From Rhodospirillales bacterium (GTDB lineage: Bacteria; Pseudomonadota; Alphaproteobacteria; Acetobacterales; Acetobacteraceae): a stretch of 64,000 nt of DNA. The notes beneath the pieces were generated by a model that had not been told where the DNA came from, searched no databases, and worked only from the letters and a program-made list of their open reading frames with translations. Positions within the stretch are counted from its first letter, which is position 1, and each line of letters opens with the position of its first letter. Positions 1-64,000 of this stretch are shown here, in pieces. The translations under genes were made by a program, and so were the position numbers. The stretch spans positions 53,908 through 117,907 of the forward strand of contig CANFKS010000001.1 of NCBI GenBank assembly GCA_947447625.1. Reading direction: 5' to 3'.

Positions 1-2439
1 TTCGTCGGCCGCGTTGCGGAGTCTGCGGCCCTGACCGAGGGGCTCGGTGGCAGCGGCCTGCGCTCGGTCCAACTCGTCGGCCCCGCCGGTATGGGCAAGT
101 CCCGCCTGATCCACGAATTCCTGCAAAGCGCCTGCACCCGCGATTGCCACGTCATCGTCTGGGCCGGCGACCATCTGCGCCATTTCGCACCCTTCCAACC
201 CGTCACATCCTGGCTGCGCGCCTGGCTTGGCATCCGCGACGCCGACACGCGCGACGAAGCGCGCGGCAAACTCAGCGCGGGGCTCTTCGCCCTGGGCCGC
301 CTCGATGGCGCAGATATCAGCCTCCTCGAACGGCTGCTCGGCCTCGGCTGCGGGCCGGCGCCGCGCAACCACATCGATTTCGGTGGCACTATCGCGGCCG
401 TGATGCAGGCCCAGGCGCAAGGTCGCCAACTCGTACTGGTCTGCGAGGATGCGGACCGCTTCGACCCCGCCGTGCTCGATCTGCTCGAAAGCGCGCTGCC
501 CCAGTTGCTCGCCGACGGGCCGCTGCTGGTCAGCGCCAGCCGCATGCGCGTCCGCTTCGCCGGCATCCCGCCCGGCGCCACCCGGCTCATCGCGCTCGCC
601 CCGCTCAGCGACCACGAGGCCACCGCCATGCTCGCCGCCATGCAGAACGGCAGCGGCGCCGTGGCCGGAAAGGCCGCTGACATCCTCGACAAGGCGGGCG
701 GCAACCCGCTGTTCATCGAAGAAGTCGCCCCCATAATGGCCCAGGGTCTCGCCGAAGCCGAGAGCGGCCTGCCCGAAATCCCGGACCGCATCGACGAACT
801 CATCGCCGATCGCCTCAACCGCCTGCCGGGCGAACTGCGCAAACTGGTTCAGCTCTGCGCCGTGATCGGCCACGATGTGCCGCAGCGCGTGCTGGCCACG
901 CTCAGCGGGCTCGAACACACCGCACTGAGCGCGGCACTGGCCCGCCTCGCCGACGAACAACTGCTCTACGAGAGCCGGCAGTACCCTGACCCGCAATTCA
1001 CCTTCAAACATGCGCTCACCCGCGAGGTCGCATACCGCACGATGCTGGCCGCGCGCCGGCGCACCCAGCATCAACGCATCGTCGACATCCTCGCCGCCGG
1101 CGACCAGGCCGCCATTGCGCGCGATATCGACGAATTGTGCCACCACGCGCTGCGCGCCCAGCGCTGGGAACAGGCGGTGCAGTTCCTGCGCATCGCCGGG
1201 CGCGAGGCGATGGCCCGTGCGGCCTTCCAGGCCGCCCTCACCGCCCTGAAGAAAGCACGCGAAGCCAGCTCGAAACTTGGGGACGCCACCCGCCTGCGTC
1301 TCGATGTGCTGACAGAACTGCATCAACTGATCCGCATCTGCGGCAGCTACGCCGAACTCGGCCCGGTGCTGGATGAAGCGCAAATGCTGGCCGAACAGCT
1401 CGATGACCGCACCCGGTTGACCGAACTGCTCGCCACCCGGGTGCACATGTTCAACATCCTCGGCCGCCTCGACGAGGCCATCGCGCTCGGCGAGCGAACC
1501 CGCGTCGCAGCGCGCGCCCAGGACGACACCTACCTGCTGCTCAGCGCCTCCTTCTTTACTGGCCAGTCCTACTTCAACGCCGGCCAGCTGGCCGACGCGG
1601 AACGGGTGCTGAGCGAAATGCTTGACACCGTCGACCGCCTGGCCGCCGCCGGGGAAACCGGCATGGCACTCACCGTCCATCGCAATCTCGGCCACGGCAC
1701 CCGTGCGATGGCCCGCGCCATGCGCGGCGCCCATGCCGCCGCCCTGGACGACATCGAGGCCGCGCGCCACCATGCCATCCGTTCGCCGCGCCCCTATGAC
1801 CGCATCTTCATGGCCGCCGCCGAAGGCTATGTCGCCGCCGAGCGCCGCGAACCCGATGTCGCGGCCGACGCCTTTCAGGCCGCGATCGAACTCGGCGAGG
1901 CCTCCGGCATCAGCCAGCTCCGTCCTCCCGTGCTCGCCGGCCTGGGTCACATCATGCTCACCCGCAGCCAGACCGCCGCGGCCAGCGAAATGCTCTCTGC
2001 CGCCCATCGCCTGGCCTGCACCGAGCAGCGCTGGATGTTCCAGACCTTCGCCGCCACCGGCATGGCGCTGGCCGGCCTCGCGCTGCACGAACCCGACCTC
2101 GCCCTCAATTTCGCCGATGACGCCATCGCCCTGGCCGAACGCTATGGATTCCATGGCTTCCGTATCCCCTCGCTGCGGGTGCGTGGCATGGTCCTCGCGA
2201 TGACCGGTGGCCGGGCGGCCGAGGGCCATGGCCTGCTGCGCCGGGCGATCGAGACCGGCCAGGCCCTCGGCATGGACGGCGAAGTCGCCCGCTGCCATGC
2301 CGCCCTGGCGGCCGTCGGCGCCCCCGACGCCGCCCATCATCTTGATCTGGCCCGCAGCCTGCACGCAGCGATGGGCCTTGCCGGCCATTTTGCCCGCGTC
2401 GAAACCGCGATCGGCCTTGGCCACCTTCCGTATCTCTGA
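1..2439 (+). CDS. AAA/ATPase plus TPR-type regulatory protein (adenylate cyclase- or LuxR-associated ATPase style), 5' end truncated by window
   Basis: Open frame continues upstream of the ATG at 91 to base 1 (FVGRVAESAALTEGLGG..VQLVGPAGMGKSRLIHEF, Walker A), followed by helical repeat region; no recognisable C-terminal HTH. Confidence 0.75.
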   Translation, partial: FVGRVAESAALTEGLGGSGLRSVQLVGPAGMGKSRLIHEFLQSACTRDCHVIVWAGDHLRHFAPFQPVTSWLRAWLGIRDADTRDEARGKLSAGLFALGRLDGADISLLERLLGLGCGPAPRNHIDFGGTIAAVMQAQAQGRQLVLVCEDADRFDPAVLDLLESALPQLLADGPLLVSASRMRVRFAGIPPGATRLIALAPLSDHEATAMLAAMQNGSGAVAGKAADILDKAGGNPLFIEEVAPIMAQGLAEAESGLPEIPDRIDELIADRLNRLPGELRKLVQLCAVIGHDVPQRVLATLSGLEHTALSAALARLADEQLLYESRQYPDPQFTFKHALTREVAYRTMLAARRRTQHQRIVDILAAGDQAAIARDIDELCHHALRAQRWEQAVQFLRIAGREAMARAAFQAALTALKKAREASSKLGDATRLRLDVLTELHQLIRICGSYAELGPVLDEAQMLAEQLDDRTRLTELLATRVHMFNILGRLDEAIALGERTRVAARAQDDTYLLLSASFFTGQSYFNAGQLADAERVLSEMLDTVDRLAAAGETGMALTVHRNLGHGTRAMARAMRGAHAAALDDIEAARHHAIRSPRPYDRIFMAAAEGYVAAERREPDVAADAFQAAIELGEASGISQLRPPVLAGLGHIMLTRSQTAAASEMLSAAHRLACTEQRWMFQTFAATGMALAGLALHEPDLALNFADDAIALAERYGFHGFRIPSLRVRGMVLAMTGGRAAEGHGLLRRAIETGQALGMDGEVARCHAALAAVGAPDAAHHLDLARSLHAAMGLAGHFARVETAIGLGHLPYL

Positions 2440-2505
2440 CCCCCGGTTCCCCCCTCGGCCGATCATGCGTTAGTCTGCACCAAAACGTCCCCGGGAGGCA
2501 CTGAC

Positions 2506-3396
2506 ATGCCCATCACGATCCAGCCGATCGAGCCCGATCGCCCCATCGAGTTTGGGGCCGAAGTCCTCGGTGCTGACCTCAGCCGACCGCAAACCCAAGC
2601 CGAGGTGGCCGCCATCGAGGCCGGCATGGATCGTTTTGCCGTCCTCGTCTTCCGCGACCAGCGCATCGACGATGACCAGCAGATGGCGTTCAGCCGCAAT
2701 TTCGGCCCGTTGGAAACCGCCAGCGGCGACATCATGCAAGGCGCGGCCCGCCGCCTCGGCAACGAAGTCAACGACATATCCAACCTCGACCGCGACGGCC
2801 GTCTCCGCGCGCGCGATGACCGCGCCCGCCTGTTTGGCCTCGGCAACATGCTGTGGCACTCCGACAGCTCCTTCAAGGCGACGCCGTCGAAATACTCGCT
2901 GCTCTCGGCACGCATCATCCCCGATCACGGCGGCAACACCGAGTTCGCTGACATGCGCGCCGCCTGGGACACGCTCGACCCTGCCCTGCAGACCCAGGCG
3001 CGCGACCTCGTCTGCGAACACAGCCAGCTTTACTCGCGCGGCTCCCTCGGCTTTTCCGATTTCACGGCCGAGGAACAGGCGCGCTTCGCCCCTGTGCCGC
3101 AACGCCTGGTCCGCCGCCATGCCGTCACCGGCCGGCTCTCGCTCTTCCTCGCCTCCCACGCCGGCGCCATCCAGGGCTGGCCAATGCCCGAGGCCCGCAT
3201 GCTGCTGCGCGACCTGACCGAAATCGCCACCGAGCGCCGCTTCGTCCATGTTCATCACTGGCGACAATGGGATGCCGTGATGTGGGACAACCGCGTCACC
3301 ATGCACCGCGCCCGCCGCTACCCGTCCGACCAGGTGCGGGATATGCACCGCACAACCATCGCCGACACTGGTCCCACGCTCGAACAACCCGTCTGA
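2506..3396 (+). CDS. TauD/TfdA family alpha-ketoglutarate-dependent dioxygenase
   Basis: LWHSDSSFK (HxD) and distal H/R region (MWDNRVTMHRARRYP). Confidence 0.9.
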   Translation: MPITIQPIEPDRPIEFGAEVLGADLSRPQTQAEVAAIEAGMDRFAVLVFRDQRIDDDQQMAFSRNFGPLETASGDIMQGAARRLGNEVNDISNLDRDGRLRARDDRARLFGLGNMLWHSDSSFKATPSKYSLLSARIIPDHGGNTEFADMRAAWDTLDPALQTQARDLVCEHSQLYSRGSLGFSDFTAEEQARFAPVPQRLVRRHAVTGRLSLFLASHAGAIQGWPMPEARMLLRDLTEIATERRFVHVHHWRQWDAVMWDNRVTMHRARRYPSDQVRDMHRTTIADTGPTLEQPV

Positions 3397-3409
3397 GGAC
3401 ACCCGCCGC

Positions 3410-4468
3410 ATGACCGCCAATCCACGCTGGACCCGCCGCCCCCAAGGCTCGACCTGGGGCGATTGGGGGCCCGACGACCAACTCGGCCGCCTTAACCTCC
3501 TCACCCCCGAAAAAGTCCTGCAAGGCATCGCCGAGGTCAAAACCGGCAAGAATTTCTGCCTCTCCCTCCCCCTCGACTATCCGGGCGGGCAGATCATCAA
3601 CCCCCGCCGCCCCCCGCCCGAACTCCGCCCCACGATGCGCGAGGGCAAGCCCAACATGAACGTCCCGCTGCGCTGCTTCGACCCGCTGGCACTCGATGTC
3701 ATCTGCGACGACCAGGTGCTTCTCACCCTGCAATACTCCACGCAGTGGGACTCGCTCGCCCATGTCGGCCAGATGTTCGACGTCGACGGCGACGGCAAAC
3801 CGGAGGACGTCTACTACAACGGCTATCGCGCCGGGGTGGACATCATCGGCCCCGTCGTGTGGGACGAAAAAGGCCGCGACACGCCCACCGCGTCGGGCAA
3901 ACACGTCGGCGCCACCTATCTTGGGGTGGAGAACATGGCCGCCTCCTGTGTCCAGGGCCGCGCCGTGATGGTCGACCTCGAGGCCCATTTTGGCCGCAGC
4001 GGCAAAGTTGTGGGCTACGAGGACTGGATGTCCGTGCTCGAAAAGGACCACGTCGTCGTCGAACCTGGTGACATGGTCTGCATCCGCACCGGCTTTGCCC
4101 AGCTCCTGCTCGACATGAAAAAACAGCCCGACCGCGATGTGCTGTTCAACACCACCTCGGCGCTGGATGGCCGGGACGATCGCCTGCTGCAATGGATCAC
4201 CGACAGCGGCGCCGTCGCCATGCTGGCCGACAACTACGCTGTCGAAGCCCAGCCGGCCCGCCCCGGCACCGGAGATCCCTGCGCCAGCCTGCCGCTGCAC
4301 GCCCATTGCCTGTTCAAGCTCGGCTGCTATCTCGGCGAGATGTGGTACCACAGCGAACTTGCGGACTGGCTGCGCGCCCATGGCCGCAACCGCTTCCTGC
4401 TCACCGCGCCCCCGCTGCGCCTCCCCGGCGCCGTCGGCTCCCCGGCGACCCCGGTGGCGACTGTGTAA
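3410..4468 (+). CDS. Cyclase family protein (kynurenine formamidase-like)
   Basis: WGDWGPDDQLGRLNLLTPEKV; 13 bp downstream of the TauD gene. Confidence 0.8.
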   Translation: MTANPRWTRRPQGSTWGDWGPDDQLGRLNLLTPEKVLQGIAEVKTGKNFCLSLPLDYPGGQIINPRRPPPELRPTMREGKPNMNVPLRCFDPLALDVICDDQVLLTLQYSTQWDSLAHVGQMFDVDGDGKPEDVYYNGYRAGVDIIGPVVWDEKGRDTPTASGKHVGATYLGVENMAASCVQGRAVMVDLEAHFGRSGKVVGYEDWMSVLEKDHVVVEPGDMVCIRTGFAQLLLDMKKQPDRDVLFNTTSALDGRDDRLLQWITDSGAVAMLADNYAVEAQPARPGTGDPCASLPLHAHCLFKLGCYLGEMWYHSELADWLRAHGRNRFLLTAPPLRLPGAVGSPATPVATV

Positions 4469-4471
4469 CCC

Positions 4472-4702
4472 TCAGACCTTCTTCAGAAACTCCGTCTTCA
4501 ACACGAGACCCTTGATCTTCTCGGCGTTGCACTCGATCAAGCCTTCCTCGCCCGTGATGCGGATGTTCTTGATCAGAGTGCCACGTTTAAGGGTCGCGGA
4601 GGTGCCTTTCACCTTGAGGTCCTTGATCACCTGCACCGAATCGCCATCCTGCAGCGGCGTGCCGTTGCAATCGCGAACCACACTATCGTCCGACATGCTC
4701 AA
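4472..4702 (-). CDS. PhnA/YjdM-like C-terminal domain protein
   Basis: VVRDCNGTPLQDGDSVQVIKDLKVKGTSATLKRGTLIKNIRIT. Confidence 0.85.
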   Translation of the reverse strand: MSMSDDSVVRDCNGTPLQDGDSVQVIKDLKVKGTSATLKRGTLIKNIRITGEEGLIECNAEKIKGLVLKTEFLKKV

Positions 4703-4834
4703 ATCTCCTTCAGGGGCGGCGCAAGCCCGCGCAATGCCACGCTGCTACTGCACAAGCCTACCGCGCGTCAAAATCACCTTCCCATCTGCCCTCGCCCGCC
4801 GCACACTCGCCGCATCGATGCAGGAGCCGCGCCC

Positions 4835-6400
4835 ATGACCACCATCCAGATCGGCGAAGAAGCCATCGCCCGCTTCGCCCAGGCCGCCATGCCGACCTCA
4901 GCACCCGCCACCACGCGGGATCGCGGCCTCGGCCCCTTCAAGCGCCTCGTGCTCCGCGGCGCCACCGTGCTCGACGGCACCGGCGCCCCCGCCTGGGGCC
5001 CGGTTGACATCGTTGTCCAAGGTGGCCGCATCACCGAGATCCAGCGCGTCGGCACTCCCGGCGTCAAAATCAAGCCCGCCGGCCGTCCCGCCCCCGGCGA
5101 CCATGAGATCGACTGCGAAGGCAAATACGTCACCCCCGGTTTCATCGACTGCCACGGCCATGTCGGTGTCGCCTACCACAGCAGCGTGGGCCCGCAGCCA
5201 CCGGCCGACTACGTCTACAAGCTCTGGCTCGCCCACGGCGTCACCACCATCCGCGAAGCCGGTTGCCTCAACGGCCTCGCCTGGACCCTCGACCAGAAGC
5301 AGCGCGCCGCCCGCAACGAGATCGCCGCGCCCAACATGGTGATCCACTCATACTTTCCTGCCGTCCCCGACATGATGAAAACAATTTTTACGCCCAGCCA
5401 GGCGCGGGACTGGGTGCGCGCCATCAAGGACAAGGGCGCCGACGGCATCAAGTTCTTCGGCGCGGCGCCCAACATCATGGAAGCCGCTCTCGACGAAGCG
5501 AAAACCCAGGGCCTGCGCACCTGCTGCCACCACGCCCAACTCGCCGTGAGCCGCATGAACGCCCTCACCACGGCCAAATGGGGCCTGACCAGCGCCGAGC
5601 ACTATTACGGGCTGCCCGAAGCCCTTTTCGAAAAAACCACCATCCAGAACTTCCCGGATAACTACAACTACGGCGACGAATATCTCCGCTTCTCCGTCTC
5701 CGGCCAGATGTTCCAGCAGGCCGCCCAACCCGGCAGCCAGAAATGGAACGACACGCTCGACGCCTTCCTTGAAACCGGCTTCACCTTCGTGCCCACCTTC
5801 AACATCTACGAAGCCAACCGCGACGTCATGCGCGCCCGCCGCGCCGATTGGCACGAGCGCTACACCCACGACACCGTCTGGAAATTCTACCAACCCGCCC
5901 GCGGCGCCCATGGCTCCTACTGGACCAACTGGACCACCCAGAACGAACTCGACTGGAAACAGCACTACCGCCTGTGGATGACCTTCATCAACGACTACAA
6001 AAACCGCGGCGGCCGCGTCTGCGCCGGCTCCGATTCAGGCTTTATCTTCCAACTCTACGGCTTCGGCCTGATGCGCGAATTCGAACTTCTCCAGGAAGCG
6101 GGGTTCCACCCCCTCGAAGTGCTCCGCGCCGCGACCTCTCACGCTGCCGACCTGCTCGGCATCGGCGATGAAACCGGCACGCTCGAAGTCGGCAAACGCG
6201 CCGACATTCTGATCCATGACCAGAACCCGCTCGCCGATTTCAAACTCCTCTACGGCACCGGCGCCATGCGCATGAACGAGACCACCGGCGCCGTCGATTG
6301 GACGCACTGCTTGTCCACGACCATCAAGGACGGGCTGGTGTTCGATACGCGGCAACTTCTCGATGACGTCGAGAAAATGGCGCAAGATTCGAAGCAGTAA
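4835..6400 (+). CDS. Amidohydrolase family protein
   Basis: VTPGFIDCHGHVG, distal CAGSDSG, RADILIHDQNPLADF. Confidence 0.9.
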   Translation: MTTIQIGEEAIARFAQAAMPTSAPATTRDRGLGPFKRLVLRGATVLDGTGAPAWGPVDIVVQGGRITEIQRVGTPGVKIKPAGRPAPGDHEIDCEGKYVTPGFIDCHGHVGVAYHSSVGPQPPADYVYKLWLAHGVTTIREAGCLNGLAWTLDQKQRAARNEIAAPNMVIHSYFPAVPDMMKTIFTPSQARDWVRAIKDKGADGIKFFGAAPNIMEAALDEAKTQGLRTCCHHAQLAVSRMNALTTAKWGLTSAEHYYGLPEALFEKTTIQNFPDNYNYGDEYLRFSVSGQMFQQAAQPGSQKWNDTLDAFLETGFTFVPTFNIYEANRDVMRARRADWHERYTHDTVWKFYQPARGAHGSYWTNWTTQNELDWKQHYRLWMTFINDYKNRGGRVCAGSDSGFIFQLYGFGLMREFELLQEAGFHPLEVLRAATSHAADLLGIGDETGTLEVGKRADILIHDQNPLADFKLLYGTGAMRMNETTGAVDWTHCLSTTIKDGLVFDTRQLLDDVEKMAQDSKQ

Positions 6401-6404
6401 GCAT

Positions 6405-6521
6405 GTTCTTTTTTGGAAAAAAGAACCAAAAAACTTCTGTCCGTTTGGCACCGAGTGGGGGAAAATGCTCAATCGAAATAGGTGAACATCTTTTTGCTTC
6501 TTTTCCTGCAAAAAAAGAAGC
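6405..6521. repeat. Intergenic element bounded by two A/T-tract hairpins (GTTCTTTTTT-GG-AAAAAAGAAC and GCTTCTTTT..AAAAGAAGC)
   Basis: Inverted repeats at 6405-6414/6417-6426 and 6496-6504/6513-6521. Confidence 0.7.
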
Positions 6522-6530
6522 CCTTCCCTC

Positions 6531-7511
6531 ATGACTGACTTCATCCTGCTAACCGGCTTCCTCGGCAGCGGCAAAACCACCCTCCTCGTCGATTTCCTTC
6601 GCCACCCCGAGGCCGCCGACACCGCCGTCATCGTCAACGAAGCCGGCGAAATCGACATCGACGGCGCCGTCATCGCCGCCGATGCCGGCGACCTCCCCAT
6701 GGCCATGCTCGCCAACGGCTGCGTCTGCTGCTCCATCGCCAATGACCTGCTCTACACCATCGAAGCCCTTATCGCCGCCCGCGCCGCGCAAAACCTCCCC
6801 CCTTTCCGCCGCATCGTGCTGGAAACCAGCGGCCTCGCCCAACCCGGCCCCATCATCCGCTCCCTCGGCGAACTCGGCCCCCTCGGCATGCGCGTCCACG
6901 TTATCGCCACATGCGATGCAGCCGCCCCGGTCTTTGAGCAGGATGGCTTCGAAACCGCCGCCGCCCAACTCACCGCCGCCGGCACCATCGTTCTCACCAA
7001 ACTCGACCGCGCCGACCCACGCGCCATCGCCCATCTCGACGCCAGCCTCGCCGGCATCAACCCGCTCGCCACCCACCTCATCGAACCTGACTCAGCACGG
7101 CGCGCCCTTCTCGCCTTCACCACGGATGCCCCTGCCAGAACCATCCCCACCCTGATCGAAGGACACCCCCGCATCACTGTGCTTACTGCCCGCATCGACG
7201 GGGCACCCATCGACGCCATCCTTGAATGGCTCGAAAATCTCTCGGGCCTGGCCGGCGAACGCCTCCTGCGCCTTAAAGGCGTCCTCGCGCCCTCAGACAT
7301 GCCGGAACGGCTGCTCTTTCAGGCGGTCGGCAGCACCTTTGACGCTCCGCGCCGCTTCACCGGCACAGCAGCCAATGGCCTCGTCCTCATCGCACGTGAT
7401 CTCCGGGCCGACGACATCGCCGCCCTGCAGCCCAGTTTTCCCCTCGTCCTCACCAGCCAACCCGCTGGCCCCTTTACGCCCCCGACCAAACCAACCCTCC
7501 GCGCCCTCTAG
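6531..7511 (+). CDS. CobW/G3E family GTP-binding protein (metallochaperone-type)
   Basis: GFLGSGKTTLL Walker A, GCVCCSI CxCC metal motif, TKLDRAD. Confidence 0.92.
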   Translation: MTDFILLTGFLGSGKTTLLVDFLRHPEAADTAVIVNEAGEIDIDGAVIAADAGDLPMAMLANGCVCCSIANDLLYTIEALIAARAAQNLPPFRRIVLETSGLAQPGPIIRSLGELGPLGMRVHVIATCDAAAPVFEQDGFETAAAQLTAAGTIVLTKLDRADPRAIAHLDASLAGINPLATHLIEPDSARRALLAFTTDAPARTIPTLIEGHPRITVLTARIDGAPIDAILEWLENLSGLAGERLLRLKGVLAPSDMPERLLFQAVGSTFDAPRRFTGTAANGLVLIARDLRADDIAALQPSFPLVLTSQPAGPFTPPTKPTLRAL

Positions 7512-7550
7512 ATCGGGATGCCTTCGCCCCTCAGAAGGCATCCCGATCTA
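7509..7550. repeat. Perfect palindrome (module 1) between convergent genes; bidirectional terminator-like
   Basis: TAGATCGGGATGCCTTC / GCCCCTCA / GAAGGCATCCCGATCTA, 17-bp perfect arms; contains TAG stops of both flanking genes. Confidence 0.95.
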
Positions 7551-10037
7551 GGCCCCTTCCGGCACCACAGGCAGCATCACGGTGAACACCGCCCCGCCAT
7601 CACGGTTTTCTGCCCGGATCTGCCCGCCCATGTCGCGCACGATCCGGTAGGAGATCGACAAGCCGAGCCCCGTCCCGCTCCCCAGCGGCTTGGTGGTGAA
7701 AAACGGTTCAAACAGCCGCCCCATCGCGTCCGCCGCAATACCCCCCGCCTGGTCCGCCACCGCGATCTCGACCGCACCCTCCGTGCTCGTCACCAACACA
7801 GTGACTTCGCGCTGCGGTCCATCCCGCCCATCGGCCGGCCCATAGGCATCCACGGCATTGGAGACCAGGTTCATGATCACCTGCTCGAACGGCGCCTCAT
7901 GCCCCAGCACCCACACCGGTTCCTCAGGATAGCGCAACCGGATCCGCACCTGCCCCGCCTGCACCCGCCGTTCAATGATCGCCAATGCATCATCGATCGC
8001 ATTCAGCGGATCGAACGGCGCCGCCGGCGCGGTATCGCTGCGGCTGAACGCCCGGATGCGCCGGATCACCGCGTCCGCCCGTTCGACCAGCCCGGCAATC
8101 TTCGCCACCCGCGCAAGGACTTTCTCGCGCCCCGGTGTCGCCTCGGGGATTTCAAGAGACAACGTCTCGGCATGCAACTCGATCGCGGCCAGCGGTTGGT
8201 GCAATTCATGTGCGATACCGGCCGCCATCTCCCCCAAGAAGGTGAGCTTCGACGACTCCTGCAACTGATCCCGCATCCGCGATTCCACCGTCACATCGAC
8301 GACAACCCCAGCGATAATCGCTACCGAACTCTCCCATCGTACCAAGAATCCCGAGTCCCTTACGCGCACCTCGTTCCCGCTGCGCGTTGTCACCGTGTAT
8401 TCGAACACAGCCTGCCCCTCGGTCAGCACCTGCTGCGTGAAGGTTCGGCTGTCTTCGCGAAACGACGGCGATGCCACCGAGGCCAGGAACCCCGGCCCTG
8501 CCAACTCCTCCATCGTATAGCCCGTGATCCTGGACGCACTTTCCGTGAAGAATTTCTCTACCAGTTCAGCACCGCCGTCCGGTAGCAACCGAAGCCGCAA
8601 CTCGTAGAGCGCCACCGGCGAATTTGTCGTCAGGCTCTCAAGCCGCCGCCGCGACTCGCCGAGCGCCGTCATATCCCGGAAGACCGCGACAAAGCGCCCC
8701 TGCCCAGATTGCCCCGGAAACCCCAACACCGGAGTGGACACGACCGATACCCAGATCATGGCGCCATCCGCCCGGAACATCCGATACTGAATCGGCTCCA
8801 GATGCAGGTCGTTGCGCAGCAACCGCTCCATGCGTTCGTTGCGGATGGGCAGATCCTCCGTGTGATACCGCAGCAACGACGGGTCGGCCAGCAGCGTCTC
8901 CGCCTCAATCCCCAGCATCGTCACACAGGACGGCGAGACATAGGTGAACCGCTGCCGGCCGACCGCATCGAATTCCCACATGATCACCACATCGCGCAGG
9001 CTCTCAGCAAGTTCCGTCATACGCAGCAGCCCGCGCTCCGCCTCCGCCCGCCCAACCTTCTCCGCCCGCTTGTGCCGCCAGATCACGCCCAGCCCCAGAG
9101 CCAAGGCATACACGAGAAAAATGCGCCCCCATAGCGGCAGCACATTGCCTGCCAGCATCCTCTGCGCCATCGACGCACGCTGTCCGACCGTCGCCTCGTC
9201 GATCGACATCGCGACCACCAGCCCAAGTTCGTGAACCTTGCGCAACGCCACCAAATGCTGCGCGCCCGCGCCGTCCACCACCCGGGCATCCACCCGCCCC
9301 GTCGCCGCCACTTCCGCGAAAAGCGCCGCCGGCGGCATCGGCATCTCCGGGGCGGAACTGCCAAGCAACACCCCGTCAGCCCGGAACAAGGCTGAATTCC
9401 CGACCCGGCCACCCTCGATCCGCGGTTGCATATCCACCAGCGACGCCGGATTCATGCCGAGCACCGTTACCGCGACCAACCGCCCTCCGCCGTCCCGCAG
9501 CGCTCGCGCATAGTGCACCACCGGCGTCTTTATGTTCCGCCCGATCTCCACATCCGAGATGAAACTGGCCAGCCCGCCCTGCACCATCATCGAAAAATAT
9601 TGCCGGTCCGCCAACGACATGCCAACACGCACGCGCTCGTCCGAGTGCCATGACATCCGGCCCGAGGCATCGAGGGCAAATACCGCTCGCGCCTGCGTCA
9701 AAGGCCGTGCCAGATCGGTCTTCACCTCAGCTACCGCCGCAAGATAGGCCGGCCCCTCATTGTCGCTCCACTCGACCCGCCCTGTGGCGATCACCCGCAC
9801 CAGGCCATGCAACGCGTCGAACACCAGGAACCGTCGCTCCATCAAATCGGCGCGCAAATCCGCCTCGGCACCCACCGCACTGGCCGCTTCGCTCTGCGCT
9901 GCGGAAAGCGTTGCCTTGCTCGTGAGCAACCCATATGTCCACAGGCCGAGCGCCACGAGCAGCGGCACCAAGAGCACAATCACAGCTTGTTTGAGAGACG
10001 GCGACGGGCGCAGCATAAGTGCCGCCCTGGTCATCAT
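7548..10037 (-). CDS. Hybrid-input sensor histidine kinase: TM, Cache-like extracytoplasmic domain, PAS domains, HisKA, HATPase_c
   Basis: LGEMAAGIAHELHQPLAAIELH (H-box), NLVSNAVDA (N-box), GTGLGLSISYRIV (G-box); start chosen at MMTRAAL. Confidence 0.88.
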   Translation of the reverse strand: MMTRAALMLRPSPSLKQAVIVLLVPLLVALGLWTYGLLTSKATLSAAQSEAASAVGAEADLRADLMERRFLVFDALHGLVRVIATGRVEWSDNEGPAYLAAVAEVKTDLARPLTQARAVFALDASGRMSWHSDERVRVGMSLADRQYFSMMVQGGLASFISDVEIGRNIKTPVVHYARALRDGGGRLVAVTVLGMNPASLVDMQPRIEGGRVGNSALFRADGVLLGSSAPEMPMPPAALFAEVAATGRVDARVVDGAGAQHLVALRKVHELGLVVAMSIDEATVGQRASMAQRMLAGNVLPLWGRIFLVYALALGLGVIWRHKRAEKVGRAEAERGLLRMTELAESLRDVVIMWEFDAVGRQRFTYVSPSCVTMLGIEAETLLADPSLLRYHTEDLPIRNERMERLLRNDLHLEPIQYRMFRADGAMIWVSVVSTPVLGFPGQSGQGRFVAVFRDMTALGESRRRLESLTTNSPVALYELRLRLLPDGGAELVEKFFTESASRITGYTMEELAGPGFLASVASPSFREDSRTFTQQVLTEGQAVFEYTVTTRSGNEVRVRDSGFLVRWESSVAIIAGVVVDVTVESRMRDQLQESSKLTFLGEMAAGIAHELHQPLAAIELHAETLSLEIPEATPGREKVLARVAKIAGLVERADAVIRRIRAFSRSDTAPAAPFDPLNAIDDALAIIERRVQAGQVRIRLRYPEEPVWVLGHEAPFEQVIMNLVSNAVDAYGPADGRDGPQREVTVLVTSTEGAVEIAVADQAGGIAADAMGRLFEPFFTTKPLGSGTGLGLSISYRIVRDMGGQIRAENRDGGAVFTVMLPVVPEGA

Positions 10038-10095
10038 GTCCGCCGGGACGGTGCATACTGCTTTGATCGAGGCCGCGAACTGCGCACGCCAGTCT

Positions 10096-10971
10096 TTACG
10101 CGCCACGAGTTGAACGCCCCGGAACGATGATCGTGGCACGAAACTCGGTGCCAGCGTGGGCCGCTCTCTGCAACACACCGCCGGCGGCCTGAGTCAGCCC
10201 CGCTGCGTTGCCGCTCCCCGTTTCACCGCGCGGCGAATAAAGCGCACGGGTCACCGCAACGTCAAATGTCAGGTTCTCCGCGGCATCCCCCACCGTCACG
10301 GTAATCACCGCATTGCGCTCGGCGACCGCATTGGCCTCCACAATCACTGCCGCAAGGGCGGGTTCCAGCAGTCCAGCGTCAACCGCGACATCCAAACCCG
10401 TATCCACCACGACGGAAATCGGTCGCGGCAAAATCTCACTCAGTGCGATCGCCGCATTGACAACCCGCACCGGGGAACCCGCGGGCAACGCCTCCTCCAC
10501 TGCCGGCGCCGGCAGCGAGACCGCCACCTTGCCCCGCCGCGCCGCAACAGCCGCATGCGCCTCACGCACCACCTTGCCCAGATTCTGAGGCCGGAACGGC
10601 TTCTGGAGAAAAGCAAAAATACTGTTGCGCCCAGCATTGAACGCCACATCGGAGGTGGCGTGCGCAGTGATCATGACCACCTCGATCGCGCGCGCCTCCG
10701 GTGTGCTGTCGCGCAGTTCAGCGGCCAGTTGCAGACCATCCTTGCCCGGCATCCGCAGATCGGACACCACCACCGTGATCCCCTCATCCGCAGCCACCCG
10801 CGCCAGCGCGGTATCGACATCATGCACAGCGCTGGCCTGGATCCCCGTTACCGAGAGAAACGCCGACAGCGCCGCCGCGACCTCCACATCGTCATCCACC
10901 ACAAGAACGATCAGCGGCAAATCAGCCACGCCGCTTTCGGTCGTCCCGGCCTCCTTGTCTTGATCACTCAC
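10096..10971 (-). CDS. Response regulator: receiver domain plus C-terminal degenerate GHKL/HATPase-like domain
   Basis: VLVVDDDVEVA..VVVSDLRMPGKDG..MITAH..FLQKPF; C-terminus has HATPase-like layout without canonical N/G boxes. Confidence 0.85.
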   Translation of the reverse strand: MSDQDKEAGTTESGVADLPLIVLVVDDDVEVAAALSAFLSVTGIQASAVHDVDTALARVAADEGITVVVSDLRMPGKDGLQLAAELRDSTPEARAIEVVMITAHATSDVAFNAGRNSIFAFLQKPFRPQNLGKVVREAHAAVAARRGKVAVSLPAPAVEEALPAGSPVRVVNAAIALSEILPRPISVVVDTGLDVAVDAGLLEPALAAVIVEANAVAERNAVITVTVGDAAENLTFDVAVTRALYSPRGETGSGNAAGLTQAAGGVLQRAAHAGTEFRATIIVPGRSTRGA

Positions 10972-11129
10972 CGAAGCCGAACTCCTGTAACCCGCAGGTC
11001 TGCGCCCGTCACGCGCCGCACCTCGACGGAAAGCCTAAAACCCAGCCTACCACGGCCATCGGGCCCACATTTTTTAAATAGTTAGCACGAGGGCAGGTCG
11101 GATCGCGGGGTACTCTGCATTATTTTTAG

Positions 11130-12383
11130 TCATTTTTTGTCCCCGCCGATGGAATGCGCGCGCCCACCAGTCGCCAAATCCGGCAGCAGCGCCGTCAGCA
11201 AACCGATCGCCGGGAGGAACGACGCGATACCGTAGACAAATCCGATACTCGTCCGATCCGCAATCCACCCCATCCCCGCAGCCCCAACGCCGCCGAGCCC
11301 GAAGGCAAAGCCGAAGAATATCCCCGCGATCATCCCCACCCGCCCCGGCACTAACTCCTGCGCATAGACCATGATCGCCGGAAACGCCGAGGCCATCAGC
11401 AGGCCGATGATCACCAGCAGCACATCGGTCATCAGCAGGTTCGCATAAGGCAGCGCCAAGGTGAACGGCAGCACGCCAAGGATCGAAATCCACATCGTCG
11501 CCTTCCGCCCCACGCGATCCGTCAATGATCCGCCGAGCAGCGTCCCGGCGGCGACTGCTGCTGAAAAGACGAACAAATGCATCTGCGCTTCGGGCAAACC
11601 GATATCGAACCGATCCATCAAATAGAAATGCAGGTAGGAGCCCAGGGATGCCGTGTAGACGTTCTTGGAAAACGTCAGCGCCGCAAGGATCACGATTGCG
11701 AAGATCACCCGCTGGCGCGACAGCACAACCCCGCCCGCTCCCTTCGCCCGCGCCCGCAACGGCGTGTTTGGCATGTTGGTGCGATACCAGAACCCCACCC
11801 GCGTCAACACCAGCATGCCCACCAGCGCCGCCGCCGAAAACCACGCCACCGACGACTGCCCGCGCACCAGCACAACCAGACTCGCCAGCAACGGCCCGAT
11901 CGCACTGCCCGCGTTGCCGCCGACCTGGAACACCGACTGCGCCATGCCATACCGCCCGCCCGACGCCGCCCGCGCCACCCGCGATGATTCGGGATGGAAC
12001 ACCGCCGAGCCCAGCCCGACGAGCGCCGCCGATACCAGGATCAGTTGGTAGCTGTGCGCCACCGACAGCATCAGCAGCCCGATCAGCGTCGACCCCATGC
12101 CCACCGCAAGCGAAAATGGCATCGGCTTGCGATCCGTCATCATCCCCACTGCCGGCTGCAGCAAGGCTGCCGTCAATTGGAACGTGAGCGCGATCAACCC
12201 GATCTGCGTGTAGTCGAGCGCGAAATCCTTTTTGAACATTGGATAAAGCGCCGAAATCATCGACTGCATCATGTCGTTGAGCATATGACAAAAACTGAGC
12301 GCGATGATCACCGGCATTACCGTCACAGCGGCAGGTGGCGGGACGATCACGCCATCCGTTGCATCGGCGACGGCTCTTTTCAT
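11130..12383 (-). CDS. MFS transporter, fosmidomycin-resistance (Fsr)-like
   Basis: LSFCHMLNDMMQSMISALYPMFKKDFALDYTQIGLIALTFQLTAALLQP; SAVFHPESSRVAR. Confidence 0.85.
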   Translation of the reverse strand: MKRAVADATDGVIVPPPAAVTVMPVIIALSFCHMLNDMMQSMISALYPMFKKDFALDYTQIGLIALTFQLTAALLQPAVGMMTDRKPMPFSLAVGMGSTLIGLLMLSVAHSYQLILVSAALVGLGSAVFHPESSRVARAASGGRYGMAQSVFQVGGNAGSAIGPLLASLVVLVRGQSSVAWFSAAALVGMLVLTRVGFWYRTNMPNTPLRARAKGAGGVVLSRQRVIFAIVILAALTFSKNVYTASLGSYLHFYLMDRFDIGLPEAQMHLFVFSAAVAAGTLLGGSLTDRVGRKATMWISILGVLPFTLALPYANLLMTDVLLVIIGLLMASAFPAIMVYAQELVPGRVGMIAGIFFGFAFGLGGVGAAGMGWIADRTSIGFVYGIASFLPAIGLLTALLPDLATGGRAHSIGGDKK

Positions 12384-12480
12384 GGGATCATTTCCTCAGT
12401 TCATCGCCAAACTAGGACGATCCGCGTCAACCGCGCTACAACCGAGGCGTGCGCCGGGTGCAGATCAGGGGAGAACCGGC

Positions 12481-12885
12481 TCAAGGATCGCCTCCTTGCG
12501 GTTCGGCCGGCAACAGCCCAGGCCAACCCCGCGTTCGGTCGCGCTCCTGCGCCACAGTCAACTGCCGCGGCCCATCGGCTACCCCGCGCCGCGCGGGCAA
12601 TGGCTGTCGCGCCTCGCTGACCCAACAATCCACCGTCGCCAGGCTGCGCGTGCAGAACAGTGGCGCTTCCGGCGGCGACTCGATCTCGCGGCACCATGTC
12701 TTGCCCTGGTCCAGCCGGACCAGCGAACAATCCCGCCCCGTCAGCCCCGAATAAGCGATATCCGGCATCGTCCGCCCGAACAGCGGCACGACAGCGATAC
12801 TCGCCCCCGACAGAATCGCATCGACCGGCCCGGTGCAGGCACCGAGCAGCAACACGACCACGACAGCATGAGAACACCAAGGCAT
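12481..12885 (-). CDS. Putative small exported lipoprotein, conserved hypothetical
   Basis: MPWCSHAVVVVLLLGACTGPVDA (lipobox LGAC), contained inside longer open frame 12481-14079. Confidence 0.55.
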   Translation of the reverse strand: MPWCSHAVVVVLLLGACTGPVDAILSGASIAVVPLFGRTMPDIAYSGLTGRDCSLVRLDQGKTWCREIESPPEAPLFCTRSLATVDCWVSEARQPLPARRGVADGPRQLTVAQERDRTRGWPGLLPAEPQGGDP

Positions 12886-13110
12886 CGAACCATCTTGGCC
12901 GCAAAAAATGAACAAAACGTTGCGCTCCCCGCCACTCCGAGCGCAGCGTTCAAATAAAAAATACGCCGGAGGCCAGCCAGGCTCATCCGCCTCGCTTTGC
13001 CCATGCTCGCCGGCTGGCTCTGCCCCCTCCACGCTGGGAGTTTGCTCCGAGGGGGCGGGCCTTGTATGGTTTGGCGCTCCGGTTGTGCCGGGCATGCCAG
13101 AGGGATCGCC

Positions 13111-13776
13111 GTGTCTGATATCTTCGCCGAAGTCGATGAGGAACTCCGCGCGGATCGCGCGCAGAAACTCCTGAAGAAATATGGCGGCGTGCTGATTGGC
13201 GCGGCCGCGATCGTCGTTGTCTGCGTCGCGGGCTGGCAGGCATGGCGGGCGCATGAGACGCGCGAAACCAACCGTGTCGCCGCGATCTTCCTCGAAGCGA
13301 CGAAATCCGCCGCTGCCGCCCCGGGTGTCGTCCGCGACACCGCGCTCATTGAACTTGACCAGATCGCCCGCGAAGGCAGCGCCGGATATCGCACCCTGGC
13401 CCGCCTGCGCGCCGCCTCTCTGCGGTTCGACGCCGGGGAAAAGGATGCCGCCCTGCGCCTGTGGGATGACGCCGCGAACGACACCGCCGGCGATCCGGTG
13501 CTGCGCGATCTCGCCCAGTTGCTCTGGGTCTGGCACCAGATCGACAGCGGGCCACCCGACGTGCTGCGCTCCCGCCTGTTCAAACTCACGGCCCCCGACG
13601 CCGCTTGGCGCCCACTTGCCGAGGAGGCGCAGGCGCTGCTTGATCTGCGCGAGGGCCGCAAAGCCGCGGCGCGGGACATCCTCAAGCGCCTGTCCGCCGA
13701 TCCTGCTGCGCCGGATGGCGTGCGCGGCCGGGCCGGCGGCCTGCTCGAACGGTTGTCGGCGGAACTCGGTGACTGA
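13111..13776 (+). CDS. Tetratricopeptide/YfgM-like membrane-anchored protein
   Basis: GTG start; VSDIFAEVDEELRADRAQKLLKKYGGVLIGAAAIVVVCVAGWQAW; gene order YfgM-BamB-Der. Confidence 0.8.
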   Translation: MSDIFAEVDEELRADRAQKLLKKYGGVLIGAAAIVVVCVAGWQAWRAHETRETNRVAAIFLEATKSAAAAPGVVRDTALIELDQIAREGSAGYRTLARLRAASLRFDAGEKDAALRLWDDAANDTAGDPVLRDLAQLLWVWHQIDSGPPDVLRSRLFKLTAPDAAWRPLAEEAQALLDLREGRKAAARDILKRLSADPAAPDGVRGRAGGLLERLSAELGD

Positions 13777-13836
13777 TCGCGTTGCCCGTTTCTCCGTCCA
13801 TGATGCGGCTTTCATGAATATCATGTTTCTGGAACG

Positions 13837-15159
13837 ATGATGTCCTACAAGCATTTCCTGCGTGCCGCCCTGCTGCTCCCCGTGCTCGGCGGTTGCTCCC
13901 TGATCGATGAATGGATGGGGGCCGAGAAGGTTCCGCTGCCAGGGACACGGGTTGCCGTGTTGACCGCCAATGAGGAATTGAAGCCCTCGCCCGGCACGCC
14001 GCGCGTAACCCTGCCGCCGCCCGCGATCAATGCGGAATGGCCGCAGTCCGGCGGTTTGACCACGCATGATATGGAACATCCCGCCCTGCGCGATGGCGCG
14101 GTTCCGGCATGGTCGGGCACGATCGGGGCCGGCGGCGGATATCGGCGTAAGATTACCTCGCAGCCGGTGGTTGCGGGTGGGCGGGTATTCGCCTTCGACA
14201 GCGACGCGGTGGTGTCAGGCTTCGATGCAGGCAGCGGCGCATCGTTGTGGAGCGTTTCGACCAAGGGCGACGAGGATCGCAGCACCAATGTCGGCGGCGG
14301 CATCGCCTTCGATGGTGGCGTCATCTATGTCGCAACGGGCCGGGCCGATGTGCTGGCGCTCAACGCCGCCGACGGCAAAGTAAAATGGCGGGCCCGCCTG
14401 CCGGCCCCGGCGCGCTCGGCGCCGACGGTGGCCGCTGGCTTGTTGTTCATCCCTCTGCTCGACAACCAGATGGTTGCCGTATCGGTGACAGATGGCGGCA
14501 AGACGTGGTCGTATCAGGCGCGCGCCGCCGAACCGGTGGTGCTCGGCCTGCCGGCGCCGGCATTCAGCGATGGGCTCGTGGTGGCAGGGTTTGGGTCGGG
14601 CGAATTGGTGGGGCTCAATCCGCTTGGCGGCGCGGTGGTGTGGAGCGACAGTCTTGCGGCGTCGCGCGGGCGGAACAGCTTGGCGGATATTTCGACGATC
14701 CTGGGACGGACGGTGATCAAGTCGGGCCGGGCTTTCGCGGTCAGCATGGGCCAGCAGCTTGCGGCCCTTGATCTGCGCAGTGGGCGTCGGTTGTGGGAGC
14801 GCGATATCGCAGCGTCCGAGTCGCCTTGGGTGGCTGGGGACTGGATGTTCCTGGTGACCATCGCCGGGCAGGTGCTTTCGGTCTCCCTGGTCGATGGACG
14901 GATCGGCTGGGTGACGCAGTTGGATGTTTATGAGAACCCAGCAAAGAAGAAGGAACCGATCCGTTGGTTCGGCCCTGTGCTGGCCGGCGATCGGCTCGTG
15001 GTCGCGGGCAGCAACGGCAAGGCGCTCAGCGTGTCGCCCTATACCGGTCAGGTGCTGGGCGAGCAGGTGTTGTCGGGTCCAGCTGCGGTGACGCCGGTAA
15101 TTGCGGGCGGGACGTTGTACATCGTGACGGACAACGGCACGCTGACAGCGTATAGGTAG
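13837..15159 (+). CDS. bamB: Outer membrane protein assembly factor BamB (PQQ-like beta-propeller lipoprotein)
   Basis: Lipobox LGGC, repeated W-motif propeller blades, directly upstream of der. Confidence 0.85.
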   Translation: MMSYKHFLRAALLLPVLGGCSLIDEWMGAEKVPLPGTRVAVLTANEELKPSPGTPRVTLPPPAINAEWPQSGGLTTHDMEHPALRDGAVPAWSGTIGAGGGYRRKITSQPVVAGGRVFAFDSDAVVSGFDAGSGASLWSVSTKGDEDRSTNVGGGIAFDGGVIYVATGRADVLALNAADGKVKWRARLPAPARSAPTVAAGLLFIPLLDNQMVAVSVTDGGKTWSYQARAAEPVVLGLPAPAFSDGLVVAGFGSGELVGLNPLGGAVVWSDSLAASRGRNSLADISTILGRTVIKSGRAFAVSMGQQLAALDLRSGRRLWERDIAASESPWVAGDWMFLVTIAGQVLSVSLVDGRIGWVTQLDVYENPAKKKEPIRWFGPVLAGDRLVVAGSNGKALSVSPYTGQVLGEQVLSGPAAVTPVIAGGTLYIVTDNGTLTAYR

Positions 15160-15162
15160 GGT

Positions 15163-16527
15163 ATGACCCTCCCCATAGTCGTTATTGCGGGCCGCCCGAA
15201 TGTCGGGAAGAGCACGCTTTTCAATAAACTCGCAGGCAAGCGGGCGGCTATTGTCGCCGACACGCCTGGTGTGACCCGTGACCGCAAGGAGGCGACCGCG
15301 ATGTTGCGGGGTCGCGAGGTGCGGTTGATCGATACGGCCGGGCTCGAGGAGTCGGCACCCGAGACGTTGTATGGGCGGATGCGGGCATCGTCCGAGGCTG
15401 CGGTGCATCAGGCCGATCTGGTGCTGTTCGTGGTGGATGCGCGGGCCGGGATCGTCCCGTCCGATGCCCATTTCGCGGCATGGCTGCGGCGGCAGGGGCG
15501 GCAGGTTCTGCTGGTGGTGAACAAGGCCGAGGGCCGATTGGGCTCGAACGCGGCGCTTGATGCGTATTCGTTGGGGCTTGGCGATCCGGTCGCGGTATCG
15601 GCGGAGCATGGCGACGGGTTGGCTGATCTGATGGGGATCATTGCCGACTTCCTGCCCGAGGAGCCCGAAGCGACCGAAGAGGACGAAGAGCATCAGGATC
15701 GCCCCCTCAAGATCGCCATTGTCGGCAAGCCGAATGCAGGGAAGTCGACCCTGTTGAACCGGCTGCTCGGCGAGGAGCGGATGATCACCGGGCCAGAACC
15801 AGGGCTGACGCGCGATGCGGTAGCGGTCGAGATCGTGGATACCGATGGGACGCGGATCGAGATCGTGGATACCGCGGGACTGCGAAAGCGGGCGCGGATC
15901 GAGCTGGAATTGGAGAAGCTTTCGGTCGGGGCCTCAATCGGCGCGCTGAAAATGGCCGAGGTGGTGGTGCTGACGGTGGATGCGACCGAGGGCATCCAGG
16001 ACCAGGACCTCCAATTGGCGCGCCTGGTGGAGCGCGAGGGGCGGGCTTGCGTGATTGCGTTGAACAAGTGGGATGCTGCCGCCGATCGCAATGCGGTGCG
16101 TCAGGCGGTGAAGGACCGGTTGGAGACGTCGCTGGCCCAGTTGAAGGGCATCGAGGTGGTGACGATTTCGGCACTGACGGGGCAAGGGATCGACAAGCTG
16201 CTGCCGGCGGTGCGGCGGGCGCATGCGGTTTGGAATTTGCGGGTTCCGACCGGGGCTCTCAACCGGTGGTTCGAACACGCGTTGGCGCGGCATCAGGCGC
16301 CTCTCGTACAGGGCAAGCGGTTGAAGCTGCGCTATGTGACGCAGGCGAAGGCGCGGCCGCCGACGTTTATTGTGTTTGGCACCCGAGTGGAGCAGACGCC
16401 CGAGGATTATCAGCGCTATCTGGTAAATTCGCTGCGCGAGGAATTCGGGTTGCCCGGCACGCCGGTGCGGTTCCAGTTCCGGGGTTCAAAGAATCCTTAT
16501 GCTGACGAGGATGATCACCGGGGCTAA
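15163..16527 (+). CDS. der: Ribosome biogenesis GTPase Der (EngA)
   Basis: Two tandem G domains: GRPNVGKSTLFN and GKPNAGKSTLLN; C-terminal KH-like region. Confidence 0.97.
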   Translation: MTLPIVVIAGRPNVGKSTLFNKLAGKRAAIVADTPGVTRDRKEATAMLRGREVRLIDTAGLEESAPETLYGRMRASSEAAVHQADLVLFVVDARAGIVPSDAHFAAWLRRQGRQVLLVVNKAEGRLGSNAALDAYSLGLGDPVAVSAEHGDGLADLMGIIADFLPEEPEATEEDEEHQDRPLKIAIVGKPNAGKSTLLNRLLGEERMITGPEPGLTRDAVAVEIVDTDGTRIEIVDTAGLRKRARIELELEKLSVGASIGALKMAEVVVLTVDATEGIQDQDLQLARLVEREGRACVIALNKWDAAADRNAVRQAVKDRLETSLAQLKGIEVVTISALTGQGIDKLLPAVRRAHAVWNLRVPTGALNRWFEHALARHQAPLVQGKRLKLRYVTQAKARPPTFIVFGTRVEQTPEDYQRYLVNSLREEFGLPGTPVRFQFRGSKNPYADEDDHRG

Positions 16528-16540
16528 TCACCGGGGCTGC

Positions 16541-17386
16541 TCAGGCGAGCGCTTCCGCGATCGTGGCGGTGTTGTAACGCATCATGGCGAGGTAGGTGGG
16601 AGCCGGGCCGTCCTTTGTGGTAAGGGCGTCGGAGAAGAGTTGGCCGCCGATGCGGACGCCGGTTTCGCGGGAGATCGTTTGGAGCAAGGCGTTGCGGCCG
16701 ATGTTTTCGATGAAGAGCGCGGTGATGTGGTCGCGGCGGATTTGCGCGATCAGAGTGGCGAGTTGTTTGGCTGAGGGTTCAGAGTCGGCCGCGATTCCTT
16801 GAGGGGCCAGGAAGTCGATACCGTAGGCGCGGCCGTAATAGGCGAAGGCGTCATGCGAGGTAACGATTTTGCGGCGGGCTCGAGGAATAGGGGCGTAGGT
16901 TTCGCGGATGTGGCGGTCGAGTTTTTCGAGGTCGGCGAGATAGAGGGTGGCGTTGGCGCGGTAGGTGTCGGCGCCTGCGGGATCGGCGGTGGTGAGGGCG
17001 TCGCTGATGTTGGTGATGTAGAATTTGGTGTTGCTTGGGTCCTGCCAGGCGTGGGGGTCATCGCCAAGGGGGGTGATACCATTGGAAACGGTTACTTTCC
17101 TGGTTTTGACGGGAACCAGGCGGGCAGCCCACGCATCGAGGCCGCGGCCGTTGAGAATGACGAGGTCGGCGGCGGCGAGTGCGCGGGCGTCGGAGGGGCG
17201 GGGTTCGAAGCCGTGGGCGTCCTGGCCGGGGCCGACGAGGGGGGTAACGCGGACGCGGGGGCCGCCGATCCGGGTGGCGAGGTCGGCGATGATGGAGAAG
17301 GAGGCGACGATACCGAGAGGTGCGGCGGCCTCCGCGGGGAAAGTGAGGAGAGGCGCGGCGAGGAGAGCACGGCGGGTGAAGGTCAT
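16541..17386 (-). CDS. Metal (Zn/Mn-type) ABC transporter substrate-binding protein, ZnuA/AztC-like
   Basis: Signal peptide; VGPGQDAHGFEPRPSDA, DDPHAWQDPSN, PAPTYLAMMRYN. Confidence 0.88.
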   Translation of the reverse strand: MTFTRRALLAAPLLTFPAEAAAPLGIVASFSIIADLATRIGGPRVRVTPLVGPGQDAHGFEPRPSDARALAAADLVILNGRGLDAWAARLVPVKTRKVTVSNGITPLGDDPHAWQDPSNTKFYITNISDALTTADPAGADTYRANATLYLADLEKLDRHIRETYAPIPRARRKIVTSHDAFAYYGRAYGIDFLAPQGIAADSEPSAKQLATLIAQIRRDHITALFIENIGRNALLQTISRETGVRIGGQLFSDALTTKDGPAPTYLAMMRYNTATIAEALA

Positions 17387-17408
17387 AGGAGAACTCCGGT
17401 TCGGAATT

Positions 17409-17423
17409 TGGTATATTATAACA
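17409..17423. promoter_or_regulatory. Candidate Zur-binding site upstream of the zinc-type SBP gene
   Basis: TGGTATATTATAACA matches proteobacterial Zur palindrome core TGTTATATTATAACA at 14/15; 23 bp upstream of the SBP start. Confidence 0.7.
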
Positions 17424-17620
17424 TAACAAAATTCGTCAAGTGGAGCGGGTTCGCTGCGCTTTGGGCAGATTGCCGGCAGGCCAATCCTGTATTTTTTCGG
17501 TATCGCACGATCTCCGTATAAGTCGGCACGGCGGACCCAGTCCGACTTTTTGCAGACGGGGGCGGTTGCTTCACGAGAGGTGGACGTGGTCAGCGGATGC
17601 GCGAGACCAGCGGGGCGGTA

Positions 17621-17671
17621 ATACCGAAACCCTGTGATCGCTGCTCTTCCGCGATCACAGGGTTTCGGTAT
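17621..17671. repeat. Palindrome module 4
   Basis: ATACCGAAACCCTGTGATCGC / TGCTCTTCC / GCGATCACAGGGTTTCGGTAT, 21-bp perfect arms; second copy at 63738-63788. Confidence 0.95.
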
Positions 17672-17707
17672 GCGCGCCGGGTTGGTGGGCGGCGGCGCGC
17701 GGAAAAA

Positions 17708-17750
17708 GACTTATACCAAGGGTCGCGCTTTGCGAGCCTTGGTATAAGTC
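17708..17750. repeat. Palindrome module 5
   Basis: GACTTATACCAAGG..CCTTGGTATAAGTC, 14-bp perfect arms; second copy about 63827-63865. Confidence 0.93.
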
Positions 17751-17757
17751 CCTATCG

Positions 17758-17823
17758 CCTGATGATTTTTGGTGATTCCACCAAAAATCATCAGGCTCCA
17801 GCAGAGGACATCCCGCTCTACGC
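17758..17823. repeat. Palindrome module 3 plus half-arm of module 1
   Basis: CCTGATGATTTTTGGTG / ATTC / CACCAAAAATCATCAGG (17758-17795), then CATCCCGCTCTA. Confidence 0.92.
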
Positions 17824-18109
17824 AACGGCGATCGTCGCCACGCTGGACCGGGTGCTATTGGATCCACCGGGCGATGCGTGTGCGCATCACATGCTCGATC
17901 AACAGGTTCGGGATCGCCAGATAGCCGAACGCCGTAGCATCGGCCGACGGGAACATCCGCGGATCGACCCCGTTCTGTCGAGTCGACGGCGCGGCAAACG
18001 CCATGATCGGCTGGCCAGTTCGACCCATGTGCAGCACTTTCCACAATCCCCTTCGCCCTGCACACTCCCTCCAACCGCCGCAGCGTACGGCGCAACAGGG
18101 AGAGAAGAA

Positions 18110-19015
18110 ATGGCCGACTACGAACACATCATCGTCCAGGTCGAACGCGGCCGCGCCCGCATCACCCTCAACCGCCCGGCCAAGCGCAACGCCCTTTCCT
18201 TTGCCCTCCTCACCGAACTGGCCGACGCCTTATGGGACGCCGACGACGACAAGCGCGTCCACAGCGTCATCATCAAAGGCGCCGGATCGGCCTTCTGTGC
18301 CGGCTATGACATCTCCCCCGGCGTCAACGTCCCCGGCGGCGACACACCCCGACGCGGCGGCGGCCTCTACCAGGAGACCACGATCGACGATGATATCTGG
18401 CGCCTCGAACGCACCCAGCGCCTGCGCATGGCGTTGTTCGACATGCACAAGCCGGTGATCGCCCAGGTCCACGGATTCTGCATCGCCGGCGGCACCGACA
18501 TCGCCCTGCTCTCCGACATCGTGATCGCCGCCGATGATGCAGTCTTCGGCTTCCCTCCGGCGCGCGACCTTGGCTCCCTGCCCAATCAGATGTGGTTGTA
18601 CAATTGCGGCCCGCAATGGGCCAAGCGTCTGCTGATGACCGGCGACACCATAACCGGGCGTGAGGCGCAGATCATCGGCCTGGTGATGAAATCTGTCCCG
18701 CCCGATCTGCTGGAAGCCGAGGTCGAAGGCCTCGCCGACCGCATGGCCCTGATCGACCCCGACCTCCTCGCCGCCAATAAGCGCATCGTCAATCTCGGCC
18801 TCGAACTCATGGGGGCCCGCACCCTGCAGCGCCTTGCCGCCGAAAACGACGGCCGCGCCCACCTTGCCCCAGGCACCAAGCGCTTCCGCCGCGTCGCCAA
18901 GGAACAGGGCCTCAAGGCCGCCCTCACCGAACGCGACCGCCAGTTTGGCGACGGCCGCGCCCGGGTCGATGGCCCCGAGATCCGCGACGCCCAGGGCCGC
19001 CTGATCGAAACCTGA
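18110..19015 (+). CDS. Enoyl-CoA hydratase/isomerase (crotonase) family protein
   Basis: ARITLNRPAKRNALSFALLTELADAL, GAGSAFCAGYDIS, HGFCIAGGTDIALLSDIVIA; RBS-like gggagag upstream of internal ATG. Confidence 0.93.
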   Translation: MADYEHIIVQVERGRARITLNRPAKRNALSFALLTELADALWDADDDKRVHSVIIKGAGSAFCAGYDISPGVNVPGGDTPRRGGGLYQETTIDDDIWRLERTQRLRMALFDMHKPVIAQVHGFCIAGGTDIALLSDIVIAADDAVFGFPPARDLGSLPNQMWLYNCGPQWAKRLLMTGDTITGREAQIIGLVMKSVPPDLLEAEVEGLADRMALIDPDLLAANKRIVNLGLELMGARTLQRLAAENDGRAHLAPGTKRFRRVAKEQGLKAALTERDRQFGDGRARVDGPEIRDAQGRLIET

Positions 19016-19069
19016 ACCTGCTCGCGGCGACGGCGGCGTTCTGGTAGGAATGCCGCCGCAGCGTCTCGC

Positions 19070-20269
19070 ATGCCTATGCGGGAGCCGAGGCCGGAGCCCG
19101 CCCCCATGGATGCCGACGACCGGACCAGCCAAGCCGACGACGGACTGCCCCTGCGGGTGGTGCAACGGGCACCCAACGGCACGGCCCCGTCTCGCCAGAC
19201 CCGTCGCGGCCGCGGGATCGCCTTCGGCCTCACCGCCCTGAGCCTGACTTTGATCGTCGTCATCTGGCTGAACCATCCCACGCCCGATATCGCCGCCCCC
19301 CGCCTCGCCTCCGGCAACGCTGTCAGCCAGGCATCCCCCGGCATCGTCCTTGGCCTCGGAAAACTGCTGCCGCGCGGCCGCATCCTTACCATCGCTCCCC
19401 CCTTCGGCGCCGGTGACGCCCGTATCGCCGAACTCCTGGTCCAGGAAGGCGAGACCGTCAGGCAAGGGAGCATCCTCGCCGTACTCGACAGCGCGCCAAG
19501 TCTGCGCGCCGCCCTCGCCGTCGCTGAAGCCAGCGTCGGCGCCCGCGAGGCTGCCCTCGCCCAGACCATCCTCACCGTCACCGCCGGACGCGACGACGCA
19601 CGCGGCGCCCTTGCCCGCGCCGATGCCGCCGTGCGCAGCACCCGGCGCGACCTTGACCGCGCCGCCACCCTCAGCACCCGCGGCGATATCACGGACCAAA
19701 TCCTCGACCAGCGCCGTCTCGCATACGAACAGGCCCAGCAGGATGCCGCCCGCGCCCGCGCCGCACTGGCCCGCTACGACGCGTCCGACATCGCCGCCCA
19801 GGCCGACGTCGCCCTCGCACAGGCCAATATTGATGCCGCCCGCGCCGAACGCGAGCGCGCCCGCGCCGAAGTCGACAAATCCCTCATCAAGGCCCCTGCC
19901 CGCGGCAGCGTTCTCACGCTCCATGCCCGTCCCGGTGAACGCCCTGGCGCCCTGGGCCTGCTCACATTCGGCGATCTCGACGACATGACCGCCGAAATCG
20001 AGATCTACGAAAACGAGGCCACTGCTATCGCGCCCGGCAGCATTGTCGCCCTGGCTGCCGATGCCCTGCCCAGCCCCTTGGCCGGCACCGTGCGGCGCGT
20101 CGGCGTTGAAGTCCTGCGCCAGACTCTGACTGACGCCAGCCCCGCCGCCAATACCGACACCCGCGTCATCCGAGTCTCCGTCGATCTTGATGCCGCCTCT
20201 GCCGCCATCGCCGCCCGCTTCGCCAATCTGCAGGTCACCGCTCGATTCCCGCGAACTGCCCTCAGATGA
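19070..20269 (+). CDS. HlyD/DevB-type ABC exporter membrane fusion protein
   Basis: Single TM, coiled-coil, LIKAPARGSVLTLHARPGE; followed by DevC- and DevA-like genes. Confidence 0.87.
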   Translation: MPMREPRPEPAPMDADDRTSQADDGLPLRVVQRAPNGTAPSRQTRRGRGIAFGLTALSLTLIVVIWLNHPTPDIAAPRLASGNAVSQASPGIVLGLGKLLPRGRILTIAPPFGAGDARIAELLVQEGETVRQGSILAVLDSAPSLRAALAVAEASVGAREAALAQTILTVTAGRDDARGALARADAAVRSTRRDLDRAATLSTRGDITDQILDQRRLAYEQAQQDAARARAALARYDASDIAAQADVALAQANIDAARAERERARAEVDKSLIKAPARGSVLTLHARPGERPGALGLLTFGDLDDMTAEIEIYENEATAIAPGSIVALAADALPSPLAGTVRRVGVEVLRQTLTDASPAANTDTRVIRVSVDLDAASAAIAARFANLQVTARFPRTALR

Positions 20270-21444
20270 TCACGGTCGTGCTCGCACGCGTCCTTGGCCG
20301 CCAGCCGATTGGCTGGCTGCAACTGACCCATAACCGCACCCGCCTCGCCACCGCCCTGGCCGGCGTCGCATTCGCCAACCTCCTCGTCTTCATGCAACTT
20401 GGCTTCTTCGGTGCCCTCATCGGCAGCATCGCCATCCCCTACAACGGCATGAACGCCGAGATCCTGATCCAGTCGAGCGACGCCAATACCCTGCAGGACG
20501 GCAGCCCCATCCCGCGCAACCGCATGCTCCAGGCCGCCGCCCAGCCCGGCGTCGCCTCCGCCACTGCCGTCTATTACGGCCGCCTCGAATGGAAACAGCC
20601 GGACGGCACCGTCCGCGCCCTCGACGTCGTCGGCATCGACCCCCAGGCCCTCGCCTTCCGCTCCCCCGAGATCACGGCCGCCCGCGGCGAACTCGCCCTC
20701 GCCGACCGCGCCATCATCGACCGGCGCACCCGCAATGTGCCGGCCGCCCTGTTCCGCGAAATCGAGGCTGGCCATGCCTATTCGATCGAAGCCAACAGCC
20801 ACGCCATCACCATCACCGGAACCTTCACCCTCGGCGGCGGTTTCGGTGCCGACGGCTACCTCGTGGTCTCCGACCAAACCTTCCTGCGGATTTTCCGCAA
20901 CCGCTCGCCCGGCGCGCCCAGCTATGTGCTTGTGCGCACCCTGCCCGGCGAAGCAATCCCTGCCGTGGCCGACCGCCTGCGCGCACGTCTGCCCGACAGC
21001 GACGTCGCGATCCGCACCATCGCCGAAGCGGTGGCCCGCGACCAGGCGTTCCAGACCACCCAGAAACCGGCCGGCATCATCTTTGGGTTCGGCACCTTTA
21101 TCGGCGCTCTTGTTGGCATCGTCATCGTCTACCAGATCCTCGCCACCGACGTGGCCGACCATCTCAAGGGATACGCAACCTTCAAGGCCATCGGCTACCC
21201 GCCCCGCTTCTTCCTCGGCATCATCCTGGAGGAGGCTGTGATCCTGGGTTTGCTTGGCTTTATACCGGGCCTTCTGGCATCGCTCGGCCTCTACGCGATC
21301 ATCGCCTCTGCGACCGGCCTGCCCCTGGAGATGACCATTGGCCGCGCCATCGCCGTCCTCGCAGGCACCATCGCGATGAGCATGATCTCCGGCCTCATCG
21401 CCACCCGCCGCCTCGCCCAGGCCGACCCGGCGGATCTGTTCTGA
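20266..21444 (+). CDS. DevC-like ABC transporter permease (FtsX/MacB-type fold)
   Basis: LARVLGRQPIGWLQLTHNRTRLATALAGVAFANLLVFMQLGFFGAL; overlaps upstream gene by 4 bp. Confidence 0.88.
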   Translation: MITVVLARVLGRQPIGWLQLTHNRTRLATALAGVAFANLLVFMQLGFFGALIGSIAIPYNGMNAEILIQSSDANTLQDGSPIPRNRMLQAAAQPGVASATAVYYGRLEWKQPDGTVRALDVVGIDPQALAFRSPEITAARGELALADRAIIDRRTRNVPAALFREIEAGHAYSIEANSHAITITGTFTLGGGFGADGYLVVSDQTFLRIFRNRSPGAPSYVLVRTLPGEAIPAVADRLRARLPDSDVAIRTIAEAVARDQAFQTTQKPAGIIFGFGTFIGALVGIVIVYQILATDVADHLKGYATFKAIGYPPRFFLGIILEEAVILGLLGFIPGLLASLGLYAIIASATGLPLEMTIGRAIAVLAGTIAMSMISGLIATRRLAQADPADLF

Positions 21445-22124
21445 TGGACATCATCGACATCGCCGGCCTCGACCACAGCTACGGCCAGGGCGAAACCACC
21501 CTGCAAGTCCTGTTCAACATCACCCTCTGCCTCGGGCAGGGCGAATTCGTGGTCCTGATGGGCGCCTCCGGCTCCGGCAAAACCACCTTGCTCAGCCTGC
21601 TCGGCTGCCTGCGCGCAGTACAGACCGGACGTGTCGCCGTCCTCGGGCAGGACCTGAACGGCGCCGACGAAGCCGCCCGCATCGCCATCCGCCGCCGCGT
21701 CGGGTTCATCTTCCAGGCCCACAACCTCCATGAAAGCCTCACCGCCAGGCAGAATGTTCTCATGGGCCTCGACGTTCATGGGCGCCTCCCCGGCTCCGAG
21801 GCCGCCGCGGGCCGTATCCTCGACCTGCTGGTCCTCGCTGATCGCATCGACTCGGTGCCGGCCACCCTCTCCGGTGGCCAGAAACAGCGTGTCGCCATCG
21901 CCCGCGCCCTCGTCGGCAACCCCGAAATCATCTTTGCGGACGAGCCGACGGCCGCGCTTGACCGCGACAACAGCATCCTCGTCATCGCACTTCTGCGCCG
22001 ACTCGGAAGCGCCCGCGGCACCACAACCCTGATGGTCACCCATGATCCGCGCATCATCGACTCCGCCGACCGCATCCTGACCATGGCAGACGGGCGCATC
22101 ACGCGGGATGAACGCCGCAAATAG
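21444..22124 (+). CDS. DevA-like ABC transporter ATP-binding protein
   Basis: GASGSGKTTLLSLLGCLR, LSGGQKQRVAIARALV, EIIFADEPTAALD; ATG overlaps preceding stop. Confidence 0.95.
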   Translation: MDIIDIAGLDHSYGQGETTLQVLFNITLCLGQGEFVVLMGASGSGKTTLLSLLGCLRAVQTGRVAVLGQDLNGADEAARIAIRRRVGFIFQAHNLHESLTARQNVLMGLDVHGRLPGSEAAAGRILDLLVLADRIDSVPATLSGGQKQRVAIARALVGNPEIIFADEPTAALDRDNSILVIALLRRLGSARGTTTLMVTHDPRIIDSADRILTMADGRITRDERRK

Positions 22125-22182
22125 CATCTTGGCGAGAACGCCCGGCCATGACGATGATGGGCAAAACAACGGAGCGTCACCC

Positions 22183-24519
22183 ATGTCCCTCACCGAAGCC
22201 GATTTCCTCGCCGTCCTGCGTGGCGAGCGCACCGCTGCTGACCTCGGCGTGACCGACGCCGCATTCGCCACCGCCCGCGACTCCTGGCTCGCCGCCCGCG
22301 CCGCGCCGCGCGATCGCAGCCTTCACGCTGCCGTCAACGGCCGCGTCGAAATCCTGCGCGACAAGGCCGGCGTGCCGCATGTCTATGGCACCACCACGGC
22401 GGACATCTATTTCGGCCTCGGCGTCGCCATGGCTGAAGATCGCCTTTGGCAGATGGACCGCCTGCGCCGCCGCGCGCTCGGTCGTCAGGCCGAAATCCTC
22501 GGTTCGTCCTACCTCGCCTCCGACATCGCACATCTCACCGTCGGCATCCCCGAGATCTGCGACCGCGAAACCATCCTGATCGACCCCGCCACCCGCGCCA
22601 TCTGCGAAGCCTTCGTTGCCGGCATCAATGCCGGCATCGCCGCAATGGGCGATGACCTCCCGGTCGAATTCAAACTTATCGGCTACCAGCCGCACCCCTT
22701 TACCGTGCGTGACGTCATCGCCACCGCCCGCGGCTTCTGGTGGTCGCTCAATGGCCGCATCGACCGTCTCATCGCCGCCGAAGCCTCCAAGCTCCTGCCC
22801 GAAGCCCTGCAAACTCTCTACCTCACGCCGGAAGCATCGGAAAACCTTGTGCTTCCCGGCGCCGTGCCGCCGCACTATGCCCGCCCCGCCAACCCGATGG
22901 GCACCGATGACGCGACCGGCTCCAACAACTGGGCGATCGCCGGCAGCAAATCCGCCAGCGGCTACCCCGTCCTCGCCGGCGACCCGCACCAGCCGTTCTG
23001 GGTGCCCGCCAGCTGGTATGAATTCGCCCTGCACGGCCCGGAGGATGACGCCGCCGGCTGCGGCCACCCCGGTATCCCGGGCTTCTGGTACGGCAGCAAC
23101 GGCCACGCCGCCTGGTGCCTCACCAACAACATGGCCTCCACGCGCGACCTCTACCGCGAGGACGTCGACCCCGCCGACTCCACGAAATACCGCGACGGCG
23201 ACACCTGGCGCCCATTCGCCACGCGAACCATCAGCATCCCAGTCCGCAACGAGGCCCCCCGCGAACTCACCATCCGCAGCACCGTGCGCGGCCCGATCAT
23301 CAATGCCCTCGTCCCCGCCATCAACCCGCAGGGTGACGCGCCGATGGCGCTGCGCTGGGTCGGCATGGAGCACATCGACGACCTGCGCGCCATCCTTGGC
23401 CTCGGCCGCGTCAAAAGCTGGTCCGACTTCCGCACCGTCCTGCGCGACTGGTCGGTCGCGGTGTTCAACTACATCTACGCCGATCGCAACGGCCATATCG
23501 GCTATCAGATGTCCGGCCGCATCCCCATCCGCGGCCGCGCCTGGCCCGGTGTGCGCGATGCCAACAACCCCGCCGACCAGTGGCAGGGCTACATCCCCTT
23601 CGACGGCCTGCCCAACCGCTACGACCCGCCCACTGGCGCCGTCGCCAGTGCCAACCAGCGCATCGTGCCGGCCGACTATCCGTTCCCGATCTATGGCTCA
23701 TACTCCCAGGGCCATCGCGGCGTCCGCCTCGATGAAATCTTTTCGGGCAGCTCGAAGATGGACGTTCCCGCCAACATCGCCCTGCAGAACGACGTCAAGA
23801 ACGTCCGTGCGACCCGCACCGTCCCGCATATCCTCGCGGCGCTGGCCGGCAGCACCAACCCCGCCGCCTCTGAACTCGCCGCTATCCTGGCGAACTGGGA
23901 CCATTTCTACGAGCAGGATACTGCCGCCCCCACCCTGTTCGAAACGTTCATGGCGCTGTGGAACCGCCACGTGCAATCCGCCCATCTGCCGGCCCATCTG
24001 CTTGACCTCACGGTCCAGCAGACCGGTCTGTGCACCGCGGTGATCGAGGGCGAAGTCCCCGGCTTCTTCGCCGATGGCCTCCCCGCCGCCGTCGAACAAA
24101 CCGCGGCCGCCGCCATCGCAGCCCTCACGGCGCGCCTCGGCGGAGACCGCGCCGCCTGGGCCTGGGGCAAGGTGCACATCGCGCACTGGAAACACCCGCT
24201 CTCCAGCGCCGCCAACGCCGCCCCCTTCGACATCGGCCCCGCGTCGGTCAACGGCGGCTCTCACACCATCCGCAACACCGGCGGCGAACTCCCCCCGCAC
24301 AACGCAGCCTCGGGCGCCGAATACCGCATCGTCGTCGATTTCGCCCAGCCCGCCTCGTTCCTCGCTGTGCAGAACATCGGCAACTCCGGCGTTCCGGGAA
24401 GCCCGCACTACCGTGACCAGTTCGCCCCCTGGCTCGCCGGCGAATACCACACGATCCACCTCACGCGCGCTGGCGTCGAAGCTGACCGCGTCGCCTCCAC
24501 CATCATCGAACCGAACTGA
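22183..24519 (+). CDS. Penicillin acylase family protein (Ntn hydrolase)
   Basis: GVPHVYGTTTADIYFGLGVAMAEDRLWQMD; TGSNNWAIAG nucleophile Ser motif; no apparent N-terminal signal peptide. Confidence 0.93.
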   Translation: MSLTEADFLAVLRGERTAADLGVTDAAFATARDSWLAARAAPRDRSLHAAVNGRVEILRDKAGVPHVYGTTTADIYFGLGVAMAEDRLWQMDRLRRRALGRQAEILGSSYLASDIAHLTVGIPEICDRETILIDPATRAICEAFVAGINAGIAAMGDDLPVEFKLIGYQPHPFTVRDVIATARGFWWSLNGRIDRLIAAEASKLLPEALQTLYLTPEASENLVLPGAVPPHYARPANPMGTDDATGSNNWAIAGSKSASGYPVLAGDPHQPFWVPASWYEFALHGPEDDAAGCGHPGIPGFWYGSNGHAAWCLTNNMASTRDLYREDVDPADSTKYRDGDTWRPFATRTISIPVRNEAPRELTIRSTVRGPIINALVPAINPQGDAPMALRWVGMEHIDDLRAILGLGRVKSWSDFRTVLRDWSVAVFNYIYADRNGHIGYQMSGRIPIRGRAWPGVRDANNPADQWQGYIPFDGLPNRYDPPTGAVASANQRIVPADYPFPIYGSYSQGHRGVRLDEIFSGSSKMDVPANIALQNDVKNVRATRTVPHILAALAGSTNPAASELAAILANWDHFYEQDTAAPTLFETFMALWNRHVQSAHLPAHLLDLTVQQTGLCTAVIEGEVPGFFADGLPAAVEQTAAAAIAALTARLGGDRAAWAWGKVHIAHWKHPLSSAANAAPFDIGPASVNGGSHTIRNTGGELPPHNAASGAEYRIVVDFAQPASFLAVQNIGNSGVPGSPHYRDQFAPWLAGEYHTIHLTRAGVEADRVASTIIEPN

Positions 24520-24527
24520 GAACCCAC

Positions 24528-25310
24528 ATGCGCTGGATCAACTTCACCCACGCCGACACCACCGCCTATGGCATCGTCGAAGGCGACACCGTGGCCGAAA
24601 CGCGCGGCGACATCTTCTCCACCTGGGAACGCACCGGGCGCAGCTTTGCGCTATCCGCCGTCAAGATCGAAATCCCGCTGATCCCGCGCACCTTCTATTG
24701 CGCGGGCCTCAACTACGTCGATCACCTCAAGGAAGCCGCCGACAAGGCCGGCACCGTCCCCACTATCCCCGACCGCGCCGAAATCGGCTACCGCGCCCAG
24801 AACGCCCTCATTGCCCACGAGGAAGACGTCATCATCCCGCGCGAAGCCACCGAGAAAATCCACTATGAGGGCGAACTCGTCGTCGTCATCGGCAAGAAGG
24901 TGAAAAACGTCACCGAGGCCGACGCGCTCGACTGCGTCTTCGGCTATACCATCGGCAACGATGTCTCCGAACGCACATGGCAGAAAGCCGATCGCACGTT
25001 CTACCGCTCGAAAAACACCGATACGTTCAAGCCGATGGGCCCCTGGATCGAAACCGACCTCGATCTCGACCGCGCTCACACCACCGTGAAGCTCAACGGC
25101 GTGCCCCGCACCAGCTTTGCCACCAACCACATGCTGTTCTCCATCCAGCATTTCATCGCCGTCACCAGCCAGTACTGCACTCTGTATCCCGGCGACGTGA
25201 TGTGGATGGGCACCGACGGCACATCGCCCGACGTGAAAAGCGGAGACCTCGTCGAAGTCGAAATCACCGGCATCGGCACGCTGCGCAACCGATTCGTGCG
25301 CGAGGCGTGA
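24528..25310 (+). CDS. Fumarylacetoacetate hydrolase family protein
   Basis: FYCAGLNYVDHLKEA, YEGELVVVIGKK, GYTIGNDVSERTWQ. Confidence 0.93.
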   Translation: MRWINFTHADTTAYGIVEGDTVAETRGDIFSTWERTGRSFALSAVKIEIPLIPRTFYCAGLNYVDHLKEAADKAGTVPTIPDRAEIGYRAQNALIAHEEDVIIPREATEKIHYEGELVVVIGKKVKNVTEADALDCVFGYTIGNDVSERTWQKADRTFYRSKNTDTFKPMGPWIETDLDLDRAHTTVKLNGVPRTSFATNHMLFSIQHFIAVTSQYCTLYPGDVMWMGTDGTSPDVKSGDLVEVEITGIGTLRNRFVREA

Positions 25311-26377
25311 TGTCCTCTTCCCCTTACGACATCCACCGCCGCCAGATCGAAGCCTACCTGCTCGCCTGGAACATGCCGCCCGCCACCGCGGGCGGCACCG
25401 CCGAGATCATGGCCTGGGCCGACCTGCACGGCATCGACAGCCACGGCATTTCGATGATCCCGACCTATGACGCCCATCGCCGCAACGGCAAGATGCGGAT
25501 GGAAGCGATCCCCCGCATCGTCAAGGACACCCCGGTCTCCGCCCTGATCGACGGCGACGGTGGCCTCGGTCATCCCACTTCGCGCCTCGCGATGGACACC
25601 GCCATCACCAAGGCCAAAACGGTCGGTATTGGCGTCGTCGCGGTGCGCAATTCATCCCATTTCGGCGCTTGCGGCTTCTACGCTCGCATGGCCGCCGACG
25701 CCGGGCTGATCGGCCTCGTCACCACGTCCGCCTCCGGCATCCAGGTCGCCCCCACCGGCGGCCGCGGCGCCCGCCTCGGCACCGACCCCATCGCCTTCGC
25801 CGCTCCCGGCCGCGACGGCGAGCCCTTCCTGCTCGACATGGCCACCACGACCGTCGCTGCCGGCCGCATCCGCAACAAGGCCAACGAAGGCCTCCAATGC
25901 CCGCCCGGCTGGGTCCAGACCAAGGACGGCATACCCAGCACCGACCCGCTCGAAGCCCGCGAAAAAGGCGGCTTCCTGACCTCCCTCGGCGGCACCCCCG
26001 AAGGCAGCAGCTACAAGGGCTACGGCCTCGCCGCCATGGTCAATATCCTCTCCTCCGCGCTCTCCGGCGCCACCATGATCACCGACCCGACTCACACGAA
26101 GGTCCCCGGCACCATGGGCATCGGCCATTTTTTCATGGCGCTCGACCCCGCCCTGTTCCGCGATCCCGATGACGTCCGCGCCGACATCGTTTCCTTCTGC
26201 GATGCGTTGCGCGCCACGCCGTCGGTGGATCCCGGCGAGCCCGTGATGGTTGCCGGCGATCCCGAACGCCGCCGCGCCGCCATTCGCCTGCAATCCGGCA
26301 TCCCCATCGCCCCCGGCCTGCATACGCAACTCAAGCAGGTCGCCGAAGCCAGCGGCGCCACGTGGCTACTCGGTTAG
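25310..26377 (+). CDS. Ldh family (malate/L-lactate-type) NAD(P)-dependent oxidoreductase
   Basis: ADLHGIDSHGISMIP, VRNSSHFGACGFYA; start overlaps previous stop (TGATG). Confidence 0.9.
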   Translation: MSSSPYDIHRRQIEAYLLAWNMPPATAGGTAEIMAWADLHGIDSHGISMIPTYDAHRRNGKMRMEAIPRIVKDTPVSALIDGDGGLGHPTSRLAMDTAITKAKTVGIGVVAVRNSSHFGACGFYARMAADAGLIGLVTTSASGIQVAPTGGRGARLGTDPIAFAAPGRDGEPFLLDMATTTVAAGRIRNKANEGLQCPPGWVQTKDGIPSTDPLEAREKGGFLTSLGGTPEGSSYKGYGLAAMVNILSSALSGATMITDPTHTKVPGTMGIGHFFMALDPALFRDPDDVRADIVSFCDALRATPSVDPGEPVMVAGDPERRRAAIRLQSGIPIAPGLHTQLKQVAEASGATWLLG

Positions 26378-26442
26378 AGCGGGATGCCTTCCGATCGGCG
26401 AATTCATCCCGCTCTCGCTCTTTGTTTGATCGCCTGATTCAC
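26376..26442. repeat. Palindrome module 1 plus linker module 2
   Basis: AGAGCGGGATG(26376-26386)..CATCCCGCTCT(26405-26415) then CGCTCTTTGTTTGATCGCCTGATTCA. Confidence 0.88.
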
Positions 26443-26537
26443 GCCGCCAGTGATTGCAGCTCAGGCGATCACGCTCTCACACTATCGGCGGTGGCTCGCC
26501 TCTGCTACTGAGCCGCCGCCATCATAGGAGCATCACC

Positions 26538-26792
26538 ATGGCCGCCGACAAGCCCGTGTCCATCGAACTCGAGTCCAACGAGTTCGCCCTCATCGTCGGC
26601 GAGGAAGACGGCGAAATGTCCGTCCGCGTTGTCGGCGGCACCGAACTCGACGACAACGCCGATGAACTTCCCGCCCCCGCGGAAATTATCCTCGCCCTCG
26701 CCATGCGTCTGCTGCGCGACCCCGAATTCCACGACGAGGCGGTCGAGTGGTACTACGAACACCAGGACGAAATCGGCGACGACGACGCCTGA
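26538..26792 (+). CDS. Small acidic conserved hypothetical protein
   Basis: MAADKPVSIELESNEFALIVGEEDGEMSVRVVGG..; aggag RBS 10 nt upstream. Confidence 0.7.
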   Translation: MAADKPVSIELESNEFALIVGEEDGEMSVRVVGGTELDDNADELPAPAEIILALAMRLLRDPEFHDEAVEWYYEHQDEIGDDDA

Positions 26793-26801
26793 ACCGTGCG
26801 C

Positions 26802-26834
26802 CTGCTGATCGCGGCCCTTTCGCGATCAGCAGGA
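26802..26834. terminator. Hairpin between convergent genes
   Basis: CCTGCTGATCGCG / GCCCTTT / CGCGATCAGCAGG, 13-bp perfect arms. Confidence 0.75.
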
Positions 26835-26841
26835 CCCGAAA

Positions 26842-27306
26842 CTACCCGTCCGCCCTCGGCACCCAAGGGATCTTGGCGACCTCAATCCCTTCCTCCGCCA
26901 GCGCCAGGGCCTCGTCCGGCGTCGTCTCGCCGTAAATGCCGCGCACATCGCTTTCGCCATTATGGATCTTGCGTGCCTCGTCCGCGAACGCATCGCCGAC
27001 ATAGTCGCATTTTTTTTCCACCTCCGAGCGCAGCTTCTGCAGCATCGCCCGCACACCATCCGGCAGCTTCTCTCCTGCCACCGCCACCGGAACCGGCACC
27101 TCCGGCGGCGCCGCGGCCCGTGTCTTGCGCGGCGGCCGCCCTTTTTTGGGCACGGCCGGCGCCATCAGCGCCCGTTCAACCTCCGCAGTGCCGCAGACAG
27201 GGCACTCCAGCAGCCCGAGCTTGGCCTGCTTGTCGAAGCTGGTACTGTCGGAAAACCAACCGTCGAACTCATGCGCGGTCCTGCAGCGAAGCTGGTAGTG
27301 GATCAT
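26842..27306 (-). CDS. DUF1178 family protein
   Basis: MIHYQLRCRTAHEFDGWFSDSTSFDKQAKLGLLECPVCGTAEVERALMAP. Confidence 0.93.
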   Translation of the reverse strand: MIHYQLRCRTAHEFDGWFSDSTSFDKQAKLGLLECPVCGTAEVERALMAPAVPKKGRPPRKTRAAAPPEVPVPVAVAGEKLPDGVRAMLQKLRSEVEKKCDYVGDAFADEARKIHNGESDVRGIYGETTPDEALALAEEGIEVAKIPWVPRADG

Positions 27307-27386
27307 CCGGCTGAAACCATCCCTGTCGTCATTGAACATTCACATGGAACAGTCTGGCACTCGCCATAAGGAACTGCCAAGCGGGA

Positions 27387-27641
27387 TCATGCTGTCAGCA
27401 GCACGTCCAGCTTGCCTGCGCGGTCGAGCGCCAACAAATCGTCGCAGCCGCCGAGATGCTTGCCGTCGATAAAGATCTGCGGCACCGACGTGCGCCCCGA
27501 ACGCGACATCGCCTCGGCCCGCGCACTCGAACCACCCGGCGCGTCGAACTCGGTGTAGGCTACGCCCTTCTTGTCGAACAACCCCTTGGCGCGCACGCAG
27601 TACGGGCACCAATCCTGGGTGTAGATCTCGATATGCGCCAT
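27387..27641 (-). CDS. grxC: Glutaredoxin (GrxC type)
   Basis: MAHIEIYTQDWCPYCVRAKGLFDKKGV; VPQIFIDGKHLGGCDDLLAL. Confidence 0.95.
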   Translation of the reverse strand: MAHIEIYTQDWCPYCVRAKGLFDKKGVAYTEFDAPGGSSARAEAMSRSGRTSVPQIFIDGKHLGGCDDLLALDRAGKLDVLLTA

Positions 27642-27701
27642 TCTGACCTCCGTGAATTCACCATCGAGAATCGGTGTCCGTGCCCCTCATCGCAAGCCCC
27701 C

Positions 27702-28475
27702 TCATCGCCTTCGCGGATCAGATACGCGCGCGGCGACGAGCAGATCGATCCACGCCACCTCCGCCGTCATCAACGCAAACGCGCACGCCCGCGCCGTCGA
27801 CCCCGATGTCAGCACATCGTCCACCAGCAGCACCCGCCTCCCCCGCAGCCGCTCCAGACGGCCAGGCCGCACCGCGATCGCCCGATCCATCTCCACCGCC
27901 CGCGCCTGCGCCGGCAACTCCGCCAAAGCCGCCGTCCGGCGCACCCGCACCAGCCCATCCAAAACAACAGCCCGCCCGCCGAGCCGCCCGATTTGGCCGG
28001 CGATCAACGCCGCCTGGTTGAACCGGCGCGAAATCAGCCGTGTCCGATGCAGCGGAACCGGCACGATCACCTCGGCCTCGCGCACCAACTCTGCCCCCGC
28101 ACGCATCATCATCGCAGCCAAAGCCGGCGCCAACTCGGTCCGATCGCCATATTTCAGAGGCAACACCAAGCGCCGCGCCTGCGCATCATACCGCAGCGCC
28201 GCGCGCCCCCGCCCCCAGGGCGGCGGATCGTCCTGGCAGTCCGCGCACATCCGCCCCCGCCGCGCCGCCCCCACTGCCGCCTCAGCGCGCGAAAACGGCG
28301 CCCCACAGGTCTCGCAACACGGCGGGGTGATAAAACCGGTCTGGCGGAAACACGCCGGACAAAACGCGCCCGGCGTGTCCACCACCGCATCGCAGGTCAA
28401 ACACAACGGCGGCAGCAGCAGGTCCAGCACCGCCCGGCCTGCCCGCCGCACGCCTGAGCCAAACCCGATGATCAC
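27702..28475 (-). CDS. ComF family protein (phosphoribosyltransferase-like)
   Basis: Zn-binding CLTCDAVVDTPGAFCPACF..CCETCGAPF; VLLVDDVLTSGSTARACA. Confidence 0.93.
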   Translation of the reverse strand: MIIGFGSGVRRAGRAVLDLLLPPLCLTCDAVVDTPGAFCPACFRQTGFITPPCCETCGAPFSRAEAAVGAARRGRMCADCQDDPPPWGRGRAALRYDAQARRLVLPLKYGDRTELAPALAAMMMRAGAELVREAEVIVPVPLHRTRLISRRFNQAALIAGQIGRLGGRAVVLDGLVRVRRTAALAELPAQARAVEMDRAIAVRPGRLERLRGRRVLLVDDVLTSGSTARACAFALMTAEVAWIDLLVAARVSDPRRR

Positions 28476-30031
28476 ACCCCGAATTGCACAGTACCGTCGC
28501 GCTCGATCTCATGCACGAGGTCGATCTCCCACGACAGATACGCTTTCATCGCATCCTCGACGCCTGAGTTGCGATCATACGGCCGCAGATAGAAATCGAC
28601 ACAGGCCGCATCCGGCGGATTGGCCCGGTCCCGGTCGAGCGGCTGCGCCGCCGCCTCCCACGCCTTGGTCCCCCCCTGCAACACCGCCACCCGCCCCTGC
28701 GTCAGTGCCTGCGCCTCGGCCCAAGCCCAGCGCGCCTGCGCCCCGTCCGAGGACGTCAGCACCACGAGCGAGGCTTCCACGATCTGCTCCTTCAGCGCCG
28801 CCAAGCGCGTGCGCATGCCCCATTGTGCCCCCGGAATATGCCCCTCCCGGAAATCGATGCTGCGCGCCAGATCGATGATCATGGCCTGGCTCGCCGCCAG
28901 CTCCTCCACCGTGATCGGCGCAAAATCCGTCACCACCGGCGTTGCCACCCGCGGCACCGGCGCCGCCGCCAGCCCGCCATCGACAACATACACCTCGGGG
29001 TGCCCCATCTGCCGCAGCCAGGCCGCGGACATCCGCGCCCGCACCCCATCATCGTCGATCAACGCGATCCGCGCACCCCGCACTCCGATCCAGGTATCCG
29101 TCGCCTGCACCAACTGCCCCCCCGGCGCTGACACGCTGCCCGCCAGATGCCCGGCTGCGAACTCTGCGGGATCGCGCACATCCAGCACATACAGCGTCCG
29201 TTGATGATCCGCCGCCAACTGCGCCAGCCCCGCAGCATCCGTCACCTGAACACCTGAGCGATCAGCGAACGCCGTCGCCCTTGCCATTGCCACGTCCGCC
29301 GTCACCGGCCGCCCCGGCTCGAACCGCGCCGACCGTCCGCGATCGCACGTCAGGCCCGCCAGTTCCCACCCCATCGTGCCGTTGCGCAACGCCACCACCT
29401 TGTTGGGAATCCCAGCCTGCCGCAGGCTCTCCGCTCCCAGGATCGAGCGTGTGCGCCCCGCGCAATTCACCACCACCAGCGTCTGAGGGTCCGGCACAAG
29501 GTCCCCGATCCGATACGCGAGTTCCCCGCCAGGCACACTCATCCCTGTCGGGATCGACATGCGCTGGTATTCCTCCCAGGTCCGGCTATCCAACACCACC
29601 ATGTTCCGCCCGGAGTCGATCCACGCCTGCAACTCCGGCGCATCGACGCTCTGCGTGCCGAAATGATGCTCGATCCACTCTCCGAACGCCTTGGATGGCA
29701 CATTGACGCCGCTGAACAACACATTCCCCGCCGCCTCCCACGCCAGCGTCCCGCCCGCCAGCACATGGACATTGCTCGCCCCGAGCCCCACCAGATAAGC
29801 CGCCAGTCGCTCTGCCAGCCCCCGCCCGTCATCGACGCACACCACGCGCGTCGCAAGGCATGGCAACAGCACATGCACCCGCGCCTCCATCTTGGACAAC
29901 GGACACGGTACCGCCCAAAACAGATGCGACGCGCCGAACTCCCCTTCCTCGCGCGCGTCGAGGATCGCCAACTCCCCCCCATCGATGATCCAAGTCCGCA
30001 ATGCCGTCGCAGTGATGGTGGCAATGGCCAT
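28472..30031 (-). CDS. Multi-domain rhodanese-related sulfurtransferase (about four tandem rhodanese units)
   Basis: Repeated LDxR..E(F/Y)..GHLxG..P patterns; VVNCAGRTRSILG active-site-like loop. Confidence 0.88.
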   Translation of the reverse strand: MAIATITATALRTWIIDGGELAILDAREEGEFGASHLFWAVPCPLSKMEARVHVLLPCLATRVVCVDDGRGLAERLAAYLVGLGASNVHVLAGGTLAWEAAGNVLFSGVNVPSKAFGEWIEHHFGTQSVDAPELQAWIDSGRNMVVLDSRTWEEYQRMSIPTGMSVPGGELAYRIGDLVPDPQTLVVVNCAGRTRSILGAESLRQAGIPNKVVALRNGTMGWELAGLTCDRGRSARFEPGRPVTADVAMARATAFADRSGVQVTDAAGLAQLAADHQRTLYVLDVRDPAEFAAGHLAGSVSAPGGQLVQATDTWIGVRGARIALIDDDGVRARMSAAWLRQMGHPEVYVVDGGLAAAPVPRVATPVVTDFAPITVEELAASQAMIIDLARSIDFREGHIPGAQWGMRTRLAALKEQIVEASLVVLTSSDGAQARWAWAEAQALTQGRVAVLQGGTKAWEAAAQPLDRDRANPPDAACVDFYLRPYDRNSGVEDAMKAYLSWEIDLVHEIERDGTVQFGV

Positions 30032-30102
30032 GACGCGTCCTCCAAGATTTCCGGCTACTCTACCCGCCGCAAAGCCTTGGCAGCAACGCCCGCCAGGCGC
30101 AC

Positions 30103-30957
30103 ATGGACGCCATGCAAACCCCGTTCGACCGACACGCCGTCCGCCTTCACCGTGACCGCGCCGCCGCCACCACCGACGACGTAGCCGACATCCTGCGCGA
30201 TGCCGCCGACCGCCTGCTCGACCGGCTGGACGACACGACACGAACCTTCACCCGCGCACTGGACGTCGGCGGCCGCGGCATCATCACGCCCCTGCTGCGC
30301 GATCGTGGCATTGAGACTTTCGCCACCGACCTCTCCCCCGCGATGGCCGCCCGGTCCGGCGCCCTGGCCGTTGCTGCCGACGAGGAATTCCTCCCCTTTG
30401 CCCCCGGCAGATTCGACCTCATCGTCGCCAATCTCTCGCTCCATTGGGTGAACGACCTCCCCGGCGCCCTTATCCAGCTCCGCATGGCCCTCGAACCCGA
30501 CGGCATGTTCCTCGCCAGCCTCCCCGCACTTGGCACCCTGGCCGAATTGCGCACCGCGCTCACCGAAGCCGAACTCGCCCTCACCGGCGGCGCCTCGCCG
30601 CGCGTCTCCCCCTTCCCCGACCTGCGGGACTGCGCCTCCCTCCTCCAGCGCGCCGGCTTTGCCTTGCCCGTTGCCGACGCCGAGGACATCACCCTCGCCT
30701 ACGCCAACCCTCTCGCCCTCCTGCGGGACCTGCGCGCTGCAGGCGAAACCAACGCCGTCGCGCTGCGCAGCCGCCGCCCCCCGCCCCGCGCCCTCCTCCC
30801 CATGGCCCTTGGCGAACTCCCTGCCCACGAAGGCCGCCATCCCATCACACTGCGCCTCGCCATGCTGACCGGCTGGTCCCCCGCCCCCTCACAACCCCAA
30901 CCCGCCCGCCGCGGCAGCGCCACCGTCAATCTCAATGACGTATTTCGCGACGATTGA
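30103..30957 (+). CDS. Class I SAM-dependent methyltransferase (BioC/NDUFAF5-like)
   Basis: ALDVGGRGIITPLL, FDLIVANLSLHWVNDLPGAL; divergent from the rhodanese gene. Confidence 0.85.
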   Translation: MDAMQTPFDRHAVRLHRDRAAATTDDVADILRDAADRLLDRLDDTTRTFTRALDVGGRGIITPLLRDRGIETFATDLSPAMAARSGALAVAADEEFLPFAPGRFDLIVANLSLHWVNDLPGALIQLRMALEPDGMFLASLPALGTLAELRTALTEAELALTGGASPRVSPFPDLRDCASLLQRAGFALPVADAEDITLAYANPLALLRDLRAAGETNAVALRSRRPPPRALLPMALGELPAHEGRHPITLRLAMLTGWSPAPSQPQPARRGSATVNLNDVFRDD

Positions 30958-30984
30958 GCGTGTATTCGCCACAAAACCCGCTCT

Positions 30985-31016
30985 GACGCTTTGTTTGATC
31001 GCCTGATTCAGGCTCT
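30985..31016. repeat. Linker module 2 plus short GCCTGATTCAGGC palindrome, between convergent methyltransferase genes
   Basis: GACGCTTTGTTTGATCGCCTGATTCAGGCTCTA shares the GCTTTGTTTGATCGCCTGATTCA string with 26.4 kb and rc of 35.5 kb. Confidence 0.8.
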
Positions 31017-31080
31017 ATGGATGCGCCGGATCACCACGCAAATCGCCTCCACGGCCGCCTCGCGCTGGGCGAGGACGCCC

Positions 31081-31914
31081 TCACACCTTGCGCGCGATGA
31101 TCTCATAGGGCGCCAGCACGCCGCGCCCGATCGCCCCTGCCAGATTAGCGATCTTCTTCGGCCCCGTTATCCCCAAAACCAATCCCAGGCTAACCGGCGG
31201 CGCCCCACCATCGGCCTGGCGCGCCCGCTGTTGCGCAAAAAAATCCCGTGCGAAATCCCCCCGATCCCGCTCCGCCGCGATCCCGAACCCCGCCGCCGCC
31301 AGCGCCGTCCGGTAGTCGGCCGGCGTCTCGACGAAACTGGTCTGCGGCTCGCCCGACCACGGCATCGGAAACGCGATCTCTCCCTCGCCCATCCGCATCA
31401 CATCATAGATCGCGAAAAATCCGCCCTGCTTCAGCGCCTTGTGGATCGCCCCAAACACCCCCGCCTTATCAGCTATATTCATCCCCACATGCAGCAACGT
31501 CACCCCATCGAAACTGCCATCCGCGAATTCCAGCCGATCGGCATTCGCCTGCCGGAATTCAACCTGCCCGGCCATCCCCATCCGCCGCGTCAGGCTGTTC
31601 GCCACCTCCACATACTCGGGCGTGAGATCAATCCCCGTCACCCGGCACCCGAACCCCGCCATCTGCCGCGCCGGACCACCCAACCCCGACCCGACATCCA
31701 GCACCGCCATCCCCGGCTTCAACCCCAACTGCGCTGCCAACGCCTTCGTCGCTGCGGCACCGCCGACATGAAACTCATCCGCCCCCATCAGATCAGCCGG
31801 GCTCAACCGCTCCACATCCTTCCCCGCAACCGCCAGCGCCGTCAGCAGCGTCGCCTCCAGCCCGCCATGGCTATAGTGTTCGGTCAGTCGGGTCTCGACA
31901 TTCGTCACAGCCAC
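31081..31914 (-). CDS. Class I SAM-dependent methyltransferase (sarcosine/dimethylglycine or sterol MT-like)
   Basis: AVLDVGSGLGGPARQMAGFGCRVTGIDLTPEYVEVANSLTRRMG. Confidence 0.88.
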   Translation of the reverse strand: MAVTNVETRLTEHYSHGGLEATLLTALAVAGKDVERLSPADLMGADEFHVGGAAATKALAAQLGLKPGMAVLDVGSGLGGPARQMAGFGCRVTGIDLTPEYVEVANSLTRRMGMAGQVEFRQANADRLEFADGSFDGVTLLHVGMNIADKAGVFGAIHKALKQGGFFAIYDVMRMGEGEIAFPMPWSGEPQTSFVETPADYRTALAAAGFGIAAERDRGDFARDFFAQQRARQADGGAPPVSLGLVLGITGPKKIANLAGAIGRGVLAPYEIIARKV

Positions 31915-32336
31915 TTCTCCATAAAAATCAACGGATCAACGCTGTAGCCAAGCCGCTCGTAATACGCCTGCAGCGCGCCGTTCTCGGGCTCGATCAGCAG
32001 GTTGACCTTCTCGCACCCCAACGCCACCAGCCGACGCTCGACCTCCGCCATCAAGCGGTCCGCCAGGCCCTTGCCGCGCCAGTCAGACCGCACTGCAAGC
32101 CGGTTGATCCAGCCCCGCCGCCCATCATAACTGCCAAGCACCGTGCCCACCAACTCGCCGTCCTGCACCGCCAGCAGAAACAACTCAGGATCCCGCGCCA
32201 GCTTCCGCACCAATCCCTCCACCGTATCCGACCGGCTCGGATGCAACCCGCAACCATGCCACAACGAGGCCACCGCCGCGTGATCTCCGATCACGCATTC
32301 CCGCAGCACAACACCAGGGAATTTCACCTCAGACAT
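31905..32336 (-). CDS. GNAT family N-acetyltransferase
   Basis: INRLAVRSDWRGKGLADRLMAEVERRLVALGCEKVNLLIEPENGALQAYYERLGY. Confidence 0.9.
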   Translation of the reverse strand: MSEVKFPGVVLRECVIGDHAAVASLWHGCGLHPSRSDTVEGLVRKLARDPELFLLAVQDGELVGTVLGSYDGRRGWINRLAVRSDWRGKGLADRLMAEVERRLVALGCEKVNLLIEPENGALQAYYERLGYSVDPLIFMEKWL

Positions 32337-34005
32337 CGCATCCCTCGCGCCGCAACAACGCCGTCACCGCGTCGATCTCGACATCCCCCTTGGTGAACGC
32401 CCGCCCGATCCCACGCACCAGCACGAACACCAGCTTGCCGTCCCGCGCCTTCTTATCGCGCCGCATATGCCCCACCAGTTTCTCCGCCGAAAACCGACGG
32501 TTCAGATGATGCAACTCCGCCGGCAACCCGACCGCCGCAATATGCGCGATCACCCGCTCCGCCTCCCCTGGCTCGCACAACCCGAGCGAAGCCGACATCC
32601 GGAAGGCGAGCCCGATCCCCACCGCCACTGCCTCGCCATGCAATATTGCGCCGTAGCCCAGTTCAGCCTCCAGCGCATGGCCGAAAGTATGGCCGAGATT
32701 AAGCAGCGCCCGCCCGTCATTTGGCTTCTCCTCCCTCTCGTCATCGCCCACCACCTGCGCCTTGAACGCGCAGGCCCGCAAAATCGCCTCCCCCTGCGCC
32801 GTTTTATCCCCGGCAATCACCGCCGCACCGTTGGTCTCGCACCAGTTGAAAAACGCCCGATCCCCGATCAACCCTGCCTTGACGATCTCGGCATACCCCG
32901 CCCGCAACTCCCGCACCGGCAACGTCGCCAACGTCGCCGTATCGGCAATCACGATGCGCGGCTGATGGAACGCCCCCATCAAATTCTTGCCGTGACGCGT
33001 ATTGATCCCGGTCTTGCCGCCCACGCTCGAATCGACCTGGCTCAACAACGTCGTCGGAATCTGCACAAACGGCAGTCCGCGCAACGTCGTAGCCGCAGCA
33101 AACCCCGCGAGATCACCCACAACACCGCCGCCCAGCGCAATCACCGCCGTGCGCCGCTCCACCCCGGCATCGAGCAGCCCGTCCACCACATCGGCAAACG
33201 TCGCTATGCTCTTGGACGCCTCGCCCGATTTCACCGTGATCGAGGTCACCTCGAATGCCGTCTCCTCCAGCCCCTTCATCAACGTCGCCAGATGCAGCGG
33301 CCCCACCGTGTCATCGGTCACCACCACAACCCGCTTCTGCGGCAACACCGGCGCCAGCAACGCCCCCGCCCGCGCCAGCAATCCGTCGCCCACCACCACA
33401 TCGTAGTGCGTCGCCGACAATGCCAGCGACAACCGCCGCGCCGGCGCCCAGGCCGTCAACGCATCCAGCACCCGACCGGTCGTCACCTCGGGGCTCTCGT
33501 CCCCGCAATCCACCACGATATCGGCCTCGGCATAGACCGGATGGCGCTGCGTCATCAGGCGCGCCAACACCTCTTCGTGAGCCCCATCGCGCAACAACGG
33601 CCGATGCGTCCGTCCCGCCACCCGCCGCAGCAACACCGGCAAGGTCGCGCGCAACCACACTGTCACCCCCTCGCGCCGCACAGTGCCGCGCGTCTCGGCG
33701 TCCATATAAGCCCCGCCGCCGGTCGCCAGCACCAGCGGCTCCCCGGCCAGCAATCGCCGGATCACCCGCCGCTCACCGTCGCGAAACTCCTTTTCGCCGA
33801 AGCGTTCGAACAATTCGGGAATGGTACAGCCGGCAGCCAACTCGATCTCCGCGTCGGCATCGCGGAACGGCAGGCCCAGCCGCGCCGCGATCCGTCGTCC
33901 GATCGAAGTCTTGCCGGCCCCCATCAGGCCAACGAGTACGATGCTTCGCCCGTGCAGGTGATCCGGCAGGCTGAAGCTTTCCTTGAGTGCGGTGTTGCGT
34001 GTCAT
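32329..34005 (-). CDS. Fused shikimate kinase / 3-dehydroquinate synthase
   Basis: N-term LVGLMGAGKTSIGRRIAARLGLPFRDADAEIE (AroK) continuous with AroB (DSSVGGKTGINTRHGKNLMGAFHQP). Confidence 0.93.
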   Translation of the reverse strand: MTRNTALKESFSLPDHLHGRSIVLVGLMGAGKTSIGRRIAARLGLPFRDADAEIELAAGCTIPELFERFGEKEFRDGERRVIRRLLAGEPLVLATGGGAYMDAETRGTVRREGVTVWLRATLPVLLRRVAGRTHRPLLRDGAHEEVLARLMTQRHPVYAEADIVVDCGDESPEVTTGRVLDALTAWAPARRLSLALSATHYDVVVGDGLLARAGALLAPVLPQKRVVVVTDDTVGPLHLATLMKGLEETAFEVTSITVKSGEASKSIATFADVVDGLLDAGVERRTAVIALGGGVVGDLAGFAAATTLRGLPFVQIPTTLLSQVDSSVGGKTGINTRHGKNLMGAFHQPRIVIADTATLATLPVRELRAGYAEIVKAGLIGDRAFFNWCETNGAAVIAGDKTAQGEAILRACAFKAQVVGDDEREEKPNDGRALLNLGHTFGHALEAELGYGAILHGEAVAVGIGLAFRMSASLGLCEPGEAERVIAHIAAVGLPAELHHLNRRFSAEKLVGHMRRDKKARDGKLVFVLVRGIGRAFTKGDVEIDAVTALLRREGCDV

Positions 34006-34092
34006 GATGCACAAGGCTAGCACAGGCTGCCACGTCAGGGCCAAATCCGGCTCTCACTCACACCTGCAGCAGCCAAGGATGGCACAGCCTAA

Positions 34093-34239
34093 ATGCGCAA
34101 TATCGTCTGGATCGTGCTCGCACTTCTGGTTCTGGGCCTCGGCGGCGGCTTCCTCGCCCTCGGCGCTTTCCCGCCTGAGCCGAAAACGCAAACCATCCAG
34201 AAAGTCCTGCCCAACGACCGGTTCGCACCAAAACCCTGA
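34093..34239 (+). CDS. Small single-TM protein, 48 aa (absent from the supplied ORF track)
   Basis: MRNIVWIVLALLVLGLGGGFLALGAFPPEPKTQTIQKVLPNDRFAPKP*; directly upstream of xerD. Confidence 0.65.
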   Translation: MRNIVWIVLALLVLGLGGGFLALGAFPPEPKTQTIQKVLPNDRFAPKP

Positions 34240-34262
34240 GCCACGTCAGGACTCCCTTCGCA

Positions 34263-35138
34263 ATGGACCGCCACATCGAGGCCTTCCTGGAAATGCTGGC
34301 TGCCGAGCGCAACGCAGCCCGCAACACTCTCGACGCCTATGAAGCCGACCTCACCGATTTTGCCACATTCGTGACGCGCCAAGGCCACGCAGTGGCTGAA
34401 GCCGACCCGCAGACCACCCGCGCCTGGTTCGCCAACCTCTCCGCCCAGGGCTTCGCCGCCCGCTCCGCCGCCCGCAAACTCTCGGCCATCCGCCAGTTCC
34501 ACCGCTTCCTCGTCGCCGAACAAATCCGCGCCGATGACCCCACCCTCCTCCTCGATACCCCCAAACTCCCCCGGCCGCTGCCCAAATACCTGACCGAGGA
34601 TGAGGTCGACGCCCTGCTCGCCGCCGCCCGTGCCCGTCCCGCAGCAGGGGCACTGCTCGTCACCGCCGCGCTCGAAATGCTCTATGCAACAGGCCTGCGA
34701 ATCTCCGAACTCCTTGCCCTTCCCCGCATGGCGCTTGCCGGTGATGCCGCGCTGCTGATGATCAAAGGCAAAGGCGGCAAGGAACGCCTCGTCCCCCTCT
34801 CGGACGCCGCGCGCGACGCCGTCGCCACCATGCTTGCCGCCCGCACCAAGCCCAACCTTTGGCTCTTCGCAAGCCGCGGCGGCAAGGCCATCACCCGCCA
34901 GGGCTTCGCCGTCATCCTCAAACAGGTCGCGCTCGACTCCGGCATCGACCCCGAACGCGTCAGCCCCCACGTCCTGCGGCACTCCTTCGCGAGCCACATG
35001 CTCGCCCGCGGCGCCGACCTGCGCAGTCTGCAACTCCTTTTGGGCCATGCCGACATCGCCACCACACAAATCTACACCCACGTCCTGGCCGAACGCCTGC
35101 AGCGCCTGGTCGAGGCGCATCACCCCCTGGCGAACTGA
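34263..35138 (+). CDS. xerD: Tyrosine recombinase XerD
   Basis: R..HxxR..H..Y catalytic layout: YATGLRISELLAL, SPHVLRHSFASHML, LLGHADIATTQIYTHV. Confidence 0.93.
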   Translation: MDRHIEAFLEMLAAERNAARNTLDAYEADLTDFATFVTRQGHAVAEADPQTTRAWFANLSAQGFAARSAARKLSAIRQFHRFLVAEQIRADDPTLLLDTPKLPRPLPKYLTEDEVDALLAAARARPAAGALLVTAALEMLYATGLRISELLALPRMALAGDAALLMIKGKGGKERLVPLSDAARDAVATMLAARTKPNLWLFASRGGKAITRQGFAVILKQVALDSGIDPERVSPHVLRHSFASHMLARGADLRSLQLLLGHADIATTQIYTHVLAERLQRLVEAHHPLAN

Positions 35139-35461
35139 TCCCGGGGCACCGCCATAGCATCCAGCAGCAACGCCACCCCCCGATCGAACTGCGTCACCGC
35201 ATCCATCGACACACCCGGGAAGATGGCAGAAGGGAATGGGCGTCAAACCCAGCAAGGACAGGCTTACGGCCCCAACCGGATTTGAAGTCCGCCCACAGCG
35301 TCACCGCCCCGCGGCACCCCTGAGCGCGCCAGATCAACCACCGTGCCAGACCCAAGATCATCAAGCACGTGAACCCCCGCTGACTTTCCGATCTCTGCCG
35401 AAACCCGCGTCGAAATTGCCGCCGCAAACCCCTCGATCCTGTGGTTACCCGGCCAAGAATC
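35118..35461 (-). pseudogene. Decayed coding remnants, including a SelA (PLP-dependent)-like fragment
   Basis: Minus-strand frame reads YGRDSWPGNHRIEGFAAAISTRVSAEIGKSAGVHVLDDLGSGTVVDLARSGVPRGGDAVGGLQIRLGP*; a second frame reads FPGVSMDAVTQFDRGVALLLDAMAVPRDQFARG*. Confidence 0.5.
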
Positions 35462-35478
35462 TCTCCCATACCCCAGAG

Positions 35479-35575
35479 CCTGATGATTTTTGGCGGAATC
35501 GCCAAAAAGTCTGAATCAGGCGATAAAACAAAGAGCGAGATCGGGATGCCTTCGCAATCAGAAGGCATCCCGATC
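35479..35575. repeat. Composite element: module 3 (imperfect) - linker 2 (rc) - module 1 palindrome
   Basis: GCCTGATGATTTTTGGCG/GAAT/CGCCAAAAA..ATCAGGCGATAAAACAAAGAGC then GATCGGGATGCCTTC/GCAATCA/GAAGGCATCCCGATC. Confidence 0.93.
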
Positions 35576-35592
35576 CAGGCCACTCCACACCG

Positions 35593-36486
35593 TCATCGTT
35601 GCTCATGCCGTCGCCGCGTCTGCGTCCACCCCAAGGCCAGACCGGCCGCCACAATGACCCCCGCCCCAAACCAGGTCCACCCATCCGGCAAATCCCCGAA
35701 CACCAGATATCCCACCAGCACAGAGCCGATGAGCTGGAAATACTGAAATGGCGAAACCAGGTTCGCCGGCGCCAACTGCAACGCCCGCGCCACGCAATAA
35801 TGCCCTGCCGCCCCCAACACCCCCATCGCACAAAACAACGTGAGGTCGAACCCGCTCACTGGCGTCTTCCACACAAACGGCATCGCCGCGATCATCACGA
35901 ACGCCCCAACCGTCGAACTGTAGAACGCCGAGGTCGCCGGCGAATCCACTGTCGAAACCCGTCGCGTGAGGATCTGATACACCCCATAGAACGTCGAATT
36001 CGCCACCACGAACAACGACGCCCAATGAAACAACGCGCTCCCTGGGCGGATTACAATCAACACCCCAACGAACCCCACCGCCAGCAACACCAGGCGCACC
36101 TTCGTCGTCCGTTCTCCCAGCATCGGCCACGCCAGCAACGCCACAACCAGCGGCCCCGTCATCGATATCGATGACGCTTGTGCGATCGGGATAAAACTGA
36201 TCGCAAAAAAGAAGCATAAATTCGATAAAAACAGCATCGATGACCGAAACACCTGCAGCATCGGTCTCTTTGTTTTCAAAAATGCCACGCCATATTTGGG
36301 CAGGAACGCCATCATCAGAAACAACACATGGCCGAATGCCCGCGCCCAGGAAATCTGGACCGAATTATAATGCGCGCCCAGCAACTTCGCGGCCCCGTTC
36401 ATCACCGGGAACACCAGGCCCGACCCGCACATGAACAACACCCCGGTCAGCAACCGCCGATCAAGCGCACGCAACACGCCCATCAT
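35593..36486 (-). CDS. DMT superfamily (EamA) transporter
   Basis: Ten hydrophobic segments, two EamA-like halves (MSGPLVVALLAWPMLGERTTKVR-like motif in half 1). Confidence 0.9.
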   Translation of the reverse strand: MMGVLRALDRRLLTGVLFMCGSGLVFPVMNGAAKLLGAHYNSVQISWARAFGHVLFLMMAFLPKYGVAFLKTKRPMLQVFRSSMLFLSNLCFFFAISFIPIAQASSISMTGPLVVALLAWPMLGERTTKVRLVLLAVGFVGVLIVIRPGSALFHWASLFVVANSTFYGVYQILTRRVSTVDSPATSAFYSSTVGAFVMIAAMPFVWKTPVSGFDLTLFCAMGVLGAAGHYCVARALQLAPANLVSPFQYFQLIGSVLVGYLVFGDLPDGWTWFGAGVIVAAGLALGWTQTRRRHEQR

Positions 36487-37487
36487 GCGCGTGGCGCCGC
36501 CGCTCGCGACAACCGGTCGTTGATCGCCAACCCCAACCCCTCCATCGGCACCGGCATCACCGCGATCCGCGACATCCCCGTGCCGTTCGCATCGAGCCAC
36601 CGCAGCCCGGCGAACAAATTCGCTGCCGCCTCCGTCAGGTCTCCCGCCGCACTCAACTGGAACACCACGCCCGCGCCAGCCAGCGGCACCCCGAACGCCA
36701 ACAAACCCTCATCCGCCGCGACCGTTACCGCCCCCAGCCGCACCTCCAACCCGGGCGCATAATGCGAGGCCAACAGCCCGGGCGATTTCAGCGCCCCACG
36801 CGACGGAAACCCCGGGGACGACGGCCCAATCGGCGCCCCCACCGCAATCTCGCCCACCACCGCCTCGATCGCCTCGCGCGTCACCCCCCCCGGCCGGAGC
36901 AACACCGGCCGCGCCCCACTCACATCCAGCACCGTCGATTCAACCCCGACCCGACAAGGCCCGCTATCCAGCACCGCCGCAATCCGCCCACCGAGTTCAT
37001 GCATCACATGCAGCGCCGTCGTCGGGCTCACCTGGCCCGACCGATTGGCCGACGGCCCCGCCACCGGCCGGCCCACCGCGCGCAGCAGCGCCTGTGCCCC
37101 CGCATGGGCCGGCACCCGCACCGCCAATGTGTCCAGCCCCGCCCCCGCCAGCAGCGCCACCGGGCACGCCGGGCGGCGCGGCAACACCATCGTCAGTGCC
37201 CCAGGCCAGAATGCCGCCGCCAGCACCCGCGCCGCCTCATTGGCCTCGACATCGGCGAACGCCGCCGCCGCATCGGGATAATGGCAAATCAACGGGTTGA
37301 ACCGAGGCCGCCCCTTGGCCACAAAAATCCCCGCCACTGCCCTTGCATCCGTTGCATCCCCGCCCAGCCCGTAGACCGTCTCGGTCCCGAACGCGACAAG
37401 CGCCCCGCCGCGCAACAACGCCGCCGCCCGCACCCTCCCCGCCTCATCGTCGAGCAGCAGTTCCGTCACAGAATGCTGACCTGTCAC
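36483..37487 (-). CDS. L-threonylcarbamoyladenylate synthase (Sua5/TsaC family)
   Basis: VAFGTETVYGLGGDATDARAVAGIFVAKGRPRFNPLICHY; GTG start overlaps upstream stop (GTGA). Confidence 0.93.
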   Translation of the reverse strand: MTGQHSVTELLLDDEAGRVRAAALLRGGALVAFGTETVYGLGGDATDARAVAGIFVAKGRPRFNPLICHYPDAAAAFADVEANEAARVLAAAFWPGALTMVLPRRPACPVALLAGAGLDTLAVRVPAHAGAQALLRAVGRPVAGPSANRSGQVSPTTALHVMHELGGRIAAVLDSGPCRVGVESTVLDVSGARPVLLRPGGVTREAIEAVVGEIAVGAPIGPSSPGFPSRGALKSPGLLASHYAPGLEVRLGAVTVAADEGLLAFGVPLAGAGVVFQLSAAGDLTEAAANLFAGLRWLDANGTGMSRIAVMPVPMEGLGLAINDRLSRAAAPRA

Positions 37488-38248
37488 GGAACGCCAGTGC
37501 AGATGAACCCTTGGTTCTCCCATCCCGTCTTGCCGTAATGGAAATGCGCCCCTCCAATCGCCTCCACCAGCCGCCCCCCGGCCGCCTCCACCACCGCCTG
37601 CGCCGCCGCCGTATCCCACTCCATCGTCCGCCCGAACCGCGGGTATAAGTCCGCAGTCCCCTCCGCCACTTTGCAGAACTTCAGCGCCGAGCCGATATTC
37701 AGCAGAGTCTCGATCTTTCGCCCCGCCAGGAATGGCACAAGGCGCGGATCATCCGCGTCGTGCCGCGACGCCACCACCGCGAGCCCGGCCTCCGGCACAG
37801 CCCGCGTCCGGATCTCGACCTGCCCGGCATCCGAACGCACCCAGGCACCAACCCCGACAATCCCGCCATAGACCTTGCCCCAGGCCGGGGCCCCCACCGC
37901 GCCCAGCACGGCCTTGCCATTGCGCACCAGGCCGATGCACACCGCAAACTCGTCCCGCCCCGCCGCGAATTCCCGTGTTCCATCGAGCGGATCGACCAGC
38001 CAGAACGCATCCGCGCTCTCCGGCACATGCCCAGCGGCGATCTCCTCCTCCGCCACCACCGGAATCCCCGGACATGCGCGCCTGAGTCCCGCCACAATCA
38101 CCGCCTCGGCCGCATGATCGGCCTCGGTCACCGGCGAATGATCTGCCTTGCGTTGCGTATCGAAGCCGCGCGCCCGGACTTCGAGAATTTTGGCGCCTGC
38201 CTGCTTCGCAAGGCCAAACGCGAGTTCGAGGAGTTCCATGTCTTTCAT
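37484..38248 (-). CDS. cysQ: 3'(2'),5'-bisphosphate nucleotidase CysQ / inositol monophosphatase family
   Basis: PVTEADHAAE, FWLVDPLDGTREFAAGRDEF, MEWDTAAAQAVVEAAGG. Confidence 0.92.
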   Translation of the reverse strand: MKDMELLELAFGLAKQAGAKILEVRARGFDTQRKADHSPVTEADHAAEAVIVAGLRRACPGIPVVAEEEIAAGHVPESADAFWLVDPLDGTREFAAGRDEFAVCIGLVRNGKAVLGAVGAPAWGKVYGGIVGVGAWVRSDAGQVEIRTRAVPEAGLAVVASRHDADDPRLVPFLAGRKIETLLNIGSALKFCKVAEGTADLYPRFGRTMEWDTAAAQAVVEAAGGRLVEAIGGAHFHYGKTGWENQGFICTGVP

Positions 38249-38448
38249 CCGGCTGTCTTACCGCCCATTCCGCCCTCCTCCAACCCACCGCGATCGGTTG
38301 GAGGGCACAGCGCACATGACCGGGACAGTGGACCCGAGCTTCGCGGCTGCGCGCCCGACTTTCCCCGCGTCCTTATCGAACGTGCCCCCTGGCCTCGCCG
38401 CCCCGCCCTGCTACAGTACGCTCCAGATCTCACACCCGGGAGCCCACC

Positions 38449-39930
38449 ATGCTGGATATTGCCGTCGCCAAACCCGCTCTTCCCAAATCGGGCGCCCTCG
38501 TGCTGCTCCTCGCCGAAGGCTCAAGCCCGGACAGCCCGACCGGCGCCGTCTGGAAAGCCGCCGACGAAGCGACCGGAGGCGCAATCTCCCGCGCCCTTTC
38601 CGTCGCTGAATTCACCGGCAAGAAGGGCCAGTCCGCTGCCATTCTGGCCCCGGGCGCCAGCCTCTCGCGCGTTATCGCCATCGGGATAGGCCCGCTCGAC
38701 AAAGCCGACGGCACCAGCCTCGAAGCCGCCGGAGGCATTGCCTGCGCCGCCCTCGCCAAAGAGCCCGCCGCCAGCATCGCCACCTCAGGCCTTTCGCCCG
38801 AGCTCGCCGCAAGCGTCGCGCTCGGCGCAGTGCTGCGCGCCTACCGCTTCGATCGCTACCGCACCAAGGAAGCGGCCGAGGACAAGCCGAAACTCGCCAA
38901 ACTTACCCTCCTCGCCGACGCGCCCGCCAAGGTGAAATCCGCCTGGGCCCCGCTCAAGGGCGTCGCTGAAGGTGTCTTCGTCGCGCGTGACTTGGTCAGC
39001 GAGCCCCCCAACGTCCTCAACCCGGCCGAAATGACCCGCCGTATCCAGGCCCTATCGGCCCTCGGCCTGAAAATCGAGGTCCTCGGGCCCAAGGACATGA
39101 AAAAACTCGGCTTTGGAGCCCTCCTCGGCGTCGCACAGGGCAGCACGCAGGATGCCTTCACCGTGATCATGCACTGGACCGGCGCCCCCGCGGACAAGCA
39201 GCCCCCGCTCTGCTTCGTCGGCAAGGGCGTCACCTTCGACACCGGCGGCATCTCCATCAAGCCGGCCGGCGGCATGGAAGACATGAAGTGGGACATGGGC
39301 GGCTCCGGCACCGTCGTCGGCCTGATGGCCGCCCTCGCCGGCCGCAAGGCGAAGTGCAACGCCATCGGCATCGTAGGCCTCGTCGAGAACATGCCCGACG
39401 GCAACGCCCAGCGGCCCGGTGACGTCGTCACCACCTATTCCGGCCAGACCGTCGAAGTCATCAACACCGACGCCGAAGGCCGCCTCGTCCTTGCCGACAT
39501 CATGTGGTACGCGCAGGAAAAGTACAATCCCCGCTTCATGATCGACCTCGCCACGCTCACCGGCGCGATGATCATCGCCCTCGGTCATGAAATGGCCGGC
39601 TTCTTCTCCAACAACGACGTGCTCTCCGACCAACTCGTCGCCGCCGCGAAAGCCACCGGCGAAGGGGTCTGGCGGCTGCCGCTCGGCGAGGCCTACGACA
39701 AGCAGATCAAGTCCGACATCGCCGACATGAAAAACGTCGGCGGCCGGCCGGGCGGCTCCATCACGGCGGCCCAGTTCATTCAACGCTTCGTAAACAACAA
39801 ACCCTGGATTCACCTCGACATCGCCGGCGTCGCCTGGTCGGGCAAGGACACGGCCACCATCCCCAAGGGGGCCACCGCCTACGGCGTCCGCCTGCTTGAC
39901 CGTCTCGTGGCCGACAACTTCGAGTCCTGA
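38449..39930 (+). CDS. pepA: Leucyl aminopeptidase
   Basis: VGKGVTFDTGGISIKPAGGMEDMKWDMGGSGTV, NTDAEGRLVLAD. Confidence 0.96.
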   Translation: MLDIAVAKPALPKSGALVLLLAEGSSPDSPTGAVWKAADEATGGAISRALSVAEFTGKKGQSAAILAPGASLSRVIAIGIGPLDKADGTSLEAAGGIACAALAKEPAASIATSGLSPELAASVALGAVLRAYRFDRYRTKEAAEDKPKLAKLTLLADAPAKVKSAWAPLKGVAEGVFVARDLVSEPPNVLNPAEMTRRIQALSALGLKIEVLGPKDMKKLGFGALLGVAQGSTQDAFTVIMHWTGAPADKQPPLCFVGKGVTFDTGGISIKPAGGMEDMKWDMGGSGTVVGLMAALAGRKAKCNAIGIVGLVENMPDGNAQRPGDVVTTYSGQTVEVINTDAEGRLVLADIMWYAQEKYNPRFMIDLATLTGAMIIALGHEMAGFFSNNDVLSDQLVAAAKATGEGVWRLPLGEAYDKQIKSDIADMKNVGGRPGGSITAAQFIQRFVNNKPWIHLDIAGVAWSGKDTATIPKGATAYGVRLLDRLVADNFES

Positions 39931-40376
39931 TGGCCGACATCGGCTTCTACCACCTGCTGCGGACAGGGCCCGACCAGGCCCTGCCCACGCTGCTCGGCCG
40001 AACCCTCAAGGCCGGGCAGCGTGCCGCCGTGCGTTGTGGCAGCCCCGAACGTGTCGCCGCACTCGACACCGCCCTGTGGCTCACGCCGGAGCCGGACTGG
40101 CTGCCGCACGGCACGCCCACCACCGGCAACCCGGATTTGCAACCGATCTGGATCACCACCGAGGACGAAGCCCCCAACGGGGCCCGCTTTCTCTTCCTCA
40201 TCGATGGCGCAGACACGGCTCGCCTCTCCGACTACGATCGCGTGTTCGACCTGTTCGACGGCAACGACGAAGCCGCCGTCAGCGCCGCCCGGCTGCGATG
40301 GAAGTCCGCCAAGTCGGCCGGCCATGCATTGGCATACTGGCAGCAGACCGGTCGCGGATGGGAAAAGAAGGCCTAA
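39930..40376 (+). CDS. holC: DNA polymerase III subunit chi
   Basis: IGFYHLLRTGPDQALPTLLGRTLKAGQRAAVR; adjacent to pepA, a common arrangement. Confidence 0.88.
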   Translation: MADIGFYHLLRTGPDQALPTLLGRTLKAGQRAAVRCGSPERVAALDTALWLTPEPDWLPHGTPTTGNPDLQPIWITTEDEAPNGARFLFLIDGADTARLSDYDRVFDLFDGNDEAAVSAARLRWKSAKSAGHALAYWQQTGRGWEKKA

Positions 40377-40436
40377 AAACCTTGCAGCGAAAACCTGAAC
40401 CGCCAGAATGCACCCTGGGAACACGGAAGCATCGCC

Positions 40437-41651
40437 ATGTCATCGGCTCGCGCGCAAATCGGCTTCATCAATGCGGCGCATAGTTTTACCCATTATTCGC
40501 TGTTGATCCTGCCCACCGCGGTGCTCGCCATGGTCAACCAGGGCGGCATGTTCGGGACTGACTATGGGCCGATTCTCGCACTCGCCACCGGCGGATTCAT
40601 TCTCTACGGCATTTTCGCCCTGCCCCAGGGCTGGCTCGCCGCGAAAATCGGCCGGCGCACCCTGATGAGCATCTTCTTCCTCGGTGCCGGCCTCTCGATG
40701 ATCGCCACCGGCCTGTGCAGCACGCCGCTCGCCCTAGGCCTTACCCTCGGCGCCACCGGCCTGTTCGTCGCGATCTATCATCCCGTCGGCACCGCCTTGC
40801 TCGTCGAGGTCGCGGGCGACAAGCCGGGCCAGGCGATCGGGCTCAACGGCGTGTTCGGCAATGTCGGCGTCGCCATGGCCCCGATGCTGACCGCCTTTAT
40901 CGCCACACAGTTCGGCTGGCACTGGGCCTTTATCCTGCCCGGCGCGGCCTGTACCCTGCTTGGCATCTTCTGGATGCGCCTCAAGGTGTGGGATGGGCAT
41001 TCCCAGCGCCAGACCAAACCCTTCCCCACCATCCCGCCCGCCATTGTCCGCCAGGTCGTCATCATCCTGCTGCTCATCGCAGCCTCCAGCGGCTTGGTGT
41101 TCAATGCCTTCACCTTGCTGATCCCCAAGCTCATGCAGGAACGCTTGGCTGGCGCCCCCGCAGTCGCCGGCATCGCCGCCACACTCGCCACCCTGTGCGG
41201 CGCGGCCACGCAGTTGACGGTGGGGCGCATGATCGACCGGTTGACCTTGCGGCGCCTGTTCATGCCGTTCGGCATCGTGCTGGTGCCGGCGCTGGTGTTG
41301 CTGTCGTTCGTGCAGGGTTGGCTGATCGTGCCGGTCGCGGGCCTCGTCGCCGCGGTGATTTTCGGGCAGGTGACGATCAACGAAACCATGACGGCGCGCT
41401 ATTTCTCGCCGGCCTTGCGCACCAAAATGTATTCGGTGCGCTTCTTCGTCGGCTTCCTCGGCAGCGCGGCGGCGCCCCCGGTGATCAGCGTCCTCCATGA
41501 ATCGACCGGGAACCTGACCGCCGCAGTCCTGCTTCTGGCCGTGTTCGCCCTGGTCATCCTCGGCTGCGCACTCTCCTTCCCAGACCGGCAGGAGGAACTC
41601 AACCCCTCGTTGTGGGAGGAACCGCGCGCGATTCCGGTCGCCGCCGAATAG
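40437..41651 (+). CDS. MFS transporter
   Basis: 12-TM profile; FINAAHSFTHYSLLILPTAVLAM. Confidence 0.85.
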   Translation: MSSARAQIGFINAAHSFTHYSLLILPTAVLAMVNQGGMFGTDYGPILALATGGFILYGIFALPQGWLAAKIGRRTLMSIFFLGAGLSMIATGLCSTPLALGLTLGATGLFVAIYHPVGTALLVEVAGDKPGQAIGLNGVFGNVGVAMAPMLTAFIATQFGWHWAFILPGAACTLLGIFWMRLKVWDGHSQRQTKPFPTIPPAIVRQVVIILLLIAASSGLVFNAFTLLIPKLMQERLAGAPAVAGIAATLATLCGAATQLTVGRMIDRLTLRRLFMPFGIVLVPALVLLSFVQGWLIVPVAGLVAAVIFGQVTINETMTARYFSPALRTKMYSVRFFVGFLGSAAAPPVISVLHESTGNLTAAVLLLAVFALVILGCALSFPDRQEELNPSLWEEPRAIPVAAE

Positions 41652-41692
41652 CGGCGTTTGACATCGCGCGACCGACTGCCCACATGCGAGCC

Positions 41693-42313
41693 ATGAACCG
41701 CCGCACCCTGCTCGCTCTCGCCGCCCTCCTCCCGCTGCCTGCTGTGGCGCAGAGTGTTTCCGCGCAGGATAAGGCCGATATCGCGCGTATTGAGCGCTAT
41801 CTGCTGACGCTGCGAACACTGCGCGGCCGCTTCCTGCAGATCGCCCCCAATGGTGACACCTCGGAGGGGGCTGCCTGGCTGCAACGGCCGGGCCGGATGC
41901 GGTTCGAATACGATCCACCCACCCCCTTCCTGCTGGTGGCAGGATATGGCGGGGTGATGTTTCATGACCGCAAGTTGCAGCAGACCAGCACCTTCCCCCT
42001 CTCACAAACCCCACTCGGCATCCTTCTGTCCGACCAGCCGAAACTCTCCGGCGACATCACCGTCGAGGGGATCGACCGCCAGCCGGGCATGGTTCAGATC
42101 ACCTTGTTCCGCACCGGCCACCAGGGCGATGGCAGCCTGATGCTGACCTTCGCCGAGACCCCGCTGCAACTCCGACAATGGTCGGTGCTCGACGCCCAGC
42201 GCCTGGAAACCCGCGTCTCGCTGTTCAACATCACGCTCGGCGAAACCTTCGACCAGAAACTGTTCGACATCACGGACCCCCGCACCCAACCCGGCGGCGC
42301 CCCGGGGCGCTAG
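41693..42313 (+). CDS. lolA: Outer-membrane lipoprotein carrier LolA
   Basis: Signal peptide; YLLTLRTLRGRFLQIAPNGDTSEGAAWLQRPGRMRFEYDPP. Confidence 0.88.
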   Translation: MNRRTLLALAALLPLPAVAQSVSAQDKADIARIERYLLTLRTLRGRFLQIAPNGDTSEGAAWLQRPGRMRFEYDPPTPFLLVAGYGGVMFHDRKLQQTSTFPLSQTPLGILLSDQPKLSGDITVEGIDRQPGMVQITLFRTGHQGDGSLMLTFAETPLQLRQWSVLDAQRLETRVSLFNITLGETFDQKLFDITDPRTQPGGAPGR

Positions 42314-42362
42314 AGCCTGATGATTTTTGGTGGAATCACCAAAAATCATCAGGCTCTAGCGC
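42307..42362. repeat. Perfect palindrome (module 3) between convergent genes, contains both stop codons
   Basis: GCGCTAGAGCCTGATGATTTTTGGTG / GAAT / CACCAAAAATCATCAGGCTCTAGCGC, 26-bp perfect arms. Confidence 0.97.
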
Positions 42363-43135
42363 TGATCCAACGCCCTTCTCAAGGTCATCATGTCCGCCCA
42401 GGCCTCGCGCTTGGCCCCATGGTTGCGCAGCAGATAGGCGGGATGAAGCATCGGCAAGGCACGCACCCTGCCCATGCCCTCGATCTCCACGTCCTGCCAC
42501 TTGCCACGCGCGCGGGTAATGCCGGTTTTGCTTTGGGTGACGGACTGGACGGACAAATTGCCCAGCAACACCAGCAGCTTCGGCCGCACCAGGGCGATAT
42601 GGCGGAGCAGGAACGGCAGGCACACCGCGACTTCGGCCTCGGTCGGGTTGCGATTGCCGGGCGGGCGCCAGGGGATGAGGTTGGTGATGTAGAAGCTGGA
42701 ACGGTCGAGCCCGATGCTGGCCAGCATGCGATCGAGGAACTGGCCGGAGGCGCCAACGAACGGCAGGCCGGCACGGTCCTCCTCGGCACCTGGCCCTTCA
42801 CCGACCAGCATCAGCCCGCAGGACGGGTTGCCGTCGCCAAAGACCAGGTTGGTCGCGGTGGCCGACAAAGAGCAGCCATCGAATGTGGTCAGCGCCTGGC
42901 GCAATTCGTCGAGCGTGTTGCAGGCGGCCGCACTGTCGCTCGCGCGCCGGGCCGGGGCAAGCGGGGCGGCGGGGACGGGGCGGGGTTGCGGTTTGACCGG
43001 CGAAGCAGAAGCGGCCGCGACCACGCGCGGCAGCGGGGCGACGAGCCGGTCGATCGGCAGGTCGTCCAATGCCTCGTCAGCGCCCCACTCGATCTGGAGC
43101 CTCAAATCCGCCCATGCATCCATGGCACCAGTCAA
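42356..43135 (-). CDS. Uracil-DNA glycosylase family protein (type 4-like)
   Basis: LMLVGEGPGAEEDRAGLPFVGASGQFLDRML, YITNLIPWRPPGNRNPT, MLHPAYLLRN. Confidence 0.9.
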   Translation of the reverse strand: MTGAMDAWADLRLQIEWGADEALDDLPIDRLVAPLPRVVAAASASPVKPQPRPVPAAPLAPARRASDSAAACNTLDELRQALTTFDGCSLSATATNLVFGDGNPSCGLMLVGEGPGAEEDRAGLPFVGASGQFLDRMLASIGLDRSSFYITNLIPWRPPGNRNPTEAEVAVCLPFLLRHIALVRPKLLVLLGNLSVQSVTQSKTGITRARGKWQDVEIEGMGRVRALPMLHPAYLLRNHGAKREAWADMMTLRRALDQR

Positions 43136-43281
43136 TCCCGCCCGGAGGTTTTACGCAACGCCGCAATCGTCCTATTCTCGCAGTCGAGTTTGATCGTGTG
43201 ATTCGCGGCCCCGGCGATTTCGCCGCCGCCGATCCCACTCTAGCACGCCCCGAGATCAGGGGTACCGGAAAGGGAGCCGAC

Positions 43282-44907
43282 ATGTCTGAGCGGGAACAGA
43301 TGGAGTTCGATGTGGTGATCGTGGGGGCCGGCCCGTCCGGGCTTTCAGCCGCGATCCGCCTCAAGCAACTGGCTCCGGACGCCGCTATTTGCGTCGTCGA
43401 GAAGGGTGGTGAGGTCGGTGCCCACATCCTGTCCGGCGCAGTGATCGAAACCCGCGCGCTCGATGAGTTGATCCCGGATTGGAAAGAGCGCGGCGCGCCG
43501 CTCGACACGCCGGCAGCGGATGACAAATTCCTGTATCTCACCAAAAACGGTGCGATCGGGATGCCGCTGCCGCCAACCTTGCACAACCACGGCAACTACA
43601 TCGTCTCGCTCGGCAACGTGGTGCGCTGGTTGGGTCAGCAGGCGGAGGCACTCGGCGTCGAGATCTATCCGGGGTTCGCCGCAGCCGAGACACTGATCGA
43701 GGATGGCCGGGTGGTCGGTATTGCGACCGGAGACATGGGCATCAGCCGCGATGGCACGCGGGGGCCGAATTTCGCGCCCGGCATGGAATTGCGCGCAACC
43801 TACACGATCTTCGCCGAGGGCTGCCGGGGCAGCCTGACCAAGACGCTGTTCGAGACGTTCGATCTGCGCAAGGACAGTGATCCGCAGACCTATGGCATCG
43901 GCATCAAGGAATTGTGGGAAATCCCTGCCGAAAACCACAAGCCGGGCACCATCATCCACACCATCGGCTGGCCCGTGACATCGGACGTCTATGGCGGGTC
44001 GTTCCTGTATCACTGGGGCAAGAACATGGTGTCCTACGGCTATGTGGTGGGGCTCGACTACAAAAACCCGTACCTCTCGCCGTTTGAGGAAATGCAGCGG
44101 CTCAAGACCCATCCTGAGATGCGCAAGCATTTCGAGGGCGGGCGGCGCGTGTCCTACGGGGCGCGGGCGATCAGCGAAGGCGGGTTCCAGGCGTTGCCGA
44201 AGCTGACTTTTCCCGGCGGGTGCCTGGTGGGTGACACGGCGGGGTTCCTCAACACGCCCAAGATCAAGGGCACCCATACCGCCATGAAATCCGGCATGCT
44301 TGCCGCCGAGGCGGTAGCGGAGGCGATGGCAGGGGACGGAGCGGTGGAGCCCGTGGCCTATACCGACAAGCTCAAGGGTTCCTGGCTCTACGAGGAACTC
44401 TATCTCGCCCGCAACATCCGGCCCGGCTTCGCCAAGTTCGGCTTCCTCGGCGGACTCGTAAATGCCGCAATCGATGCCTACGTGTTCCGCGGCCGGGCGC
44501 CGTGGACGCTGCGATACAAGCACAAGGATAACGAATGCACGATGGAGGCGGCGGCCTGCAACCCGATCGTCTACCCCAAGCCCGACGGCGTGCTCACCTT
44601 CGACCGCAATTCCTCGGTATTCCTGTCCAACGCCAATCACGAGGAAAACCAACCCATCCACCTCAAACTGCGCGATCCGGCCAAGGCGATCGACATCAAC
44701 TTCAACACATTCGCCAGCCCGGAAACCCGCTACTGCCCAGCCGGCGTGTATGAGATCGTGGGTGCCGAAGAAGGCAATCCGCGGTTGCAGATCAACGCGC
44801 AGAACTGCGTGCATTGCAAAACCTGCGATATCAAGGACATCACACAGAATATCGATTGGTGCACCCCTGAAGGCGGCGGGGGGCCGGCCTATCCTGGCGG
44901 CATGTGA
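43282..44907 (+). CDS. Electron transfer flavoprotein-ubiquinone oxidoreductase
   Basis: FDVVIVGAGPSGLSAAIRLKQL; C-terminal 4Fe-4S CVHCKTCDIKDITQNIDWCTPEGGGGPAY. Confidence 0.96.
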   Translation: MSEREQMEFDVVIVGAGPSGLSAAIRLKQLAPDAAICVVEKGGEVGAHILSGAVIETRALDELIPDWKERGAPLDTPAADDKFLYLTKNGAIGMPLPPTLHNHGNYIVSLGNVVRWLGQQAEALGVEIYPGFAAAETLIEDGRVVGIATGDMGISRDGTRGPNFAPGMELRATYTIFAEGCRGSLTKTLFETFDLRKDSDPQTYGIGIKELWEIPAENHKPGTIIHTIGWPVTSDVYGGSFLYHWGKNMVSYGYVVGLDYKNPYLSPFEEMQRLKTHPEMRKHFEGGRRVSYGARAISEGGFQALPKLTFPGGCLVGDTAGFLNTPKIKGTHTAMKSGMLAAEAVAEAMAGDGAVEPVAYTDKLKGSWLYEELYLARNIRPGFAKFGFLGGLVNAAIDAYVFRGRAPWTLRYKHKDNECTMEAAACNPIVYPKPDGVLTFDRNSSVFLSNANHEENQPIHLKLRDPAKAIDINFNTFASPETRYCPAGVYEIVGAEEGNPRLQINAQNCVHCKTCDIKDITQNIDWCTPEGGGGPAYPGGM

Positions 44908-45164
44908 TGGCGACCTTCACACTGGTTCGGCACAGCGGCTACACGATCGCGGGCAACCCGGAACTCGAAGAATCGGTCGAGGTTGCCGAGCTCACGGGGG
45001 CCCAGATCTACACCGTCAAGCAGGCAGGTGGTCGGATGTTCGAGTCCCGCGACGCGGCCCACGCGGCGGAAACGGCGCATAATGCGCCAGGGCAGCGGGC
45101 GGGGAGCCGAGGGTATTTTTCGTCTCTGCGCGTTGCAGGGGCGGAGATCCACGTGCCGAAGTGA
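44907..45164 (+). CDS. Small conserved hypothetical protein
   Basis: MATFTLVRHSGYTIAGNPELEESVEVAELTG..; ATG overlaps ETF-QO stop (TGATG). Confidence 0.65.
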   Translation: MATFTLVRHSGYTIAGNPELEESVEVAELTGAQIYTVKQAGGRMFESRDAAHAAETAHNAPGQRAGSRGYFSSLRVAGAEIHVPK

Positions 45165-45171
45165 CCGGAAG

Positions 45172-45205
45172 GGGCGAAGCCGGTGTCTCTTGGCTTCGCC
45201 CTTTT
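45172..45205 (+). terminator. Rho-independent terminator
   Basis: GGGCGAAGCC / GGTGTCTCTT / GGCTTCGCCC + TTTT, 10-bp perfect stem. Confidence 0.85.
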
Positions 45206-45258
45206 GCGATGAAGGTTAACGCCTGCAGGTTTCGCTTTTTTCGCCGAAAAAGAGGCGC

Positions 45259-46410
45259 TTACCGCAGCCCGAGCCCCCGCGCGATGATGCCTCGGAGGAT
45301 TTCGCGCGTGCCGCCGCGCAGCGAGAACGAGGGCGCATGCAGCGTGGTATAGGCCAGCACTTCAGCGAAGCGCTCGGTGGCTTCGGTCGGGGGATCGATG
45401 GCGATGATGGCGCGGGCGATGTCGGGAATTTCCTGTTCGAGCAGGGCGCCGAGGTCTTTGACGAGGGAGGCCTGGGTCGCGGGGTTTTCGCCCGCTTCGA
45501 GCATGCCGGCAACGGAGCGGGAGAGGCGGCGCAGCGTGACGAGATGGGCACCGAGGCGGCCGATGGCGATGGCGGCGCGTTCGGGGGGAGCGGGGCCGAG
45601 CACGCGCAGCGTTTCGACGAGGAGGATGAACGAGGAAAGGAAGCGTTCGGGACCGGAGCGTTCATAGGCCAGTTCGCTGGTCACTTGGTGCCAGCCCTGG
45701 CCTTCGTCGCCGAGGAGGGCATCATCGGGGATGAAGGCATCCTGGAAGTGGATTTCGTTGAAATGGTGTTCGCCAGTCATGGCGTGGACCGGGCGGATGG
45801 CCATGCCCTTGGTGGATTTCATGTCGACGAGGAATTGGCTGGTGCCGTTCTGCCGGTCATCCGGGGTCCCGGAGGAGCGGCAAAAGAGGATCATGTAGTG
45901 GGCTTGGTGGGCTTGGCTGGTCCAGAGTTTGGTGCCGTTGATCAGCCAGCCGCCGTCAACCTTGGTGGCACGGGTGCGGACGGAGGCGAGGTCTGAGCCG
46001 GAGTTGGGTTCGGACATGCCGATGCAGAAAAAACATTCGCCGGCGACGATTTTGGGAATGAAAAAGCGTTTCTGGGCTTCGGTGCCGAAGCGCAGGATGG
46101 AGGGACCGGACTGGCGGTCGGAGATCCAATGGCCAACGACGGGGGCGCCGGCGGCGAGGAGCTCCTCGATGACAACGTAGCGTTCGAGGTTGGAGCAGCC
46201 ATGGCCACCATATTGGGTGGGGAAGGTCATGCCGATCCAGCCGCGGGCGCCAAGTTTGCGGCTGAATTCGGGGTCGAAGCCGGACCAGCTTTCCATGCGT
46301 TTGGTGGCCGGAACATCGGCGAGTTCGGCCGCGAGGAAGGCGCGGACGTCGGCGCGCAGGGCTTCGGCGGTGTCGGAGGCGGGGGGCGGAGGGAAGGTGA
46401 GGGCGGACAT
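45259..46410 (-). CDS. Acyl-CoA dehydrogenase
   Basis: WIGMTFPTQYGGHGCSNLERYVVIEELLAAGAP, FCIGMSEPNSGSDLASVRTRA, LRGGTREILRGIIARGLGLR. Confidence 0.93.
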   Translation of the reverse strand: MSALTFPPPPASDTAEALRADVRAFLAAELADVPATKRMESWSGFDPEFSRKLGARGWIGMTFPTQYGGHGCSNLERYVVIEELLAAGAPVVGHWISDRQSGPSILRFGTEAQKRFFIPKIVAGECFFCIGMSEPNSGSDLASVRTRATKVDGGWLINGTKLWTSQAHQAHYMILFCRSSGTPDDRQNGTSQFLVDMKSTKGMAIRPVHAMTGEHHFNEIHFQDAFIPDDALLGDEGQGWHQVTSELAYERSGPERFLSSFILLVETLRVLGPAPPERAAIAIGRLGAHLVTLRRLSRSVAGMLEAGENPATQASLVKDLGALLEQEIPDIARAIIAIDPPTEATERFAEVLAYTTLHAPSFSLRGGTREILRGIIARGLGLR

Positions 46411-46417
46411 GTTGGCC

Positions 46418-47449
46418 TCAGATCGCGGTAAGGGTGGGCCAGAGGGCGTCGGCGCCGGCGGCGGCAAGGTGGCGGCCGAGATACGCGTTCCATTCGGCTT
46501 CGCCGCCGTACTCGTCGCGCCAAGCATGAAGGCGCTTGGTGTGGAAGTGAAGGGTGTGTTCGTAGGTGAAGCCGATGGCGCCATGGATCTGGTGGGCGAG
46601 GGCGGCGCCGATGCCGGCGGCTTCGGCGCCGCGGGCCTTGGCGGCGGCGATGGCGGGAAGACGGAGGGTGGGGAGGATCGATTCGGCGGCGATGCCGGCG
46701 GCGGCCAGCGCGGCGGCGGTTTGGGAGGCCAGCGTGGCGACGCTGTGCTGCACGGCCTGGAAGCGGCCGATGGGGCGGCCGAACTGGCTGCGGTCGAGCG
46801 CGTACTGGGTGGTCATCGCGGTGATGCGTTCGAGCGAGCCTGCAATCATCAGGGCGCGGGTGGCGGCGCCGGCGGCGCGAAGGTCCAGTGCGGAGTGCGG
46901 CGAGGGCGCCACGGCATCGGGCACCGCATCGATCACCAGGGTATTGCGCGGCTCACGAGCGATGTTGAGACGTTCCTCGATGGTATAGCCCCCGGACAGA
47001 AGGGCGACATGCGAGCAGCCCTCGACATCGGCGAGGACCACCAGAGCCGCGGCATCGCGGCCCCAGGCAATTCCGCGGGCCGTCCCGGCGATGTGCCACT
47101 TGGCGCCGTCGCGGCTCAAGACGAGGCCGGTGCCGGGGGCAATGGTCAGAGGGCCGTCGGGGACGGGAAGACCGGCCGAGGACAGGAGCCAGCCGGCGAG
47201 CATGGTTTCGGCGAGAGGCAAAGGCAGCGCGTGGCGTCCGGCGATGCGCAAAATGGCGAGGGCTTCGTCGGGAGCAACGCCGAAGCCGCCCGCCGATTCG
47301 GGGAGGAGGCCGAGATGCAGGCCGGCTTCAGCCAGAGCGTCCCACGCGGCTTGGGGGAAATCGCCGTGTTCGGCGGCCGCCAGGACCTGGGGCGTAATGA
47401 TGGCGCCGAACAGGCGTTCGGCGGTATCGACAAGGATGGAATCGGCCAA
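46418..47449 (-). CDS. Acyl-CoA dehydrogenase (short, partner-subunit type)
   Basis: AERLFGAIITPQVLAAAEHGDFPQAAWDALAEAGLHLG; ALDRSQFGRPIGRFQAVQH; IHGAIGFTYEHTLHF. Confidence 0.88.
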   Translation of the reverse strand: MADSILVDTAERLFGAIITPQVLAAAEHGDFPQAAWDALAEAGLHLGLLPESAGGFGVAPDEALAILRIAGRHALPLPLAETMLAGWLLSSAGLPVPDGPLTIAPGTGLVLSRDGAKWHIAGTARGIAWGRDAAALVVLADVEGCSHVALLSGGYTIEERLNIAREPRNTLVIDAVPDAVAPSPHSALDLRAAGAATRALMIAGSLERITAMTTQYALDRSQFGRPIGRFQAVQHSVATLASQTAAALAAAGIAAESILPTLRLPAIAAAKARGAEAAGIGAALAHQIHGAIGFTYEHTLHFHTKRLHAWRDEYGGEAEWNAYLGRHLAAAGADALWPTLTAI

Positions 47450-47485
47450 GGCGGAAACTCCTGAAACGGCGACAAGCCCTTGGGG

Positions 47486-47848
47486 CTACTCGCCTTCTTC
47501 CTTCAAAACGCTGAGGTCGACGGGCAGCACTTCGCCCATCCACATCGCGTGCAGCGCATGGTCGTCACGCTCGCGGCCGGTGTTGGGATGGACCAGCACG
47601 GCGAGGCCGTCGCGGTTCAGCGCGATGAAGGGGACGATGATGGGGTAGAGATCGACGGGGAAGAGAACCTGAAACATTGCGCGCGTGTGTGGCCCAACGC
47701 TGCGGTCATGCCAGCGGCCCAGCAGGGCGGTCGGAAACTGGGCGGCAAGCTGTTCGCGCAGGCGCTCGGCGCTGGGGCGCATTTCAGCCGTGTAGTAGAC
47801 GTGGGCATGCCAATCTTTGATAGCCGTCACTTGTTTGGGCACAGTCAT
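47486..47848 (-). CDS. DOPA 4,5-dioxygenase family protein
   Basis: IKDWHAHVYYTAEMRPSAERLREQLAAQFP..GPHTRAMFQVLF. Confidence 0.9.
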   Translation of the reverse strand: MTVPKQVTAIKDWHAHVYYTAEMRPSAERLREQLAAQFPTALLGRWHDRSVGPHTRAMFQVLFPVDLYPIIVPFIALNRDGLAVLVHPNTGRERDDHALHAMWMGEVLPVDLSVLKEEGE

Positions 47849-47994
47849 GGGCGAGATCTCCCTCGATCGGGCCAGCGTAGCAAGAGGCGGGGCGAACGCC
47901 AATCGGCCGGGCACATGGACGCTGATTCGCGGGGCGTGCTAGATCGCTCGGCCTTCCGACCGGCGAAGGCAACACGCTGCGGAAGGAACTCCAG

Positions 47995-48978
47995 ATGCAA
48001 CTCGGCATGATCGGACTGGGCCGCATGGGCGGCAATATCGTGCGGCGCCTGATGCGAGCGGGCCATTCCTGCGTGGTCTATGACGCGGACCCGCGGGCCG
48101 TGGCGTTGCTGGCGGCCGAGGGGGCGAAGCCGGCGACGTCGCTGGAGGACCTGGTGCAGAAGCTGGACCAGCAGCCGCGGGCGGCTTGGGTGATGCTGCC
48201 GGCGGGTCAGATTACGGAGGATACGGTGACGACGCTGGCTGGCATGATGGCGCCGGAGGATATCCTGATCGATGGCGGAAATTCGTACTACAAGGACGAT
48301 ATTCGTCGGGCGCGGGCCCTGGCGCCGAAGGGCATTCGCTACATGGATGTCGGGACGTCCGGCGGCGTATGGGGGTTGGAGCGCGGGTATTGCCTGATGA
48401 TCGGAGGGGACAAAGCGGCGTTCGCGTTCCTTGATCCGATTTTTGCCGCGCTGGCGCCAGGCAAGGGCGATATTCCGGCAACGCGGGATCGCGAGGGCAG
48501 GTCAGCGAATGTGGAGCACGGATATCTCCATGCAGGCCCGTCGGGGGCCGGCCATTTCGTGAAGATGATCCATAACGGGATCGAATACGGGATGATGCAG
48601 GCCATGGCGGAGGGGTTCGACATTCTGCGCAACCGGAGCTCGGCCAAGTTGCCGGAGTCGGAGCGGTTCGATCTGGATCTGGCCGATGTGGCGGAGGTGT
48701 GGCGCCGCGGGTCGGTGGTGACGTCATGGCTGCTCGATTTGACGGCAGAGGCGCTGGCGAAGGACGAGAAGCTGGAATCGTTCTCGGGGCATGTCGAGGA
48801 TAGCGGCGAGGGGCGTTGGACGATCGAGGCGGCCATCGAGGAGGCGGTGCCGGCGGATGTGCTGGCGGCATCGTTGTTCACGCGGTTCCGCTCGCGGCAG
48901 GACCATACGTTCGCAGAGAAGGTGTTGTCGGCGATGCGGCTGGGGTTCGGCGGGCATACGGAGGCGCCGAAGACGTGA
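47995..48978 (+). CDS. gnd: 6-phosphogluconate dehydrogenase (decarboxylating), short GndA type
   Basis: [68 protein letters not shown]. Confidence 0.95.
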
Positions 48979-49472
48979 CGGTTCTGGTTGTCATGGGGGT
49001 GGCCGGCTGTGGCAAGACCACAATCGGCCAGATCATCGCGGATCGGCAGGGCTGGGCGTTCCAGGAGGGGGATGCGCTGCATCCGCCGGCGAATGTCGCC
49101 AAGATGGCTGGGGGGACGCCGCTGACGGATGAAGATCGCTGGCCGTGGTTGCGCCTGATCGCCGGGGCGATCGACCGGTGGCGGGCGGCGGGGCAGTCGG
49201 GCGTGGTGACGTGTTCGGCGTTGAAGCAGGCCTATCGCTCAATTCTGATCGGGGATCGGGCCGATGTGCGCCTGGTGTATCTGCGGGGCGACAAGGCCCT
49301 GATCGCGGCACGGATGGCGGGGCGGAAGGGGCATTTCATGCCACCAGCCTTGCTCGACAGCCAATTCGCGACATTGCAGGTGCCGCTGGCTGATGAACGG
49401 GCCATCGTGGTGGATATCGGGCCCACGCCGGAAGCGATTGCCGCGACGGTGATCGGCCGGCTGGCGGGCTGA
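48975..49472 (+). CDS. gntK: Gluconokinase
   Basis: GTG start overlapping gnd stop; [55 protein letters not shown]. Confidence 0.93.
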
Positions 49473-49487
49473 AGGACATAACCCCGC

Positions 49488-50738
49488 ATGAAATTTTCTT
49501 TGCGGACCCTCTTTACCCAGGGGCTTGCCGGGCAATCCGGATGGCCGGAGCAGTGGCGTTCGCCGGAGCCGCGGGCGGCCTATGACGTGATCATTGTCGG
49601 CGGCGGGGGGCATGGGCTGGCGACGGCCTATTACCTGGCGGCCGAGCTTGGCGTGCGCAATGTTGCTGTGCTCGAGAAGGGCTGGCTCGGCGGCGGCAAT
49701 ACCGGGCGCAATACGACGATCATCCGTTCGAACTATTTATGGGATGAGTCGGCGGCGATCTACGATCACGCGGTAAAGCTGTGGGAGGGGTTGGCGCAGG
49801 AGTTGAACTACAACGTGATGTATTCGCCGCGCGGCGTGATGATGCTGGCGCATACGATCCATGACCAGCAGGTGTTCAAGCGGCATGTGCATGCCAATCG
49901 ATTGAACGGGATCGACAACGAATGGCTGACGCCCGAACAGGCGCAGGCGTTCTGCCCGCCGCTGAACATCGGAAAGAATGTGCGCTATCCCATCACCGGG
50001 GCGGCGTTGCAGCGGCGCGGGGGCACGGCGCGGCATGATGCGGTGGCATGGGGCTACGCACGGGGGGCGTCAACGCGCGGGGTGGATATCATCCAGAACT
50101 GCGAAGTGACGGGCATCGAGCGGAATGTGGCCGGCGCGGTGACGGGCGTGACAACGACGCGCGGGCGGATCGGGGCGCAGAAGGTCGGCGTGGTTGCGGC
50201 GGGGCATACGTCGGTGTTGATGGCGATGGCGGGCGTGCGCATGCCGCTCGAAAGTTTCCCGCTGCAGGCCTTGGTCAGCGAACCGGTCAAGCCGGTGTTT
50301 CCGTGCGTGGTCATGTCCAACACGATCCATGCGTATATCTCGCAGTCCGACAAGGGAGAGTTGGTGATCGGGGCGGGGACGGATGCGTATACGTCCTACA
50401 GCCAGACGGGGGCGCTGCATATCGCGGAGCATACGCTGGATGCGATCTGCGAGATGTTCCCCATGTTCCGGCGGATGCGGATGTTGCGGAACTGGGGCGG
50501 TATCGTGGATGTGACACCGGATCGCTCGCCGATCATCGGGCACACGCCGGTGCCGGGATTGTTCGTCAATTGCGGGTGGGGGACGGGCGGGTTCAAGGCA
50601 ACGCCGGGATCGGGCCATGTGTTCGCACACACGATCGCGCATGACCGGCCGCACCCGATCGCTGCGCCGTTCACGTTGGAGCGGTTCACGACAGGGCGGT
50701 TGATCGACGAGGCGGCGGCGGCGGCGGTGGCACACTGA
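49488..50738 (+). CDS. soxB: Sarcosine oxidase subunit beta
   Basis: [51 protein letters not shown]. Confidence 0.97.
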
Positions 50739-51004
50739 TGTTGATCATCCCTTGTCCGTATTGCGGCGCACGGCCCGAGAACGAGTTTCGCTACGCCGGC
50801 GAGGCGCATATCGCGCGGCCGGCCGACCCTGAGGCGCTGAGCGATGCGGCGTGGGCGGATTTTCTTTACATGCGGACCAATCCAAAGGGGCGGCATGCCG
50901 AGCGGTGGCGGCATGTTCATGGATGTGGCCGTTTTTTCAATTGCGTCCGCGATACCGTGACGGATCGGATCGAACGGACATATCCGGCGGGAACGGCGCC
51001 ATGA
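50738..51004 (+). CDS. soxD: Sarcosine oxidase subunit delta
   Basis: [28 protein letters not shown]. Confidence 0.96.
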   Translation: MLIIPCPYCGARPENEFRYAGEAHIARPADPEALSDAAWADFLYMRTNPKGRHAERWRHVHGCGRFFNCVRDTVTDRIERTYPAGTAP

Positions 51005-53910
51005 AGTGGTTCGGGCGGCGCGAGACGCACCAATCGGCGCGAACAGCAGAGGGAGGGCGGATCGACCGCAGCCGGACGGTGCGGTTCACGTTCGATGGGG
51101 CGCAGTTCACCGGACACCCCGGGGATAGCCTGGCTTCGGCGCTGCTGGCGCATGGGGTGCATCTGATGGGACGGTCGTTCAAATACCATCGGCCACGCGG
51201 GGTCTTGGCGGCAGGGTCGGAGGAGTCGAATGCGCTCGTGCATGTCGATCGCGGTGGCGGGCGGGAGACGCCGAATCTGCGGGCAACGCAGGTGGAGATC
51301 TATGAAGGGCTGAATGCGCGGAGCCAGAACCGGCACCCGTCGCTGGCGTTCGATTTGGGCAGCGCGGCAGGGTTGATGTCGCGGTTTTTGCCGGCGGGAT
51401 TCTACTACAAGACGTTCATGTGGCCGGCTTCGTTCTGGAGGCGGGTGTACGAGCCGGCGATCAGGGCGGCAGCCGGGTTGGGCGTGGCGCCGATGGATGC
51501 GGATCCAGACCGGTATTTGCGGCGCTATGCGCATTGCGAAACGCTGGTAATCGGGGCGGGGCCGGCCGGGGTTGCGGCGGCGCTGGACGCTGCGGCTGTG
51601 GGTGGGCGGGTGATCCTGTGCGATGAGCAGGCGGAGCTGGGCGGTTCGCTGCTGAGCGAGCCGCATGCCGTGATCGACGGATTGGCGGGGGCCGAGTGGC
51701 TGGCAGGGGCGTTGAGCGATCTCGCACGGCATCCAAATGTGACGCTCCTGCCGCGCTGCACGGCGTTCGGATGGTATCCCGACAACATGGTCGGCCTGGC
51801 TGAGCGCGTGACGGACCATCTCGCGACGCCGGGCGTGCATCAGCCGCGCGAGCGATTGTGGCAGGTTCGGGCCGGTGCGGTGGTCATCGCGGCGGGGGCG
51901 CATGAGCGACCGCTGGTGTTTCCGGACAATGACAGGCCCGGGATCATGCTTGCGGGCGCGGCGCGGGCGTATCTCAACCGCTACGGGGTGCGGCCCGGAC
52001 AGCGTGCGGTGATTGTCACGGCCTGCGACAGTGCATACGCGTGCGCGCTCGATCTGCATCGCGCAGGGGTGATGATTGCGGCAATTGCGGATATCCGGGC
52101 GGATGTAACGGGGCCGGCGGTGGAGGCGGTGCGGGCGGCGGGGCTGCTGGTGCGCACAGGGGTCTCAATCACCGGGAGCACCGGGCATCTGCGTGTGACG
52201 GGGGCGTTGTTCGGCACGGAATGGGTGGCCTGCGATACGATCCTGATGTCGGGCGGTTGGACGCCAAGCCTGCATATGCATTCGCAATCGCGCGGGAAAA
52301 TTCGGTTTGATGGCGCAAATTTTCTGCCTGAGGCGATGGCCGGGCAGCAGTCGGTCGGGTCCTGCGCGGGGGTGTTTGACCTAACCGGGTCTCTGCCGGG
52401 GCGCGTGGTCAGCGGGGTCATCGCGCCGCGTGGTGGTTTCGCCGGGCTGGTGCCGGGCGCCAAGGCGAAGCGGGCGTTCGTGGATTTCCAGAACGATGTG
52501 ACGGCGAAGGATCTGCTCCTGGCGACCCGGGAGGGGTTTCGCTCGATCGAGCATGTCAAGCGCTATACCACGACAGGGATGGCGACCGATCAGGGCAAGA
52601 CGTCCAATCTCAATGCGCTGGCGATCGTGGCAGACCAACTGGGAACAGCGATTCCGCATGTGGGGCTCACGACATTCCGCCCGCCCTACACGCCCGTCAC
52701 CTTCGGGACCATCGCAGGAACATCGCGCGGGGCGCTGTTCGATCCGGAGCGGCGGGCGCCGATGCATGACTGGGCGGTCAGCCGGGGGGCAGTGTTCGAG
52801 GATGTCGGGACCTGGAAGCGGGCGCATTGTTTTCCGGCGCCGGGCGAAGTCATGCACGAAACGCTCGCGCGGGAGTGCCGCGCAGTACGGACCGAGGCAG
52901 GGATTTTCGACGCCTCGACACTGGGCAAGATCGAGGTCGTCGGGCCCGATGCAGCAGAATTCCTCAACCGGCTTTACACGAACGCCTGGCTGACGCTTGG
53001 GGTCGGGCGGTGTCGCTACGGGTTGATGCTGTCGGAGGCCGGGTTCGTGATGGATGACGGCGTGGTCGGGCGGATCGCGGAGGACCGCTTCCATGTCACA
53101 ACCACGACGGGTGGGGCACCGCGCGTGTTGAACCATATGGAGGATTATCTTCAGACGGAGTTCCCGGAGTTGCGGGTATGGTTGACGAGCACGACCGAGC
53201 AGTGGGCGACGATCGCGGTGCAGGGGCCGAGGGCGCGCGATATCCTTGCACCGCATGTGACCGGGATCGATCTCGCACACGCCGCATTCCCGCATATGAG
53301 TGTGCGCGAGGGGCGGATTTGCGGGGTGCCGACGCGGCTGTTCCGAGTCAGTTTCACAGGGGAACTGGGGTTCGAGATCAATGTGCCGGCGGATTATGGT
53401 CCGGCGGTTTGGCGTGCATTGATGGCGTCGGGCCACCTCACGCCGTATGGCACCGAGACGATGCATGTGCTGCGGGCCGAAAAGGGGTTCGTGATCGTGG
53501 GGCAGGAGACCGATGGGACAGTGACGCCGGACGATCTGGGCCTGTGCAGGATGATCGCGCGCTCGAAGCGGGATTTTGTCGGCAAGCGGTCGTTGCGGCG
53601 GCCCGACATGCTGGTGGCCAATCGCAAGCAGTTGGTGGGGCTGTTGACCGATGATCCGAGCACTGTGCTGGAGGAGGGCGCGCAGATCGTAGAGGACCCG
53701 GGCCAGCCCGTGCCGATGCGCATGATCGGGCATGTCACGTCATCCTACCCGAGCGCGACCCTTGGGCATTCAATCGCGCTGGCACTGGTGGAGGCGGGGC
53801 GCTCCCGCATGGGCACGGTGCTGCATGTGCCTATGCCGGAGCGCATGATTGCCGTGCGCGTGGTGGAACCGGTGTTCTACGACAAGGCGGGAGCACGCCT
53901 TGATGGTTGA
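51001..53910 (+). CDS. soxA: Sarcosine oxidase subunit alpha
   Basis: RTVRFTFDGAQFTGHPGDSLASALLAHGVHLMGRSFKYHRPRG; C-terminal aminomethyltransferase-like domain. Confidence 0.97.
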   Translation: MKWFGRRETHQSARTAEGGRIDRSRTVRFTFDGAQFTGHPGDSLASALLAHGVHLMGRSFKYHRPRGVLAAGSEESNALVHVDRGGGRETPNLRATQVEIYEGLNARSQNRHPSLAFDLGSAAGLMSRFLPAGFYYKTFMWPASFWRRVYEPAIRAAAGLGVAPMDADPDRYLRRYAHCETLVIGAGPAGVAAALDAAAVGGRVILCDEQAELGGSLLSEPHAVIDGLAGAEWLAGALSDLARHPNVTLLPRCTAFGWYPDNMVGLAERVTDHLATPGVHQPRERLWQVRAGAVVIAAGAHERPLVFPDNDRPGIMLAGAARAYLNRYGVRPGQRAVIVTACDSAYACALDLHRAGVMIAAIADIRADVTGPAVEAVRAAGLLVRTGVSITGSTGHLRVTGALFGTEWVACDTILMSGGWTPSLHMHSQSRGKIRFDGANFLPEAMAGQQSVGSCAGVFDLTGSLPGRVVSGVIAPRGGFAGLVPGAKAKRAFVDFQNDVTAKDLLLATREGFRSIEHVKRYTTTGMATDQGKTSNLNALAIVADQLGTAIPHVGLTTFRPPYTPVTFGTIAGTSRGALFDPERRAPMHDWAVSRGAVFEDVGTWKRAHCFPAPGEVMHETLARECRAVRTEAGIFDASTLGKIEVVGPDAAEFLNRLYTNAWLTLGVGRCRYGLMLSEAGFVMDDGVVGRIAEDRFHVTTTTGGAPRVLNHMEDYLQTEFPELRVWLTSTTEQWATIAVQGPRARDILAPHVTGIDLAHAAFPHMSVREGRICGVPTRLFRVSFTGELGFEINVPADYGPAVWRALMASGHLTPYGTETMHVLRAEKGFVIVGQETDGTVTPDDLGLCRMIARSKRDFVGKRSLRRPDMLVANRKQLVGLLTDDPSTVLEEGAQIVEDPGQPVPMRMIGHVTSSYPSATLGHSIALALVEAGRSRMGTVLHVPMPERMIAVRVVEPVFYDKAGARLDG

Positions 53911-54412
53911 GCGGACCTCATCATTGACCGGGCTTACGCCGGTGCCAGGGCTTGTGGCGCTGCCGCCCGCGACACGGATCAGCCTGCGCAGCAGCGATGT
54001 CGCGGCGCTGGGGATCGCGGGCGTGGGCGCGATCAATACCGCTGTTGTGAGCGGAGTGACGGCGGCGTTGCATTTGGGACCCGACGAGTGGCTCGTCATT
54101 GCGCCTGAGGCACAGGGCGCGGCGCTCATGGCCGGGGCGGCGGCCCGCTTTGCAAGTGCGGTCGATGTGTCACACCGCAGCGTGGGGATCGAGGTTTCGG
54201 GCCCCCATGTGATCGAGATGCTGGCGGCGTTTGTTGCTCTCGATCTCGCCGAGGCGGCGTTTCCGTGCGGGATGGCGACGCGAACGCTGTTCGGCAAGGC
54301 CGAGATCATTCTCTGGCGGATCGCAGTGCGGACGTTCCGTATCGAGGTCTGGCGGTCCTTCGCGCCGTATGTCTGGCAGTGTCTCGAGGAATCCGGGCGC
54401 GAATTCACCTGA
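53903..54412 (+). CDS. soxG: Sarcosine oxidase subunit gamma
   Basis: Operon position; LHLGPDEWLVIAPEA, VSHRSVGIEVSGPHVIEML. Confidence 0.92.
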   Translation: MVERTSSLTGLTPVPGLVALPPATRISLRSSDVAALGIAGVGAINTAVVSGVTAALHLGPDEWLVIAPEAQGAALMAGAAARFASAVDVSHRSVGIEVSGPHVIEMLAAFVALDLAEAAFPCGMATRTLFGKAEIILWRIAVRTFRIEVWRSFAPYVWQCLEESGREFT

Positions 54413-54471
54413 CCGGAACCTGCTCAAATGGGTTCCGCGCTTTCCCGACAGAGAACACGCCCAAAAAGAAC

Positions 54472-54762
54472 TCAGCCAATCCGCCCCCACGCCCGACCCG
54501 TGTTCGTCGGGCACGAACAGGGTTCACCGCGCGGGCCAGGCTGGTCGAGCGGGCAAACATAGGCGCCGGCATAACATCCTGCGCCCGAAGGGACCCAGCG
54601 CGGCACATAGTCGTAGCCATACGGCGGGGCATAATAAACCGGAGGCGGGATCACGACGACAACGCCCGGCCCCCACCATCCGCCATGACGCCAGGCCTGC
54701 GCGGACCCGGGAACAAGGGCGGCAAGGGTGATCGCGAGCACAAGCAACAGACGGTCGGGCAT
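54472..54762 (-). CDS. Small secreted Gly/Tyr/Pro-rich hypothetical protein
   Basis: MPDRLLLVLAITLAALVPGSAQAWRHGGWWGPGVVVVIPPPVYYAPPYGYDYVP.. with signal peptide. Confidence 0.7.
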   Translation of the reverse strand: MPDRLLLVLAITLAALVPGSAQAWRHGGWWGPGVVVVIPPPVYYAPPYGYDYVPRWVPSGAGCYAGAYVCPLDQPGPRGEPCSCPTNTGRAWGRIG

Positions 54763-55014
54763 CACAAACTCCTCCAATCTCCTCCCCCCCTGATAGACCC
54801 TATCGCGCGGGGTCGCACCACGGCTTACGGAAAATTCATCGGCTGGACTTCGGCACGAAAGACACGGTGCGGACCGGAAGCGTCGACGCGCCCCGGCCAT
54901 GCCGCCGGAAAGCTTGACTTTCATCCCCGGTTTGAAGATATCCGCTCGCGCGCGCGCTCAGTTGCGTGCCCGCTGCCACGCGCCGCAACCGGCGCGGATC
55001 CAGAGGTAGCTGCC

Positions 55015-55035
55015 ATGAAAGCACACTTCGTTTGA
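55015..55035 (+). CDS. Possible 6-codon leader ORF (MKAHFV*) overlapping the helicase start as TTGA
   Basis: ATGAAAGCACACTTCGTTTGA; stop overlaps TTG of helicase reading frame. Confidence 0.3.
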   Translation: MKAHFV

Positions 55036-57026
55036 CCAACACTCTGCCGCTGCCTGAAACTGACCCCGCCCCCGCGGACTCGACCGTAAACGCCGAGGCC
55101 CCGATCGCCGGAACTGCCGTGGTGCCTGAGGCGGCGCCCGCGACGATCGACGCTCCTCCGATCACGGGTGGCACGCTCGAAGACGCGCTCTCAGAGCTCC
55201 CCCCGGTCGCGGCGGTTACCGCCGAAGACGGTGAGGACGGCGAGCCTGAAACGGAAGCCGCAGCGGCCCCTGCGCTGCCCACATTCGAGGAACTCGGCCT
55301 CTCCGAGCCGATCCTGCGCGCCGTCCTCGAAAAGGGCTACAACACGCCCACGCCGATCCAGACCCAGGCGATCCCGGCCGTACTCGCCGGGCGCGACGTT
55401 CTGGGTTGCGCCCAGACCGGCACCGGCAAGACGGCCGGCTTCACGCTGCCAATGCTCGACATCCTCTCCGGCAGCCGCGCCCGGGCCCGCATGCCGCGCA
55501 GCCTGATCCTCGAACCGACCCGCGAACTGGCCCTCCAGGTCGCGGAAAACTTCGTCGAATACGGCAAGTATCTTAAGCTAACCCACGCCCTGATCATCGG
55601 CGGCGAAAGCATGTCCGACCAGAAGGACGTGCTGATGCGCGGTGTCGACGTGCTGATCGCAACGCCGGGCCGCCTGATGGACATGTTCGAGCGCGGCTCG
55701 ATCCTTCTGTCGGACTGCAAGGTGCTGGTCATCGACGAAGCCGACCGGATGCTTGACATGGGCTTCATCCCCGACGTCGAGAAAATCGTCTCCCTTCTGC
55801 CGGCCAACCGCCAGACGCTGTTTTTCAGCGCGACGATGGCCCCGGAAATTCGCCGCCTGGCGGATGCATTCCTGCAGAACCCCAAGGAAATCACGGTCTC
55901 CAAGCCAGCCTCGGTCGCCACAACGATCACCGAGGGCATGACGCTGGTCGCCGAAATCGACAAGCGCGAGGCATTGCGCCGGTTGATCCGCTCCGAGGAA
56001 GTGCAGAACGCGCTGATCTTCTGCAACCGCAAAAAGGACGTGGACATCCTTTATAAGTCGCTCACGCGGCATAAGTTCAGCGTCGGTATGCTGCATGGCG
56101 ATATGACGCAGTCGCTCCGCTTCTCCACGCTCGAGAAGTTCAAGGCCGGCGAAATCCGCCTGCTCTGCTGCTCTGATGTCGCGGCCCGCGGCATCGACAT
56201 CGGCGGACTGAGCCACGTGTTCAATTTCGACGTGCCGATCCATGCCGAGGACTACGTTCATCGCATCGGCCGCACCGGCCGCGCCGGGCGCGAGGGCCGT
56301 GCCTTCACCCTCGCCACGCCCGAGGAGCGCCTCGCCGCCGAAGCCATCGAAAAGCTGATCGGCCACCCGATTCCGCGCATCGCCGTCGAAGGGCTCGATG
56401 TGGTCGATTGGGCCGAAGGTGACGGCAAGCGCCGCGGCCGTGGTCGCGGCAAGCCGGCCGCCAGCACCGCCCCCCCCGTTGCCAAGCCCGCGCCGCGAGG
56501 CCGTGCGCCAAAGGCCGCCAAGCCGGTCGTCGAGGCCGATGCGCCGCTGCTCGACACCGCCGAGGTGCTCGCCGTTCCCGCCGAAGCCCCGGCCGAGGCC
56601 CCGAAATCGGGCCGCCAGCGCCGCATCCCACGCGGCCATGCCAAACCCGCGCCCCTGGTGCAGGAGCAGCCCGACCTCGTCGAGGCGCCCGTCGAATTTC
56701 AGGAGCCGATGCCCCTGCCGCCGCGCCCGGACCGCTCCCATCACCGCAACGAAGCCCGCACCGACCGCCCCCGCGAGGACCGTCCCCGCGAGGACCGTCC
56801 CCGCGAAGACCGCCCCCGTGAGGATCGCCCCCGCGACCGGGATCGCGAGGACCGTCCCCGCGACCGGGATCGCGACCGTGACGACCGGCACCGCCGTGGC
56901 CGCCGCGACGACGATCTCGGCCCGTCCGTACTCGGTTTCGGCGATGACGTTCCCGCTTTCATGCTCATCCCGGCCCGCTCCAAGCGCCTGGCCGCACAAG
57001 CCATCGACGATTCGGAGGCCCAATGA
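55032..57026 (+). CDS. DEAD-box ATP-dependent RNA helicase with low-complexity basic C-terminus
   Basis: [57 protein letters not shown]; start (TTG) uncertain, frame is open from 54966. Confidence 0.93.
56764..56889 (+). repeat. In-frame 15-bp tandem repeat encoding [14 protein letters not shown] units
   Basis: GACCGTCCCCGCGAG-type units; protein [38 protein letters not shown]. Confidence 0.93.
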
Positions 57027-58231
57027 ACGTCATCTCCGCACCGAGCCGGAAGGGCAAGTTCGCCCCCTTCAAGTGGGACGACGCTCTCATGCTCGAAACC
57101 CAGCTCACCGAGGACGAGCGCGCCATCCGCGACGCGGCGCATGCGTTCTGCCAGGAAAAGCTGTTCCCGCGCGTGCTCATGGCCAACCGCAATGAGCATT
57201 TCGACCGCGAGATCATGAACGAATTCGGCGACATGGGTTTCCTTGGCGCCACGCTGTCGAGCCATGGCTGCGCCGACGTCGGCTATGTCGCCTACGGCCT
57301 GATCTCCCGCGAAGTGGAGCGTGTCGACAGCGGCTATCGCAGCGCTTTCTCGGTGCAGTCGAGCCTGGTGATGTATCCGATCTACGCCTTCGGCTCGGAA
57401 GCCACCAAGGACAAGTACCTGCCCAAGCTGCGCACGGGCGAATTCGTCGGCTGCTTCGGCCTGACCGAGCCCGACGGCGGCTCCGACCCCGGCTCCATGC
57501 GCACCCGCGCCAAGGCGGTCGATGGCGGCTATCTGCTGAATGGCAATAAAACCTGGATCAGCAACGCCCCGATCGCCGACGTGTTCGTGGTCTGGGCCAA
57601 GGACGATGCCGGCGACATCCGCGGCTTCGTGCTCGAAAAAGGCATGCCGGGCCTGACCGCGCCCAAGATCGAGGGCAAATTCAGCCTGCGCGCCTCCTGC
57701 ACCGGCATGATCCTCATGCAGGACGTGTTCGTGCCGGCCGAGAACATGTTCCCTGAAGTCAAGGGTCTGCGTGGTCCGTTCTCCTGCCTCAACAATGCGC
57801 GCTACGGAATCTCCTGGGGCGCGCTCGGCGCCGCCGAGTTCTGCTGGCACGCCGCGCGCACCTACACGCTCGATCGCAATCTGTTCGGCCGCCCGCTCGC
57901 CGCCACGCAGCTCATCCAGAAAAAACTGGCCGACATGCAGACCGAAATCACGCTCGGCTTGCAATCCGTGCTGCGCCTCGGCCGCCTGATGGACGAAGGC
58001 CAGGCAGCGCCCGAGATGATTTCCCTGTGCAAGCGCAACTCCTGCGGCAAGTCCCTCGACATCGCCCGCCTCGCCCGTGACATGCACGGCGGCAACGGCA
58101 TCGTCGACGAATACCACGTCATCCGTCACGTCATGAACCTTGAGACCGTCAACACCTACGAGGGCACCCACGACGTCCACGCCTTGATCCTCGGCCGCGC
58201 CCAGACCGGCATTGCTGCCTTCGGTGCCTGA
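57023..58231 (+). CDS. gcdH: Glutaryl-CoA dehydrogenase-like acyl-CoA dehydrogenase
   Basis: [95 protein letters not shown]. Confidence 0.93.
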
Positions 58232-59510
58232 TACCCCCGAGGCTGTCCCCGATTTTGTCACCATCTCGCGCATCGGCGCGGATGGTGACGGTATTGCCGC
58301 GGGCACGTCCGACAAACCGCGCTATTTCCCGTTCACGCTGCCAGGCGAAGACGTCAGCCTCGCCACGCCCCCGATCCTGCTCACCACCAGCATCGACCGC
58401 GTCGCGCCACCCTGCCCGCATTTCGGCACCTGCGGCGGCTGCACGCTGCAACACTGGCGCGACGAGCCCTACGCCGCATGGAAAGCAAGCCTCCTCGCTG
58501 ACGCCCTGCGCCGCGCCGGGTTCGACCCGTCGACCAGCGGGGAGGCGCCCATCGCCCCCCTCGTGCGCACCCCGCCCGAGGCCCGCCGGCGCATTGACCT
58601 CGCCATCCGCCGTCATGGCGGCACCCTCACCGTCGGCCTGCACAAGCGCGGCAGCAGCACCGACATCATCGACCTCGAAGCCTGCACCATTCTGCACCCC
58701 ACCCTCGCCGGCCTGATCGCGCCGCTGCGCCAGATGCTGCGCAGCCTCGCCACCTTCAAACGCGAAGGCTCAGCCGTGCTCAACCTCCTCGACACCGGTC
58801 CCGATCTTCTCCTGCGCACCGACGCGCCGGCCACCACAGGTGACCGCGTCCGCCTCGCAGCCTTTGCTGCGACCCACGGTATCCCGCGCATCGCGCTCGC
58901 CATCGGCATCGGCAAACTGCCCCCCGAAATCGCCAGCCAACACAGCCGCCCCAGCGTCATCTTCGACGGCACGCCCGTCACCCCGCCGCCCGGCGCCTTC
59001 CTGCAAGCCAGCGCCCCCGCCGAGGCCGCCATCCGCGCCGCCGTCCTCGCCGGCCTGCCCACCAAACTCACCTCGAAATCCCGCTTCGCCGAACTCTATG
59101 CCGGCAACGGCACCCTGACCTTCGCCCTCTCCAACAGTGCCCGGGTCGACGCCTTCGAGGGCGACGCCGCTGCCGCCGCCGGGCTTCGCGATGGCGTCAA
59201 TGCCGCCGCCCGCGCCGGCCGCATCGCCGTCCACACCCGCGACCTCACGCGCCAACCTCTCAGCGTGAAAGACTTCGCCGCCTTCGCCGCGGTCATTCTC
59301 GACCCCCCCTTCGCCGGCGCCGGCCCACAAATGGCAACCCTCGCGGCCTCTGCCGTCAAACGCGTCATCTACGTCTCCTGCAATCCGGCCGCCCTGGCCC
59401 GCGAAGCCCGCTTGCTGCATGACGCCGGATTCAAACTCCTTTCCGCCACACCGGTGGACCAGTTCCTGTGGTCAGCCAGGCTCGAAGCGGTCTGCGTTTT
59501 CGGACGATAA
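58224..59510 (+). CDS. 23S rRNA (uracil-5)-methyltransferase RlmD/RumA-like class I SAM methyltransferase
   Basis: [16 protein letters not shown] Fe-S cluster motif, [30 protein letters not shown] start overlaps gcdH. Confidence 0.92.
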
Positions 59511-59516
59511 GGGCTC

Positions 59517-59549
59517 GGGGGCTTCTTTTGCGCAAAAGAGGAAGCCCCC
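59517..59549. terminator. Imperfect hairpin GGGGGCTTCTTTTGCGCAAAAGAGGAAGCCCCC
   Basis: 9-bp outer arms plus inner TTTTGCGCAAAA palindrome, 3-nt bulge. Confidence 0.7.
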
Positions 59550-59621
59550 TCCCCTTCCCGCCTTGACGCCCACCCCCTCCCGCCGTTCCATGCTGCGCAA
59601 CGACGCTGGAGCTCCCGTACC

Positions 59622-60422
59622 ATGAACGCCATCACCGACCTCGGCAGCCGCACCGGCCTCGCCGAACGCCTGCGCATCCGCTCCGGCGCCTTCGCCGGAC
59701 AGACCTCCGGCCTCGCCCCCGGCAACGTGCAGGCCAACCTCGCCATTCTCCCCGCCGCCCTCGCCGGTGATTTCCTGCGCTTCGCCCACGCCAACCCCAA
59801 GCCTTGCCCCGTCCTTGCCGTCGCCGAACCCGGCAACCCCCACATTCCCGCCATCGGCCGCGACCTCGACATCCGCACCGACATCCCGCGCTACCGCGTC
59901 TGGCGCCATGGCGAACTCGTCGAGGAATGCACGGACATCTCGCATCTCTGGCGCGATGACCTGGTCAGCTTCCCCATCGGCTGCTCCTTCTCCTTCGAAG
60001 AAGCGCTCATCGAAGATGGCATCGAAGTCCGCCACATCGCCTGCGGCTCCAACGTGCCGATGTATCGCACCAACATCGCCTGCACACCGGCCGGCATTTT
60101 CCGCGGCCCCATGGTCGTCTCCATGCGCCCGATGTCACCCAGGGATGCCATCCGCGCCGTCCAAATCACCTCGCGCTTCCCCTCCGTCCACGGCGCGCCC
60201 GTCCATATCGGCCTGCCCGGCCTCCTCGGCATCAAGGATCTCGACAAGCCCGACTATGGCGACCCCGTCCCCATCGGTGCGAACGAACTCCCAGTCTTCT
60301 GGGCCTGCGGCGTCACCCCGCAAGCCGTCATCGCCGAGACCAAGCCCGAACTCTGCATCACCCATGCGCCAGGCTGCATGCTCATCACCGACCTGCGCAA
60401 CAGCAACCTCGCTGCTCTCTAA
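59622..60422 (+). CDS. Putative hydro-lyase, DUF1445 family (D-glutamate cyclase-type domain)
   Basis: [53 protein letters not shown]. Confidence 0.92.
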
Positions 60423-61307
60423 GTGACCGCGCAGGACCGGATCGCGGCCATCGAGGCGCTGATCCATGTCGACGTCGGCCGCAACATCTCCGCCCTCTGT
60501 GCGGCGGCCCGGGGCGGCCTGTTCGGTGCTGCCTCCGCACTGGCCAGCGCCCGCCACGTCGGCCTCATTACCGGCTTCTATGTCCCGCTCGGCACCCCGC
60601 CAGCCGCCGAAACCGACGGGCCTGTCGGCGCTGCTCTGCTGCTTCACGGCCTCAACGCCGTCGGCATCCCGAGCCGCCTCGCCACCGACCGGCCCTGCGC
60701 CCCTGCCTGCGCCGCTGCCCTGGCCGCGGCCGGCCTCGATACCCCGCTCGACATCGTCGAACTCGATGCCCCACTCGCCCCCCTGATCGAGACCTGGCGC
60801 ACAGCGGGCATCAGCCACGCACTCTCCATCGAACGCTGCGGCCTCGCCGCCGATGGGCGCCCCCATAATCTTACGGGCCTCGATATCTCCCACTACACCG
60901 CCCCGCTCGATCACCTCTTCCTCGCCGGCCCCTGGACCACACTGGCCGTCGGCGATGGCGGCAACGAAATGGGCATGGGCGCCCTCCCCCCCGGCCTCGT
61001 CGCCGCCGATATCCAGAACGGCGACCAGATCGCCTGCATCACCCCCGCGCAACATCTCATCGTCGCCGGCGTCTCCAACTGGGGCGCCTGGGCCTTGCTC
61101 GCCGCCCTCGCCGTCCTCCGCCCGGACTGGCGCGACACCCTCCTGCACAGCCTCGACCCCGCCCTCGACGAACACATCCTCACCGCCACCGTCATCCAAG
61201 GCCCAGCCGTAGACGGCATCTCCCGCCAGCAAACCCTCACCGTCGACAACCACCCAATCGCCATGCACCACGCAAAACTGGCCCAATTTCGCGCACTCAT
61301 AGAGTAA
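60423..61307 (+). CDS. DUF4392 family protein (D-glutamate cyclase C-terminal-like)
   Basis: TGFYVPLGTPPAAETDGPVGAALLLHGLNAVG, GDGGNEMGMG; GTG directly after upstream TAA. Confidence 0.88.
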   Translation: MTAQDRIAAIEALIHVDVGRNISALCAAARGGLFGAASALASARHVGLITGFYVPLGTPPAAETDGPVGAALLLHGLNAVGIPSRLATDRPCAPACAAALAAAGLDTPLDIVELDAPLAPLIETWRTAGISHALSIERCGLAADGRPHNLTGLDISHYTAPLDHLFLAGPWTTLAVGDGGNEMGMGALPPGLVAADIQNGDQIACITPAQHLIVAGVSNWGAWALLAALAVLRPDWRDTLLHSLDPALDEHILTATVIQGPAVDGISRQQTLTVDNHPIAMHHAKLAQFRALIE

Positions 61308-61322
61308 CAGAAAACGACTGGA

Positions 61323-61389
61323 GCCTGACGGTTTTTGGCGATTCCGCCAAAAACCGTCAGGCGATCAAACAAATGGGGAGAGCGGGATC
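61323..61389. repeat. Palindrome module 3 plus linker 2 (rc) plus half-arm of module 1
   Basis: GCCTGACGGTTTTTGGCG / ATTC / CGCCAAAAACCGTCAGGC (18-bp perfect arms), then GATCAAACAAATGGGGAGAGCGGGATC. Confidence 0.93.
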
Positions 61390-61440
61390 GTCAGAGGTGG
61401 ATGCACCCGCGGCGTGAACCAGTCAGATGCAAAACCCGCA

Positions 61441-63030
61441 TCAGCTCCGATCGATCCCCCAAAAGATCGGGAATGGCGCGCGCACCGGAGCAGTGAGATT
61501 TGCCCGCAGCGCAGTGGGAGCAAACCAATGACCGAGCGGCATGAATGGCACAGCGTCAAACGCTGTGCGCTGCATCTCACGGCAGATTGCCTGCTGCGCA
61601 TCGCGGTCGGGCGCATCGAACCAGCGGTTGCGCTGCGCTTCGAGTTCAGGAATATCGGGCCAGCCGAAGAAGCCGGCCGTGCCGATGCCGCGCAGGATCT
61701 GGTGACTGGAAGGATCGGCGGCGCTGAGGCCATCAAACGTCAGCGGGGCGATGCTCCACCCTCCTTTTTCAACAGGCTCGCGGCTGAGACGTCGCTTTTC
61801 GAGGACACCCTGGTCCATGGTGACGAGATCCACGTTCAGCCCAAGGCGGCCAAAGAGATCCGCGGTGATCTGGCTGATGGCACTTTGTTCCGGCACTTCG
61901 GTGGCAGCAAGGATGACGATTTTCTCATTGCGATAGCCACTTTCAGCGATGAGACGCCGCGCGAGGCTGATGTCGCGCTTGCCGGTGAGGGCTTCAAGGC
62001 CGGCAGTGCTGTCCATGCCCAGTCCGGGCGTGAAAAAGCCGATTCCGGGCCTCGCGATCGCGGTGTCATCGCCGATGGCGCCCTGCATGTAGGTCGCCTG
62101 ATCGATCGCAGGCAACAATGCACGGCGGAGAGCCGGATTGTTGAAGGGCGGTTGCTGGTGGTTGATCAGGAAGGCAAGCATGGAACCGAAAGGGTCAACC
62201 GTGTTGACAACGACGCCGGGCGACTTGCGCAGTATTGGCAGCGAGTCGGTATGCGGGCGCTGCAGCCAGTCGACCTCCCCGCGCTGCAAAGCCGCAGAGG
62301 CGGTTGCGGGGTCGGGCAGGACGGCCCATTCGATGCGATCGAAGAGCGCGCGCTTGCCGCCGGCAAGGAAGTCGGGGGGCTCATTGCGGGGCGTGTAGGT
62401 GTCTGCCCTGGAGAATACGGCGCGGACACCGGAGACCCATTCGTCGGAAACAAAGCGATAAGGTCCGGAGCCGACGAACTCGCTGATCTGCTGGAGCGGC
62501 GGGGTATTCGCCATGCGCTCGGGCATGACGAAAAAGAAAGTATCGCGCGCGAGCATGGCGGGCAGCAGGGGAAATGGCCGTTTGGTGACAATTTCAAAGC
62601 GGCGGTCATCCAGGACCCGGGTGACGTCCGTCTCGGCTGCAATCTTCAGCCCGATGGCGCGGCGCTTCGACCAGCGCAGCAGCGAGGCGACGCAGTCTTG
62701 CGCACGCACGGGAACGCCGTCGTGAAAGCGCAGCTCCTCGCGCAGGGTGAAACGCCAGGTCCGGCCATCCGAGGAAAGCGCGTGGCCTGCGAGCATTTGT
62801 GGGACTGGCTGGCCAGTGAGGGTTTGACCGTAGAGCTGGTCCCAGATCATGTGGCCCGCATTGCGGGCGACAGGAGCGATGGTCACGAGGGGATCGGGAT
62901 GGTTAAGGTTGCCCTGAGGGACGAATCGAAGGGTCTTGGCAGGGGCAGCGATGGCGGGCGCTGCAAGAGGGGCGAGGATGAAACTGCGTGCTGCCTTGAG
63001 GATACGACGGCGGTTCATGGCGTGCTCCAT
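61441..63030 (-). CDS. ABC transporter substrate-binding protein, family 5 (dipeptide/oligopeptide type)
   Basis: MNRRRILKAARSFILAPLAAPAIA (Tat-like), LRFVPQGNLNHPDPLVTIAPVARNAGHMIWDQLYG. Confidence 0.92.
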   Translation of the reverse strand: MEHAMNRRRILKAARSFILAPLAAPAIAAPAKTLRFVPQGNLNHPDPLVTIAPVARNAGHMIWDQLYGQTLTGQPVPQMLAGHALSSDGRTWRFTLREELRFHDGVPVRAQDCVASLLRWSKRRAIGLKIAAETDVTRVLDDRRFEIVTKRPFPLLPAMLARDTFFFVMPERMANTPPLQQISEFVGSGPYRFVSDEWVSGVRAVFSRADTYTPRNEPPDFLAGGKRALFDRIEWAVLPDPATASAALQRGEVDWLQRPHTDSLPILRKSPGVVVNTVDPFGSMLAFLINHQQPPFNNPALRRALLPAIDQATYMQGAIGDDTAIARPGIGFFTPGLGMDSTAGLEALTGKRDISLARRLIAESGYRNEKIVILAATEVPEQSAISQITADLFGRLGLNVDLVTMDQGVLEKRRLSREPVEKGGWSIAPLTFDGLSAADPSSHQILRGIGTAGFFGWPDIPELEAQRNRWFDAPDRDAQQAICREMQRTAFDAVPFMPLGHWFAPTALRANLTAPVRAPFPIFWGIDRS

Positions 63031-63032
63031 TT

Positions 63033-63533
63033 TTAGATTTTACGGGGTTTGCGACGCCCTACCCCAGGCTTGGCATGGGCTTCGTGGACATCGACGAGGC
63101 GGGCCAGCAGGGTCAGGAGGGTCGTTGCCTCGGCCTCCGTAAGGGGAGAGAGGATGCGCCTGGCGACAGCGCGCACTGGCGGGGCCAAGTCTTGGAAGAG
63201 CGCTTCACCTGCTGCGGTGATCGTGAACTCTTTGGCCCGACGGTCAGCCGGGCGCACGGCGTGGGCGATCCAGCCGTTTGTCTCGAAAAACTCGAGCGCC
63301 TTGCCAATGGAGGTGGCGTCGCTGCCATGGAACGCGGCATGCCATCCACGGTCCTGGCGAGGATTTTCTCGAATCTGACGAAGGAGCGCAAAATACCAGC
63401 CCGGCTGCGGGAAAGGCGCTGGAATTTCAGAGAGCATCGCTGCGCAGATCTGGGCGAAGCGCCGCGCGAGATGCTGCGGAACGTGCCGGTGGAGGATGGG
63501 GATTATGCGATTCGAAGGCGATTCAGATTCCAT
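63033..63533 (-). CDS. MarR family transcriptional regulator
   Basis: Winged-helix pattern: IGKALEFFETNGWIAHAVRPADRRAKEFTITAAGEAL. Confidence 0.85.
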   Translation of the reverse strand: MESESPSNRIIPILHRHVPQHLARRFAQICAAMLSEIPAPFPQPGWYFALLRQIRENPRQDRGWHAAFHGSDATSIGKALEFFETNGWIAHAVRPADRRAKEFTITAAGEALFQDLAPPVRAVARRILSPLTEAEATTLLTLLARLVDVHEAHAKPGVGRRKPRKI

Positions 63534-63737
63534 ATGGAATTATTTCTTCGCGTCAGATTAGAACGCAAGTGAAAAATAAAGAATTCTTCGATTTTTACGC
63601 ACCGACGGCGATTTTGTCGCCAGCTACGAGCCGCCTGGAAGACTTTCGGCGTCTATGGATGTGCAGGTTGATGACAAAGCAGGCCAGAAGGTCACACCGC
63701 CGGTGATTCCACCTGTGGCGGTCCCGCTCTAAACGTA

Positions 63738-63865
63738 ATACCGAAACCCTGTGATCGCTGCTCTTCCGCGATCGCAGGGTTTCGGTATGCGCGCCGGGTT
63801 GGTGGGCGGCGGCGCACGGAAAAGGACTCATACCAAGGGTCGCGCTTTGCGAGCCTTGGTATAAG
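63738..63865. repeat. Composite repeat: palindrome module 4 - spacer - module 5 (copy of 17621-17750)
   Basis: ATACCGAAACCCTGTGATCGC..GCGATCGCAGGGTTTCGGTAT, conserved spacer GCGCGCCGGGTTGGTGGGCGGCGGCGCACGG, CATACCAAGGGTCGCGCTTTGCGAGCCTTGGTATAAG. Confidence 0.95.
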
Positions 63866-64000
63866 CGCCCGGTCTCGCCCGAGTTGCGTGGCGTTGGCCA
63901 TGGTCTGAAGACTGGTGCTCTGATCGGGGTCCTTCGTCGTGTCGGGGCCGGCGCAATTGAGATCAGAAGGATATCCGGTCGATACATGGCAAAATCTGGA

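Follow-up and report, generated by a model that had tools for sequence, protein, structure and literature searches.

Repeats of the CIR type (Caulobacter CcrM-associated intergenic repeats) measure about 110 bp and consist of two arms and a linker, with TA at the ends and a GANTC site at a loop; a 2007 review described their mobility as unresolved and listed TA duplication as unknown (PMC2229807). The RUP element of Streptococcus pneumoniae is an intergenic TA-site MITE of about 107 bp, present in about 100 copies, for which the resident IS630-Spn1 is thought to act as mover in trans (PMC2229807). In Brucella, the 842 bp IS711 element duplicates TA at YTAR sites and is associated with the Bru-RS palindromes (PMC2266754). 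We describe here a palindrome located between two convergent genes, which is very probably the B-only form of a ~104-bp CIR-type non-autonomous mobile element (MITE) that inserts into YTAR, duplicates TA and rebuilds the stop codons that it enters.

The palindrome is located at 7508-7551 of the window (the whole stretch of 64,000 nt that was analysed), between cobW on the plus strand and a histidine kinase gene on the minus strand. Its arms, CTAGATCGGGATGCCTTC and GAAGGCATCCCGATCTAG (7508-7525 and 7534-7551), are complementary at 18/18 positions (100%) and enclose an 8-nt loop, with each arm one base longer than in the preliminary description. The features of the locus are as follows.

7509..7550, no strand: solo B hairpin element TAGATCGGGATGCCTTC-GCCCCTCA-GAAGGCATCCCGATCTA, read in the sequence, and a family member by genome search.
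7508..7511, no strand: left CTAG; the cobW stop is the TAG at 7509-7511, and the TA at 7509-7510 is presumably one copy of the target duplication, judging from the family data.
7548..7551, no strand: right CTAG; the kinase stop is the CTA at 7548-7550 on the minus strand, and the TA at 7549-7550 is presumably the second copy of the duplication.
6531..7511, plus strand: gene for a 326-aa CobW-type GTPase, with Pfam cobW and CobW_C domains, that runs up to the element; a relative's protein stops at the corresponding position.
7548..9983, minus strand: PAS/HisKA/HATPase_c sensor kinase gene ending at the element, based on ORF and domains; again, a relative's protein stops at the corresponding position.

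The palindrome had been claimed to lie exactly between the convergent genes, which agrees with the sequence and coordinates, and the assignment of the TAG at 7509-7511 to the end of the CobW gene and of the CTA at 7548-7550 to the TAG of the kinase gene is borne out by ORFs and domains. The kinase start at 9983 was the choice of the codon-usage caller, with a longer GTG frame extending to 10178. Folded as RNA, the palindrome forms a hairpin of -40.2 kcal/mol (z = -7.2), and 0/200 shuffled sequences were equally stable. This copy begins with TAGATC rather than TAGAGC, with the matching change (GATCTA) present in the opposite arm, and it is a solo B without a GANTC site. The same convergent cobW/kinase pair is present without the palindrome in a relative at 78% protein identity, where both proteins end at equivalent positions; the gap between the two genes differs in that relative and is not alignable with that of the window, with TGA used for the stops. 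Excision at 7509 would leave GCGCCCTCTAGGCCCC, with one CTAG predicted to hold both stops.

The arm core CGGGATGCCTTC..GAAGGCATCCCG has 86 exact copies in the 4.28-Mb genome of this freshwater bacterium, compared to 0 for a reversed-pattern control, and >130 copies were found genome-wide when up to 3 mismatches were allowed. The usual form is a composite of ~104 bp, consisting of TAGAGC-hairpin A-linker-hairpin B-GCTCTA, of which the 7509 palindrome represents the right half (B). In the composite consensus, A is TAGAGCCTGATGATTTTTGGTG-GAAT-CACCAAAAATC(TGA)ATCAGGC, the linker is GATCAAACAAAGAGT and B is TAGAGCGGGATGCCTTC-loop-GAAGGCATCCCGCTCTA, and the 104-bp consensus folds into two linker-joined hairpins of -59 kcal/mol on either strand. 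The composite contains the GANTC site GGAATCACC at the A loop and a second GAATC. An A half was located in front of B in 71/83 copies read with their flanks, by strict scoring, and a diverged A is present in some of the 12 remaining copies. The A, B and A+B forms all start with TAGAGC (TAGATC at 7509) and finish with GCTCTA, and the TA is kept at the left end of 57/71 composites and at the right end of 62/71. Twenty copies dispersed in the genome are identical across 104 bp. Further members of the family are present in the window.

17757..17796, no strand: A hairpin with decayed ends, by family comparison.
26375..26477, minus strand: variant composite, with the left boundary counted by hand; the gene at 25307-26377 takes its TAG stop (26375-26377) from the B end.
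35474..35577, plus strand: full composite A-linker-B, by family comparison.
42311..42358, no strand: solo A hairpin with the TAG stops of both convergent genes (42311-42313; CTA 42356-42358), from the palindrome and family comparison.
61320..61385 (end approximate), plus strand: diverged A hairpin and linker, no recognisable B, by family comparison.

The arm at 42.3 kb had been thought unrelated to that at 7509, but the two are the A half and the B half, respectively, of one composite. In L051 and L073 the usual B half is attached to a variant A half (GAGCGTGATCGCCAAAGGTGGAATCACACGG..), which in L045 adjoins a composite; the A and B modules thus appear to get reshuffled. Paired positions of the arms co-vary more than in shuffled data (7 cells versus a mean of 2.0 and a maximum of 6), a count which includes the 7509 copy and does not control for relatedness of the copies; either selection for the hairpin or one arm having served to repair the other could be the cause. 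Tandem arrays of composites, with a 102/101-nt period and one TA in common, are present in seven stretches (L036, L048, L049, L056, L065, L082 and L088). These arrays are head-to-tail, with 13 B-A junctions, no B-B and at most one A-A junction (counted with 1 mismatch), which could result from the instability of long palindromes or from a directional mechanism. Some array neighbours are 8-18% off consensus, and hence not all arrays are recent duplications. Two other palindromic repeat families, ATACCGAAACCCTGTGATCGC.. and CTTATACCAAGGGTCGC..GCGAGCCTTGGTATAAG, are located side by side at 17606-17750 and 63738-63865 of the window, with the second family also adjoining a composite copy in L050; both are probably other dispersed repeats.

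Placement relative to genes was assessed in 61 stretches (360 kb), all of which except the window were picked for holding a B copy, with genes called by a simple codon-usage caller written for this analysis. None of the 76 element clusters was inside a predicted gene, with 31 in convergent, 37 in tandem and one in divergent gaps and 7 at stretch ends, while the element-free gene pairs comprised 178 tandem, 41 divergent and 23 convergent pairs. The stop codon was exactly rebuilt in 36/68 mapped insertions located in tandem or convergent gaps, a count that covers the window sites. Counted by junction, 38/99 gene 3′ junctions coincided exactly with the stop (22 at the left and 16 at the right element end). 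Restricted to junctions whose empty gap measured 10 nt or more, this was 30/85, versus 1.07 expected when overlapping-gene sites are left out, and none of 200,000 simulations gave more than 7. The stop was TAG in 40/47 genes ending on an element, and TGA in 201/285 other genes. Three sites carry the stops of both neighbouring genes, at 7509 (B-only), 42311 (A-only) and L065:6595-6698 (composite), and in silico removal of the element and one TA at 7509, 42311 and L065:6595 gave a CTAG containing both stops.

The opposite pattern, in which the majority of copies would be far from stops or in promoter regions, was not found (36/68 exactly at a stop, 0 in genes and 1/69 in a divergent gap). The proposal of two sequence modules sharing one placement rule was right about the rule, which is real, beyond chance and common to the palindrome at 42.3 kb, but not about the independence of the modules, which are A and B of one composite. 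In comparable element-free gaps, 20/57 YTAR sites are already stop codons, compared to 36/68 insertions (p = 0.05), and target choice hence explains most of the placement rule.

The flanks of the composites with TA kept define the target: the left TA is preceded by C or T in 55/57, and the right TA is followed by A or G in 62/62, with this YTA..TAR pattern also holding away from stops. A left TAG occurs together with a right TAA in the same copies (C..A in 20, T..A in 6), which limits the duplication to TA. Filled and empty sites were compared for homologous repeats of rhizobia. In Rhizobium, the filled L136 and the empty L148 are 97% identical, and differ by a 113-bp insertion consisting of the element and a TA at CCG-CTAG-AGATC (CCGCTAGAGATC), with the gene ending in ..KPYALIDL* stopping at the same TAG, filled or empty; the pair L137/L141 agrees with this TA duplication. 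Similarly, comparison of Sinorhizobium L138 with L142/L143 showed that a gene ending in ..EELQAS* retains its TAG, with the right-hand junction of L138 being less clean. On these alignments, both cases are insertions into a stop codon that leave the protein unchanged. Another rhizobial homologue (L139:1501-1614) is located beside the stop of a VOC-family gene, and the protein is ~15 residues longer than in the strain with the empty site (L144), its frame running on into the element.

We propose that a transposase acts on the TAGAGC..GCTCTA ends and would insert the element into YTAR, often CTAG, with duplication of the TA. With a G as its first base and a C as its last, each beside the duplicated TA, the element would rebuild a TAG or TAA target as TAG without a change to the protein. 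Insertions inside genes would be lost by selection while those in stop codons would be neutral, allowing copies to build up at gene ends, and where convergent genes have a common CTAG (a 4-bp overlap of two TAG stops), a single insertion would place both stops on the element. The placement rule would thus follow from the mode of insertion, with its YTAR target, TA duplication and TAG-rebuilding element ends, and both genes at 7509 would end on the palindrome because the element entered the TA of the stop and rebuilt it. Three observations fit this account less well: the relative at 78% identity has a different gap and TGA stops at its cobW/kinase pair, the match between the ends of a candidate driver IS and the repeat ends is limited to 12/17 positions, and insertion in random orientation does not predict arrays that are head-to-tail only.

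A search for IS5-type transposases in this genome found a resident IS of 842 bp, with perfect 17-bp TIRs TAGAGCGCGTTGACATT and two overlapping ORFs that carry the DUF4096 and DDE_Tnp_1 domains.

L150:1409-2250 (G000:C44:32476-33317): IS5-type element copy, multicopy, 842 bp.

Ends of this element were found on contigs 44, 57, 98, 187 and 191; a DEAD-box helicase gene has one copy exactly in its TAG stop, and a 380-aa frame is adjoined by another at its TAG. In a Microvirga relative (76% identical), the TIR is kept and has CTA/TAG flanks. The TIR agrees with each repeat end at 12/17 positions, half of which are the TAGAGC motif, and 3/3622 other TA-starting 17-mers match as well, which makes the case for the resident IS5-type element as driver of the repeat no more than suggestive. 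The same mobile-element account with a resident IS630-family element as driver is a possible but weaker reading, since IS630 elements duplicate TA, as in RUP/IS630-Spn1 (PMC2229807), and IS630 DDE domains are present in the genome. No matching TIR pair was found at the IS630 DDE_3 loci. Another multicopy IS, taken as IS630-like from its relatives, is represented by left ends at five contig ends (L164-L168), which start with TAGAGCGTGTCTGCAAG and hence TAGAGC, and one copy lies against the end of a composite. Over the first 17 bases of the left end, the only end of this IS that was seen, there is agreement with the repeat ends at 8-9 positions, versus 12 for the IS5-type TIR. The 43 subterminal bp of the IS630-like and IS5-type elements are 84% identical, which is odd for two IS families. 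The driver would most likely be the IS5-type element, and less likely the IS630 element.

A role as bidirectional terminator or stabiliser of mRNA 3′ ends, selected at convergent gene ends and with stops built into the hairpin as compact genes end there, would account for the very stable hairpin, for the strong convergent and 3′ bias of the copies (31 convergent and 37 tandem versus one divergent) and for arm changes that preserve pairing. However, there is no U-run on either strand, with the stem followed by GGCCCC on one and by AGGGCG on the other, and 0 terminator-like sites were found in 6000-9000, so that the terminator role implied in the preliminary description fares poorly as the cause of the placement. 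Near-identical dispersed copies, copies far from stops, tandem arrays and the TA duplication at filled and empty sites of the homologues are instead those of a mobile element, making selection as a terminator improbable as an explanation, although a terminator role may possibly have been gained after insertion. Still more remote is a RAYT-mobilised REP-type element, or a palindrome-associated derivative of IS200/IS605, which use a Y1 tyrosine transposase and single-strand transposition without target duplication. Such an element would fit the hairpin form, the solo and paired units, the head-to-tail-only arrays and insertion beside a fixed short target, but Y1_Tnp (PF01797) is absent from the genome (assembly 96% complete), and this reading is largely refuted by the duplication of TA at filled/empty sites of the rhizobial homologues, with a symmetric YTAR target.

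Insertion of a MITE at YTAR sites gives the link between repeat and stop codon a simple mechanical reason. A hairpin positioned exactly at a stop codon need not be a terminator, as a TA-targeting element with TAG-building ends looks alike, and both gene ends and stop-codon usage beside such repeats are best read with insertion in mind. The filled/empty pairs give TA duplication for rhizobial homologues of CIR-type repeats, and a candidate driver IS can be named. The broader proposal, for and against which we see about equal weight, is that TA-duplicating transposases of the IS5 type drive the CIR-type repeats and their relatives in rhizobia, all of them being MITEs, and that stop codons are a main safe harbour for these repeats. 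With TAG rebuilt jointly by target and element ends, both the element and its autonomous IS could enter stop codons, including even the shared stops of convergent genes, and leave proteins unaltered.

Judged by sequence, the composite of the 7509 family has CIR-type anatomy and shares homology with repeats of rhizobial plasmids. A search with the consensus matched 79 plasmid records, mainly of Rhizobium (65) and Sinorhizobium (11); the plasmid matches listed align over consensus positions 1-79 with about 72-80% identity (best E = 8e-8). The exact B palindrome was absent from the 59 other relatives searched; its absence from the four same-genus genomes points to expansion of the B sequence in this lineage. 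The linker pattern (up to 1 mismatch) gave no match in the other class genomes searched, which makes the sequence lineage-specific, with homologues reached only by looser searches. Rfam gave no match in the window, and the phage collection only 20-nt chance matches. Five plasmid homologues were read, and all kept the A hairpin with its odd right arm, ends resembling TAGAGC and a linker similar to that of the composite. These ~110-bp repeats of Rhizobium and Sinorhizobium plasmids, which are probably RIME1, share the A hairpin, including its asymmetric right arm (..AAAATCTGAATC..), and the TAGAGC/GCTCTA ends, and have a similar linker, but differ in having another B hairpin sequence and a longer loop region (..ACACTTTT..).

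The composite has the ~110-bp unit of two stem-loop arms and linker described for the CIR repeats (Chen & Shapiro 2003, as reviewed in PMC2229807), and shares with them the TA termini, GANTC in or next to one loop, alphaproteobacterial host and strictly intergenic location (0/76 clusters in genes). The likeness is one of described anatomy rather than alignment, and in contrast to CIR the hairpin sequences are lineage-specific, A-only and B-only forms occur, and TA duplication is seen for the rhizobial homologues. Bru-RS1 and Bru-RS2 of Brucella are also palindromic alphaproteobacterial repeats and are associated with IS711, a likeness drawn by description only (PMC2266754). RUP, with IS630-Spn1, resembles the composite in size, copy number and intergenic TA placement, but has a single terminal stem, with no relation shown between the two. 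The resident IS5-type element is 842 bp with two overlapping ORFs, like IS711, and both encode their transposase, whereas the repeat is non-coding.
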